Assembly (NCBI GenBank): GCA_020831525.1
Contig: JAFIGH010000031.1
Location: 1-51,355 of the forward strand
From: Opitutales bacterium
GTDB taxonomy: Bacteria > Verrucomicrobiota > Verrucomicrobiia > Opitutales > Oceanipulchritudinaceae
Direction of reading: 5' to 3'
DNA: 51,355 bases
Shown here: positions 1 to 51,355 of the stretch, piece after piece
How positions within the stretch are numbered: the stretch's first letter is position 1
Layout: each line of letters starts with the position of its first letter
The notes under the pieces: model-generated
The model's database searches: none
Seen by the model: only the letters and a program-made list of their open reading frames with translations
Told to the model about the DNA's origin: nothing
Position numbers and translations under genes: made by a program

Positions 1-10
1 TTTTATCGCA

Positions 11-53
11 AGAGCCTGTCCCCCAAGGCCTTGCGGCCTCTGGGACAGGCTCT
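11..53. repeat. 43-bp palindrome at the left edge
   Basis: A perfect 12-bp inverted repeat (AGAGCCTGTCCC at 11-22, GGGACAGGCTCT at 42-53) encloses a second small stem (GGCC at 27-30 and 35-38). No T-run follows on either strand, so it does not look like an ordinary intrinsic terminator. It could be a REP-like palindrome or part of a larger repeat cut by the window edge. Confidence 0.5.
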
Positions 54-79
54 AGAGTAGCCGTCTGTTTGACCGCGCG

Positions 80-928
80 GTGCTGTTGCGGCATCTGCGT
101 GCTGCATGGGCAGAGCGGCGCGGCTTGACGCGAGGGGCGGGGTGTGGTGCATGGGTGCGTATCGAGACAACAGCTCCAGCGCAGTTCGGGACGAGTCCCC
201 TGCTCATTGAGCCGGAGGCGTTCCGGGACTGGATTGTGCGCGAGGATGAGCGCCTGCTTGTACTCGACAAACCGGGCTGGGTGGTGTGCCACCCGTCGAA
301 GAATGGTCCGTGGTCGAGCCTCGTGGGGGCCGCGCGTGAATATTTGGGCGGCGGCGCGGTGCATTTGGTCAGCCGCCTCGACCGCGAGACGAGCGGCTTG
401 GTAATTCTCGCGAAGGACCGGGGCATGGCGCGTGCGCTGCAGATGGCGGTGCAGAGCCGCCGGGTGGACAAGACCTACCTCGCCGTGCTCGAAGGCGTGC
501 TGGAGAAGCGGTTGGAGGTCTCGCGGCCGCTGGAGCGCGATGCGGAGTCGCCGGTGGCGGTGAAGCAGCGTGTGGGCCGCACGGGCGGCGGGCAAAAGGC
601 GCAGACATCGTTCATCCCGCGGGAGCACCGGGGCGGTTGCACGCTTGCGGAGGTCATTCCGCACACCGGGCGCAAACACCAGATCCGCGCGCACGCCCAG
701 TGGGCTGGTTTCCCTGTGGCGGGCGACAAGCTTTACGGGCCCGATCCGCTGTTGTACCTGCACTTCATCGAGGCGGGGTGGACGCCGGAGCATGCGCGGC
801 GCCTGCGTCATTTCCGCCAAGCTCTGCACGCGGCGCGCCTCGCCTTCGATCTCGGGGCGGAGATGCTGACCTTCGAGGCCCCGTTGGCACCCGACCTCGC
901 GGCGCTTTGGGCGGCGCTTGGCGAGTGA
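80..928 (+). CDS. RluA-family RNA pseudouridine synthase
   Basis: Isomerises uridine to pseudouridine in structured RNA (23S rRNA or tRNA; the target cannot be read from the sequence). The signature RLDRETSG lies around residues 99-106, with Asp101 the predicted catalytic residue. The family motif GRKHQIRAH and the downstream GDKLYG are also present. At 282 residues it fits the catalytic domain of RluA/RluD-type enzymes with no clear S4 domain. The start is uncertain: GTG at 80 gives the full length, while GTG at 155 would remove a basic, poorly conserved leader. It converges on the ThuA-like gene with about 48 bp between the stops. Confidence 0.88.
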   Translation: MLLRHLRAAWAERRGLTRGAGCGAWVRIETTAPAQFGTSPLLIEPEAFRDWIVREDERLLVLDKPGWVVCHPSKNGPWSSLVGAAREYLGGGAVHLVSRLDRETSGLVILAKDRGMARALQMAVQSRRVDKTYLAVLEGVLEKRLEVSRPLERDAESPVAVKQRVGRTGGGQKAQTSFIPREHRGGCTLAEVIPHTGRKHQIRAHAQWAGFPVAGDKLYGPDPLLYLHFIEAGWTPEHARRLRHFRQALHAARLAFDLGAEMLTFEAPLAPDLAALWAALGE

Positions 929-976
929 GCGGCAAAACGCGGGTCGCGCGCCGGGCGGGCCGCCCCCCCCACGTTG

Positions 977-1651
977 TCATTGCCTTGCGCCCGGCGGCGC
1001 GGAGATCAGGTAGTTGATCAAAGCGGCGACGTTGTCGACCAAGAGGGTGTTTTCAAAAGCATGGGGTGCGTGGCCGGGGATGAACCCGCCCACGGTGCCG
1101 CCCCACGGCGTGGCGCAGACGTACGCCTGCGGGTAGGTGCCTTCCTCGGTGGTGGTTTCCATGAGCACGCTCACGGGGCATGTCTGCTCCAGCTCGATGT
1201 AGATTTCGTCCTTGGGCAGGTCGAACTCCCGCAACTGTTTCGCGAGGGGATGGCGTGTCTTGGAGACGCGCACGGAGTATGGGCGGACGGGGTGGGTGGA
1301 GGACGCGAAGCCGTCGGGGTCTCCGCCGCGCACCCAGCGCAGGCCCGTCATGGCCCGCCACCAGTCCCATGCGTGAAAGGCGGCGCTGGCCCCATGGACG
1401 AGAAGGACGGGTTTGCCGGCCTCGACCCATGCCTTCAAAGGTGCCTCTATGCCGGCGCCGGGATGGGCGTTGCCCGAGGTGTCGCTAATCCAGTTGAGCA
1501 TGAGCAACTCGCACTTCGGATCGGCGAGCGCTTCCGGAAGCGGGCCGAGATCGTCTTCGTGGAAGGTGATTTCGTAGCGATCCTTTAGGCGCTGGTGCAG
1601 TTCATGACCGGGACGGGCCTTGAAGTGGTTGTCGGCGAAGAATGCGATCAT
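977..1651 (-). CDS. ThuA-like (class I glutamine amidotransferase-like fold) protein
   Basis: 224 residues with the layout of the ThuA/trehalose-utilisation family: an N-terminal strand (IAFFADNHF), a strand followed by LLVHGASAAFHAWDWW that resembles the turn and flank of the family's central site, then HPLAKQL, TYPQAYVCATPWGGTVGGFIPGHAPHAF and a C-terminal helix. Members are often sugar-metabolism proteins or are fused to secreted domains, and the reaction is unknown for most. No signal peptide is seen. The gene appears monocistronic and has a good promoter candidate about 85 bp upstream, within a tandem AT-rich repeat. Confidence 0.75.
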   Translation of the reverse strand: MIAFFADNHFKARPGHELHQRLKDRYEITFHEDDLGPLPEALADPKCELLMLNWISDTSGNAHPGAGIEAPLKAWVEAGKPVLLVHGASAAFHAWDWWRAMTGLRWVRGGDPDGFASSTHPVRPYSVRVSKTRHPLAKQLREFDLPKDEIYIELEQTCPVSVLMETTTEEGTYPQAYVCATPWGGTVGGFIPGHAPHAFENTLLVDNVAALINYLISAPPGARQ

Positions 1652-1731
1652 GAGGCAATTTGTTTAGAGCCCGGTCTGCGCTCGTTCAACCCAAACGAGA
1701 GCGGACCTGCGCTTATGCATCCGCGTCCCGT

Positions 1732-1799
1732 GTCAACAAATATATACATCGTTGATAATTTTCACGTCAAATGATAATATACGTTGTTGATAATTTCCG
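1732..1799. repeat. Tandem AT-rich repeat, two ~34-bp units (locus D)
   Basis: Two adjacent units, 1732-1765 and 1766-1799, both begin GTCAA and share GTTGATAATTT near the end. They stand out as AT-rich against the GC-rich surroundings. On the minus strand unit 1 reads TTGACGTGAA..., the same first ten bases as a unit of the repeat at 34.6 kb. It belongs, with less certainty than the other copies, to the dispersed family described in the findings. It may also simply be a doubled promoter/operator. Confidence 0.55.
1741..1770 (-). promoter_or_regulatory. Candidate sigma70-type promoter for the ThuA-like gene
   Basis: Read on the minus strand, TTGACG (1765-1770) and TATATA (1741-1746) are separated by 18 bp, placing the start near 1734 and leaving a leader of about 80 nt to the ATG at 1651. 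A second, similar TTGAC-type copy lies about 34 bp away in the same tandem repeat. Confidence 0.5.
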
Positions 1800-1828
1800 G
1801 GACGGTCGCTTCGCCAAGGTTGCGGTGG

Positions 1829-2188
1829 TCAGCGGACGGCGTGCTTTTGTAGGACTTCGAGGTCGATGAATTCGCGCACGCTGGCGTGAGTGGCCTCGAG
1901 TTTTACGGGCGGGGCGACGTTGGCTTCGAGGGCCTCGACCCAGCGCCCGAGGCAGATGCACCAGTAATCGCCGGCTTGGAGACCAGGAAAGTGGTACTCC
2001 GGTATCGGCGTGGAGAGGTCGTTGCCCATGCGGGCCGAGAATTCGAGAAAAGCGTCGGTCATACGTGCGCAGATGACATGCATTCCGCGGTCGTCGCCGC
2101 AGGTGTCGCAGGTACCGGTGCGGAAGAATCCGGTCATCGGATCGGTGCTGCACGGCACAAGGCTTTCGCCGAGAACGTTGCGGGCCAT
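1829..2188 (-). CDS. DUF2237 family protein
   Basis: A 119-residue protein that matches the DUF2237 pattern from end to end: MARNVLGESLVPCSTDPMTG at the start, then a C-x2-C pair, NDLSTPIPEYHFPGL, GDYWCICLGRW and the EATH motif near the C-terminus. The cysteines and histidines are well conserved in the family, but no function is established. Cytosolic, without signal or membrane segments. It lies 15 bp downstream of the HEAT-repeat gene on the same strand, so the two may be cotranscribed. Confidence 0.85.
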   Translation of the reverse strand: MARNVLGESLVPCSTDPMTGFFRTGTCDTCGDDRGMHVICARMTDAFLEFSARMGNDLSTPIPEYHFPGLQAGDYWCICLGRWVEALEANVAPPVKLEATHASVREFIDLEVLQKHAVR

Positions 2189-2203
2189 AGTCGTTGGGTC
2201 TCC

Positions 2204-3763
2204 TTAGTTAATTTGGATTCCGCGCCGGGCGAGTTCGCGCTGGATGAGCGCGGCGAGCGGGGTGCCGGGGTGGTTTTCGGCGTACTCGCGGAGAATGTCG
2301 ATGCCCTCGCCGCGTCCGCGCGAGGCGAGCAGTTCGACGGCGGTGCGCTGGATGGCGGGGTCGTTGTCGCGGAGGGAGCGGGCTAGGAGCTGGTTGGCAC
2401 CCGGAAATCCGCGGCGGTGGAGTTCGCGCAGGGCGCGCGTGCGCAGGCCGGTGTCTTCGTCGAGCACGAGGTCGAGAAGCGGGTCGAAGGCTTCTTCGGG
2501 CTGGAGGCCGCCGGAGAGCGTCACAGCGAGATCGCGGTATTCGGCATGGCGGCTTTCGGCAAGTCCGTTGACGAGCGCCGGAGTGGCGCGGTTGAGCTGC
2601 ATCTGGAGGTTGTTGACGGCTTCGCGGCGCACGGCTTGGGACGGTTCGTCGGCCACGCGTCGGATCCATTCGCGCTCGTGAAAGAAGGCTTCGTGGCGCA
2701 CGAGGGCGCGGACGGCTTCGGCGCGGGCAGTCGGGGGGCCTTCGTCGAGAATGCGGACGAGGAGAGGGGGGGCCGCTCCGCCGAGGCCGGAAATGGCGGA
2801 CATGAGGGAGCGTGTCTGCTCGGTCGAGAGCGCGCCGCCGGCGAGGCGGTCGATGAGGGCTTCGGCGTTGGCGGGGTCCGGGCGGAGCTGGAGTCGGGCG
2901 AGGCGGGCTTCCACGGCGACGGCGGCGGACTCGTCGTCGGCAAGCCGTTCGAGCAGGGGTATCCCGGCGTCCATGCGATAGCGGGCGATGACGCGGGCGA
3001 GCTGCTGCCGCAGGGTGGGCTCGGGATCGTCGGCGAGGTGTTCGGCGGCATCGAGGAATGCTTTGCGCGGGTTGGCCCCGGCGGCGAGACCGAGGGCGGC
3101 GGAACGCACTTGTGCGTCATCGTCGGAGAGGAGGCGGAGAAGGACGGTGCCGTCGGGCCGTTGCGGCAGCATGGCGTAGGCGGCGAGGAGATTGCGCCGG
3201 ACGATGACTTCGGGATCCTCATAGGCGCGGAGGACGGCGCGGCGGGCCTCTTCGCCGAATCCTGCGGCAGCATCGGCCGGGCGGCCGCCGAAGGGCTGGC
3301 GGACGAACATGGACTGCTGCAGCAGAAAGGGTAGGGAAAAGGAGACGTGGCGGCGGATCTCGGCGTCTTCGTCACCGAGGGCGCGGAGGAGGGCGTCGAC
3401 GGCGTCGGACGCGAGGTGGGTGCGGTCTTCGAGGAGAGAGACGACGGCGGCCCGGCGCACGCGTACGGCGGGGTCGTCGATGGCTTCAATGACGGCCGCG
3501 CGTGCCCGGCGGTCACGGTATTTGCCGAGGAGCATGGCCGCGCCGACGCGGAGGTCTTCGTTGTCCGAGGCAAGATCCTCGAGTCCGCGCCGGATGGTTT
3601 CCTCGCGTTCGGTGTCCGTCTCGTGCTCCGGGGCGGGGGCCGCCGCACCCTGCGGGAAGAGCTGAATGCGCTGCTGCGGTTGCGCCGCAAGCGAAGCCGC
3701 GAGCAGGGGCAAGAGTAAACCGAGGGCGAGGGCGCGGATGTGCTGTTTGACGGGAGCCTGCAT
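2204..3763 (-). CDS. Exported HEAT-repeat protein
   Basis: 519 residues. The chosen ATG at 3763 puts a typical signal peptide at the N-terminus (basic KQH, then ALALGLLLPLLAASLAAQ). The rest is a run of about a dozen helical repeats of roughly 30 residues with patterns such as AAMLLGKYRDRRARAAVIEA and DPAVRVRRAAVVSLLED, the DxxVRxxAAxAL style of bacterial HEAT/PBS-lyase repeats. Such alpha-solenoids are binding scaffolds, and nothing here suggests catalysis. Opposite-strand readings of the same segment are artefacts of GC-rich codon use. Confidence 0.82.
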   Translation of the reverse strand: MQAPVKQHIRALALGLLLPLLAASLAAQPQQRIQLFPQGAAAPAPEHETDTEREETIRRGLEDLASDNEDLRVGAAMLLGKYRDRRARAAVIEAIDDPAVRVRRAAVVSLLEDRTHLASDAVDALLRALGDEDAEIRRHVSFSLPFLLQQSMFVRQPFGGRPADAAAGFGEEARRAVLRAYEDPEVIVRRNLLAAYAMLPQRPDGTVLLRLLSDDDAQVRSAALGLAAGANPRKAFLDAAEHLADDPEPTLRQQLARVIARYRMDAGIPLLERLADDESAAVAVEARLARLQLRPDPANAEALIDRLAGGALSTEQTRSLMSAISGLGGAAPPLLVRILDEGPPTARAEAVRALVRHEAFFHEREWIRRVADEPSQAVRREAVNNLQMQLNRATPALVNGLAESRHAEYRDLAVTLSGGLQPEEAFDPLLDLVLDEDTGLRTRALRELHRRGFPGANQLLARSLRDNDPAIQRTAVELLASRGRGEGIDILREYAENHPGTPLAALIQRELARRGIQIN

Positions 3764-3971
3764 TGTGGGTCCGGGTGTGGAGGTCGATTGTCCTTGTATA
3801 CGATGTGCGCGGATTGCGCCGATGTGCAACCTTCACCGAGAAGCAGCGTAACGGAATGTCCCCAAGGGTTCGATGCTGCCCGGCGACTTTGCGCCGCCTA
3901 TCCAACGGTTTGAAGGAGTTGAACACGGTGATCTTCGAGAGCAATGCGCGTGTCGCTCTCCGGTGCTGGGC

Positions 3972-5135
3972 TCAGCCTTCCTTCCGCACGCGGACGCGGC
4001 CGGGAGTCGAAGGCGGCGGCGCGGGCGGGGGATTTTCCGGCGTGGGCAGGGAAACCGTAAAGGTGGCGCCGGCATCCGGTTCGGATTGCACGGAAATCTG
4101 GCCCGCGTTGCGTTCGAGGAGTGCTTTGCAGAGCATGAGCCCGATACCGTGGCCTTTCTCGTTCATCGTGCCGGGCTGTGCCGTTTTCTTTTCTTCGTTA
4201 AACAGGTCTCCCCGCAGGTCCGGCGGAATGCCTACCCCGTGGTCACGCACAGTCAGCTCGACGCGTCCCCCGCGGTGTGCGCCCGAGATCTCGATGGTTT
4301 CTCCCTTGCGTGAAAATTTGACGGCGTTGGTGAGCAGGTTACGCACGACAGCCGCGATGGAGTCGCGGTCGACATAGGCGACGTGCCCGGGCGAGAGGTC
4401 GACGTGCAGGGTCAGGTCTTTGGCCGAGGCGGGCACTTCCAGTGCGGCCTGCTCCTGCTCGACGACCTCGGCAAGGGCGACGGGCTCGGGGTGGCAGACA
4501 AAGTGGTGGGTCTGGGCCTTGGCCCACTCCAGCAGCTTTTTCGTCAGTTCGAGGATGCCGGCTGCGCTGGTCTCCGCCTTTTCGAGGAAGAGACGACACT
4601 TTTCCGTATCGCCCGCGGCGACACGGGCGACGAGAAGGCGGAGGGTGGCGTGCAGGGTAGCAAGCGGACCGGCGATGTCGTGCGAGACGATGGAGAGCAT
4701 TTGCTCGCGCACTTTGAGGGCTGCTTTCAGCTCGGTTTCCGTGCGGTGGTTGTGCGTTGTGTAGCGGATAACGCGTTCGAGGGCCTCGGGACTGAGGCTG
4801 CCCTTCCGCAGGTAGTCGCGGGCGCCTGCCTCCATGCATGCGACGTCGACATTGTGGTCGTCCATGGCCGTGATCATAATGACCGGAGGGGCAGCCGGAC
4901 AGGACTGCAGCATCTTGAGGAAATCAAGACCGGTTTCGTTTTCGAGGATGAAATCGCAGAAAATCAGATCCACGCGGTCGTCCTTGCTGTGAAGAACGGC
5001 TTTCGCCTCGGCAATGGAGCGCGCCCAGTCGATCCGGAACGTGTAGTCCGGGATCGCCTCAAGAATCGACATGAGACTGCGGGCGTCGTCCGCGCTGTCC
5101 TCGACGATTAGGATGTGGAGTCGTGAATCCTGCAT
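3972..5135 (-). CDS. Response receiver-histidine kinase hybrid (REC first, HisKA, HATPase)
   Basis: 387 residues from the ATG at 5135. Residues 5-125 form a receiver domain (phospho-acceptor Asp61 in FCDFILE, Thr89, Lys111). After a helical linker comes HisKA with His152 in SIVSHDIAGPL. The HATPase has an N box around Asn270 (NLLTNAVKFS), DHGVGIPP at 298-305 and GHGIGLML at 328-335. No membrane segment or separate sensor domain is present, so the kinase is soluble and its input is probably phosphorylation of its own receiver. Alternative upstream starts at 5180 and 5213 exist; none has a convincing ribosome site. The C-terminus is Pro-rich. It is divergent from msrB; no dedicated output regulator lies beside it. 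Confidence 0.88.
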   Translation of the reverse strand: MQDSRLHILIVEDSADDARSLMSILEAIPDYTFRIDWARSIAEAKAVLHSKDDRVDLIFCDFILENETGLDFLKMLQSCPAAPPVIMITAMDDHNVDVACMEAGARDYLRKGSLSPEALERVIRYTTHNHRTETELKAALKVREQMLSIVSHDIAGPLATLHATLRLLVARVAAGDTEKCRLFLEKAETSAAGILELTKKLLEWAKAQTHHFVCHPEPVALAEVVEQEQAALEVPASAKDLTLHVDLSPGHVAYVDRDSIAAVVRNLLTNAVKFSRKGETIEISGAHRGGRVELTVRDHGVGIPPDLRGDLFNEEKKTAQPGTMNEKGHGIGLMLCKALLERNAGQISVQSEPDAGATFTVSLPTPENPPPAPPPSTPGRVRVRKEG

Positions 5136-5302
5136 GAAGATAACCTGTGCCTTTCCGTGACCGCACAATTGAATCTTCATCACCTCATTGGGGAAGAAAG
5201 CCCGAACCTGCAATGGGAAATGCGCGCGTGACGAAGGGACTCTTGCACAAAGACTCCGGCGGGAGTTTGACGCACCCGCCGCGACGAATCACTTTGTTCG
5301 TC

Positions 5303-5935
5303 ATGAATCCGCCTTCAGCGCACTTTTGGGTAAGTCTTTGCATGCTGATTCTTCTTCCGGACACCGCGCTTATGAGTGATATGAAATCCCCGAACGACCC
5401 ATCTCCCCCGGCTGAGGACTGCGCTCCGGCCGGAGAAACCCCCGCCTGCGCTCTGCCCAGCCATGTGCGCATCTCCGAAGACGGTCTGCGCGTGACGCGC
5501 ACGGAGGAGGAATGGCGCGCGCGCCTCACGCCGGAACAATTCCACGTCGCACGCGAACACGGCACCGAACCCGCCTTCCGCAACGCCTACTGGAACAACA
5601 AGGAGCCCGGTCTCTACCGGTGCGTCGGTTGCGACGCCCCGCTTTTCAGCAGCGACGACAAATACGACTCCGGCACGGGTTGGCCCAGCTTTTCCCGACC
5701 GCTCGACGAGCGCCTCGTCGGCAAGCAGACCGACCGCAGCTACGGCATGGTGCGCACCGAAGTCCATTGCGCTGTCTGCGGCTCCCATCAAGGGCATGTC
5801 TTCCCCGACGGACCGCGCCCCTCCGGCCTGCGCTACTGCATCAACTCCGCCTCCCTGCGCTTTGAGGCGATGGAAGCATCCGCCGTCTCCGCCGCCCTCG
5901 AGGAGTGGACCGCCTCCCTCGACGGCGGTGGCTGA
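5303..5935 (+). CDS. msrB: Peptide-methionine (R)-S-oxide reductase MsrB
   Basis: Reduces methionine-R-sulfoxide in proteins. The zinc-binding pairs CVGC and CAVC, the [10 protein letters not shown] motif, GHVFPDGP and the catalytic cysteine in RYCINSASL are all present. The catalytic domain occupies roughly the last 135 residues. The preceding ~75 residues include a hydrophobic stretch ([11 protein letters not shown]) that may be an export signal or anchor if translation starts at ATG 5303; starting at ATG 5372 or 5378 would give a cytosolic enzyme. The choice is open. It is a single gene, divergent from the hybrid kinase. Confidence 0.92.
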
Positions 5936-6089
5936 ATGGTGAGGTGACTGAGTGGTGGCATCCTCCCTCTTCGTCTCCCTCTCCCTCCCCGGTTTGCCTC
6001 TCCGCCCGCCGGGATCGCGCAATTTTCCGCAAGCATCGGCTTGACCGCCGCTCCGGGAAGCGTGAGCATCCCGCCTCTTCCGTTAAACT

Positions 6090-6163
6090 GCGGGCGTAGT
6101 TTAGTGGTAAAACCCCGGCCTTCCAAGCCGGTGATGGGGGTTCGATTCCCCCCGCCCGCACCA
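6090..6163 (+). tRNA. tRNA-Gly (anticodon TCC)
   Basis: A full cloverleaf can be read. The acceptor pair is GCGGGCG/CGCCCGC, with a D arm GTTTAGTGGTAAAAC. The anticodon stem CCGGC/GCCGG carries the loop CTTCCAA (TCC at 6122-6124). The T arm GGGGGTTCGATTCCCCC and an encoded CCA end at 6163 complete it. A terminator follows 10 bases later. Confidence 0.97.
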
Positions 6164-6172
6164 TTGCCCGCC

Positions 6173-6205
6173 AGCCCGCTTAAACACGGAAAAGCGGGCT
6201 TTTTC
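6173..6205 (+). terminator. Intrinsic terminator of tRNA-Gly
   Basis: A 9-bp stem AGCCCGCTT (6173-6181) / AAGCGGGCT (6192-6200) with a 10-nt loop, followed directly by a run of T to 6205. Confidence 0.9.
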
Positions 6206-6382
6206 GTGCCCTCGGGAGGGGGGTGAACGCTAACACCCCGCTTTAGTCAAAAAGCCCGGAAGGGGCGGAGTTTGCCGGGTGCAGTGGTCCCAACACAGTG
6301 AAGCGACTGTTGGATATTCCGTTGCGTGGAACAGGAGCTGATGCAGATTTTGCGTGATCCGGCGAAGCGGCGAGCGGTGAGT

Positions 6383-6907
6383 CTAGGCGCTGGCCAAGCT
6401 GGATAGGCCACTGTCGGGCGCGGCCACGAAGATACGGCCGGTTTTTTTTAGATGGTCCCAACCGGCAAGGCAAAGGAGAACCGGAATGATGTAGGGCAGC
6501 CAGCCGCCTGAGTTGATCATGACGCCGAAAACAAAGAGCTGGGCGGCCTGCCTGTTGAGATCCCCCGCTTCAGCCAAGGGACATTCGCTGAGAATGGAGC
6601 CACGCCGATCCACCTCCGCACGGAAGGACGGGTCTTGATCGTAAGCACGGTTGACGGCAGAGAGATCGCTGGCATGCACGCGCCCCAGGAGACGAATCTG
6701 GTTATTGAGCGATTCATTGAGGATACCGAAGGCCTCGTGCCCGAAGGTCTCGGGGTTTTCCATTCGCAGGCGGCGCACGGAGTCGCGCACGGCGAAGAGC
6801 CGGTAGCGCAGCAGCTGCCTCAGGGAGGGAGCGAGAATGGCCTCGTAAAAGAGATGCCAGAGAGCGAGGCCCGCTAAGATGAGGAATGAGATAGCGAGTA
6901 GATTCAT
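6383..6907 (-). CDS. Small membrane protein, unknown function
   Basis: 174 residues from the ATG at 6907, which overlaps the stop of the upstream gene (ATGA, 6904-6907), so the two are translationally coupled. Transmembrane segments are predicted at about residues 3-22 (ISFLILAGLALWHLFYEA) and 125-150 (LFVFGVMINSGGWLPYIIPV). Between them is a charged helical region with RRLRMENPETFG and ESLNNQIRLLG. I do not recognise the family. It is the last gene of the minus-strand pair downstream of the MmeI-like enzyme. Confidence 0.65.
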   Translation of the reverse strand: MNLLAISFLILAGLALWHLFYEAILAPSLRQLLRYRLFAVRDSVRRLRMENPETFGHEAFGILNESLNNQIRLLGRVHASDLSAVNRAYDQDPSFRAEVDRRGSILSECPLAEAGDLNRQAAQLFVFGVMINSGGWLPYIIPVLLCLAGWDHLKKTGRIFVAAPDSGLSSLASA

Positions 6908-7290
6908 CGTTTTTTGCTGGTTCCGAGATTTTGGCGGGTCTGAAGTTCTTGCATTTCGGATTTCTCCCGGCCGATGCGGTGGTGCTCGTGATGGGCCGCA
7001 CGGCGCATGAGGGAGGCGTGGACGACCCAAGCCACGAGGGTGAGGATAAAAAGAACATATCCAAGTATACGCCCGCTGGCGAGGAGCGCGATGATCTTTT
7101 CCATCAAGGGGAGCAATTGTTCTTCAGGCAAGCGCCAAAGCACAATCAGGAAGGCCGAGCCGATGAGTAGCAGGGGTAATTGGCCGCGGTCGATGGCGCG
7201 TACGAAAACATCGCGCAGAAAGGTCCATGCGTTGATTCGGTATGCGCCCGGCGGAGACCGCCGACCTTTGGATGCCCTGTCCTTGCCCAT
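6904..7290 (-). CDS. Small two-TM membrane protein, unknown function
   Basis: 128 residues with a basic N-terminus (GKDRASKGRR). Two hydrophobic segments follow (LPLLLIGSAFLIVLWRL and ILGYVLFILTLVAWVVHASL). The tail is histidine- and charge-rich (RRAAHHEHHRIGREKSEMQE). Its stop overlaps the start of the next membrane-protein gene, forming a two-gene unit. It lies about 170 bp downstream of the MmeI-like restriction-modification gene on the same strand. Family not recognised. Confidence 0.6.
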   Translation of the reverse strand: MGKDRASKGRRSPPGAYRINAWTFLRDVFVRAIDRGQLPLLLIGSAFLIVLWRLPEEQLLPLMEKIIALLASGRILGYVLFILTLVAWVVHASLMRRAAHHEHHRIGREKSEMQELQTRQNLGTSKKR

Positions 7291-7462
7291 TCGCAGGTAG
7301 ACGATGAAACGCGGCGCCGGTTTGTCAATATCTTGGCGCTGGCATCCGGTCTGGTGTGGATGAATTCACGCGAGCGGTGTCAGGATGCAAAAATCGTAAG
7401 GGTTCGATGGGGTGTGGCGCTCTCCATGCGTCGCCTTTGCGCAGTTTGAAAACGGTCGCCGC

Positions 7463-10400
7463 CTACTTCAATTGCCCCAGCGCAACGAGGGCGTCGACGA
7501 CGGCTTGCACCTTGGGGGCGCGGACGCCGGAGAAATGAGCGGAAAGGGCTTTAATCGGGGCTTCCGTGGTCCAGTTGGTATCGAGGGCCACCCTGCGGAC
7601 AAGGGCGGCTTGCTCGGCGAGTTTCGCGGGCCATGGGATTTTCTGTTTCGGGGCGGGCGCGACAACGGCGGCGGCTTCGATGCCCTTCATTTCCCCTTGG
7701 ACGGCTTTGCTTCCCTCCGGCGCTTGGTATTCCGGGCGCAACCAACGGACGGTCCCGGCGGCTTCCTCGGCGGCCCGGCGGGTGTTGAGGTCGAGAAGGC
7801 GGGCAAGGATTTCGTCCGTTTCGAGGTCCGGGGGCCACCCGTAGGCCTCGGCAACCGCCGCGTCCAGTTCGTCGTGAATTTCCCGGAGGACCCCAACAAG
7901 CCCGTCCTCGTAGACCTTGCGCTCCTTCGACGAAAGGGTTTCGCCCGCGCGGACGGTTTCGAGGACGTTGTAAAGCCCGGTGAGGGTCAACCGGGGGTGT
8001 GTCTCCAATTGGCGCTTACGGTGCGCGTCGAGGCGTTCGGCCAATTCGCCGATCCGTTCCTTTTGCTCCGGGGTGGCGTCCGGAAAGGGAAAGGTCTCGA
8101 AGCAAACGGTTTTCACGTAGACCGGGCGATCTTCGAGAAGCGACCCATTCGCTAGCGTCCAAACGACGTGCGGGCGGCTGGAAAGAACACCGAGGCTGAA
8201 TCCATCGGAGAGGGCAATCGCGACAAGCTTGTTGTCCGGCAAAATGGAGGAATCCAAAAACTGGAAAACCCGGTGCTTTGTGGTTTCTACGGTAGCAATG
8301 TAACGGGGGAGTCCGTCCAACTGCGCCCTCAGTTTTGGGTTTGTCTCCCCAAAGAGCCACCAGTTTCGTCTTCGCGACTCGCGTTTATTGTGCTCTCGTT
8401 CGGGTCGAACCCTTTCCGAGACCCATTGATAGACTTCGGGAAAACGGTCTCGAACTGCCTCCGCTTCCATTCCGAACAAATCAATGACCATCACCCCCCT
8501 TGGGCTTTGGGTGAGGTCTCTTCCGTTTCGGTAATCGCGGATGTGGTTTTCGATTCCGGGAATGCGGCCAAGGCCAAGGGAACGGGCTTGCTCCGGGGTA
8601 ACGATGAATCCGGAGCCAAACAGAGAGACGCCCCGGTTGCTAAGGTCGGCATTCGCCCGCAGCGCAACCGCCTTTGCTGTATCCACGCCAACCGTCAGGT
8701 TTGCATTCAGAATGCCCGCCTTGCTTTGGAATTCGACGATGGCGAAGCCTTCCCCGGTGTTCGTTTCCTTCGCGACCGTTGCCAAGACGCCTTCCGCTTT
8801 GCCCGCCGTGCCGACGGTCATGGCGATGCGGACGGCGGCCCCGCTGGCGCTGTCGACCCATGGGTGATCGGGAACGGCGAAACGGAGGGAAAGCGGGGGA
8901 TCGCCCTCCATGTGACGCTGAAGGACGCGGCGGGCGAAGGTCTGGCGGAGGCTGTTCGTCGTGATGAGGCCGAATTGCCGGACCTTGCCCTTGCGCGTGA
9001 GTTCGGCGGCGAGGTCCCACCAATACATGACAAAGTCGGCGGACTCCGGGACCTGCGGAAGGGTCTTGCGGAGCGTTTCAACGTATCCGTCGCCAAGGGC
9101 CTGCCGCATCTTCGCCGGGCCGATGAAGGGCGGATTGCCGACGACGAAATCCGCTTCCGGCCATGTCGCCGGGCGGGGGTTGGCGTAGTCGTAAACGGGA
9201 ATGCGGGCGGATTCGTCCGGGACCTCTTCGCCGGTGGTCGGGTGCGGTTTGTAGGTCCGCCCGTCCCATTGGGTGACGAAACGGCCTTCGGCGTCCTTGC
9301 GCGGTTGCGGGTCTCCGTCGCAGGCAAGGACGGCGTCCCGGCATTCGACGGTGTGAAACTTGGAAATGACCGGTTCGGGCGGGTTGACGTTGCCCCGCGT
9401 GCGGAAGTGCCATTGCAGGTATCCAATCCACAAGCACAACTCGGCAAGGACGGCGGCGCGGGGATTGAGTTCGAGGCCGAGGAACTGCGAGGGGTGGACG
9501 GTTTCCCCGGCCAGTTCGAGGCCTTCCTGCGTTTCGCCCATGCGGGTAAGGGTGTCGATGATCTCACCTTCAAGCCGCTTGAGGTGTTCGAGAGTGACGT
9601 AAAGGAAGTTTCCGGACCCGCAGGCGGGGTCTAAAACGCGGACGTGGCAAAGGCGGCGGTGAAAGGCGGAGACTTCTTTGACGGCGGCCTTTTCCTTCCC
9701 CTGCTCAATGAGGGCGGAGGCGGCGGCTTGGACGGCGTCCCATTCGGCCCGGAGCGGTTCAATGATCGTCGGGAGAACCAACCGCTCGACATAGGCGCGG
9801 GGGGTGAAGTGCGCCCCGAATTTGTGGCGTTCGGCGGGGTCAAGGGAGCGCTCCAAGAGGGTGCCGAAGATGGCGGGTTCAACCTCCCGCCAATCCGCTT
9901 TTGCCGCCGCGATGAGCAATTCCAGTTGTTCCGGGGTGACGGTAAGGGCTTGGTGCTCCTCGAAGAGACCGCCGTTGAACTTCAAGACCGTTTCGCGGAG
10001 TCCAACGGAAAAGCCTCCGGTGTCCATTGCCTTCCAAACTTCTTGAATGACCGGGACGAAGCCCCCGAGGTCGTGCCCCCGGAAGGACTCCAGGAGTTGC
10101 CCGAAGCGGGCTTTCGGCAATAGGCCGATGTCCTCGGCGAACATCGTGAAGATGCAGCGCATCAAAAACCCGGCCACCAAGGGCGCGGGGTTGCCGCTCG
10201 CCTCCATGGATTGGGCGAGCTTGGCGAGTTGGGCGGCGATTTCCTCGGTGACGCGGGAGGCAATCCGGGAGGGATCGAGGGAAAGCGGTGCCGTCCAAAT
10301 TTTGCGAAGGCGTTCGCGGACTTCCGGCTTGGCGAGATCGGCGAGAAAAAGGCGGTGACTCCGGGGGTCCGGGTAGGGGATGTAAATGCCCCCCGTGCGG

Positions 10401-10876
10401 CTGAACTCGGAATAGACCTCGATGGAATGGCCAACGTCGACAACCAAGAGAAAGGGCGGGCGGCCTTCCTCCAAGGGCAGGGCGTGAATGTAGTCCTCCC
10501 CCTGCCGCTTGGCGCGCACCATGGCTTGGTCCCATTGCCCCGTCCCGCGCGTTCCGTGACCGGTGCGGGCGGCCCCGTCTTCCGCTCCCTGCTTGGCTTC
10601 GAGGACGAAGCAACCGCGTTTGTAGAGGTCAATCCGGCCCGTCGTGGTGGACCCGTCCGGCTTGGTGAAGTTCACCCGCTTTTCAAAGACATAGGCGTTT
10701 CCGGCTTCGTCCGGGACCGAGGGTTGGGGCGGCTCGACTTCGAGAAGAGGGCAGAGTTCGGAAAGAAAAAGCTGGTAGTTCGCCCGCTCCGAAGCCCCCG
10801 AACGGACCCAACGGGAAATGAAGTCTGCCGGATTCACCATGCGGTGGAAGGTGAGGGGCGGACGCGGCGAAATCAA
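7463..10876 (-). CDS. MmeI-like single-chain restriction endonuclease-DNA adenine methyltransferase (type IIL/IIG)
   Basis: A 1137-residue fusion that should both cut and N6-adenine-methylate DNA. Near the N-terminus, [18 protein letters not shown] places Asp83, Glu93 and Lys95 in the D-x9-ExK spacing known for the MmeI nuclease. A helical spacer follows. Then comes the methyltransferase with motif [10 protein letters not shown] (about residue 416) and motif IV GNPPF (about 580), an N6-adenine type. The C-terminal half contains the target-recognition region (FIVTPEQA..., [10 protein letters not shown]) and an alanine-rich tail with a winged-helix-like end. It is longer than MmeI itself (about 920 residues). 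The start is TTG at 10876 or ATG at 10840. One protein carries both activities, so no partner gene is required; small membrane-protein genes flank it on the same strand. Confidence 0.88.
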
Positions 10877-11005
10877 GGCGTTTGGCGGTAGGCGAGGCGG
10901 GGCGGTGGAACGGGCGGTGTCCCGGCTCTCGTTTCTTCCCGTGAACGAAGAACTCGTGAACGAAGAGTTGGCCGGTAGGCCCGACGGAGAAAACCGCCGC
11001 AGTAT

Positions 11006-11293
11006 TCAGGTGTGCTCCCGGCGTCGCCGGACCTCGTTCACACTGGAGATGACCGGCGGGCCGGACAAAAACACCGTATCCAGTGCGCGGTAAACGGCAC
11101 ACAATCCCGCGAAAAACAACGGCATTGCCCAGAGCGCGTGCCAGCCGAAGAGAAACGCGCCGACTACGGAAAATCCTACCACGAAAGCCGCAAGAAGGCC
11201 GAAGAGTATCAACGGAATCGAGAGCATCACGGCCAGTTCGGCCAAGGCCAGAAAGAGCCCTAAGAGCGCGGCAAATAGACGGATGAACGGCAT
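11006..11293 (-). CDS. Small hydrophobic membrane protein, unknown
   Basis: 95 residues, mostly membrane segments: about residues 3-45 are continuously hydrophobic (two hairpin helices), and a third segment runs through ALWAMPLFFAGLCAVY. The tail is short and basic (NEVRRRREHT). It lies about 130 bp upstream of the MmeI-like gene on the same strand. The arrangement (two hydrophobic blocks then a short cytosolic tail after an LxxVxRALDTVFL-like helix) resembles the next gene, suggesting distant paralogy, but I cannot name a family. Confidence 0.55.
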   Translation of the reverse strand: MPFIRLFAALLGLFLALAELAVMLSIPLILFGLLAAFVVGFSVVGAFLFGWHALWAMPLFFAGLCAVYRALDTVFLSGPPVISSVNEVRRRREHT

Positions 11294-11406
11294 TTTATCG
11301 GAGGCGCGGCGTTGAAAGGGTACCGCCTATTATCGTAGCTGTCGTCATCTTTGCGGTGATCCGGACCGGCGGGGTTGGCCCCACTGAAATTTGTGGCGAG
11401 CGGGTC

Positions 11407-11793
11407 TCATTGGTCCCAAGGCATGCACCGGTCGAAACGAGATTGGACTGGTGGGAGAAGCGTCCGTTCGAGTGCGAGGAAGCAGCCCCGCGCCGTCCAC
11501 AGGACAAAAGGGAACGCGGCTAAACCGATCCATCCGAAGATCAGCCACAGCGTGAACGCACACAACGCGTCCCCCGCCGCTGCGGCGGCGAGAAGCCCGA
11601 GCAGGAAAAGCCCTTCAAATAAAGAGATCATCCGGGAGCTGAATGTGATCCTTGTGTTTAAGACCGTCAACGCAATAGGAGGCCTGCTTTGGCGGGCAAG
11701 CCACCCACCTGCCAGAGCCTCTGTCACTTCGTCTGTGCTGTAGACGGGAATAGGCAGTGGGAAGGAGCGATTTTCCTCGAGTAACAGATTCAA
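11407..11793 (-). CDS. Small membrane protein, unknown
   Basis: 128 residues. A soluble N-terminal ~50 residues (STDEVTEALAGGWLARQ) is followed by two membrane helices, SLFEGLFLLGLLAAAAAGDAL and LWLIFGWIGLAAFPFVLW, and a short tail with ALERTLLPPVQSRFD. That tail resembles the ALDTVFLSGPPVISS end of the neighbouring 95-residue protein. Same strand as the MmeI-like gene. A shorter start at the internal ATG is possible. Function unknown. Confidence 0.5.
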   Translation of the reverse strand: MNLLLEENRSFPLPIPVYSTDEVTEALAGGWLARQSRPPIALTVLNTRITFSSRMISLFEGLFLLGLLAAAAAGDALCAFTLWLIFGWIGLAAFPFVLWTARGCFLALERTLLPPVQSRFDRCMPWDQ

Positions 11794-11827
11794 TTTTTAG
11801 ATTCTTCCGATTCTTGCGACGGTTGCA

Positions 11828-12010
11828 ATGATACTCAAAGAGCAACTTGATAAAGCGGTCCGCACTCTGGTCGGCCGCGGCCACTCGCCGGAGGAAGCTG
11901 AGGACATCGTCATGGCTATCGGCGACTGCATTGAGGAATCCGAAGACGGTAAGTGGATCGCACGAGACGCCGCCGGAGTCGAGTTCGCCCGCGTGGACCC
12001 CTATCTTTGA
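11828..12010 (+). CDS. Small acidic protein, unknown (60 aa)
   Basis: 60 residues, strongly charged and soluble: LDKAVRTLVGRGHSPEEAEDIVMAIGDCIEESEDGKW. The first half is predicted to be two helices, with HSPEEAEDIV a typical helix cap, and the end is a short strand. Composition and frame are protein-like and no stop-rich alternative fits better, but it has no recognised family and no strong ribosome site. The next terminator on this strand is at 12371-12406. Confidence 0.45.
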   Translation: MILKEQLDKAVRTLVGRGHSPEEAEDIVMAIGDCIEESEDGKWIARDAAGVEFARVDPYL

Positions 12011-12236
12011 GCCCGGAGTTATTTCCATGCACCGGCCACGCGCATATCTTCCGGATAACGAACTCCTCTCCCATTTCAATTGCGCAACCCAATTCTGCCC
12101 GAGGGCCACGACCCTCCCGCCGTTCCTCTTCCGAAGCGCCGTCCCGCTTTATCCCTGTTTTTCCCACTTCATGTGCGTGCTCTCAACTGCATAGTTGCAG
12201 CGATGTTTGTGAGGTCCGGTGAAAGAGGGCTCGTGT

Positions 12237-12278
12237 GTCGCAATTTTTCATAGTGCTAGCGAAAAAAGTCGCAATTTT
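12237..12278 (+). promoter_or_regulatory. Direct repeats ahead of the 12.3-kb promoter (possible operator)
   Basis: The 11-mer GTCGCAATTTT occurs at 12237-12247 and again at 12268-12278. The start-to-start distance is 31 bp, close to three helical turns, so both copies would face the same side of DNA. The second copy abuts the predicted -35 box. Confidence 0.4.
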
Positions 12279-12281
12279 GCC

Positions 12282-12311
12282 TTGAGAATTCGACGCAAAA
12301 TAGCGTATGCT
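12282..12311 (+). promoter_or_regulatory. Candidate promoter of the 12.3-kb RNA/leader
   Basis: TTGAGA (12282-12287) and TATGCT (12306-12311) with an 18-bp spacer. The predicted start is near 12318, one or two bases before the first hairpin. Confidence 0.45.
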
Positions 12312-12317
12312 TGTCTC

Positions 12318-12406
12318 GAAGTTTCCATCATATACCGGAAACTTTTCTTCTGTTTTAGGGGGAATCATTGAAGCGAGCCGAGTTGGGGAACTTGGCTCGC
12401 TTTTTT
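12318..12406 (+). ncRNA. Candidate small RNA or terminated leader (~90 nt)
   Basis: Immediately after a promoter candidate comes a hairpin AAGTTTCC (12319-12326) / GGAAACTT (12337-12344) with a 10-nt loop. A ~26-nt single-stranded linker follows, and then a strong intrinsic terminator at 12371-12406. No protein-like frame fits inside. The unit ends 65 nt before the start of the fucose isomerase-like gene. It is therefore either a free small RNA or a leader that ends transcription unless something prevents the terminator. It does not match any riboswitch class I can recognise. Confidence 0.45.
12371..12406 (+). terminator. Strong intrinsic terminator
   Basis: A 14-bp stem AAGCGAGCCGAGTT (12371-12384) / AACTTGGCTCGCTT (12389-12402) with a single G-T pair and a GGGG loop. 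Six T follow at 12401-12406. It lies upstream of, not downstream of, the main gene of the region. Confidence 0.88.
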
Positions 12407-12471
12407 GTTGCCCTTTCGGGGCGAAACGGCGCATCCCATCTGGAACGTTCACTCAAATCCAGCCGACGAAT

Positions 12472-14097
12472 ATGTCCCCGAAAACCAAAACCGTATATCT
12501 GATTGCCAACGGCGACCTGCGCCAGAGTGCCAACGAAGTGTGCTGGCCGGCGCAGGAAGCGATGGAAAAGACCATCACGCAGCGTGTGGAGGAGCAGGGC
12601 TACCGCCTCAAGCGTGCCCACCCTTACAAGCCCGCACTCAAGCACGGCTTCATCGGAAGCCAGCGCGAGGGCATGGATATCTTTGCCAAGCTCGACCGCG
12701 ACGCGCCGCTCATTGTGGCGGAGAGCGTCTGGCAGTACAGCCACCACGTGCTGCACGGCCTCGTCGACCACCGCGGCCCGATCCTCACGCTGGCCAACTG
12801 GTCGGGCACGTGGCCGGGGCTCGTCGGCATGCTCAACCTCAATGGTTGCCTGACCAAGGCGGGCGTGCGCTACAGCACCTTGTGGAGCGAGGATTTTAGC
12901 GACGATTTCTTCCTCAAGGGCCTCGCGAAGTGGTTGCAGACCGGACGCGTGACCCACCGCGTGACGCACGCTGCTCCGCTGGCGAAGTGTTCCGTGCCCA
13001 AGGCGGCGACGGCGCTGGCGAAGAAACTCGGCGAAACCCTGCGCCGCGACAAGGCGATCATGGGCGTCTTCGACGAAGGCTGCATGGGCATGTACAACGC
13101 CATCATTCCGGACGAACTGCTCTTTTCCACCGGTGTCTACAAGGAGCGGCTCAGCCAGAGCGCGCTCTACGCCGCAATGCGCGATGTTCCGGAGGCGGAG
13201 GCGCGGGCCGTCTACGACTGGCTCGTAAAGAAAGGCATTACCTTCCACTACGGAAAGGACGAGGCCACCGAACTGACGGAAAACCAAGTGCTGGAACAGT
13301 GCCGCATGTATGTCGCGGCCTGCCGCATCGGCGACGAATTCGGGTGCGACGCCATCGGTATCCAGTACCAGCAGGGTCTCAAGGATCTCTGCCCCGCGAG
13401 CGACCTTGTCGAGGGTATCCTCAACAACGGGCAGCGCCCGCCGGTGAAGAACGCCGCCGGCAAGACCATTCGGGCGGGGCAGCCCTACACCCATTTCAAT
13501 GAAGTCGACGAATGCGCCGGGCTCGACGGGATTTTCACCCAGCGCGTCCACGCCGCCCTCGGCCAGCCGCCGGAGAACACGCTGCACGACCTGCGCTGGG
13601 GCGATCACGACCAAAGCGGCACGACCGACGAATTCGTGTGGGTCTTCGAGATCAGCGGCGGGGCGCCGCCCGCCCATCACATCAAGGGCTTCAAGGGCAC
13701 GCACGGCCACCGCCAGCCGCCTATGTATTTCCGCCTCGGCGGCGCGACCTGCTCCGGCGTGGCCAAGCCCGGCGAGATCGTCTGGAGCCGCGTCTTCGTG
13801 GAGAAGGGCAAGCTCAAGATGGACCTCGGCCGGGCCAAGGTCATCAGCCTGCCGGAAGCGGAGACGCAACGTCGCCTCGACTCGACAACACCGCAGTGGC
13901 CCATCATGCACGCTGTCACCTACGGGGTCTCGCGCGACCAAATGATGGCGCGCCACCAGGCGAACCACTTGCAGGTCGCCTATGCCAAGAGCGCCGAAGA
14001 AGCGGACCAGTGCCTCTACGCCAAAGCCGCCCTCGCCGCCGAACTGGGGCTGGAAGTGGCGCTTTGCGGGACCAAGGCCGACGGCACACCGTTCTGA
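12472..14097 (+). CDS. L-fucose/L-arabinose isomerase-like protein
   Basis: 541 residues from the ATG at 12472 (the frame is open further upstream across the terminator, which argues for the later start). The N-terminus [24 protein letters not shown], the conserved [17 protein letters not shown] segment and [14 protein letters not shown] follow the fold of large ketol isomerases (fucose/arabinose isomerase superfamily). In that family an acidic pair and a histidine bind a divalent metal. The C-terminal third ([20 protein letters not shown]) resembles the family's last domain. The substrate is not predictable. No kinase, aldolase or sugar transporter is next to it, so it is an isolated gene preceded by an unusual terminated leader. 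Confidence 0.62.
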
Positions 14098-14327
14098 GCC
14101 AACGCCACGGCTGACTCAACCGAACTGCCCCCAAACCCGTCCTCCCTCCGCCAAAAGGGAAAATCCCTCCGCCCCGTGTTCGGCGGTCGGATGAGCCTCT
14201 CCCGCTCCCGCCTCGGTCCGGTCCGGCCTGCGAAGGTAGCCGGTCTCCGCACGGTGGAGACACAGTCATACAATGGTAGAAGGCGGCTTTTGGTGGGAAA
14301 CCCCATAATCTCCGTTTGCGGTGTTCT

Positions 14328-14366
14328 GTCAACTTTGTCAATAAATGTATTATCTCAGAGAATCAT
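14328..14366. repeat. AT-rich GTCAA repeat (locus C)
   Basis: Two GTCAA cores at 14328 and 14337 are followed by TATTATCTCAGAGA. The segment ACTTTGTCAATAAATGTATT resembles 34594-34613 in locus A. It is downstream of the isomerase gene and oriented as if reading back into it, which makes a promoter role unlikely. Confidence 0.45.
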
Positions 14367-14713
14367 ACCCGGGGAGCGGAAAATGTGGTAATTGCCAACT
14401 CAAATCAGATTTCATTTTAAACCATCTATGTATGAAACCTCCACTGTGAATAAGTTTTCTTTGCTTTGAGTTATCGATGGCACAGGCGGGTGGGGGACGG
14501 CTTGCGGGCGTCGGTGTTTGTGAAACGGGAGTCCATTGCCGGATCGTAGCGGTGCCGGACTGCCGTTGAAGGGGAATGCGGGATTGTGTGTTAGCGATTT
14601 GTGAAGGGCGCGGGTGAATACCCTGTCTGTCCGACCGAATCAACCCAGTTCGGAAGTTTTTTGTTCCTGCCGCAGGGAGAGACTGTCTAATGGACGGGAA
14701 ACATTCGGTCTTT

Positions 14714-14749
14714 GGCCGGGACCTGTCTCTGGTCCGCGGCCTGTTTTTT
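14714..14749 (+). terminator. Terminator-like hairpin 6 bp before the MamK-operon start
   Basis: The stem GGCCGGGACC (14714-14723) pairs with GGTCCGCGGCC (14731-14741) with one bulge; the loop is TGTCTCT and TTTTTT follows at 14743-14748. Its position directly before the ATG at 14755 suggests leader attenuation. AGAGAC at 14678-14683 is complementary to the GTCTCT in the loop. Confidence 0.6.
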
Positions 14750-14754
14750 CTGTC

Positions 14755-15204
14755 ATGGCACTTCCGCACGCGAATCTCACCGCCCACGCCCGCACCGCGC
14801 GGATCCGCAGTGAAATCCTTTTCGGTCTGCACCGGGCCATGGAAAAGGTGATCGATGCGGAGGAGCGGAAGGACGAGGCGGAGGCCGACCGTATCATCGG
14901 TGAGGCGGTGGCCGAGACAGTGGCGGCTTTGCAAAAGCGCGGTTTGCCACCGGAGATCTTTGATGAGCGCCGCCTTGCATCACTCTTTCTAGAAGTGCGC
15001 CGGGCACGGTATGCGGAGCATCCCCGTACCGCCTACGCAGCGCCGGCCTTCAGTGTCGTGGAAGGCGAGCGTTCTGTTGCGGAGGAGCCCGCGCGTGCGG
15101 CTGACGGAGCGCCGCCGCCGGCAAGACCGCCGGTGCGCCGCCGTGAGCCGAAAGAACAGGATATCGCGTCGATGATCGACGATATGCTCTCCCGCTCCGG
15201 CTGA
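14755..15204 (+). CDS. Unknown protein upstream of the MamK-like actin
   Basis: 149 residues from the ATG at 14755. Residues 8-90 are helical and charged (TARIRSEILFGLHRAMEKVIDAEE..., RRLASLFLEVRRAR). Residues 90-130 are a Pro/Ala-rich flexible linker. The last ~18 residues (EQDIASMIDDMLSRSG) form a compact amphipathic helix that looks like a short binding motif. No signal peptide or membrane segment. It lies about 100 bp before the actin-like gene on the same strand with no terminator between, so a filament partner or regulator is a reasonable guess, but only from position. Family not recognised. Confidence 0.65.
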   Translation: MALPHANLTAHARTARIRSEILFGLHRAMEKVIDAEERKDEAEADRIIGEAVAETVAALQKRGLPPEIFDERRLASLFLEVRRARYAEHPRTAYAAPAFSVVEGERSVAEEPARAADGAPPPARPPVRRREPKEQDIASMIDDMLSRSG

Positions 15205-15305
15205 CCAATTTTTCGGCGGGAGTACTGCCGCTGCTCTGCTGAGTGGCTTGCGCCGTATTCCGCCCGAATTCACAACAAACAACACCCAACGTCACCTATA
15301 ATAAT

Positions 15306-16457
15306 ATGACCACAAAAACCGAATTGCCCGTGAACGAAAAGCCGACGCCTGCCTCCGCTCCTGCGGCGGATCCCAAGCCCCGTGCCACAAAGCCGTCCCG
15401 TACGCTCCTCGTGGGGTTCGACCTCGGCACCAATACTTCTTGTGTCCTCGCCGGGGCAAAGAACTCGACCGACTATGATGTGAGCAAGGTGGTTCCCTCC
15501 GTGGTTGGGTATGTGCGCGAGGGGCTCGTCAACGGCATCCTTCCCGCCGGCACGGATCTTCTTTTCGGCGACGATGCCATTGAGCACAAGATCCACCTTC
15601 GCTTGGTGTGGCCGGTGCACGACGGCATTGTCGGCGACGCCGATGCTGTCCGCGACTTCATCGGCCATATCCGCGATCTTGTCGGCGCGGACGAATCCAC
15701 CGAGATCCGCGCTGTCATCGGCGTTCCGGCCAATGCCGACGATGCCGCGCGGGAGGCAGTGCGCAAGGCGGTCACGGGCATCTTCGACCGGGTCCTGCTC
15801 ATTCCCGAGCCCTTCCTTGCCGCCCTCGGCTTCCGCGATGATTCGCGGTTGGGACAGAGCGGCTATGTCGATCCCGTCACCAATTCGCTCTTCATCGACA
15901 TCGGCGCGGGCACGACGGACCTCTGTCTCGTCCAAGGTTATTTCCCCGGGGCGGACGACCAGATCAGCTTCCAGTTCGCCGGTGACAGCATCGATGACCT
16001 CATCCGCGCCGGGCTCGCCAAAGTATATCCCGACCTCAAGCTTTCGGACCTTCAGATCCGGGAGATCAAGGAGCAGCACGGCTACTGTGGGCCGAGCCGC
16101 CGTCCCATTGACGTGCGGGTGATTATCGGGGGCAAAGGGCGCACCATCGAGGTCGCCGATATCCTCGGCGACGCCTTCAACGAACTCGTCGACCGGGTGT
16201 ATGAGTCACTCAAGGTACTCATTGAGCGTGCGTCCTCCGACTCCGTTCGGGAACTCCTGCAGAACATCCTCATCACCGGCGGCGGCAGCCTCGTGAAAGG
16301 TATCGACACGGTCCTGCAGAAGCGGATGGAAGCGGACGGCTACGAGAACCCGCGCGTGCGCACAGTCGGCAAAGACTACAAGCGCTTTGTCGGCATCGGC
16401 GCCCTCAAAGCCGCCCGCGCCGCCCGTGACAATCAGTGGCAGGTGGTCTTCCGCTGA
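15306..16457 (+). CDS. MamK-like bacterial actin
   Basis: 383 residues, actin/Hsp70 ATPase fold. After a disordered ~30-residue start come phosphate-1 VGFDLGTNTSCV (36-47), phosphate-2 FIDIGAGTTDLC (196-207) and the adenosine loop ILITGGGSLVKG (321-332). Details fit MamK better than MreB or ParM: VVPSVVGYVREG, LFGDDAI, VWPVHDGIV, VIGVPANAD, EPFLAALG, PGADDQI and IKEQHGYCG can be aligned one after another with MamK as I remember it. MamK polymerises into filaments that position magnetosomes, but no other mam gene is present here. The natural cargo is therefore unknown. The gene is second in a two-gene unit. Confidence 0.8.
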   Translation: MTTKTELPVNEKPTPASAPAADPKPRATKPSRTLLVGFDLGTNTSCVLAGAKNSTDYDVSKVVPSVVGYVREGLVNGILPAGTDLLFGDDAIEHKIHLRLVWPVHDGIVGDADAVRDFIGHIRDLVGADESTEIRAVIGVPANADDAAREAVRKAVTGIFDRVLLIPEPFLAALGFRDDSRLGQSGYVDPVTNSLFIDIGAGTTDLCLVQGYFPGADDQISFQFAGDSIDDLIRAGLAKVYPDLKLSDLQIREIKEQHGYCGPSRRPIDVRVIIGGKGRTIEVADILGDAFNELVDRVYESLKVLIERASSDSVRELLQNILITGGGSLVKGIDTVLQKRMEADGYENPRVRTVGKDYKRFVGIGALKAARAARDNQWQVVFR

Positions 16458-16530
16458 GCGGGGTGCTCCAGGTTCAACCCGGATCGTAAACCTCGCCCAG
16501 AAATAGCAGGGCGCCGGTCCGGACATGCTG

Positions 16531-16792
16531 GACTGCAAAGAGAATTTGCAGCGAAGTATGGGGAAACGGCCACGTTGCTTCCGCCAACGTCCGAGCTGTG
16601 ATGGATCCTCAGTAGGTCTGTGCCGAGGGCGTTTATCGAATCGGCGGGAATGCTCTCAGGCGTTGCGCCGACACTAGGACCGACGGCGAGTACAACCGTG
16701 ATGAAAAGCCGCGGGAAGAGGTATGTTTTCACTATAGACGAGCTGCTTTTTGTTTGTTGACTCGATGATTCGACTTGATCGGTTTGGCTCAT
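16531..16792 (-). pseudogene. 5' remnant of a secreted serpin
   Basis: On the minus strand an open frame from ATG 16792 (or GTG 16732) encodes a signal-peptide-like start (KTYLFPRLFITVVLAVGPSV). It continues with SINALGTDLLR, a short gap, and GGSNVAVSPYFAANSL. This order and spacing match the N-terminal helix and NxxxSPxSIxxAL motif of serpins (full length about 400 residues). The similarity stops near 16531 and the frame continues as non-serpin sequence into the end of the actin gene. No reactive-centre loop is present in this region, so this is a truncated relic. Identification is by eye from a short stretch. Confidence 0.45.
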
Positions 16793-16798
16793 GCTGCA

Positions 16799-17014
16799 AT
16801 GCTTACCGCCATGAGCTTTTGGACTGCTATCGTCTTGATCGTCGCTATTGGCTGTTTCGCGGAGATTGTCCGTGTGACCATGAAGGGCAAAGGCGCGTCC
16901 AAGCGGGACGCCGCGCTGGCGGAGAAGGTGAAGGGGCTTGAGGAACGGATCGCCGGCCTTGAAAGCATTGCCGTCGAGCGCGACCGCGAAGCGAAGTTCC
17001 GCGATCTCGTGTGA
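16799..17014 (+). CDS. PspB-like small membrane protein
   Basis: 71 residues (or 67 from the ATG at 16811). One N-terminal membrane helix (SFWTAIVLIVAIGCFAEIV), a basic KGKGASKRD patch, and a coiled segment EKVKGLEERIAGLESIAVER ending in KFRDLV. Length, topology and the ERIxxLESI helix followed by a FRD/WRD-like end resemble phage-shock protein PspB, a membrane helper in envelope-stress signalling. No pspA, pspC or pspF is next to it. Convergent with sodA, with a terminator between. Confidence 0.55.
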   Translation: MLTAMSFWTAIVLIVAIGCFAEIVRVTMKGKGASKRDAALAEKVKGLEERIAGLESIAVERDREAKFRDLV

Positions 17015-17020
17015 GGGCGC

Positions 17021-17050
17021 AAAAAAAGCCGCCCGGCGGACCGGACGGCT
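17021..17050 (-). terminator. Intrinsic terminator of the superoxide dismutase gene
   Basis: Stem 17027-17036 / 17041-17050 (AGCCGCCCGG / CCGGACGGCT, one G-U pair, loop CGGA). Read on the minus strand it is followed by seven T (17021-17027). It sits between convergent genes. Confidence 0.85.
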
Positions 17051-17085
17051 TGGTATGAAAGCGGTGTATCGTTCGCGGGAGGGCG

Positions 17086-17715
17086 TCAGGCCTTGGCCTT
17101 CTTGTAGTTGGCCTCGACGGCGCTCCAGTTGACGACGTTCCAGAAGGCTTCGATGTAATCGGGGCGGCGGTTCTGGTAGTTGAGGTAGTATGCGTGCTCC
17201 CAGACGTCGAGTCCGAGGACAGGCGTGCCGCCGCAACCACCGAAGTTTTCGCCCATGATTGGGTTGTCCTGGTTGGCGGTGGAGCAGACGCACAGTTTGC
17301 CGCCTTTTACACAGAGCCACGCCCAGCCGCTGCCGAAGCGCGTCACAGCGGCGTTGGCGAAGTCTTTCTTGAACTTTTCGAAGCCGCCCAGCTCGCTGTC
17401 GATGGCCGCGCCGAGTTCGCCTCCGGGGGCGCCTCCGCCTTTCGGGCCGATGACCTTCCAGAAAAGGCTGTGGTTGGCGTGCCCGCCGCCGTTGTTGCGT
17501 ACCGCCGTGCGGATGGATTCGGGGACTTTGGAGAGGTCCGCGACGAGCGCGTTGATGTCGTCGGGCGCCGCCACGCCTTCGCCGGAGAGGCCGTCGTTGA
17601 GCTTGGTGACGTAGGTGTTGTGGTGCTTCGAGTGATGGATTTCCATCGTGCGCGCGTCGATGTGAGGTTCGAGCGCGTCGTAAGCGTAATCGAGATCCGG
17701 TAGTTTGTATGCCAT
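17086..17715 (-). CDS. sodA: Superoxide dismutase, Mn/Fe family (probably Mn)
   Basis: 209 residues from the ATG at 17715. Metal ligands are visible: His27 (MEIHHSKHH), the histidine in ANHSLFW, and Asp/His in [21 protein letters not shown] and the NQDNP region before the last ligands favour the Mn (or cambialistic) subtype, but metal choice cannot be proven by eye. The stretch [19 protein letters not shown] is intact. No signal peptide, so cytosolic. Its own terminator follows at 17021-17050. The upstream neighbour tadA reads in the same direction. Confidence 0.95.
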
Positions 17716-17779
17716 AATGATATTCGTTGGTGTGTTAGCGTATAAGCGATCCATAAAGAAGCGCGGCAGCGGCGCGGCG

Positions 17780-18301
17780 TCAACCGTCGCGGCGTTTTAG
17801 GGCGAAATAGGTCTGGAGAATGTCGCGGCATTCGGCTTCCATAACGCCCGCCGTGATGTCGAGGGAGTGGTTGAGCCGCGGCAGCAGATGGAGAGCCGTG
17901 GCCCCGCCGAGGCAGCCCATCTTGGGGTCGCGCACGCCGTAGACGACGCGCTCGAGCCGCGACATGATGGCCGCCCCCGAGCACATGGGGCAGGGCTCCT
18001 TCGTGACGTAGAGAGTCGCGCCGTTGAGGCGCCAGTCGCCAATGATGTTGGCGGCCTTGGTGATGGCGAGCATCTCGGCATGCGCGGAGGGGTCCTTGAG
18101 GGTGTCGACGTGGTTGTGGGCGCGGGCGATAATCTGACCGCCGTAGGCGATGACGGCGCCGACGGGCACTTCATCGCGCTTCCATGCCTCGATGGCTTCG
18201 TTGAAGGCCCACTGCATGTAGTAGCTGTCGTCGCGCAGCAGCTCCGAGGGGTAGCGCTTGGCGAAGGGGCATTCCAGCGGTTGGCGGGTGGATTCGTCCA
18301 T
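17780..18301 (-). CDS. tadA: tRNA-specific adenosine deaminase TadA (nucleoside deaminase family)
   Basis: 173 residues. The zinc deaminase motif HAE (His74, Glu76) and PCPMC (Cys104, Cys107) are present, with VPVGAVI and [13 protein letters not shown] around them. This fits conversion of A34 to inosine in tRNA-Arg(ACG). The N-terminal extension (about 25 residues) and the [16 protein letters not shown] segment differ somewhat from E. coli TadA, so another nucleobase or nucleoside deaminase (guanine deaminase-like) remains possible. Divergent from the hexapeptide protein with 90 bp between. Confidence 0.8.
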
Positions 18302-18391
18302 GGTGATTCGGTAGCGGGGACCTTCGGGAGCGGGGGCGGCGCTGGCAAGCGGAAGGTTTTTTGGGTTGCGGCGCGCGCTGCGCAGGGAAGC

Positions 18392-19096
18392 ATGTCCGCC
18401 ATGCAGGCTTCCGACTTGTTTCTGCTGCCCGGTTCGCTGCCCTTCGCGGACCATTTCGACCCCGGCGCGGCCCCGTGGGCGTGGCTGCCGCGCATCGCGG
18501 AAGCGCTCGCGGCTTTCGAGTTCGGCGAAGCGCCGCCGCTGCCGGACCTTCCGCCGGGTGTTACGGTTGAGGGCCCCGTCTTTTTGCATCCGTCGGTCAA
18601 ACTGCCGCCCTTTTGTTTCATCCGTGGGCCCGCCTACATCGGCGAGGGTGTCGAAATCCGCCCGGGCTGCTATGTGCGCGGCAATGTGATCGTCGGGCCG
18701 GGCTCGGTTCTCGGCAATTCCTGCGAATACAAAAACTGCCTCCTCATGGAAAACGTCGAGACACCCCACTACAACTACGTGGGCGATTCGATCCTCGGCA
18801 ACCGTGCGCACCTCGGCGCGGGCGCGATTTGCGCGAACCTGCGCCTTGACCGGCGCCCGGTCGTCATTCGGCTGGAGGGCAAGCGCTTTGAAACCGGACT
18901 GAAAAAGGTCGGCGCTTTCCTCGGCGACGGCGCAGAGGCGGGCTGCAACAGCGTCCTCCAGCCGGGCACAGTCCTCGGCAAAGAGGCCGCCGTGATCTCC
19001 ATGCCCTTCCAAGGCTACCTCCCCGCCGGCCGCATCGCCGTGACCTCCCAGGCGGCACGCATTCTCCCGCGCCCCGGCGCCGTCGGGACGGCGTGA
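18392..19096 (+). CDS. Left-handed beta-helix (hexapeptide) UDP-GlcNAc pyrophosphorylase/acyltransferase-like protein
   Basis: 234 residues; the ATG at 18392 has AGGGAAG just ahead. From about residue 57 the sequence is a run of hexapeptide turns (VFLHPSVKLPPFCFIRGPAYIGEGVEIRPGCYVRGNVIVGPGS...). NSCEYKNCLLMENVETPHYNYVGDSILGNRAHLGAGA matches the C-terminal domain of GlmU-like and sugar nucleotidyltransferase proteins, with the conserved KNC and PHxxYVGDS. The nucleotidyltransferase half is absent, so it is probably a stand-alone acyltransferase-type helix acting on a nucleotide sugar. Its stop overlaps the next frame's GTG (19093-19096), pointing to coupling with the glycosyltransferase. Confidence 0.75.
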   Translation: MSAMQASDLFLLPGSLPFADHFDPGAAPWAWLPRIAEALAAFEFGEAPPLPDLPPGVTVEGPVFLHPSVKLPPFCFIRGPAYIGEGVEIRPGCYVRGNVIVGPGSVLGNSCEYKNCLLMENVETPHYNYVGDSILGNRAHLGAGAICANLRLDRRPVVIRLEGKRFETGLKKVGAFLGDGAEAGCNSVLQPGTVLGKEAAVISMPFQGYLPAGRIAVTSQAARILPRPGAVGTA

Positions 19097-20451
19097 GGTG
19101 CACAGTAGCTGCCGGACCTTTGGGCCGCCAGTCGTTGCGTTTGGCGTGCGACGGGGTGGTCCGCGCGTTCATGGCGGTGCTCGGCGGGCCGGAACTCGGG
19201 AGGTCCCGCCGCTACGCCGGAGTGTCTGCGGTCTTGCGCCGGCGCGGGAAATGGCTTCTCCATGGGTGCGCAGTGAGTGCCGAATACAAGCCAATGGTTC
19301 CGTGCGGCGGGGCGGAGGTCACGGTTTCGTTTGCCGCGACAAATCCCTGTCATGTCTACGACCTCGCGGTAGCATTGCGCGCGCTGGGCGTCGGCGGGAT
19401 GTACTACTCGGGGTATCCGCGGTGGCGACTGCGCCCGCCGCCGGGGTTTGCGATGCGTGCGGCCAGTTTCCGGACGCTTGTGACTTACGGTTTGCAACGG
19501 CTACCGGAGCGTTGGCGACCGCCCAATCCACGGCTCTTCCAGTGGCAGGACACGGGTTTCGACCGGCGTGTGGCGCGTATGCTGGAGCCGGTTGACTTCA
19601 TCCACGGCTTGCCGGGGCAGTGCCTGCGGACTTTCCAAGAGTCGCGAAAGCTGGGGGTGCGCACGGTCTTGAACCATGCAAGCGGACCGTTGCGCCAGCA
19701 GTTGGCACTCATCGAGCCTGAGTATGCGCGCGCCGGGCTGGAACCTCCGTTGCGCGAGGACCGCAGCGCCGACCTTTTGCGGCGCATCGACGCGGAGATG
19801 GAACTTGCCGATTTTCACTGCGTGGCATCGACGGTAGTACGGGAACAGCTGCTGCGCGAGGGTGTGGCGGAGGACCGCATCTGGGTGGTGCCCTATGGTG
19901 CGGATCCCGCGCGGTTTCCGAAGTCCGGACGGATTCCGGACGGACCATTCAGGATTTGTTTTGCCGGTCAGCTCAGCCTGCGGAAGGGAATTCATTATTT
20001 GCTGAAGGCACTTGAGGCAGCCGGGCGGAGCGACTGGGAGGCTCGTTTTTTCGGTCCCCCGATGGCCGAAACAGAAGGGGACTTCGCAGCTTACGGCGGC
20101 TCCGTGCCGCTGCGGCGTATGGGGGCGGTGTCCCAGGCTGACCTCGGGCGGGCTTTCGCCGAGGCGTCGCTGCTCGTCCTGCCCTCGGCTGAGGAGGCGT
20201 TTGGGCTTGTGGTTGTGCAGGCGCTGGAGGCTGGGGTTCCCTGCGTGGTAAGCGACCGCGTGGGCGCGAAGGATCTTGTGCGACACCGCGAGAATGGGTC
20301 GGTGGTGCCCTTCGGCGATGTCGGGGCGCTGGCGCAGGAGCTCTTGTGGTGGGCCGGAAACCCGCGCCGCGTGCCCGACCACTACGGGTGGGAGCCTTGC
20401 GCAGGGGAGTTGCGACGGGTTTCCGCCCGGGCGGCGGTGGGTGCGGTTTGA
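19093..20451 (+). CDS. GT4-type glycosyltransferase
   Basis: Up to 452 residues. The C-terminal Rossmann domain is typical of GT-B family 4 enzymes: FRICFAGQLSLRKGIHYLLKAL, an FFGPP turn, DLGRAFAEASLLVLPSAEEAFGLVVVQALEAGVPCVVSD with the acidic E-x7-E signature, then VRHRENGSVVPFGD. The N-terminal domain contains HVYDLAVALRALG and IHGLPGQCL. The GTG at 19093 overlaps the previous stop, but the first ~60 residues are basic and un-enzyme-like, so GTG 19273 or ATG 19294 may be the true start. Probably transfers a sugar in envelope polysaccharide synthesis; donor and acceptor are unknown. Confidence 0.8.
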   Translation: MRCTVAAGPLGRQSLRLACDGVVRAFMAVLGGPELGRSRRYAGVSAVLRRRGKWLLHGCAVSAEYKPMVPCGGAEVTVSFAATNPCHVYDLAVALRALGVGGMYYSGYPRWRLRPPPGFAMRAASFRTLVTYGLQRLPERWRPPNPRLFQWQDTGFDRRVARMLEPVDFIHGLPGQCLRTFQESRKLGVRTVLNHASGPLRQQLALIEPEYARAGLEPPLREDRSADLLRRIDAEMELADFHCVASTVVREQLLREGVAEDRIWVVPYGADPARFPKSGRIPDGPFRICFAGQLSLRKGIHYLLKALEAAGRSDWEARFFGPPMAETEGDFAAYGGSVPLRRMGAVSQADLGRAFAEASLLVLPSAEEAFGLVVVQALEAGVPCVVSDRVGAKDLVRHRENGSVVPFGDVGALAQELLWWAGNPRRVPDHYGWEPCAGELRRVSARAAVGAV

Positions 20452-20544
20452 TTGGGGAGGATGGGCTTCCTCAGATCCTTTGAGTGATCTTGCGAACGAA
20501 TGCGGCTTGTCACGGCGCGTGTCGTGTCCAATCTCCCTCCTTCG

Positions 20545-21618
20545 ATGGATCTGGAGGCACTCAGGAACGAGATCGACGGAATTGATTCGACCATTGTCGA
20601 ACTGCTGAACGAGCGCGTTCGGCTCGCCGGCGATATCGGCAAGCTGAAGATGAAGGCGGGCACGGCGGTCTATGTACCGACACGCGAGGAGGAGATATTC
20701 GGTCGTCTCAAGGCGCAGTCGAAGGGTTTGCTCTCCGAGGCCGCGCTGCGCGCGATCTACCGCGAGGTGTTTTCCGCTGCGCGCGAGCAGCAGAAGCCGA
20801 CGACGATCGCCTATCTCGGCCCGGAGGCGACCTACACCCACCAAGCCGCCCTCAAGAACTTCGGGCAAGCCAGTGCCTACATGCCCTTGGATACGGTCCC
20901 CGATGTGTTCACGACGGTGCGCCGCGGCGATGCGGAATACGGGGTCGTGCCGATCGAGAATTCGACGCAGGGCACGGTCATCAGCTCGCTCGATATGCTT
21001 GTCGAGGCGGGGCTCACCATTGTCGCACAAATCTATCTCGAGATTTCCCACTGTCTCATCTCTCACTCGCCGTTCGAGGAAATCCGTTCGATCCATTCAA
21101 AGGACAACGCCCTTGGCCAGTGCCGCCAGTGGATCGCGCGCATGCTGCCCGGCGCCGAGTTGATTGAATCGACGAGCACGGCGGCCGCTGTCAAGCACGC
21201 CAAGGAGCATCCCGCGGCAGCGGCGATCGCGAGCAAGATCGCCGCCGTCCTCTACGAAATGCCGGTGCAGGCCGAGCGGATCAACGACGAGCAGGACAAC
21301 GTCACCCGCTTTCTCGTCATCGGAAAACACGGCACACCCCGGCTCGGCGAGGGGCGCGACAGGAGCAGTTTCGTCTTCACTCTGCCCGACAACAATCCGG
21401 GCGCGCTCATCAAGGCGCTCTTCCCGTTCAGTATGCGCGGCATCAACATCTCCAAGATTGAATCGCGGCCGAGCCGGAAGAAGCTCTGGGATTATTTTTT
21501 CTACATCGATGTGGCGGGCCACCGCGACGATCCGGCCCTTGGCGAGGCAATTGAGGAATTGGAGCGGTTCTGCCCCTTCGTGAAGTGGCTGGGCAGCTAC
21601 CCGAACTCAAAGCTGTAG
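20545..21618 (+). CDS. pheA: Bifunctional chorismate mutase / prephenate dehydratase
   Basis: 357 residues from the ATG at 20545. Residues 1-85 are an AroQ-type chorismate mutase (DLEALRNEIDGIDSTIVELLNER). Prephenate dehydratase follows (IAYLGPEATYTHQAA, PIENSTQGTV, and NVTRFLVIG with the Thr-Arg-Phe catalytic motif). The C-terminal ACT domain (FVFTLPDNNPGALIKALFPF, GINISKIESRPS) normally binds phenylalanine for feedback control. Together these turn chorismate into phenylpyruvate. The enzyme is complete with no frame problem. It is preceded by the glycosyltransferase (93 bp) and followed by a hairpin-rich gap. Confidence 0.95.
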   Translation: MDLEALRNEIDGIDSTIVELLNERVRLAGDIGKLKMKAGTAVYVPTREEEIFGRLKAQSKGLLSEAALRAIYREVFSAAREQQKPTTIAYLGPEATYTHQAALKNFGQASAYMPLDTVPDVFTTVRRGDAEYGVVPIENSTQGTVISSLDMLVEAGLTIVAQIYLEISHCLISHSPFEEIRSIHSKDNALGQCRQWIARMLPGAELIESTSTAAAVKHAKEHPAAAAIASKIAAVLYEMPVQAERINDEQDNVTRFLVIGKHGTPRLGEGRDRSSFVFTLPDNNPGALIKALFPFSMRGINISKIESRPSRKKLWDYFFYIDVAGHRDDPALGEAIEELERFCPFVKWLGSYPNSKL

Positions 21619-21687
21619 GTGCCGTGGAGTTGCGGTTCCTCCGATGACGGTGCCGTTCCGTAGGCGGCAACGGCGCTCGGATAAGCC

Positions 21688-21705
21688 GGGTGCACGCGGG
21701 CACCC
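21688..21705. repeat. Small GC-rich hairpin beside the transposase
   Basis: GGGTGC (21688-21693) and GCACCC (21700-21705) form a 6-bp stem with the loop ACGCGG, in the gap between pheA and the transposase. No T-run follows. It has the size of a REP palindrome, but no second copy was found in the window. Confidence 0.35.
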
Positions 21706-21764
21706 GTCATTGCCCGTAGGCGCGCCGCGCGGGGAGGGCCGGGCGGGTCGGCATGCGCTGAACG

Positions 21765-22769
21765 TTATTTTCGGGGATCCTCGACGCCGGACCTCGCCAG
21801 CCTCGGGTGCGCTACGGCGAGGCCCGTTTCCTCCAGTGCTTCAATCGCGGTGCTTGCGGGAGGCTTTTTCATGGCACTCAGCGCCGCGGCGCCCCCGCCC
21901 TCCCGGAGCCACCGTTCGCTGCCGAGAGCCCGTCCTTGCGTGAAGAACCGGAGCTTCAATTGCAGGAGTTCGTGCATCTCCAGCTCGCCGCCCTTGCGCA
22001 CCGCTTCGACGAGCGCCGCGGGGTCCACCCGACCGCCCGATCCGTCCCGCTTTGCCGCCGCGCCTTTGCCCAGCATCATCAGGCGATAGCACGCAAGCGC
22101 CGCGTCTTCACTGCCTTCGCGGGGAAAGCAACGGGCTAGCGCGGTGCGCAGGTCGGCGGCGCCCGCGAGCGCCGCCGCATATCCGCTCCACCGGTAATCC
22201 TCGGGCAGGGCCGCGATACCCGCGCGCACGGGATTCAGGTCGACGTAGGCCGCGACAAGGCCCACAAGCCACGGGGTGTCCTCGATCAACACGCTTCCGA
22301 AGCGCTCCGCCCAGAGCGTGCCCGCTGTTTCGTGGATTCGGTTGAACCATTTTGTGTAGCGCTGCCGCAGTGTGCGCATGAACTCCGAAACGTCGCCCAT
22401 GCGCCGCCTCAACCGCCCGCGCAAGCGCCGCGCCTCCGCCGTCTTACCTTGGGCAAGGGCGTGCGCCAGGCCCGGTGCGTCCAGCCCGCACCACTGTGCG
22501 CGCGCTGTCCCGTAGAGCGCCTGAAAACGGCGCACCAGCTCCGCGTCGTCGCAGAGCGCTGCCGCCGGGTCGATCCGCGCGAGGATATGGAAGTGGTTCT
22601 GCAAACAGCAATAGGTGATCAGCTCGATCCCGCTGAACTCCGCCGCCCGGCGCAGGGCCGACACCCACACTTCCCGCTCAATGTCCGACAGCAAACGCCG
22701 CCGGTGCACAACCCGCGAAGTAATGTGATACACAGCTGATTTATCTAATTTTAGTCTTATTTCTCCCAT
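21765..22769 (-). CDS. REP-associated tyrosine transposase (TnpA_REP, Y1/HUH)
   Basis: 334 residues. The HUH nuclease motif is NHFHIL (His59, His61), and the predicted nucleophile is Tyr175 in AAYVDLNPVRAG. TLWAERFGSVLIED before the tyrosine is typical of the RAYT group rather than of IS200/IS605 transposases. These enzymes cut and join single-stranded DNA at REP/BIME palindromes. A longer than usual C-terminal region (after about residue 190) includes a helical RMDGSGG/VDPAALVEAVRKGG-type part seen in some RAYTs. It is a single-copy gene in this window, with no terminal repeats framing it. Confidence 0.88.
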   Translation of the reverse strand: MGEIRLKLDKSAVYHITSRVVHRRRLLSDIEREVWVSALRRAAEFSGIELITYCCLQNHFHILARIDPAAALCDDAELVRRFQALYGTARAQWCGLDAPGLAHALAQGKTAEARRLRGRLRRRMGDVSEFMRTLRQRYTKWFNRIHETAGTLWAERFGSVLIEDTPWLVGLVAAYVDLNPVRAGIAALPEDYRWSGYAAALAGAADLRTALARCFPREGSEDAALACYRLMMLGKGAAAKRDGSGGRVDPAALVEAVRKGGELEMHELLQLKLRFFTQGRALGSERWLREGGGAAALSAMKKPPASTAIEALEETGLAVAHPRLARSGVEDPRK

Positions 22770-22784
22770 CTGTATTTTCTGTTG

Positions 22785-22817
22785 AATTCTATTTCTCCGA
22801 GAATTTTAAGCTGTCAA
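22785..22817. repeat. AT-rich GTCAA repeat upstream of the transposase (locus E)
   Basis: Minus-strand reading begins TTGACAGC (GTCAA core 22813-22817), then TTCTCGGAGAAATAGAATTC. An inner inverted repeat is AATTCT (22785-22790) / AGAATT (22800-22805). The order TTGAC...CTCGGA...AATTC parallels a unit of locus A at 34.6 kb. It starts 16 bp upstream of the transposase ATG. Confidence 0.45.
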
Positions 22818-22833
22818 GCCGGATTTTGGCGGG

Positions 22834-23571
22834 TTAGCGGGCGAGGGCGAACATGGCGATGCCGGCGGCGACGGAGGCGTTGAGGCTGTTGACGCGGCCG
22901 GCTTGGTCTAGGCGGAGGGTGGTGTGGGCTTGGTTGAGGATGTATTGGCCGACGCCGCGGTCTTCGCCGCCGATGACGAGGAGAAGTTTATCGGGGGGGC
23001 GGGCGGCGAACTCACGCAGTTCGACGGCGCCTTTGGCGTCGAGGGCTGCGATGTGGTAGCCTCTTTCGAGTGCTTGCATGGCGTAGCGGTTGGCGGTGCA
23101 GTCGCGGGCGATGCGCATGTGTTCGACGGCGCCGGCGGAGACTTTGGCGACGCTGGGGTAGATTTCGGGGACGCCTTTGAGGGGAAGAAGGACCTCGGAG
23201 AAGCCGAAGACCTCGGCGCTGCGGAGGATGGCACCGACGTTGTGGGGGTCTTCGACGTTGTCGAGAAGGAGGACGCGTCCGGCTGTGAGGAGGTCGTCGT
23301 GGGGGGTGTAGGGGTAGAGGCTGGTGCGCAGGACGACGCCCTGGTGTTCGCGCGAGCCGCAGAGCTGCTGGAGGCGGCCTTTGTCGGACCACTCGACGGG
23401 GATGCCCCCGGCTTCGATACGCTCGGTGAGTTTGCGCAGGCGGCCGGAGCCGGCGGTGGCGGCGTTGATGTAGGCCCCGTGGAAGCGGCGCCGCCCGGCG
23501 ATGAGGGCTTCGAAGGCGGGGTTGAGGCCGTAGAGGAATTCTTTGCTGGCGCGGGCCATGGGCGCGGTCAT
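22834..23571 (-). CDS. rlmB: TrmH/SpoU-family rRNA 2'-O-ribose methyltransferase, RlmB-like
   Basis: 245 residues. The N-terminal substrate-binding part starts FLYGLNPAFEAL and contains CGSREHQGVVL. The knotted SPOUT domain has all three motifs: LLLDNVEDPHNVGAILRSAE (motif 1, Asn and Arg), LVIGGEDRGV (motif 2) and VNSLNASVAAGIAMF (motif 3). RlmB methylates G2251 of 23S rRNA; the exact target here is inferred. Its ATG (23569-23571) overlaps the glmS stop, so it is translated from the glmS message. Confidence 0.85.
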   Translation of the reverse strand: MTAPMARASKEFLYGLNPAFEALIAGRRRFHGAYINAATAGSGRLRKLTERIEAGGIPVEWSDKGRLQQLCGSREHQGVVLRTSLYPYTPHDDLLTAGRVLLLDNVEDPHNVGAILRSAEVFGFSEVLLPLKGVPEIYPSVAKVSAGAVEHMRIARDCTANRYAMQALERGYHIAALDAKGAVELREFAARPPDKLLLVIGGEDRGVGQYILNQAHTTLRLDQAGRVNSLNASVAAGIAMFALAR

Positions 23572-25427
23572 TCGACCGTCACGGATTTGGCGAGATTGCG
23601 CGGCTTGTCGACGTCGCACCCGCGGGCCACGGCGATGTAGTAGGCGAGGAGCTGGACGGGGACGGTGAAGAGGGAAGGCTGCACGACTTCGGGACTTTCC
23701 GGAAGGTTGATGACGTCGTCGGCAAGGCCGTCGGGAAAGTCTTTGCCGGCGTTGGTGATGGCGATGACGGGTCCATTGCGGGCTTTGATTTCCTGAATAT
23801 TGGAGAGGACTTTCTTGAAGATTTCGCCTTTGGGGGCAAAGGCGACGGTGGGGCATTCCGGGCAGATGAGGGCAATGGGGCCGTGCTTCATCTCGGCGGC
23901 GGGGTAACCTTCGGCGTGGATGTAGGAGATTTCCTTGAGTTTAAGGGCACCTTCAAGGGCGACGGGGAACATGAGCTGCCGTCCGAGGAAGAGAAAGTCG
24001 TTTTTATCGGCGTATTTGTGCGCGATGTGCTCGATTTCCTCGGCGCGGTCGAGGACTTGGCTGATGAGGCCGGGCGTCTTCTGGAGGGCGTTGACGACGC
24101 GGCGACCGTCGGTGAAGCTCATGTCGCGCATGCGCCCGAGGTAGAGGGCGAGCATGGCGGCGATATGGACCTGGGAGGTGAAGGCCTTGGTGGAGGCGAC
24201 GCCGATCTCGGGACCGCTGTGCTGGTAGATACCGCCGTCATTCTCTCGCGCGATGGTGGAGCCGACGGCATTGGTGATGCCGAGAACGCGGTAACCCTTG
24301 CGCATAGCCTCGCGCATGGCTTCGAGGGTATCGATGGTTTCGCCGCTCTGGCTGACGGTGAAAACGAGTGTGTTTTTATCGAGGGGGGCGTTGCGGTAGC
24401 GGAATTCGCTGGCGTATTCGACTTCTACGGGAATGCGCGCGAATCTCTCGATAAGGTATTCTGCGACGAGGCAGGAGTGCCACGCGGTGCCGCAGCCGAG
24501 GAAGACGATACGGTCGATCTGGCGCAGTTCGCGCGGATCGATGTTGAGACCGCCGAACTGCGCGGTGCTGCCGTCCTGGGAGAAGCGCCCGCGCATGGCG
24601 TTTTCGACGGCCATGGGTTGCTCGAAGATCTCTTTGAGCATGAAGTGCGGGTAGTGCCCGAGGTCAGCGTCCTCCACGCTCCAGTCGACTTTGCTGATGA
24701 CGGGATCGATAGAGAGGGAGTCGACGGTGGTGATGGTGAAGTCGTCGCGGTGGAGGTGGACGACTTGGCCGTCGCTGAGATAGACGACATTCTGCGTGCG
24801 CCCGGCGAAGGCCGCGACATCGCTGCCGATCATGTTTTCGCCGTTGCCTACGCCGATGATGAGGGGACTGCCCTTGCGCGCGCCGACGAGTTCGCCGGGG
24901 ACGTCGGCACACATGGCGGCGATCCCGTAGGTGCCCTCGACTTGGATGAGCGCCTGGCGCACGGCCTGAACGAACGCGGCGGAGCAGCCACCACCGTTGT
25001 TCACTGACTCGGCGTCGTAGCAGAAGGCGATAAGGTTGGCGAGGACCTCGGTGTCGGTGTCTGAGCGGAAGGTGACGCCCTTGGCCTCCAGTTCGGATTT
25101 GAGGAAGGCGTAGTTTTCAATGACGCCGTTGTGAACGAGGGCGATCTTGCCGTCCCAGCTGAGGTGGGGGTGGGCGTTTTGTTCGGTTACGCCCCCATGG
25201 GTGGCCCAGCGGGTATGGCTGATGCCCATGCTAGCGCCGCTGTCGCGGATTTGCGCGACCTTCGCGACGACGTCGACGCGGCCCGTTTTCTTCATGACTT
25301 CGATGCCGTTATCGTCGAGCAGTGCCAGCCCGGCGGAATCGTAGCCGCGGTATTCGAGCCGTTTCAGACCCTCGATAAGGATATCCGCTGCTTTGTGCTT
25401 TCCAACATAGCCGACAATGCCACACAT
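23568..25427 (-). CDS. glmS: Glutamine-fructose-6-phosphate aminotransferase (isomerizing)
   Basis: 619 residues from the ATG at 25427, which leaves the nucleophile Cys2 in MCGIVGYVG. The glutaminase half has RWATHGGVTEQNAHPH. The two SIS domains carry CGTAWHSCLVAEYLIE, SQSGETIDT, GPEIGVASTKAFTSQ and ALKLKEISYIHAEGYPAAEMKHGPIAL. The C-terminus ends KSVTVE, as expected. It makes glucosamine-6-phosphate, the entry to peptidoglycan and LPS precursors. It is divergent from glgC with 100 bp between. That gap is too short for a glmS ribozyme and none is visible. Confidence 0.97.
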   Translation of the reverse strand: MCGIVGYVGKHKAADILIEGLKRLEYRGYDSAGLALLDDNGIEVMKKTGRVDVVAKVAQIRDSGASMGISHTRWATHGGVTEQNAHPHLSWDGKIALVHNGVIENYAFLKSELEAKGVTFRSDTDTEVLANLIAFCYDAESVNNGGGCSAAFVQAVRQALIQVEGTYGIAAMCADVPGELVGARKGSPLIIGVGNGENMIGSDVAAFAGRTQNVVYLSDGQVVHLHRDDFTITTVDSLSIDPVISKVDWSVEDADLGHYPHFMLKEIFEQPMAVENAMRGRFSQDGSTAQFGGLNIDPRELRQIDRIVFLGCGTAWHSCLVAEYLIERFARIPVEVEYASEFRYRNAPLDKNTLVFTVSQSGETIDTLEAMREAMRKGYRVLGITNAVGSTIARENDGGIYQHSGPEIGVASTKAFTSQVHIAAMLALYLGRMRDMSFTDGRRVVNALQKTPGLISQVLDRAEEIEHIAHKYADKNDFLFLGRQLMFPVALEGALKLKEISYIHAEGYPAAEMKHGPIALICPECPTVAFAPKGEIFKKVLSNIQEIKARNGPVIAITNAGKDFPDGLADDVINLPESPEVVQPSLFTVPVQLLAYYIAVARGCDVDKPRNLAKSVTVE

Positions 25428-25527
25428 AATGGGTTTGCAAAGCATCACACGGCACCCCATAACGCAAGCTTAGATCCGCGGGTTGCTGTTTGCCGCAATC
25501 CGATTGCTCATTAAACACCGGAGGCCA

Positions 25528-26808
25528 ATGAAATCGAAAGTCATATCCGTTATCATGGGCGGGGGGCGGGGGACGCGCCTGCACCCGCTGACCGCAGAGC
25601 GCTGCAAGCCGGCGGTGCCCCTCGCGGGGAAGTACCGTCTTGTCGACATTCCGATCAGCAACTGCGTGAACTCCGGGCTCAACCAGATCTTCGTGCTGAC
25701 ACAGTTCAATACGGCCTCGCTGCACCGGCACATCCAGGAGAGCTACAAGTTCGACCCCTTCGGCGGCGGATTTGTCGACATCCTCTCTGCGGAACAGACC
25801 ATCCGGGGCGACAGTTGGTACCAGGGCACGGCCGATGCTGTGCGGCAAAACCTCCACCACTTCGGCCTCGGTGACGACGACCTTGTCCTTATCCTCTCGG
25901 GCGACCAACTTTACCAGATGGACTTTCAGGGGCTCCTCGCCCAGCACCGCGAGTCGGGGGCGGAGGTCACGGTCGCGGCGAAGGCCATGAAGACCACCGA
26001 GGTGGCGGGGCTCGGCCTCATGCGCGTGGACGGGGATCTGACGATCAAGGAGTTCGTCGAAAAGCCGACCGATCCGGCGGTCATTGAGGGGTTGGCGGTT
26101 TCGGACGCCATCGCGGAAGATCTCGAGGGGAGCGGCGGCGACCGGTTCGTCCTCGCGAACATGGGGATCTATTGCTTCAACGCCAAGGTGTTGCGCGAGG
26201 CGCTCAACACCGACTACACGGATTTCGGCAAGGAGGTGATCCCCGAATTGCTCGGACGCTGTCGCCTCAACGGCTACGTCTACCAAGGCTACTGGGAGGA
26301 CATCGGAACGGTGCATTCTTTCTTCAACGCCAATCTACAACTCACCGACCCGTTGCCGCCCTTCAACTTTTTCGACGGCGACAACCCGGTCTACAGCCGC
26401 GCGCGTTACCTGCCCGCCTCGAAGATCAACGCCTGCCGCTTCGAACGCTCCATCCTTGCCGACGGCAGCATCGTGAGTGAGTCGGAAATCATCCACTCGG
26501 TCATCGGCGTGCGCTCCATGGTGCGCCGCGGTTCGCGCCTCGCCGATGTTGTCATGATGGGCGGCGACTGGTTTGAAAGCGAGACGGACATGGCGGAAAA
26601 CACGCGTCTCGGCCGCCCGCACCTCGGCGTGGGCGAAGACTGCCGCATTGAGCGGGCGATCATCGACAAAAACGCGCGTATCGGCAACGGCGTTCACCTC
26701 AGCCCGGAGGGTAAGCCCGACATGTTCCACAAGGGCGACATTATGGTGCGCGACGGGGTGCTCATCGTGATGAAGGGAGCGGTCGTCCCCGACGGCACCA
26801 CCCGATGA
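25528..26808 (+). CDS. glgC: Glucose-1-phosphate adenylyltransferase (ADP-glucose pyrophosphorylase)
   Basis: 426 residues from the ATG at 25528, with GGAGG just upstream. GGGRGTRLHPLTAERCKPAVPLAGKYRL is the nucleotide-binding start. DNA-level continuity through SGDQLYQMD (catalytic Asp), KEFVEKP (glucose-1-phosphate site) and the C-terminal left-handed helix (SIVSESEIIHSVIGVRS...) is complete. It makes ADP-glucose for glycogen. No other glg gene is in the window. Divergent from glmS, so two amino- and storage-sugar genes share one short promoter region. Confidence 0.95.
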   Translation: MKSKVISVIMGGGRGTRLHPLTAERCKPAVPLAGKYRLVDIPISNCVNSGLNQIFVLTQFNTASLHRHIQESYKFDPFGGGFVDILSAEQTIRGDSWYQGTADAVRQNLHHFGLGDDDLVLILSGDQLYQMDFQGLLAQHRESGAEVTVAAKAMKTTEVAGLGLMRVDGDLTIKEFVEKPTDPAVIEGLAVSDAIAEDLEGSGGDRFVLANMGIYCFNAKVLREALNTDYTDFGKEVIPELLGRCRLNGYVYQGYWEDIGTVHSFFNANLQLTDPLPPFNFFDGDNPVYSRARYLPASKINACRFERSILADGSIVSESEIIHSVIGVRSMVRRGSRLADVVMMGGDWFESETDMAENTRLGRPHLGVGEDCRIERAIIDKNARIGNGVHLSPEGKPDMFHKGDIMVRDGVLIVMKGAVVPDGTTR

Positions 26809-26938
26809 ACGCGGGCCGGTGAACTTTACGCAAACTTGACAGAGCCCGCTCACCCGTTCTTTTCATCGCCCTGAGTGGTGGAGTTTCCGGCCACGGCGCG
26901 AAGGAAACGTTTCTGCCGCCGCCGCGGGGATTCCCTTC

Positions 26939-28537
26939 ATGGCAACTCAACTCGCGCGGATACTCCCGCACAACCACCGGCGCATGCCGTTCTTAGGCGA
27001 CACAAGCAACTTCTACTTTATGACCTACCCGGTGCTCGCCGGGGCGCTTGTCCTTGCGGTCTTCGCGGCCTTCTACTTCTGGCGGCGCATCCGCGCGCTG
27101 CGGTCCGAGGCGGAAGAGCGTGTGGCCCTTGCGCGGCGGGAGGCGAAAGTCTCCGTCGATGCGGAGCGCTCCCGTATACAGCTCGACTACGAGAAGAAGC
27201 GCCTTGAGTTGGAGCGGGAGTTCAGCGACCGCCGGTCCCAGCTGGAGCAAAAGGAGGACGAGGCCCTATCCGCCCTCCTCAACACCGAGAGAGAGCGCGA
27301 CGCCCTCGAGAAAAAGCGGGAGAGTTACGGAAAGGAACTCGAAGCCGTCGAAGCCCGAGAATCCGAGCTGCGCGGCCTCACGCGGGACTACCGCCGCCGC
27401 CTCGAATCCATTTCCACCCTGTCGACCGAGGCCATCCACGAGGCCCTCCGGCGGGAAGTCCGCAACGAATGTGCGGAAGAACTGCGCGAACTGCGCGCGG
27501 AAATCCTCAGCGAGTCGGAAAAGGAGATCGAAGAAAACGCCAAGCGCACCCTCCTCGCCTCCATGCAGCGCCTCGCCTCGCGCCCGTTGCACGACATCAC
27601 GGCGACCATCGTGAGCCTGCCGAGCGACGATATGAAGGGTCGCATCATCGGCCGGGAGGGCCGCAACATCAAGTCCTTCGAATCCGTCACCGGCACCACG
27701 CTGCTTATCGACGAAACACCCGATAGCGTCCTCATCTCCTCCTTCGATCCGGTGCGCCGCGAAGTCGCGCGCATCGCTCTCGAAGCCCTCGTCAAGGACG
27801 GCCGCATCCACCCCGCCTCCATTGAGGAAGCCGTGCGCGCCGCCGAGGACGAAGTGAAACAGAGCGTCATCCACATCGGCGAAGACGCCCTGCGCCGCCT
27901 GCGTCTTACGCGCGTGCCGCCCGAGGTCCTCGGGGCCGTGGGCAAGCTGCGCTACCGCCTCTCCAACAACCAGAACTCCCTCGACCACTCCATCGAGGTC
28001 GCCAACCTCTCCGCCCTCATCGCCTCCGAGCTGGGGCTCGACACCGAACTCGCCAAGCGGGCCGGCCTCTTCCACGACATCGGCAAAGTGCTCAACGAGG
28101 AATACACCGGCAGCCACGCCGTCGCCGGGGCCAACTTTCTCAAGCGCTTTGGCTCGGAAGATCCGCGCGTCCTCAACGCCATCGCCGCGCACCATGAGGA
28201 AGTTCAGCCGGAGAGTCCCTACGCCCCGCTCCTCATCGTCGCCGACAGCCTCTCCGCCCTCCGCCCGGGGGCACGTGCGGAGAGCATCGACAGTTACATC
28301 CAGCGCGTGCGCAACCTCGAGGACATCGCCCGCTCCTTCGCCGGAGTGAACGATGCCTACGCCATCCAGGCGGGCCGCGAAATACGCGTCATTGTCTCCC
28401 CCGCCGAAGTCAACGACACAGAGGCCCGCCAGCTCGCCCGCGACATCCGCCGCCGCATCGAAGAAGAACTCCAATACCCCGGCACTATCCGCGTCACCGT
28501 CATCCGCGAGTCACGCGTCCAGGAAACCGCGCGCTGA
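26939..28537 (+). CDS. rny: Ribonuclease Y
   Basis: 532 residues. A membrane helix (about 29-50, [20 protein letters not shown]) is followed by a long coiled coil (about 55-205). The KH domain has [15 protein letters not shown] (about 234), and the HD domain has [13 protein letters not shown] and LFHDIGK (about 378). The conserved C-terminus is [12 protein letters not shown]. This is the endoribonuclease that starts mRNA decay in many bacteria lacking or complementing RNase E. The start may be ATG 26939, 26984 or 27020; the later ones place the helix at the N-terminus as is usual. A TTGACA at 26836-26841 could be its -35 box. Confidence 0.95.
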
Positions 28538-28576
28538 GCGGAGCGCCGTGCGCGTCCGCGTTTCCGATCGAGTTTC

Positions 28577-29149
28577 TCACGACCCCGGTTTGACGGCCGG
28601 GATATTGCGGAGTGCGGGGGGAAGTCTCGCGGGGTCGTAGGTGGGGAAGTTCATTTCGAGGAGGGAGACGAGGGGGGCTTCGAAGCGGGCTTCGCCGGCG
28701 CTGCGGTCGACGAGGACGGCGACGGCGGCGACGATGCCCCCGCGGCTGTCGACGAGGTCGACGGTCTCGCGCACGCGCCCGCCGCGGGTGATAACGTCTT
28801 CGACGATGAGGACGCGCTCGCCGTTGGCGATGCGGAAGTTTCGGCGGAGGGCGAGGCAGTCGTTGTCTTTTTCGGCGAAGATGTAGCGTTTGCCCAACTG
28901 GCGGGCGACTTCCTGGCCGATGACGAGCCCGCCCATGGCAGGGGCGATAACGGTGTCGCAATCAATATCGGCGGGGAGTTTGGCGATGAGCATTTCGGCG
29001 AGACGCTTGACATGGCCGAGGTGCTCGCACACTCGCGCGCATTGAAAGAAGTGGCCGGAGCGCAGGCCGGAGCGCAGGATGAAGTGTCCCTCAAGGAGGG
29101 CGCCGGTTTCGCGGAAAATGTCGAGGACCTCAGCGTCGGTTTGTGCCAT
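28577..29149 (-). CDS. pyrE: Orotate phosphoribosyltransferase
   Basis: 190 residues. LRSGLRSGHFFQC at the start, GGLVIGQEVARQLG, the FAEKD flexible-loop region and the PRPP-binding motif VLIVEDVITRGG (113-124) identify the pyrimidine pathway enzyme that joins orotate to PRPP. The length is normal for the PyrE group close to that of archaea and deep bacteria. Convergent with rny (39 bp between the stops) and 101 bp downstream of the threonine aldolase gene on the same strand; the two may be cotranscribed, though they have no pathway link. Confidence 0.93.
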   Translation of the reverse strand: MAQTDAEVLDIFRETGALLEGHFILRSGLRSGHFFQCARVCEHLGHVKRLAEMLIAKLPADIDCDTVIAPAMGGLVIGQEVARQLGKRYIFAEKDNDCLALRRNFRIANGERVLIVEDVITRGGRVRETVDLVDSRGGIVAAVAVLVDRSAGEARFEAPLVSLLEMNFPTYDPARLPPALRNIPAVKPGS

Positions 29150-29250
29150 GCCCCCAAGACCCAACGGATTTTCCTGCTTAGGCAACGGGAAAACGCGAGT
29201 TCGCGTTCGGTGCCTTTGTCTCCGAGGTCCATGGGACTGGGGCGGGGCGC

Positions 29251-30330
29251 TCAGTGGCGCATGACGGGAATTTCGGCGGAGTGGTCTTCGCCCGAGGCGG
29301 CGACTTCGGTGAGGTCGGCGAGGAAGGCATCGATGTCCTCGGCGCGCGTATCCCAGCTGCACATGAGGCGGCAGCCGCCGGCGGCGATGAAGTCGTAGAA
29401 GGCCCAGCCGCGGGCGTAGAGGCCGGTGATGATCGCATCGTCCCAGCGCACGAAGACGCTGTTGGCCTCGCGCGGGAAGAGGACGGTGCCGATGCCGAGG
29501 TGCCGGATGCCGTCTTCGAGGCGGGCGGCGGCGGCGTTGGCGGCGGCGGCGTGGCGCAGCCAAGCACCGTCTTTGAGGACGCCGAGCCACGGCGCGCTGA
29601 GGTAGCGCATCTTGGAGGCGAGCTGGCCGGCCTGCTTGCAGCGGTATTCAAACTCAGCGGCGAGGCGCTTGTCGAAAAAGACGATGGCTTCGCCGAGCAT
29701 CATGCCGTTCTTGGTGCCGCCGAAGCAGAGGACGTCGACGCCCGCCCGCCACGTGATGTCCTTGGGCGCGCAGCCGAGGGAGACGACGGCGTTGGCAAAG
29801 CGCGCGCCGTCCATGTGCATTTTCAGGCCGAGACCGTGGGTGATGGCGCCGAGTTCGCGGAGAGCGTCGGGCCGGTAGACGGTGCCGACCTCGGTGGCCT
29901 GCGTGAGACTGAGGACGCGCGGCTTGGGAAAGTGCAGGTCGGAGCGGCGGTGGACGATGGACTCGACGGCGTCGGGCGGGACGCGCCCGTGGTCGCCGGG
30001 AGCGAGGAGGATTTTGGAGCCGCCGCTGTAGAACTCGGGTGCGCCGCATTCGTCGGTCTCGATGTGTGCGAGTTCGTGGCAGATGACGCTGTGGTAGCTG
30101 CGGCAGAGGCTGGCGAGGGCGAGGGAGTTGGCGGCGGTGCCGTTGAAGGCGAAGAAGACCTCGCAGTCAGTCTCGAAGATTTCGCGGAAGCGCTCACAGG
30201 CGCGGGCGGTGTGGCCGTCGTTGCCGTAGGCGGCGGAGTGGTCGTGGCGCGCCGCTTCGAGGGCCTCCCATGCTTCCGGGCAGATACCGGCGTTGTTGTC
30301 GCTGGCGAAGTTGCGCGCGCGCTCGTTCAT
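29251..30330 (-). CDS. ltaE: Low-specificity L-threonine aldolase
   Basis: 359 residues, fold type I PLP enzyme. FASDNNAGICPEAWEAL near the start, AFNGTAANSLAL, ECGAPEFYSGG, LSLTQATEVGTVY, and the PLP lysine in CFGGTKNGMMLGEA. MHMDGARFANA is the conserved aspartate region. It cleaves threonine or allo-threonine to glycine and acetaldehyde. The group is the YxEVG variant common in Alphaproteobacteria and Verrucomicrobia rather than the E. coli form, so stereospecificity is not predicted. Confidence 0.9.
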   Translation of the reverse strand: MNERARNFASDNNAGICPEAWEALEAARHDHSAAYGNDGHTARACERFREIFETDCEVFFAFNGTAANSLALASLCRSYHSVICHELAHIETDECGAPEFYSGGSKILLAPGDHGRVPPDAVESIVHRRSDLHFPKPRVLSLTQATEVGTVYRPDALRELGAITHGLGLKMHMDGARFANAVVSLGCAPKDITWRAGVDVLCFGGTKNGMMLGEAIVFFDKRLAAEFEYRCKQAGQLASKMRYLSAPWLGVLKDGAWLRHAAAANAAAARLEDGIRHLGIGTVLFPREANSVFVRWDDAIITGLYARGWAFYDFIAAGGCRLMCSWDTRAEDIDAFLADLTEVAASGEDHSAEIPVMRH

Positions 30331-30600
30331 GGGCAGAACTGTGGGGCACCGTTCGCGGCGGTCAACTCCGCGGGTAAACCGGGGGCCCTTCGATTTAGCC
30401 GTTCTGTTTGTAAGGACGTGTTAAAACCGTTTTCCAGCAGAGGTTTTTTTCACCGACGTATTGCAGTTTTTCCGTGCGACAGGGTTAATCATAGCGTGAA
30501 TGTGAAATACCGAGCCTTCGTTTTACCAGTTCGACGACCGCCGGGGACCGCGCGTTACCCGGCCAATACGGGATTGCGTGCGCGCGTGTAGACTGCGTGG
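30331..30600. other. Divergent intergenic region, ltaE / receiver protein
   Basis: 270 bp without a gene. It includes a weak plus-strand terminator-like element (AAAACC 30423-30428, GGTTTT 30442-30447, T-run to 30450) for which no upstream plus-strand gene exists. The rest presumably holds the two divergent promoters; none is clear. Confidence 0.4.
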
Positions 30601-31728
30601 ATGGAGCGGACAATGCCTAAGGTATTAGTAGTCGACGACGCGAAGGGCGTCCACGAGATGATGGCCACGCTCTTTACGACCATGGATGTGGAGGCGATTC
30701 ACGCAACGTCGGCCACAGAGGCGCTGGAGGTTTTCAAACGTGAGAAAGTCGATGTGGTGCTCACCGATGTGCGCATGGAGCGTATCGACGGCATCACCTT
30801 TCTGCGCAAGCTGAAGAAGGTCGACGACGCCGCCGTTGTGATCGTGATGACGGCCTTCGACCGCAAGGAGGATATCCTTGCCGCGCTTAAACTCGGGGCC
30901 TTCGATTTTTTTATCAAACCGTTCTCTGTCAATGACTTCAAAGACAGTCTCGCCCGTGCCTTCGAGGAGCGGGAGCGGCGCGACGCCGCCCTCGGCGGAG
31001 AGAATGCGGAGGCCCTCGCTTTACTGCGCGGGCAGCTGGAGGAAAAGGAAGCCGCGCTGAAGGCACGTGAAGAGGCGCTCGCTGCCGCCGAGAAGGCGGG
31101 CGGAAGCGGCGGCGGAAAAGGAAAGGAGGGAGACAGCGGCTCACTCAAACGGGTGCTCGCGGCGCGCGAAAAAGCGGTGGAAGAGGCCGAGGCCGCCGTG
31201 GCAAAGGCCCAGGCAGAAATCGAGCGGAAGCTCCTCGCGATTGACGACTTTTCTTCCTTCGACGGCAGCGCGCCCGCCCCGAAGGCGGCTCCGCCGCCGG
31301 AACCGGTGTCAAAACCGTCCGCGCATGGCGACGAAAGCGCAAGGCTTCAGGCCCTCGCCGAGCGCGAGGTATTGCTCGCCGAACGGGAGGCCTATCTGGA
31401 GCAGAGCGAAAACGCGCTCTTCGAGAAAGGCCAGTCGCTCCAGGAACTGGAGACCGAACTGGAGCACATGCGGGATCATCTGGAGTCGCAGGGTGCGAAA
31501 AGCGGCCCCGCGCCGGTTTCCAAGGAAGCCGCGGCGGAGATCGAGGCGGAGAAAGCCGAACTCGCCGCAAAAGCCCGCGACCTCGAAAAGCGCGAGCGTG
31601 AGTTGAAGGACGGGCTTGCCACCCTCGCGAAACGGGAGAAGCAGCTCGCCCGCAGCGAGGCACTCGTTCGCGCCCGCGAGAAGTACCTCGAAGCGAGCGA
31701 GAGCATCCTGTTTGAAAAAGAGGATTGA
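30601..31728 (+). CDS. Response regulator receiver with long coiled-coil output
   Basis: 375 residues. Residues 6-122 are a complete receiver (acidic pair VVDD at 11-13, phospho-acceptor Asp56 in LTDVRM, Thr84, Lys106 in IKPF). Everything after about 123 is charged heptad-like helix (EEKEAALKAREEALAAAEKA, AEREVLLAEREAYLEQSENA...), broken by Gly-rich (about 167-175) and Pro-rich (about 223-240) linkers. REYLEASESILFE-type repeats recur (AYLEQSENALFEKGQ and KYLEASESILFEKED). No DNA-binding or enzymatic domain, so the output is probably protein-protein or filament assembly. No kinase gene is adjacent. The rimB homologue starts 36 bp downstream. Confidence 0.82.
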   Translation: MERTMPKVLVVDDAKGVHEMMATLFTTMDVEAIHATSATEALEVFKREKVDVVLTDVRMERIDGITFLRKLKKVDDAAVVIVMTAFDRKEDILAALKLGAFDFFIKPFSVNDFKDSLARAFEERERRDAALGGENAEALALLRGQLEEKEAALKAREEALAAAEKAGGSGGGKGKEGDSGSLKRVLAAREKAVEEAEAAVAKAQAEIERKLLAIDDFSSFDGSAPAPKAAPPPEPVSKPSAHGDESARLQALAEREVLLAEREAYLEQSENALFEKGQSLQELETELEHMRDHLESQGAKSGPAPVSKEAAAEIEAEKAELAAKARDLEKRERELKDGLATLAKREKQLARSEALVRAREKYLEASESILFEKED

Positions 31729-31763
31729 AACGGAGCCCGCTCCGGCATCTCTAGTTTCCGCGC

Positions 31764-32225
31764 ATGACCGGTCACGTGACCATTGGTTGGAAGGAAAGCA
31801 TCGCATTGCCCGGCTGGGGAATCGATGCCATGACGGCGAAGCTCGACACGGGCGCGCGGGGCTCGGCAATCGACGTTGCCCGGATCGAGATGCTCGACGG
31901 CAACCGCGTGCGGTTCGACGTCATCCTCGACCGCGGAGCGGCCACCCGTTTCCGCACGGTGGAGGCGGAGATCGCGGGCGAGGTGCGGGTCCGCTCAAGC
32001 AACGGCATCATGCAGCGGCGCGTGCGCGTGCGCACTGGTGTCTTGCTCGGCGGTGTGCTGAAGGAGACGGAGTTTTCCCTCGTCTCGCGCAAGCGCATGA
32101 TCCACCGTGTCCTCCTCGGGCGCCGGTTCATGGGCGGGACGTTTTTCGTCGACAGCTCCCGGCGCTACGTCCTCGGCAAGCCGACGGCGGCGAAGAACAA
32201 AGCGAAGACTCGAAAACATCCATGA
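31764..32225 (+). CDS. RimB-like retropepsin-fold protein ("ATP-dependent zinc protease" family, PF05618)
   Basis: 153 residues. IGWKESIALPGWGIDAMTAKLDTGARGSAIDV contains the D-T-G-A aspartic-protease-like motif (Asp28). SLVSRKRMIHRVLLGRRFMGG matches the family's end region (xxRxxMxxPxLLGRxFL). Homologues are found beside rimK and are thought to act with it in C-terminal glutamate addition and removal. The database label as an ATP-dependent zinc protease is historical. The stop overlaps the rimK start (ATGA at 32222-32225). Confidence 0.85.
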   Translation: MTGHVTIGWKESIALPGWGIDAMTAKLDTGARGSAIDVARIEMLDGNRVRFDVILDRGAATRFRTVEAEIAGEVRVRSSNGIMQRRVRVRTGVLLGGVLKETEFSLVSRKRMIHRVLLGRRFMGGTFFVDSSRRYVLGKPTAAKNKAKTRKHP

Positions 32226-33445
32226 GCCCGACCCAGAAAACAGCGGCCCGCGAGCCGATGAAGCTCGCCGTCCTTTCGCGTAACGCGCGCCTGTACAGCA
32301 CGCGGCGGCTCGTGGAGGCGGCCCGCGTGCGCGGCCACAGTTGCCGCGTCTTCGACACCCTGCGCTTCGGCATGTTTGTCGAGCACGCGAACCCGCAGTT
32401 GACCTACCGGGGCAAGGGGTTTGGCGGAGTGGACGCGATTATTCCGCGCATCGGTGCGTCGATCAGCTTTTTTGGCGCGGCCATTGTGCGGCAGTTCGAG
32501 CAAATGGGGGTGTTTACGCCCAATTCGGCGACGAGCATCAGCACCTCACGCGACAAGCTTCGGTCGCTCCAGGTGCTCAGCCGTCACGATATCGGCATAG
32601 CCGCGAGCGCGTTTGTGCGCGACAAACGCGACGTGCTCCCGGCCATCACGCGGGTGGGCGGAGCGCCTGTGATTATCAAACTCCTCGAGGGCACGCAAGG
32701 TGTCGGCGTGATCCTCGCCGACACGGAAAAAATCGCCGAGACGATCATCGAAACGCTCCAGTCGACGCAGCAGAACGTGCTCATCCAAAAGTTCGTGAAG
32801 GAGTCCAAGGGGCGCGACATCCGTGCGCTCGTCGTCGGAGACCGGGTGGTGGCGGCCATGCGCCGCCGTGCCATGGGGAGCGAGTTCCGCAGCAATGTCC
32901 ACCGCGGGGGTACGACCGAGGCGGTGGAGCTGCCCGACAGCTACGTGCGCACCGCCGTGCGCGCCGCGCAGATCATCGGCCTGCGCGTGGCCGGTGTCGA
33001 CATGCTCGAAGGCAGCGAGGGACCGGTCATCATGGAGGTCAATTCTTCACCGGGTATCGAAGGTATCGAGAAAAGCACCGGCATCGATGTGGCGGGCGAG
33101 ATCGTCGACTACATCGCGGAACATGCCCGCTTCAGTGACATCGATCTGCGTGAGCGGCTCAGTTTCGCGCGGGGCTTCCTCGTCGCCGAGTTCAGCCTCG
33201 CCGCCGATTCACCGCTCAATGGCCTGAGCCTTGCCGATTCCGGCCTGCGCGAGCGCGGCATCGTTGTCATGAGCATCAACCGGCAGGGTCAGCATTATCC
33301 CGTGCCGCAGGGAAGTGACCGCCTGCAGGCGGGGGACGTCCTCCTCTGCTACGGCCCCAAGCTTTCGCTGCGCGAGTTCCTCCCCACGCTGCACTCCAAA
33401 CGTGTCGGGCGCCGCCGCAAAACCCCGAAACCGAAAGCCCCTTGA
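32222..33445 (+). CDS. rimK: RimK-type ATP-grasp glutamate ligase with C-terminal RCK_C-like domain
   Basis: 407 residues. Residues 13-105 are the RimK N-domain (KLAVLSRNARLYSTRRLVEA). The ATP-grasp part spans about 106-305 with VIIKLLEGTQGVGVILADT, DIRALVVGDRVVAAMRR, the magnesium motif IMEVNSSPG (269-277) and a terminal IEGIEKSTGID. The ligase normally ends about there. Here about 100 residues more follow, of which 318-385 (FLVAEFSLAADSPLNGLSLA, a middle strand with GIVVMSINRQG, then PQGSDRLQAGDVLLCYG) fit the TrkA-C/RCK_C pattern, a small ligand-binding dimerisation domain. Likely substrate: ribosomal protein S6 or another protein tail. Start and stop both overlap the neighbours. Confidence 0.85.
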   Translation: MSPTQKTAAREPMKLAVLSRNARLYSTRRLVEAARVRGHSCRVFDTLRFGMFVEHANPQLTYRGKGFGGVDAIIPRIGASISFFGAAIVRQFEQMGVFTPNSATSISTSRDKLRSLQVLSRHDIGIAASAFVRDKRDVLPAITRVGGAPVIIKLLEGTQGVGVILADTEKIAETIIETLQSTQQNVLIQKFVKESKGRDIRALVVGDRVVAAMRRRAMGSEFRSNVHRGGTTEAVELPDSYVRTAVRAAQIIGLRVAGVDMLEGSEGPVIMEVNSSPGIEGIEKSTGIDVAGEIVDYIAEHARFSDIDLRERLSFARGFLVAEFSLAADSPLNGLSLADSGLRERGIVVMSINRQGQHYPVPQGSDRLQAGDVLLCYGPKLSLREFLPTLHSKRVGRRRKTPKPKAP

Positions 33446-34509
33446 AAGACCGCGCCCAACTGCGCTTCGGCGGCGTGCGCGTGCCCCGCGGGCAGACCGC
33501 CGACATCCGCCTCAAGATTTCCGAGACCTACACCGGCGAGGATGTCATTCTCCCCATCCGCGTGGTCCGCGCAAAGAAGAGCGGCAAGGTCGGCTTCGTC
33601 TCCGCCGCCGTGCATGGCGACGAACTCAACGGCACCGGCATTATCCATGACTTTCTCTCCGACGGTCCGGGCGAATTGCTCTGCGGCACCCTCGTCCTCG
33701 TACCCGTTGTCAATGTCTTCGGCTTCGAGGGCAATGCCCGCTACATGCCCGACGGGCGCGACCTCAACCGCTCCTTCCCCGGCATCGCGGCGGGCAGCCT
33801 CGCTGCCCGCGTGGCGCACACCCTTATGCGCGAGATCGTGCTCAAGTGCGACTTCGGCATCGACCTGCACACCGCCGCCTTTCAGCGCACCAATTTTCCC
33901 AACGTCCGCGCCGACCTGCGCGACCCCGCCGTGCGCGAGCTGGCCCACGCCTTCGGCTGCGCGCTCGTCGTCGACGGGAAGGGCCCCGAAGGCTCGCTGC
34001 GCCGCGCGGCCTGCGCCGCCGCCGTGCCGACGATTATCCTCGAAGCCGGCGAACCCTACAAAATCGAGCCCTCTGTCCTCAAAATCGGCGCGGGCGGCCT
34101 GCGCAATGTTCTCCGTCACTTCGGCATGCTGCCGGGGCCGGTCGGCAAGCCGCCCTTCCTCGCCGACATCCGCAAGACCCTCTGGGTGCGCGCGGCGCAG
34201 GGCGGCATCCTCCGCTTCCATGTCGCTCCGGGCGATTTCGTCGGTGCCGAACAGCCGCTCGCGTCCATCCACAGCCTTCTCGGCGAACGCCGCGAGGCTA
34301 TTCTCTCTCCGCGTGACGGCATTATCCTCGGAATGACAACCATGCCCGGGGTGAAACCCGGCGAGCCGGTCTGCCACGTCGCCATTCCCTCCCGCAGTGT
34401 GGCCGCCCTCCGCCGCCAGATGGACCGTGCCAAAGAGGGCCTCCATCACCGCGCGCAGTCCGACCTCGCCACCAGCTTCTCTGTCAGCGACCACGCCGCC
34501 GAGACCTGA
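33442..34509 (+). CDS. Succinylglutamate desuccinylase/aspartoacylase-family zinc carboxypeptidase-like protein
   Basis: 355 residues from TTG 33442, which overlaps the rimK stop (TTGA). The M14-like zinc site is visible: AAVHGDELNG (His59, Glu62 region) and GIDLHTAAF (His143); the catalytic Glu lies in IILEAGEPY. C-terminal residues 230-340 form an all-beta barrel (ILRFHVAPGDFVG...). These enzymes cleave N-acylated or gamma-linked glutamate and aspartate. Beside a RimK ligase, removal of glutamate residues that RimK adds is the simplest hypothesis. Not the arginine-catabolic AstE, as no other ast gene is present. Confidence 0.8.
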   Translation: MKDRAQLRFGGVRVPRGQTADIRLKISETYTGEDVILPIRVVRAKKSGKVGFVSAAVHGDELNGTGIIHDFLSDGPGELLCGTLVLVPVVNVFGFEGNARYMPDGRDLNRSFPGIAAGSLAARVAHTLMREIVLKCDFGIDLHTAAFQRTNFPNVRADLRDPAVRELAHAFGCALVVDGKGPEGSLRRAACAAAVPTIILEAGEPYKIEPSVLKIGAGGLRNVLRHFGMLPGPVGKPPFLADIRKTLWVRAAQGGILRFHVAPGDFVGAEQPLASIHSLLGERREAILSPRDGIILGMTTMPGVKPGEPVCHVAIPSRSVAALRRQMDRAKEGLHHRAQSDLATSFSVSDHAAET

Positions 34510-34566
34510 GCCCGTTGGTGCCCGGAAGGACTTCCGGCAATCCCCGCCTCAAGGCCGCGGCCGCCA

Positions 34567-34650
34567 CGTCAACTAATTTTTCTTCGAGAAATTACTTTGT
34601 CAATGAATTTTATTCCGAGATAAATAATTCACGTCAAATTAATTATCTCG
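34567..34650. repeat. AT-rich tandem repeat with 14-bp inverted repeat (locus A)
   Basis: Three GTCAA cores at 34568, 34599 and 34633 (spacing 31 and 34 bp). The last unit carries a 14-bp inverted repeat (34616-34629 / 34637-34650, 13 of 14 matched). Bases 34567-34589 match 41649-41671 in reverse complement at 22 of 23 positions. It lies between two convergent genes, so it is not a promoter of either. The inverted repeat could fold as a hairpin but is AT-rich and lacks a terminator T-run pattern. Confidence 0.7.
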
Positions 34651-34760
34651 TCGACAGAAATACGGATGCCTTTCCGCTGCTACGAACGACGTGTGGCTTT
34701 CGCATTCGAAGCGCGGGATGGTCCGCGGGGGAGGGGGCGCTTCCGGGCGCGGCTACGCGG

Positions 34761-35633
34761 CTACGTGGCGTCGACGACGGATCCGTTGCCGATGCGGTCG
34801 AGGCTTTCGCGGATGCGGTCCATGTAGGGATTGGGACCGTCGGGCCAAGGCCGGGCGAGGTAGCGGTAGACGCCGCCGCAGGCGTCATCAAGTTTGTGGC
34901 GCACATGGTGCGTCCAGAAGGCGGGCGTTTTGGTGATGAGGTCGTTGACGCTGCGGAAAAGCCTGTGCTCCGGGGGAATGCCGCGGAACTCGTCGGACTC
35001 CTCGATTTCCAGGAAAAGTTCGGGCAGCTTTTCGATGTAGGCCGGGTCGCTCATCTGGCCGAGGTAGTCGGCGGTGCAGACCATCTGTCCGATGAGTCTC
35101 TCGGCGCGGTCGGCGAATGGGATGGCGCCGAGGTCGGCGTCGACGCCGGTGCAGCAGATGATACAGCGCACGGCACGGATGTCTTCGCGCGTCCAGCCCG
35201 CGCGGGCGAGCCACCGCTCTGCCATTTCGCAGCTGCGCCGCTCGTGGATATCGGCGTACTTCGCGCCCGTTCCGACGACGTCCATCTCGCGCTTGAGGAA
35301 GCCGGTATCGTGCATCAGGATGGCGACGAGGCCCTTGCGGAAGTGGCTGAACCCGAGGGCGGGGTCGTCGCGCGCGCCTGTGTATCCCTCGAAGAGGCGT
35401 GCCCAACAGACGGTGGCGCGCATCGTGTGCTCGAGGTTGTGGTAGCTGGTGTCCGCTGCTTGAAAGCCGGCTTTCCGGCCCTGGAAGAGGTCTTCGGTGT
35501 GCCGAAAGACCTGGCGGATCGATTGTTCGTTCACGCGTGCGAATAGGCGTGATGTCAGTTCCACGACAAGGTCGGCGACATCATCGGGGTCGAAGATGTC
35601 GAGGTCGTACGGCGGTTCGTCGCGGGCACTCAT
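34761..35633 (-). CDS. HD-domain protein with phosphodiesterase-like metal motif
   Basis: 290 residues from the ATG at 35633. An HD superfamily core: DTSYHNLEHTMRATVC (first His pair), then LVAILMHDTGFL (HD), IHERRSCEMAERWL, and VCTADYLGQMSDPAYIEKL. YHNxxH followed by HD is the arrangement of cyclic-nucleotide phosphodiesterases, but I cannot name a substrate; plain HD hydrolases look the same. Cytosolic, no sensor domain. Divergent from coaE (268 bp), convergent with the AstE-like gene. Confidence 0.75.
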   Translation of the reverse strand: MSARDEPPYDLDIFDPDDVADLVVELTSRLFARVNEQSIRQVFRHTEDLFQGRKAGFQAADTSYHNLEHTMRATVCWARLFEGYTGARDDPALGFSHFRKGLVAILMHDTGFLKREMDVVGTGAKYADIHERRSCEMAERWLARAGWTREDIRAVRCIICCTGVDADLGAIPFADRAERLIGQMVCTADYLGQMSDPAYIEKLPELFLEIEESDEFRGIPPEHRLFRSVNDLITKTPAFWTHHVRHKLDDACGGVYRYLARPWPDGPNPYMDRIRESLDRIGNGSVVDAT

Positions 35634-35901
35634 TCTCGGATTGGGTTGGATGTATGGACGAAAGCTGGTTTTCGATACTTGCAGACCAATCCACGGGCCT
35701 CCTGTCCGCAATTCGTTTGTTTCTGAACATGAGTGCTTTACCGGAACTTTACGCGATTCGGAGAGTCTTCAAACTTCCTTTACCGGGAGGGCCGTGGTTT
35801 CCTTTTGGGACCCGTTCTACGGGGGGACCGTCGGGGTCGTTCTCTTTGGCCGCAAAATTGGCTCGCGGTCGGCGCGCCGCCGTTCCGTTCTGTAAAGGGA
35901 G

Positions 35902-36510
35902 ATGAGCAAAGCGGAACAAAGCACGAAGCGCCTGCGCATTGGCCTCACGGGCGGCATCGGCTGCGGCAAGAGCACCGCCTTGGAATACTTCCGCGGGTTC
36001 GGAGCACGGACCTTCGACGCCGATGTCGCCGTGCGCGGGTTGCTCGAAAACGATACGGAGACACAGTCCTCCGTGCGGTCCGCCTTCGGGGAAAGAGCCT
36101 TCAATGCGGAAGGAAGGGTTGACAGAGCCGCGTTGGGCAAGATTGTCTTCGGTTGTTCTCAGGCTCTCGCAACTCTTGAGTCGATCCTTCACCCGAGGGT
36201 CCGCAAGGCATGGCAGGCCCTCCTTCGCTCGGAACACGCGCTTGTGGTTGTGGAGATCCCCCTTTTATTTGAAAACAATTTGCAATCAGAGTTTGATTTT
36301 ACAATTTGCCTGTCGGTGTGCCGCGAGATCCAGACCCATCGTTTACGCGGGCGCGGACTCAGCCTCTCTCAGATAGACCTTCGCCGTGCGCGTCAGTGGT
36401 CTCTCGGGGACAAAGTACGGCACGCCGATGTGGTCTTCGTGAACGAGGGCAACCGCGACCATCTGGGCGACCAGGTGCGCGAACTCCTCCGCCGCCGCAA
36501 GATCCTTTAA
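35902..36510 (+). CDS. coaE: Dephospho-CoA kinase
   Basis: 202 residues; the last step of coenzyme A synthesis. The P-loop GLTGGIGCGKST (14-25), DADVAVRGLL, the HPRVRKAW segment and EIPLLFENN are all family hallmarks. AGGGAG lies just ahead of the start. Upstream is a 268-bp region shared with the divergent HD gene; rho begins 88 bp downstream on the same strand and the two may share a transcript. Confidence 0.93.
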   Translation: MSKAEQSTKRLRIGLTGGIGCGKSTALEYFRGFGARTFDADVAVRGLLENDTETQSSVRSAFGERAFNAEGRVDRAALGKIVFGCSQALATLESILHPRVRKAWQALLRSEHALVVVEIPLLFENNLQSEFDFTICLSVCREIQTHRLRGRGLSLSQIDLRRARQWSLGDKVRHADVVFVNEGNRDHLGDQVRELLRRRKIL

Positions 36511-36598
36511 CCTGCCAATCCTTATCCGTTGATGATAACCCGTCTCCGCCCGCTCTTCCGGTGGTCCGGCACGGGTCTCCGCCCAACCCTTTCCCAAG

Positions 36599-39016
36599 AT
36601 GGAATCCAACCAGACAGACTTCCCCTTTGACCCGCAGGAGGACGAAAAGACCTCCCGTGTGGCGCGCAAACGGGCCGCCTCCAAGACCGCCGCCCGCAAG
36701 TCGGCGGCGAAAAAAACGGCTCGCAAAGCTGCCGCGAAGAAGACGGCCCGCCGCCGCGGCAAACCGGCTGCCGGAGAAACCGCGCCCGCCGCCGGGGAGG
36801 CACCCGCTTCCGCCCCGGAGAAGTCGGAAAACGAGCCGTCCATTCGGGAGGAAACCGGGCGCACGGGAGGCCGTCGGCCTGTGAAGGCGCCCGCCGTGAA
36901 GGCGCCTTCTTTGCGGCGCGGCGACGATGCGGAAGTCCCCGCGCGGTTTTCCACCGACGACGACTCTCCGGAGACCATGCTCCGCTACGACGAGAAGCGC
37001 GGTGCCTCCGAACACACCGAAAACGCGCCGGATCTCTCGGATGAAGTCAGCGGCTCTGCCTCTTCCGGCGATGAGGAGTCCGCCGGTTCCGGACGGCGAG
37101 GGGACGGCGACCGCTCCGGCGGCGGCAAAGGCGAGGGGGACGGCCCCCGCCGCCGCGAAGACGGCGGCGGACAGGATTCGCGCGGTGGCGGCAAGGGCGG
37201 CCCGCAGGGGACTTTCGGTCCGCGGGACCGGGGTGACCGGCGCGACCGGGACGACCGCTTCAACCGCAAGTTCCAGGGCGGCGGCGGCAAATTCGGCAAG
37301 GGCGGCGGCCCCGGCGACAACAAACCGCCCTTCCAGAAAAAGGGCAAAAAGGGCGGCTTCCAGCAAAGCGGCGGATTTCAGCAGGGCGGTGGCCCCCGCG
37401 GCGGCCCGCCCCCGCGCAAAGTCCAGAAGCAGAAAGGGCAGGGCAAGGCCCGCGGCGGATTCTTCGGTGCCGAAGACACGTTTGTGAACGAGGTCGGGGG
37501 ACTGCCCGCGCTCAAGGTCTTCCGCGAAGCGGACAAGATGGAGACGTTCGCCGGAGAGTGTGTCGGCGGAGAGGGCGGTCCGGTTGACCTCAACGCGCTC
37601 CTCACCATGCCGATTCCCGAGCTGGTTGACCTCGCCCGCGACGAGTTCGACATAAGCCTCGACCAAGCCCCTGTGCGGGAAATCCTCATTGAGCGTGTGC
37701 TCGACGCCGCCTACGCGGCCCGCCGCGAAGTACGCGCCAGCGGCATCGTGGAGACGACCGAGCCGGGCTACGGGCTCATCGTTTACACTGCCGACAGCTA
37801 CCGTGTGAAGCCGCTCAATGCCTTCATCCCGAAGCAGCTCATGAAGCGCTTCAGTATCAAGCGCGGCACCTTGATCGAGGCGCGCATCCACCCGCGCCGC
37901 AAGCCCCTCCCCGACGACGCTCTCGAACAGCTCAAGGGTGCGCCCGGCGGCGGAACGGAGAGTGCTGACATCGACGGTATCCCCGAACAGGTCGAGAATG
38001 AAATCGCCGCCGAGGCCCTCGCCGCGCTCTTCCCCGAGACCGAGTACGTCCAGGACATTGACGCCGAGGAAGAGACCGCTCCGTACGTGGTGAAAATTCA
38101 CACGCTCATGGACAAGGATCCTGGGAGGAACCTCGAAGTGACCAACTTTGTGGATCTCGTGCCTTACTATCCCACCGAGCGCATCATCATGGAGTCGGAT
38201 CCCAAGGCGAAGTGGGACAATATCTCCATGCGTATTGTCGATTTGCTCACGCCCGTCGGCCTCGGCCAGCGCGGACTCATTGTCGCCCCGCCGCGCACGG
38301 GCAAGACCGTCCTCCAGCAGGCCATCGCCAATGCCGTCGCGGCCAATTCGCCCAAAGCGCACCTCATCATCCTCCTCATCGACGAGCGTCCCGAGGAGGT
38401 GACGGACTTCCGCCGCCAGATCCAGACGGGCGAGGTCATCGCCTCCACCTTTGACGAGTCGCCGGAAAACCACGTGCATTGCGCCGAGATGGTTATCGAA
38501 AAGGCGCGCCGCATGGTTGAGGACGGGCGCGATGTAATCATCCTGCTCGACTCCATCACGCGTCTCGCGCGCGCCTACAACGCTCTTGCCTCCAGCAGCG
38601 GCAAGATTCTCTCCGGCGGCGTCGAGGCCACCGCCCTGCAAAAGCCCAAACGCTTCTTCGGCAGTGCGCGCAACATCGAGGACGGCGGCGGTTCGCTCAC
38701 CATCCTCGGCACCGCCCTCGTCGAAACCGGCAGTCGCATGGACGAGGTCATCTTCGAGGAGTTCAAAGGCACCGGCAACATGGAACTGCACCTCGACCGT
38801 GCCCTCTCTGACAAGCGCGTCTTCCCTGCCATCGACATGAACAAGAGCGGCACGCGCAAAGAGGAACTCCTCTACCACCCGGACGAGATGCAAAAGGTCT
38901 ACGGCCTGCGCCGCGCCATGAAGGGCGTGCCGCCGACCGATGCCATGGAGATGCTCATCACCCGTGTGAAAAAGACCCAGACGAACATCCAGTTCCTCAT
39001 GGGAATCAACGCTTGA
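36599..39016 (+). CDS. rho: Transcription termination factor Rho with very long disordered N-terminus
   Basis: 805 residues against about 420 in E. coli. Residues ~15-60 are histone H1-like ([20 protein letters not shown]). Residues ~60-190 are acidic and Ser/Gly-rich, and ~190-290 are RGG/GQ-type low complexity ([40 protein letters not shown]). The Rho_N and cold-shock part begins near residue 335 ([35 protein letters not shown]). The ATPase has Walker [13 protein letters not shown] (about 563), Walker B region [16 protein letters not shown] and the conserved [15 protein letters not shown] working Rho with an insert-rich head, as in some Bacteroidota and Actinobacteria; the head probably adds RNA binding or condensation. 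Confidence 0.95.
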
Positions 39017-39131
39017 TGGCGCGCCAACCCTCGTCCTTCGTTGCGTCCTTCCCGGATTGCCGTATGGTGGCGGTTCGTGTGATGCCAATGAAACTGTTGC
39101 CCCCGACACCGTCCCAACCGAAGTCCTTGCC

Positions 39132-41045
39132 ATGACCGTTGCCATGCAGACCTGGTCGGCGGAGAAATCCGCCGAAATCTACGCCCTCGACCTCTGGGGC
39201 CGCGACTTTTTCGACATCAACCAAGAGGGCGAGGTCCGCGCCCTCCTGCGCGACGGCGACGAAAGGTGTGCCGTAAGCATGATGGAGATCATTCGCGGAC
39301 TGCGCGAGCGCGGCTTCGAGTTGCCTGTGCTCCTGCGCTTTCCCGACTTCCTCGAAGCCCGCATCGCGCAGATCAACGAGACCTTCCTCTCCGCCATCCG
39401 CGAGGTCGGCTACAAGGGCGGTTACCGCGGCGTCTATCCTATCAAGGTCAACCAGCAGGACCAGGTGATCGAGGCTGTCACGCGGTTCGGGCGAAAATAC
39501 CACTACGGTCTCGAAGCCGGGAGCAAGGCTGAGTTGGTCGCCGCCCTCGGCTACATGCACGACCCCGAGGCCCACATAATCTGCAACGGCTACAAAGACG
39601 AGGAATTCATCGACCTCGCCCTCTACGCCAACAAACTCGGCATCCAAGCCGTTCTCGTCGTCGAAATGCCGGAGGAGTTGCCTCTTATCCTCGAGCGTTC
39701 AGAGGCTCTCGGCATTGAGCCGATTATCGGCGTGCGAATCAAACTCTCCGCCGAAAGCTCCGGCCACTGGAATGATTCCGGCGGCGAGCGAAGCGTCTTC
39801 GGCCTCTCGATGTCCCAACTCGTCGCCGTCGTCGACCGCCTCAAGGAAGCCGGCCGCCTCGACACACTCAAACTCCTCCACTACCACCAAGGCTCGCAGA
39901 TCCCCAACATCCGCAGCATCCGCGAGGCCGCCGCCGAGGCCTCGCGCGTCTACGTCAACCTCGTCAAAGAGGGCGCGCCCATGGGTATCCTCGACATCGG
40001 GGGCGGGCTCGGCGTCGACTACGACGGTTCCAAGACCAACTTCCAGGCGTCCTGCAACTACAGCATCAGCGAATATTGCGTGGACGTTATCGAAACGATC
40101 AAAGGTGTCCTCGACCAGGCCGAGATCGAGCATCCGACCATCGTCAACGAGTCCGGCCGCGCCATCGTCGCACACTGCTCCGTGCTTCTTTTCAACGTCT
40201 TTGAGGTCACCAAGTTCATTCCGCAGGACGCTCCCGAGCCGCTCGAAGCGGAGGCGCCGGAGATGCTCCGCTACCTCTACCACGTCTACAAGACCCTCTC
40301 GCCGAAGAACATCCAGGAGGCCTACAATGACGCCGTTTATTACAGACAGGAATTGAGAAATCAATTCCAGCATGGCGCGGTCACCCTTCGTGAGCGCGCC
40401 CGCGGCGACCACATCTTCTGGAATATCGTCGCGCGTATTGCCGTCGAGGCACGCAAGATGGGCCGCTTCTGCCCGCCTGACCTCGCCGACATCGAGGCCT
40501 CCCTTGTCGATATCTACCACGTTAATTTCAGCGTCTTCCAGTCCCTTCCCGACGCGTGGGCCATCGATCAGCTCTTTCCCATCATGCCCATCCACCGCCT
40601 CGCCGAAGAGCCCCGCCAGAGCGGGATCATGGCAGATATCACCTGCGACTGCGACGGCAAGATGGACCGCTTCATCGATTTCCACGGCGTCAAGCGCGCC
40701 CTGCCCCTGCACGACTTGCGTGAGAACGAGGACTACGTGCTCGGTGCTTTCCTTGTCGGTGCCTACCAGGAGACCCTCGGCGATCTCCACAACCTCCTCG
40801 GCGACACCAATGTCGCCAGCATCCGCGTCGAAGACGGTGAACTCTTCTTCGAACGCGAGATCCACGGCGATTCCATCGAAGACGTCCTTTCCATCGTCGA
40901 ATACGATCCCAAGCAACTCGCCGAAAGCTTCCGCAACCTCGCCGAGCGCGCCGTGCGCCAGAAACGCATTTCTCCCAACGAACGCCGCCAGATCATGCGC
41001 GCCTACCACGACGGCCTCCGGTCCTACACCTACTTCCGCACGTAG
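39132..41045 (+). CDS. speA: Biosynthetic arginine decarboxylase
   Basis: 637 residues from the ATG at 39132 (39144 is also possible). PLP lysine in GVYPIKVNQQ (about 103). ADC-type signature GLEAGSKAELVAAL, HYHQGSQIPNI, LDIGGGLGVDYDGS and the substrate-side NFSVFQSLPDAWAIDQLFPIMPIHRL. DCDGKMDRFI is the second half-site. Makes agmatine for putrescine and spermidine. No speB-type agmatinase is in view. The stop (41043-41045) abuts the broken protease gene that runs towards it. Confidence 0.95.
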   Translation: MTVAMQTWSAEKSAEIYALDLWGRDFFDINQEGEVRALLRDGDERCAVSMMEIIRGLRERGFELPVLLRFPDFLEARIAQINETFLSAIREVGYKGGYRGVYPIKVNQQDQVIEAVTRFGRKYHYGLEAGSKAELVAALGYMHDPEAHIICNGYKDEEFIDLALYANKLGIQAVLVVEMPEELPLILERSEALGIEPIIGVRIKLSAESSGHWNDSGGERSVFGLSMSQLVAVVDRLKEAGRLDTLKLLHYHQGSQIPNIRSIREAAAEASRVYVNLVKEGAPMGILDIGGGLGVDYDGSKTNFQASCNYSISEYCVDVIETIKGVLDQAEIEHPTIVNESGRAIVAHCSVLLFNVFEVTKFIPQDAPEPLEAEAPEMLRYLYHVYKTLSPKNIQEAYNDAVYYRQELRNQFQHGAVTLRERARGDHIFWNIVARIAVEARKMGRFCPPDLADIEASLVDIYHVNFSVFQSLPDAWAIDQLFPIMPIHRLAEEPRQSGIMADITCDCDGKMDRFIDFHGVKRALPLHDLRENEDYVLGAFLVGAYQETLGDLHNLLGDTNVASIRVEDGELFFEREIHGDSIEDVLSIVEYDPKQLAESFRNLAERAVRQKRISPNERRQIMRAYHDGLRSYTYFRT

Positions 41046-41497
41046 CTACCGCCACAGCGGCCGGTCGGCGTCGGGACGGAGGGAGTCGAGCATGAGCAGC
41101 TCGCCGACGGTCTCGGGCGTAATAATGCCGGCGAACGACCCGTCGCCGCCGAGCACCGCAACGACCTTCCCTTCGGCCTCCTGCATTTTGCCACCGCGAT
41201 GACTAGCTCCGCCGAAGGGCGCCCGGGCATACGCTGCAGGCGCGCAAGCCCCCCGATGGGCAGCAGTGTGATGTCCGGCGTTCGGATGTCGTAGCGCCGC
41301 GCCGCGAGCGCATGCCCCAGTTCGTGGAGGAGGACGCACCCGAAGAGCGCGAGGATGAAGGCCACCGCATTGACCGCCGCCACCGGCCCGCCGACGGCGT
41401 GGAAGGTAATGCCGAGAAACGCAAGGTGGATGTAGAACGTGTAGTGAACCCGCAGTTCAATGCCCGCGATCCGCCAGATGGCATGGGACCATTCCAT
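41046..41497 (-). pseudogene. Site-2 protease (M50)-CBS gene with internal deletion and frameshift
   Basis: From ATG 41497 the frame encodes the start of an M50 zinc metalloprotease: SHAIWRIAGIELRVHYTFYI, a membrane helix, then LLHELGHALAARRYDI (metal-binding HELGH) and ITLLPIGGLARLQRMPG. At about 41190 the sequence jumps from ...AELVIAVA to another frame that continues as GKMQEAEGKVVAVLGGDGSFAGIITPETVGELLM, the C-terminal end of a CBS domain. Two-thirds of a normal protein (about 350 residues) is missing, including the second membrane block and LDG metal ligand. The simplest account is an internal deletion that also shifted the frame. Confidence 0.75.
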
Positions 41498-41638
41498 GCG
41501 TCGCACTCTATGAGCTCCGCCCCATTTGCCAAGCCTCCAACCCCGGCAAACCCCATCCAAATATCCAACCCACAGTTAAAATCACTCGACAAAATTTATC
41601 GCAGAGATATTAGCATTTTCTGTCCCGTAGTTAAATCG

Positions 41639-41671
41639 TTGGCAACTATCTCGAAGAAAAATTACTTGACG
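41639..41671. repeat. AT-rich GTCAA/TTGAC repeat (locus B)
   Basis: TTGGC (41639-41643) and TTGAC (41666-41670) enclose TATCTCGAAGAAAAATTAC. Bases 41649-41671 are the reverse complement of 34567-34589 except at one position. The AT-rich segment extends back to about 41587, where GACAAAAT and ATTTTCTGTC form a looser inverted repeat. It lies in the 234-bp gap between the symporter and the broken protease gene. Confidence 0.7.
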
Positions 41672-41731
41672 ACCGGATGTCATTCGCTGCGGGCGACATG
41701 CTTGGCCGTGCGCTCTTTGGGCGCGGAGTGA

Positions 41732-43213
41732 CTACCGTGCGTCCGGGTCTCCGCCGCCGGGTTCGCTGTCTCCGTTGGCGAATACGGATTCGTCGAAGTC
41801 GCCTTCGCTTTTGCCGACGATGCAGCTGACGGTGGCGTCGCCGGTGATGTTTACGGCGGTGCGGACCATGTCGAGGAGGCGGTCGACTCCGAGGATGAGG
41901 GCGATGCCCTCGACGGGCAGGCCGACTTGGTTGAGGACCATGGCGAGCATGATGAGCCCCACGCCGGGCACACCCGCCGTGCCGATGGAGGCGAGGGTGG
42001 CGGTGAGGATGACCATGAGGTACTGGTGGGGCGCGAGGGCGATCTGGTAGACTTGCGCGATGAAGACGGTGGCGACTCCCTGCATGATTGCGGTGCCGTC
42101 CATATTGATGGTGGCGCCGAGGGGCACGGTGAAGGAGGCGACGGAGCGCTTCACGCCCAGCTTTTTCTCCGCTGTGCGAAGGGTCACAGGGATTGTGGCG
42201 TTGCTGCTTGCGGTGGAGAAGGCGAAGATCTGCGCCTCGCGCATCTTGCGCAGGAAGATGACGGGGCTGAGTCCGGAAAGGAGCTTAAGCAGTGTCGGGT
42301 AGGTGACGAGGGCGTGGAAGATGAGGACGGCGAGGACGAGAATGAAGTATTTGAAGAGCGGCAGGATGGCATCGAAGCCCTGCGAGGCGAAGGTCCGGGC
42401 GATAAGGGCGAAGACGCCGTAGGGGGCGATTTCCATGACGATCCACACGAGCCGCATGATGGCGACGTTGAGGTCCTCGAAAACGCCGAGGAGCCGCTTG
42501 CCCGCGCTGCCCGCGAGCGAGAGCGCGATGCCGAAGAGAATCGCGAAGACAATGACCTGGAGCATGTTGCCCTCGGCCATGGCCTCGATGGGGTTGCGCG
42601 GAAAGATGTCGATGATGACTTGCGTAAGGGACGGGGCCTCAGGCGGGGCGAAGGCCCCGGCGTCCGGTTGCTCAAAGCCCGTCCCCGGCCGCACAAGGAG
42701 AGCGGCGGAAAGGGCGAGTGTAATCGCCACCGCGGTGGTGAAGAGGTAGAAGCCGACTGTCTTCACGCCGACCCTTCCGAGGCGGCGGATGTCGTCGAGT
42801 GCCGCCGTGCCGCAGACCAGCGACACAAAAACGAGCGGCACGACAATGACCATGAGCCCGGCGAGAAAGATTTGCCCGACCACTTCGAAGAGGCCGTCCG
42901 TAAAGACGGTGTGGATCCACTCGAAGCGTCGTTCCGGCGTCCGGTCGACAACGCGTGTGCGCCGGACCGTCGCGCCCTCGATTTCCAGCTCGGCGGACTG
43001 GCCGTTTTCGAGGTCGGCGTCTGTGTAGAGTAGATCGCCGCCGTTCAGGCGGATCGTCGCCGTGCCCTCGTCGACGATCACTTCCTCAATGCGTTCCTCC
43101 ACCGTGTCAACAGGCGGTGAAAGGACGTTGATGAGGATGCCGACAAGCGCGCCGAGCGCGAGGCCGATGAGAATGCGGCGGGTGAGACCGTGACGGTTTT
43201 TGTCAGGATTCAT
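41732..43213 (-). CDS. Dicarboxylate/amino acid:cation symporter (DAACS family) with an extracytoplasmic insert
   Basis: 493 residues from the ATG at 43213. Helix 1 is RRILIGLALGALVGILINVL. In place of the usual short loop, residues ~32-95 form a polar, beta-rich insert (VDEGTATIRLNGGDLLYTDA...), then helix 2 begins. The rest is typical: VPLVFVSLVCGT, the serine-rich re-entrant motif AFSTASSNATIPVT, MDGTAIMQG (sodium and substrate site) and GVPGVGLIMLAMVL. It imports an acidic amino acid or C4-dicarboxylate with Na+ or H+. Substrate unknown. Confidence 0.9.
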   Translation of the reverse strand: MNPDKNRHGLTRRILIGLALGALVGILINVLSPPVDTVEERIEEVIVDEGTATIRLNGGDLLYTDADLENGQSAELEIEGATVRRTRVVDRTPERRFEWIHTVFTDGLFEVVGQIFLAGLMVIVVPLVFVSLVCGTAALDDIRRLGRVGVKTVGFYLFTTAVAITLALSAALLVRPGTGFEQPDAGAFAPPEAPSLTQVIIDIFPRNPIEAMAEGNMLQVIVFAILFGIALSLAGSAGKRLLGVFEDLNVAIMRLVWIVMEIAPYGVFALIARTFASQGFDAILPLFKYFILVLAVLIFHALVTYPTLLKLLSGLSPVIFLRKMREAQIFAFSTASSNATIPVTLRTAEKKLGVKRSVASFTVPLGATINMDGTAIMQGVATVFIAQVYQIALAPHQYLMVILTATLASIGTAGVPGVGLIMLAMVLNQVGLPVEGIALILGVDRLLDMVRTAVNITGDATVSCIVGKSEGDFDESVFANGDSEPGGGDPDAR

Positions 43214-43432
43214 GTTCGGTTCTGCGGGAGTGCTGAGGACGCGCCGTCGTTGGCGCGTTTCCGGATTTGGTCCGGACGTGCGGAGTGCAGCGGAAAGCGT
43301 ACCGCCGACGATCCCCGCGCCCTCCCGCGGAGGCAAGCGCGAACTGGCGCAACACTGTCCGCGGTCATGCGGCATCCCCCCGCATGGTTTTTGTGCTGGA
43401 CAATTACTGTGCCGCACGGCATGGTTGAAGCT

Positions 43433-43660
43433 ATGAAAAACATCACTATCAAACTGGACTCGGAGCAGCTCCGACGGGTGCGGCACATTGCGGTGGATGA
43501 GGACAGTTCCGTATCGGGCTGGGTTAGCCGTTTGATTGAGACGGAGCTGCGCAACCGCGACGCGTATGAATCGGCGAGAGAGAAAGCCTTGGCGGACTTG
43601 GAAGCACCTTTGTCACTTGGCGGGAAACCTCTTTCGCGCGAAGAGCTTCACCGGCGATGA
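43433..43660 (+). CDS. vapB: VapB-type ribbon-helix-helix antitoxin
   Basis: 75 residues (or 79 from the ATG at 43421). NITIKLDSEQLRRVRHIAVD is the beta strand and first helix of a ribbon-helix-helix repressor fold. SVSGWVSRLIETEL is the second helix, followed by a flexible toxin-binding tail. The stop overlaps the PIN-domain gene (ATGA, 43657-43660), the classical antitoxin-first arrangement. It should neutralise the toxin and repress its own promoter. Confidence 0.85.
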   Translation: MKNITIKLDSEQLRRVRHIAVDEDSSVSGWVSRLIETELRNRDAYESAREKALADLEAPLSLGGKPLSREELHRR

Positions 43661-44070
43661 GATCGGACGTGTTCATCGATTCCAATATTCTCGTCTACGC
43701 CCACGACGAGGATGCGGGTCCGAAGCGTGCGGCGGCGAAGGAACTCATCGGTGGTTTCTGGCGGCGGCGGGAGACGCCCTCCGTGAGCGTGCAGGTCCTC
43801 CAGGAGGTGCATGTGAACCTTGTGCGAAAGGGCGTGTCGCAGGATGAGTCGGCGGCGCGTGTGTCCCGGTACCTTCAATGGAGGTTGATCGAAAACACGC
43901 GGGCGCTTTTTCTGCGGTCACTGGAAATCCAACAGCGTTGGCAGCTCTCGTATTGGGACGCGCTGATTGTTGCCGCCGCGGCCGCGTCGCAGGCGGCGGA
44001 GCTGTGGACGGAAGACATGAACGACGGGCAGTTGATTGAAGGCGTTGTTGTCCGAAATCCATTGCTTTGA
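43657..44070 (+). CDS. vapC: VapC-type PIN-domain ribonuclease toxin
   Basis: 137 residues. PIN nuclease acids: Asp8 in VFIDSNILVYAHD, the glutamate in VLQEVHVNLV, the aspartate in LSYWDALIVAAA and the last in LWTEDMNDGQ. This fold cuts RNA, often tRNA or 23S rRNA in VapC toxins. Translation-coupled to the antitoxin. The module sits between the symporter and fabV and looks intact. Confidence 0.9.
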   Translation: MRSDVFIDSNILVYAHDEDAGPKRAAAKELIGGFWRRRETPSVSVQVLQEVHVNLVRKGVSQDESAARVSRYLQWRLIENTRALFLRSLEIQQRWQLSYWDALIVAAAAASQAAELWTEDMNDGQLIEGVVVRNPLL

Positions 44071-44163
44071 GCAGGGCGCTGCGGCCCCTCAAATTTTCCT
44101 TGGCCATACAGCGGGCGGACCGTAGGCTCCGCCGCTTTTCAACTATTGCCCTCCACATCGCTC

Positions 44164-45357
44164 ATGGTCATCAAACCTAAAGTCCGCGGATTTGTCTGCA
44201 TCACTGCCCATCCGGAAGGCTGCGCCGCGCACGTGCGCGAGCAGATCGATCATGTGCGCGCCGGCGGCCCGGTTGAGAAAGGGCCCAAGCGCGTCCTGAT
44301 TCTCGGTGCTTCCACCGGATACGGCCTTGCCTCGCGCATCACGGCGGCCTTCGGCAGCGGAGCGGCCACGCTGGGCGTGTTCTATGAGCGACCGTCGACA
44401 AACGGCAAACCGGCCTCGGCAGGGTGGTACAACACCGCCGCCTTCGAGAAAGCCGCCGCGGCGGAGGGCCTTTGGGCCAAGTCGCTCAACGGCGATGCTT
44501 TCGGCGATGAAATGAAGGAGCGCGCCGTGCAAATCCTCAAGGAAGAGGTGGGGCCGGTCGACCTCGTCGTCTACAGCCTCGCCTCGCCCCGCCGCACCGA
44601 TCCGAAGACCGGCGAGACCTACCGCAGCGTCCTCAAACCTATTGGAGCGCCCTACACCTCCAAGACGCTCGACACTGATCGCAAGCGCGTCGAGCCGATC
44701 ACCATCGAACCCGCCGCGCAGGAGGAGATCGACGCCACCGTCAAGGTCATGGGCGGGGAGGACTGGGAGCGCTGGATGCTTGCCCTCGACGAAGCGGGCC
44801 TGCTCGCCGACGGCTGCACCGCCGTGGCCTACGACTACATCGGCCCCGAGGTCACGTGGCCCGTCTACACCAACGGCACCATCGGCGCGGCCAAACGCCA
44901 CCTCCGCGAGACCGCCGCGCGCATCGACGCCCTCCTCAAGGTCAACCGCGGGCGCGCCTTCGTCTCCGTCAACAAGGCGGTCGTCACACAGGCGAGCAGC
45001 GCCATCCCCGTCGTGCCCCTCTACATTTCCATCCTCTTCAAGATCATGAAGGCAGAAGGCCTGCACGAGGATTGCATCCAGCAGATGGACCGGCTCTTCC
45101 GCGACAAGCTCTTCAGCGGCAAGGGGCTCGACTTCGACGAAGCCGGGCGCGTGCGCGTCGACGACTGGGAGATGCGGGAGGACGTGCAGGCGGCGGTCGC
45201 GGAGCTTTGGCCCAAGGTCGAAACGGAGACGATCGACGAACTGACGGACTTCACGGGTTATCAGGAAAACTTTCTCAAGCTCTTCGGCTTCGGGCTTCCC
45301 GGTGTCGACTACGAGGCCGACGTCGAACCGGACCGTCCGGTCCCGAGCCTCGCCTGA
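44164..45357 (+). CDS. fabV: trans-2-Enoyl-[acyl-carrier-protein] reductase FabV
   Basis: 397 residues from the ATG at 44164. MVIKPKVRGFVCITAHPEGC is the family start. GASTGYGLASRI is the NAD(P)H-binding turn, and the catalytic Tyr-x8-Lys is YTNGTIGAAK. PTIxxEP-like IEPAAQEEIDATVKVMGGED and the FGFGLPGVDYEADV end match. FabV reduces enoyl-ACP in fatty acid synthesis and is insensitive to triclosan. No fabI is visible in this window. Confidence 0.95.
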   Translation: MVIKPKVRGFVCITAHPEGCAAHVREQIDHVRAGGPVEKGPKRVLILGASTGYGLASRITAAFGSGAATLGVFYERPSTNGKPASAGWYNTAAFEKAAAAEGLWAKSLNGDAFGDEMKERAVQILKEEVGPVDLVVYSLASPRRTDPKTGETYRSVLKPIGAPYTSKTLDTDRKRVEPITIEPAAQEEIDATVKVMGGEDWERWMLALDEAGLLADGCTAVAYDYIGPEVTWPVYTNGTIGAAKRHLRETAARIDALLKVNRGRAFVSVNKAVVTQASSAIPVVPLYISILFKIMKAEGLHEDCIQQMDRLFRDKLFSGKGLDFDEAGRVRVDDWEMREDVQAAVAELWPKVETETIDELTDFTGYQENFLKLFGFGLPGVDYEADVEPDRPVPSLA

Positions 45358-45370
45358 CCTGCTGCGGCCC

Positions 45371-45826
45371 ATGCGCGCGGTGGTCCAGCGGGTGGAGCGG
45401 GCGGGGGTCTCCGTGGATGGGGCCGTCGTCGGGTCCGTGGAGCGCGGACTGCTCGTCTTTCTCGGTGTTTCCGGAGAGGATGCCGAAGCCGACGCGGACT
45501 GGCTCGCGCGCAAACTCCCGGACATCCGCATCTTCGAGGACGACGACGGGCGCATGAACCGCTCCCTTGGCGACGTCGGCGGCGCAATCCTCGTCATCAG
45601 CCAGTTCACACTCTACGGCAACCTGCGCAAGGGAACGCGCCCGTCCTTCAACCGCGCCGCCCCGCCGGACCACGGCAACCGTCTCTACGAACATTTCCTC
45701 AAAAGCCTCCGTGCGGCGCACGAAGGAACCGTCGCCTCCGGGCGTTTCGGTGCCTTCATGACGATTGACGCCGTGCATGACGGCCCCGTTACCCTCATCC
45801 TCGACACCCGCGACAAGGGGTGGTGA
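45371..45826 (+). CDS. dtd: D-aminoacyl-tRNA deacylase
   Basis: 151 residues from the ATG at 45371. MRAVVQRVERAGVSVDG, RIFEDDDGRMNRSL, ISQFTLYGNLRKG and HDGPVTLILD (the usual NxGP motif with His in place of Asn upstream) are the DTD landmarks; the Gly-Pro pair that rejects L-amino acids is intact. It removes D-amino acids misloaded on tRNA. Lies 13 bp after fabV and 4 bp before mpg, so fabV-dtd-mpg are probably one transcript. Confidence 0.93.
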   Translation: MRAVVQRVERAGVSVDGAVVGSVERGLLVFLGVSGEDAEADADWLARKLPDIRIFEDDDGRMNRSLGDVGGAILVISQFTLYGNLRKGTRPSFNRAAPPDHGNRLYEHFLKSLRAAHEGTVASGRFGAFMTIDAVHDGPVTLILDTRDKGW

Positions 45827-45830
45827 CGCT

Positions 45831-46391
45831 GTGCCGCGCCGCGTCCTCGAGCCCGCCTTTTTCGAGCGCCCGGCCACGGAAGTCGCCCCGGCCCTCCTCG
45901 GCGCCGTCCTTTGCCGCACCCGCGGCGGCACCGTCGAGCGCCTGCCCCTCACCGAAGTCGAGGCCTACGAGGGCTTCGACGACCGCGCCAGCCACGCCCA
46001 CCGGGGGCGAACGCCGCGCAACGAAGTCATGTTCGGCCCGCCGGGACACTGGTACATCTACCTCTGCTACGGCGTGCACTGGCTCGCCAACATCGTCACC
46101 GGCCCGGTCGACCATCCGGGGGCTGTCCTTTTGCGCGGCGCGGGCGATATCTCCGGCCCCGGCCGCCTCACCCGCGCCCTCGGTGTCGGCAAAGTGGAAA
46201 ACGGACGCCCCGCCGCCCCCGCGGGCGGATTCTGGATCGAGGCGGGCAAACCTCCGCCACCCGGCGAAATCACCGCCGTACCGCGCGTCGGCGTCCAATA
46301 CGCCGGACCCGAGTGGTCCGCCAAACCATGGCGCTGGATCTGGGCACGCCCGGCAACCGGCAGCGCTCATTTGCCCCGCCCGCGACATTAG
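45831..46391 (+). CDS. mpg: 3-Methyladenine DNA glycosylase (AAG/MPG family)
   Basis: 186 residues from GTG 45831. FFERPATEVAPALLGAVL, LTEVEAYEGFDDRASHAHRG, TPRNEVMFGPPGHWYIYLCYG and NIVTGPVDHPGAVLLRG match the alkyladenine glycosylase family; the glutamate in TEVEAY is the expected general base. It removes alkylated purines from DNA. The last gene of the fabV-dtd-mpg run; a long hairpin follows the stop. Confidence 0.9.
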   Translation: MPRRVLEPAFFERPATEVAPALLGAVLCRTRGGTVERLPLTEVEAYEGFDDRASHAHRGRTPRNEVMFGPPGHWYIYLCYGVHWLANIVTGPVDHPGAVLLRGAGDISGPGRLTRALGVGKVENGRPAAPAGGFWIEAGKPPPPGEITAVPRVGVQYAGPEWSAKPWRWIWARPATGSAHLPRPRH

Positions 46392-46393
46392 AA

Positions 46394-46444
46394 TTTCCAG
46401 CTGCGAAGGTTTTTGTCGCGGACGAAAATCTTCGCAGCTGAAAA
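46394..46444 (+). terminator. Long 24-bp-arm hairpin after mpg
   Basis: Arms 46394-46417 and 46421-46444 pair over about 24 bp with few mismatches, with CAGCTGCGAAG/CTTCGCAGCTG perfect inside and the loop GCG. The T-run is weak (AAAAATAG follows), so it may be a terminator, a repeat of REP type, or both. Confidence 0.5.
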
Positions 46445-46552
46445 ATAGATTGTCGCCGCTTGCGTGGGCGGAGGGCTCGTGCGTTATGTCCTTGCGCGTG
46501 TGCTGCCGGGTGTGGTTTGAATAGGCGTTTCCCCTGAATTCAGTTTCCCCGT

Positions 46553-49500
46553 ATGTTTCCCTGTAGATTTGTATACCGCCGCTCGGCGTTGTTTGCCGCC
46601 GGAGGGTGGCTGATGTTCGCTTCGGCCGCGCCGGCCGCGCTTGTTTGGGAGCCGCCCGCGGGTGCGCCGCAGGTGTGGGACGCGGCGGCGGAGAACTGGC
46701 TGGACGGCGGCGTGCAAGCGGCGTGGTCGCCGGGCGCGGACGCCTTGTTCGGCGGGGCCGGGTCGACGGTGGAGATCGCCGGCGCGGTGCGGGCCGGGAC
46801 GGTGACGGTGGAGGGAACCGGATATATCTTTGCGTTGGAAAACGATGCCGGCGACCAGTTGCGGGCGCGCGCCGTGGAGGGGACGCCGACCTTCCGCTTT
46901 TTCGGCAACATCGGCGCAGGTGCGAACAACTACCCGGCGCTCTCGGCGGTGCGCGGGCGCGGGCTTGTGCTGGAGCCGGAGGGAGAGACCACTCTAGATG
47001 CGCGCCTCGAGCCCGCGCTCGGGGGCTCGCCCGTCGTCGGGGTGCGGGGCGGCGACGCGGTGGTGACCTTCAACGGTCAGTGGATCGCCGACACGGGAAC
47101 GATCTACTCGTGGTTGACGCCGCTGGAGGGCGGGACGTTCCGCATCGGGCCGGACGCTGACATGCGCTTCATCCGCGACGCTTTCTTCACGCTCCAACTG
47201 TGGGTGGCGGGCGACGGCACGGGCACGCTGGAGATTGACGAAAACTTCCAGGCGGACCGCTCGCAGCGCGGGGTCACGCCGCGCGGCATCGGATCGATTC
47301 GGCTGAGCGACACCACTTTTGTCACGCACCACTCGCGCAACCTTCCCATGACCTACCGCCCGGTCTTGAGCGAGGGGACGCAGGCGAACGGCCACCTTGT
47401 TTTCGAAAACACGGGGTCGAGCCGGTGGATCGTGCGCACGAACGACCAAAGCTACTCCGGCGCGGTGTGGATCTACCGCAACCTTGAGATCACGGCGGAG
47501 CGCAACCTCACGCACCTCGGTGAAACGGAGTCGGCGTCGGACTACACGGCGTACAACGGCTTCAGTGTGATGAACGGCGCGTCGGTGACGAAGAACGGTC
47601 CCGGCCGTCTCGTCCTCGCGGGCGAACAGGCCTACGATACGAATTCGCTCTTTCTCATCGAAGAGGGTGCGGTCGACTTTGTGACCGACCCTTCCGGCGG
47701 CACGCGCTTCGGCGGCGGCAGCCGCGTGGGCACGCTGCTGATTTCCGTCGGGTCGGAGGGCGAGGCGCGGTTCAACGAGCGTGCGCGCATCGCGGCGATG
47801 GAGGTGAACGGCCGGCTCGCGGTTGAAGACGGGCTGGAGGTGGGGGACGCCCTCGGCCTCGCCTTCGGCGGATCGAGCGAAACCGAACTGGTGCTGCGCG
47901 CGGACCGCTCGGGTCCCGTCATCGACGTGGACGCAGCGGCGGTGCCCGGCGGCACCCTGCGGGTCTGGCGCGACCCGGATTTCCGGCCCGCGCCGGGCGA
48001 GGTTTTCACGGTTCTGCGGGCGTCGGAGATCGAAGGCGACTGGACGCTCGACGACCTCACGGGCCTCGGCCTCGAAATCGAGCGCATCGGCACCGAATGG
48101 CGCCTGCGCACGACGAAGAGCCCGCCGATGGCACCCGGCGAGGTCGTGCTCGACGACGCATTCGCCGATCTCGCCGCATGGGACGACTTGTCGACCGTGC
48201 CGCTCTGGGGCAACCCCGCGCGCAACCGCTCCGCCTTTTCGACGGATGCCGGGCGCGCGCACCTCATCCGCTCCGGCGAGGACGACACCCGCAATTTCAC
48301 CGGCTACCAGAACGCGAACGGCCTCAAGACCTTCACCGCCCTCGACCACCGCTTCGCCGAACCGGTGGACCGCCGCGCCGCCGCAATCATTGTCGACGCC
48401 CGCATGCGTTGGGAGACCGTCACCAACACCGCCGGGGAGTCGGGGCGCTTCATCATCGCCCTCAACCATGATTACCCGGAGGGCGGGCTCGACCTCACGC
48501 GGGAAGGCACGGCGGGCTCGAAGTACAACGATTTTTCCGCCGCGTGGTGGGCGCGTCCTGCCTATCATCTGCGTATCCGCAACAGCAATACCGGCGCGGG
48601 ATCGGCCTTTTTGCAGTATGGCGGCGGTGACACCGACCTCGGCGAATACGAGGCGACCTCCGGCTGGTGGCTGCCGGGCTTTATCTCCGGCGCGGGCAAC
48701 GTCGCTCCCGGCGGGGGCGACGACTTTCCCGCCAACAGTTGGGTGAGCACACCGACGGGCCTCGCCCGCGATAGCTACGCGCTCTACCGCTACGTCGTCT
48801 ATCCCGACCGGCAGGAAGTGTGGCTCGACGAGAGCGGCACCGGCGTCTTCCGCCCGGAGGATTTGCGGGCCGTCATGCCCCTGCCGGAGGCGAGCGAGGC
48901 GCCGCTCTACCGCTACTTTGAGACGATCGAGGGTCTGCGCCTCTTTTGGAACGGCGGGAGCAACGGCCAGGTTTTCGTCGACCGCCTCACCGTCACGGTC
49001 AATACCGACGAGCCCCCGCACGCGGAGTCCGCCGTGGCTCCGCTTGTCTTGATTTCGGCCGAAGAAGGCCCCGTGGCCCTTGACGCTTCGCCGAGCTTCG
49101 ACCCGCGCGGCGGCCCGCTCCTCTACCAGTGGTTTGTCAACGGAGAGCCCGCGGCCGCGACGACCAGTCCGGTGTCCGCGGCACGCCTTTCTGTCGGTGA
49201 GCACACGCTGCGGCTGCGCGTCGTCGACGCGGCGGGCAATACGGCAGAAACCTCGCAGGATATTATCGTCACTCCCGGCAACCTGCGGCCGGTCGCACGC
49301 GCGGGCGGTGACCAAACCCTTGTCGCCAACGACCGCTTGCTCGCCGCCGTCACGCTCGACGGCTCGTCCTCCTCCGATCCCGACGGTGAGATCGTGCGCT
49401 ATGAATGGCGGCGCGGCGGTGAGTTGCTCCACTCCGGGACCGACCCCGTCCTGACGCAGGTCGTACCGGTGGGGCTGCACACCTTCGAATTGACCGTCGT

Positions 49501-50629
49501 GGACGATGTCGGGGCGACGGGTACCGACACCGTGCGCGTGCGCGTGAACGGACCCGACGGCGGCGACGTCGAGATCATCTACCGCGAGAATTTTTCGCGC
49601 CCCTCGGACGGCACGGAGCGCGGCCCGTGGGAGGTGGGATGGGACTTGATGCGCGCCGACGGCGAACCGGTTCCATCGGTGCAGTGGGACGGCAACGCCC
49701 ACCGCTCGCTCTCGACGAACAGCCAGGCGCCCTACCGCACCAAGATCAACGCCGATCCTACGGGCACGGAGTACGACTCGCCCGGTGCGCGCGGCCACAT
49801 GTGGATGAACCAGATGCCCTTCCTCAACGCCACGCCGGCGGAGTGGATGTTGTGGACGGAAGAATACACGGTGGACACGGACCGCTACGAAATCACCGCC
49901 GTGGAATTCCACGCCACGGACAGCAGCCCGGAGCGGGTGAAGAACTCGCTCGCGGTGCGCATCGAGGGCGAGTGGTACCTCTTTTGGGATGGACGGGTGG
50001 AAACCCAGTGGAACACATGGCGTCTCTACCGTATCGATTTTGCCACGACGGGATGGTACCGCTTCGACCCGTCGCCCGTCTTTTCCATCCGCACCGCCGA
50101 GCCCGCGCCGCTGCCCGCCGGAGACATCGAGGCCTTCGGGTTGTATTTTTTCAAGGACTACGGATGGTATGTGAACCAAGTGACCAACTTTACCATCTAC
50201 GCGCGGGAGCGCATCGAGCCGCCCGCCTACCTCACGTGGCAGTTGGCGCACTTCCCCGCGGAGGATCTGCTCGATGATTCTCTTGACGAAACCGTGTGGG
50301 GAAAGTCAGCCGATCCGGGCCGCACGGGTATGCCCAACCTCGCCCGCTATGCCCTCGGGGTGAGTCCTTTTGCCCGCGAAGAGGCGATTTCACCCGAACT
50401 GCTTGGCGACGGGCGGCTGCGGCTGCACTTCACATGGAATCCGGAGGCGACGGATATGGCGGTGGATATCGAGCGCTCCGGGGACCTCCGGTCATGGACC
50501 GCCGACAGCGCCGCGGAGTGGACGATGAACGGGGTTGAGGACGGTCTCGAAGTGTGGACGGTTACGGTCCCGGTGCCGGACGACAGTGACGTCTTCCACC
50601 GCCTTGTCTTTTCCAGCACCGACGAGTAG
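46553..50629 (+). CDS. Large secreted protein with beta-strand, PKD-like and jellyroll-like segments
   Basis: 1358 residues. A signal peptide is likely (FVYRRSALFAAGGWLMFASAAPAA). Residues ~30-480 are a repetitive beta region, including KNGPGRLVLAGEQAYDTNSL (about 345-375), an autotransporter-associated beta-strand repeat. Residues ~525-815 resemble a lectin-like jellyroll ending in RLTVTVNT. Residues ~820-1002 are two PKD/Ig-like domains (VALDASPSFDPRGGPLLYQW, VTLDGSSSSDPDGEIVRYEW). A second jellyroll-like part follows, and then a C-terminal module (PNLARYALGVSPFAREE) common at the ends of verrucomicrobial secreted proteins. No enzyme motif. Probably surface-bound or exported, perhaps polysaccharide-binding. 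Confidence 0.8.
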   Translation: MFPCRFVYRRSALFAAGGWLMFASAAPAALVWEPPAGAPQVWDAAAENWLDGGVQAAWSPGADALFGGAGSTVEIAGAVRAGTVTVEGTGYIFALENDAGDQLRARAVEGTPTFRFFGNIGAGANNYPALSAVRGRGLVLEPEGETTLDARLEPALGGSPVVGVRGGDAVVTFNGQWIADTGTIYSWLTPLEGGTFRIGPDADMRFIRDAFFTLQLWVAGDGTGTLEIDENFQADRSQRGVTPRGIGSIRLSDTTFVTHHSRNLPMTYRPVLSEGTQANGHLVFENTGSSRWIVRTNDQSYSGAVWIYRNLEITAERNLTHLGETESASDYTAYNGFSVMNGASVTKNGPGRLVLAGEQAYDTNSLFLIEEGAVDFVTDPSGGTRFGGGSRVGTLLISVGSEGEARFNERARIAAMEVNGRLAVEDGLEVGDALGLAFGGSSETELVLRADRSGPVIDVDAAAVPGGTLRVWRDPDFRPAPGEVFTVLRASEIEGDWTLDDLTGLGLEIERIGTEWRLRTTKSPPMAPGEVVLDDAFADLAAWDDLSTVPLWGNPARNRSAFSTDAGRAHLIRSGEDDTRNFTGYQNANGLKTFTALDHRFAEPVDRRAAAIIVDARMRWETVTNTAGESGRFIIALNHDYPEGGLDLTREGTAGSKYNDFSAAWWARPAYHLRIRNSNTGAGSAFLQYGGGDTDLGEYEATSGWWLPGFISGAGNVAPGGGDDFPANSWVSTPTGLARDSYALYRYVVYPDRQEVWLDESGTGVFRPEDLRAVMPLPEASEAPLYRYFETIEGLRLFWNGGSNGQVFVDRLTVTVNTDEPPHAESAVAPLVLISAEEGPVALDASPSFDPRGGPLLYQWFVNGEPAAATTSPVSAARLSVGEHTLRLRVVDAAGNTAETSQDIIVTPGNLRPVARAGGDQTLVANDRLLAAVTLDGSSSSDPDGEIVRYEWRRGGELLHSGTDPVLTQVVPVGLHTFELTVVDDVGATGTDTVRVRVNGPDGGDVEIIYRENFSRPSDGTERGPWEVGWDLMRADGEPVPSVQWDGNAHRSLSTNSQAPYRTKINADPTGTEYDSPGARGHMWMNQMPFLNATPAEWMLWTEEYTVDTDRYEITAVEFHATDSSPERVKNSLAVRIEGEWYLFWDGRVETQWNTWRLYRIDFATTGWYRFDPSPVFSIRTAEPAPLPAGDIEAFGLYFFKDYGWYVNQVTNFTIYARERIEPPAYLTWQLAHFPAEDLLDDSLDETVWGKSADPGRTGMPNLARYALGVSPFAREEAISPELLGDGRLRLHFTWNPEATDMAVDIERSGDLRSWTADSAAEWTMNGVEDGLEVWTVTVPVPDDSDVFHRLVFSSTDE

Positions 50630-50728
50630 GTGACGGCAGGCCTGCGGATACCGGAATCACAGGTTTCTTGGGTGTTCCACCTAAAATTCGGGGTTGCCCC
50701 GCGCGCCCCCGCGTATAACCCAAGGGGT

Positions 50729-51142
50729 ATGAAATTGTCTTTGAAGGTGGAATACGCCTGCCAGGTGCTCGCGCAGCTGGGGCACACCCACGGGCGCAAG
50801 GAGCTGCCGCATATCGACGACCTCTCGCGCGCCGAGGAGGTTCCGTCCAACTACCTCGTGCAGATCCTCAACGAGCTGCGCAACGCCGGCCTCATCACCA
50901 GCCGCCGCGGAAAGCAGGGCGGCTACGCGCTCGCCCGCGTTCCGCGCGAGATCACGCTCTGCGATGTCGTGCGCGCGCTCGACGGCGGTGTGCTCGAGTT
51001 CAGCGCGGAGAGCCGCGGCGCCTCGGCGGAGCGGACCAAAGCCATCTGGCGCGAAGTCGGAGCCTTCCTCGAAGAAAAGCTGCGCAGCTACACCGTGGAG
51101 GACTTCATGGGCGCGGGGACCACGGAGATGTACTACATATAA
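50729..51142 (+). CDS. Rrf2-family transcriptional regulator
   Basis: 137 residues from the ATG at 50729. KLSLKVEYACQVLAQLGHTH, the DNA-binding helix PSNYLVQILNELRNAGLITSRRGKQGGYALAR and LCDVVRALDG match Rrf2. The three clustered cysteines that hold an iron-sulfur cluster in IscR are absent, so it is closer to cluster-free members such as CymR. The regulated genes are unknown. No isc or cysteine genes are next to it in view. It is the last complete gene of the window. Confidence 0.9.
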   Translation: MKLSLKVEYACQVLAQLGHTHGRKELPHIDDLSRAEEVPSNYLVQILNELRNAGLITSRRGKQGGYALARVPREITLCDVVRALDGGVLEFSAESRGASAERTKAIWREVGAFLEEKLRSYTVEDFMGAGTTEMYYI

Positions 51143-51355
51143 AACCCTGTTGGTTCGGCGGCGGGAACCTCGGGCACAATGGTCTCCGACGACGGTGCCC
51201 GCCCGGAGAAGCCCAATGTCGCACGGTTATGCGGCTGCTGGCTAGTAGGAGCGCGTGTCTTCAGGCCGCAAAGAACCCGCAGAAGGGTCCTCGTCTCCGC
51301 ACTAAGGGTTCGTCAAAAAATAAGTGTAGCAAAGTGGAGGTTTTTTCGGGATTCT
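51143..51355. other. Gene-free right edge
   Basis: 213 bp with no coding frame I trust. The segment from about 51305 (GGGTTCGTCAAAAAATAAG) changes to AT-rich sequence with the look of the end of an insertion sequence (for example an ISL3-type terminal repeat), but the window stops before it can be judged. Confidence 0.3.

Follow-up and report, generated by a model that had tools for sequence, protein, structure and literature searches.

A conserved, fast-evolving partner gene accompanies the actin BeeR in Opitutales and may encode its adaptor or regulator

Besides a folded domain, the adaptor ParR has a C-terminal helix through which it binds the actin ParM. In Magnetospirillum, MamJ attaches magnetosomes to the actin MamK and also alters MamK dynamics (PMC5059902). 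A further bacterial actin, BeeR, was described in PNAS in 2025, where it is reported to polymerise with ATP into a three-stranded tubular filament, to bear a disordered N-terminal extension whose removal leads to bundling, and to have MamK as its closest relative (PMC11929497). According to the same report, the purified protein of Opitutus terrae polymerises without a partner and the hosts of BeeR are non-magnetotactic bacteria; its authors stress that BeeR function is not known (PMC11929497). The main text of that report treats BeeR alone and names no partner gene, and a literature search returned no further paper on BeeR. With BeeR itself already published, what is new here is a conserved family of partners encoded beside it.

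The stretch of DNA analysed (the window, 51,355 nucleotides) lies in a 5.3 Mb genome, and a contig of a same-genus relative is labelled Opitutales. On the forward strand, ORF calling places a gene of 149 amino acids at 14755-15204 and an actin gene of 383 amino acids at 15306-16457, each with an ATG start; both were located there by the original prediction, and the four motifs it singled out as MamK-style (VVPSVVGY, VWPVHDGIV, PGADDQI and EQHGYCG) are all present in the actin translation. A longer reading frame of the small gene, from a GTG at 14614, is unsupported because the same-genus homolog also begins at MSLPNANLTAHARTARIRSEI. The 101-nt gap between the two genes contains no terminator-like site, and their orientation and spacing make cotranscription in the window plausible. 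Judging names by reading, we take the pair to stand between a fucose/arabinose-isomerase-like gene and a superoxide dismutase gene, with tadA presumably also among the neighbours. A perfect TATAAT at 15297-15302 ends three bases 5' of the BeeR ATG; it may be due to chance, since the same-genus relative differs there.

Comparison with curated models, solved structures and a reference tree indicates that the protein encoded at 15306-16457 is a member of the BeeR family and not a new MamK. Its actin core, residues 34-381, matches the NCBI BeeR model NF053558 with 565.6 bits, passing the curated cut-off of 530, whereas the MamK model NF040964 gives 211.4 bits against a curated cut-off of 400 and the best MreB model 71.9 bits against 293. 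The best PDB match, covering the whole length, is the O. terrae BeeR filament 8R2N (E 8e-154), with MamK (E 3e-34) and MreB (E 1e-15) further down. In the tree the actin groups with BeeR, and the MreBs, which share the actin fold, form a separate clade with 100/100 support; the exact place of MamK is unsure because it is represented by a single row on a very long branch. A separate, true MreB is encoded in the same genome (492.6 bits), and a general scan of NCBIfam and Pfam up to E 1 found no plasmid-actin model (ParM, AlfA or Alp). The original description of the actin as MamK-like thus stands in so far as MamK is the nearest classical family, but the protein belongs to BeeR; an orphan MamK identity was considered and rejected on these scores. 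Its exclusion from MreB and ParM, also part of that description, agrees with the cut-off, the clade and the lack of any ParM model match.

The window actin resembles BeeR of O. terrae (B1ZZL4, PDB 8R2N) in full length, in its conserved core and in an N-terminal extension. In BeeR this extension has 30-50 residues and is predicted to be disordered; in the window actin it covers residues 1-33 and looks disordered by composition, with many P, A, K and T residues. Several residues that make cross-strand contacts in 8R2N keep their character: E153 and I277 are identical, E149D, R157K, R242K, N246D and L284I are similar, and T307V and Q310E differ. Two residues named in PMC11929497, R252 and N380, are His and Gln in the 8R2N sequence numbering while the others match, possibly through a numbering slip in that paper or in the numbering used here. 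BeeR is called conserved across Verrucomicrobiota in PMC11929497, whereas in the present genome samples it was confined to Opitutales, with a patchy distribution.

The partner protein is predicted by AlphaFold2 to consist of three parts. Residues 5-88 (14767-15018) form an N-terminal domain of three helices (5-37, 41-61 and 71-88; pLDDT about 90), residues 92-135 (15028-15159) a hypervariable, disordered linker with a pLDDT of about 50 across most of its length, and residues 136-149 (DIASMIDDMLSRSG; 15160-15201) a C-terminal tail modelled as a helix over 137-148 (pLDDT 74-90 with the partner folded alone). In an alignment of 73 family members the tail has the highest mean column conservation of the protein and the linker the lowest; the tail follows approximately the pattern (I/V)xx(M/L/F)(I/L)Dxx(L/Q), with D142 being D or E in 73/73 rows. 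These values agree with dN/dS estimates of 0.64 for the linker versus 0.13 for the tail, obtained by a Nei-Gojobori-style count from a single genome pair (the window and its same-genus relative), which also gives 0.10 for the N-domain and 0.04 for BeeR; relative to that genome, the small gene is under purifying selection. The flexible middle and compact helical tail (IASMIDDML) first proposed from the letters alone are both corroborated by conservation, dN/dS and structure prediction.

To define the extent of the family, about 100 BeeR loci from Opitutales were oriented and their upstream ORFs read, revealing that a small gene immediately precedes BeeR in almost all of them. Where the partner seemed to be missing from a locus, the cause was in several cases a minus-strand orientation, an overlong BeeR frame, an overly strict final motif position or the end of a contig. 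The ortholog of the same-genus relative (G130, locus L041), likewise upstream of BeeR, is 74% identical to the window partner, yet mean column identity across the 73 aligned partners is 15%. Used as a single query (P0002), the partner retrieves the same-genus ortholog only, and a single-protein search of genome contigs with P0001 retrieves three close relatives only; the rapid evolution of the partner defeats searches with one sequence and calls for an alignment spanning the clade. HMMs of the N-domain built from one clade find the partners of other clades, with all matches lying directly upstream of BeeR, and this selection uses the N-domain and not the tail motif. The tail motif occurs in 90/99 partners versus 11/524 control ORFs, counts that are partly circular because partners were first picked by a looser form of the motif. 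In O. terrae the partner lies 47 nt upstream of BeeR and ends in the tail VADLIESML, and the BeeR of this locus (L042) is 100% identical to 8R2N over 380 residues. Pfam and NCBIfam return scattered, chance-level matches of one or two members only, the best match of the partner profile among PDB sequences has an E of 0.08, and Foldseek finds no known fold for the N-domain at E 0.001. By these searches, the partners constitute an undescribed family, fast-evolving yet conserved, that is represented neither in Pfam or NCBIfam nor among PDB sequences.

The upstream position and the joint occurrence of both genes uphold the suggestion that the actin and the small gene form a two-gene unit. In the order sample BeeR is present in 19/132 genomes, the partner in 19/132 and both in 16; in the Opitutaceae sample the figures are 68/200, 69/200 and 64, and in the phylum sample 10/10 partner genomes carry BeeR. 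Genomes share ancestry, so these counts are not independent samples, and single cases weigh more. BeeR can persist alone, as intact copies in genomes lacking a detectable partner show: four Opitutaceae genomes (G402, G453, G474 and G551) have this arrangement, three of them with BeeR directly after rplU-rpmA, at the expected place of the partner, as do G012 and G015, the latter only 64% complete. A targeted search of the BeeR-only genomes turned up no convincing partner, although a family as divergent as this may escape detection by homology. A clade comprising loci L039, L040 and L102 has BeeR directly after rplU-rpmA with the partner missing, possibly through natural loss.

We consider it fairly probable that the two genes form a cytoskeletal unit whose partner protein is a dedicated adaptor or regulator and docks on BeeR via its tail. 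BeeR would assemble with ATP into a stiff filament, as others observed with the O. terrae ortholog in vitro, and the upstream gene would supply its dedicated binding partner. The folded helical N-domain may oligomerise or hold a cargo or membrane factor, and the flexible linker would connect it to the C-terminal amphipathic helix, which we infer to dock in a hydrophobic groove of BeeR, like ParR on ParM. The partner would then tether something to the filament, or set where and when the filament assembles. The more specific reading, in which tail docking serves to move or anchor cargo and the pair constitutes an undescribed Opitutales adaptor-filament system, a non-magnetotactic counterpart of MamJ-MamK, seems to us evenly poised between right and wrong.

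The likeness to known systems is one of working plan. ParM-ParR offers an adaptor that likewise combines a folded domain with a terminal helix, but no ParM model matched the window actin, and the ParR domain is a ribbon-helix-helix whereas the partner N-domain is predicted as a three-helix fold with no match to a known family. In MamK-MamJ, too, an actin filament has a variable companion, which serves both to attach cargo and to tune filament dynamics (PMC5059902). The window actin is related to MamK only distantly, no magnetosome context was seen around it, and the partner is likened to MamJ in its proposed way of working.

The partner might instead bind BeeR purely as a regulator of assembly, whether by binding monomers, nucleating, capping or preventing bundling, and not as a cargo adaptor. 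The combination of a short amphipathic helix with a long disordered linker would equally fit actin regulators of the WH2-peptide kind. MamJ, moreover, tunes MamK dynamics besides tethering (PMC5059902), and the reported bundling of BeeR deprived of its disordered N-terminus suggests that control of bundling matters (PMC11929497). A separately folded, conserved N-domain under the constraint described above nevertheless exceeds the needs of a simple peptide regulator, and we regard this explanation as rather unlikely.

The two genes may also be functionally linked without any contact between partner and BeeR, the tail instead binding the N-domain of the partner itself or some third protein. The tail is predicted to be helical even with the partner folded alone, and it could pack on the N-domain instead of BeeR. 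One locus (L067) contains a natural in-frame read-through of partner and BeeR, which was modelled with AlphaFold2 by reading the stop as Gly; the tail is again helical (pLDDT about 80) and lies between disordered stretches, and a structure search with this model simply returns BeeR 8R2N. Against a tail that ignores BeeR, the sole BeeR-less lineage that keeps the N-domain (G105 and G118) has no tail, which, although a single case, suggests that the tail's target is BeeR and leads us to judge such an arrangement improbable. The tail-less homologs, in same-family genomes, occupy 1453-1869 in G118 (L151) and 1453-1848 on the reverse strand in G105 (L153), and adjoin a coaBC-like flavoprotein gene; they perhaps reflect an older or independent role of the domain.

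The pair might also simply be inherited together, its two genes sharing transcription but no function. Distances among partners and among BeeRs do correlate (Mantel r 0.82), as inheritance of a block would give, but several individual cases make mere co-inheritance very unlikely. The pair stays together in differing neighbourhoods, after what we take by reading to be rplU-rpmA or near presumed htpG-like or rluA-like genes, so conservation attaches to the pair rather than to the region. In G011 BeeR and the partner are on different contigs and both are kept, the partner with the tail FDDLESILNEAL. In three genomes (G399, G433 and G478) BeeR is present twice, and so is the partner. Partner and BeeR also decay together: the five partner-only Opitutaceae genomes all have damaged or truncated loci, with both genes broken by stops or truncation in G470 (L169), an internal deletion in BeeR in G488 (L170), a deletion that fuses the N-domain of the partner with the C-terminus of BeeR in G516 (L171), a BeeR extending past the contig end in G563 and a partner fragment at the end of a contig in G458. 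A functional link between partner and BeeR is, on this evidence, well supported.

That the actin is a MamK left behind by, or transferred from, a magnetosome island can be set aside as extremely improbable. Close as MamK is among classical actins, the score falls far short of the MamK cut-off, BeeR occurs across Opitutales together with a partner family of its own, and beyond the window actin and MreB no MamK-like gene was found in the genome. Magnetosome genes are, weakly, indicated to be absent from the genome; the magnetochrome model PF18509 had no match in it, but this search is uninformative because controls were equally silent.

A conserved companion in nearly every genome examined is a first concrete lead to the role of BeeR. 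As the partner adjoins the very gene whose product has been solved (O. terrae, 8R2N), BeeR function becomes open to ordinary experiments, and the proposed docking, if true, would provide another actin and adaptor pair for comparing the cargo-handling filaments of bacteria.

Some further features were observed in passing. The second BeeR loci of G399, G433 and G478 (L104, L105 and L106) encode a diverged BeeR type with its own partner, and the partners of this type have different tail ends, such as DMIDALQ and DMLDALEE. Elsewhere in the window, the reverse strand encodes at 7463-10876 a large NPPF-motif protein that, by reading, resembles the DNA methyltransferases found in restriction or defence systems, and at 21765-22769 a protein that its HFHIL motif suggests, again by reading, to be a REP-associated (Y1-type) transposase-like protein.
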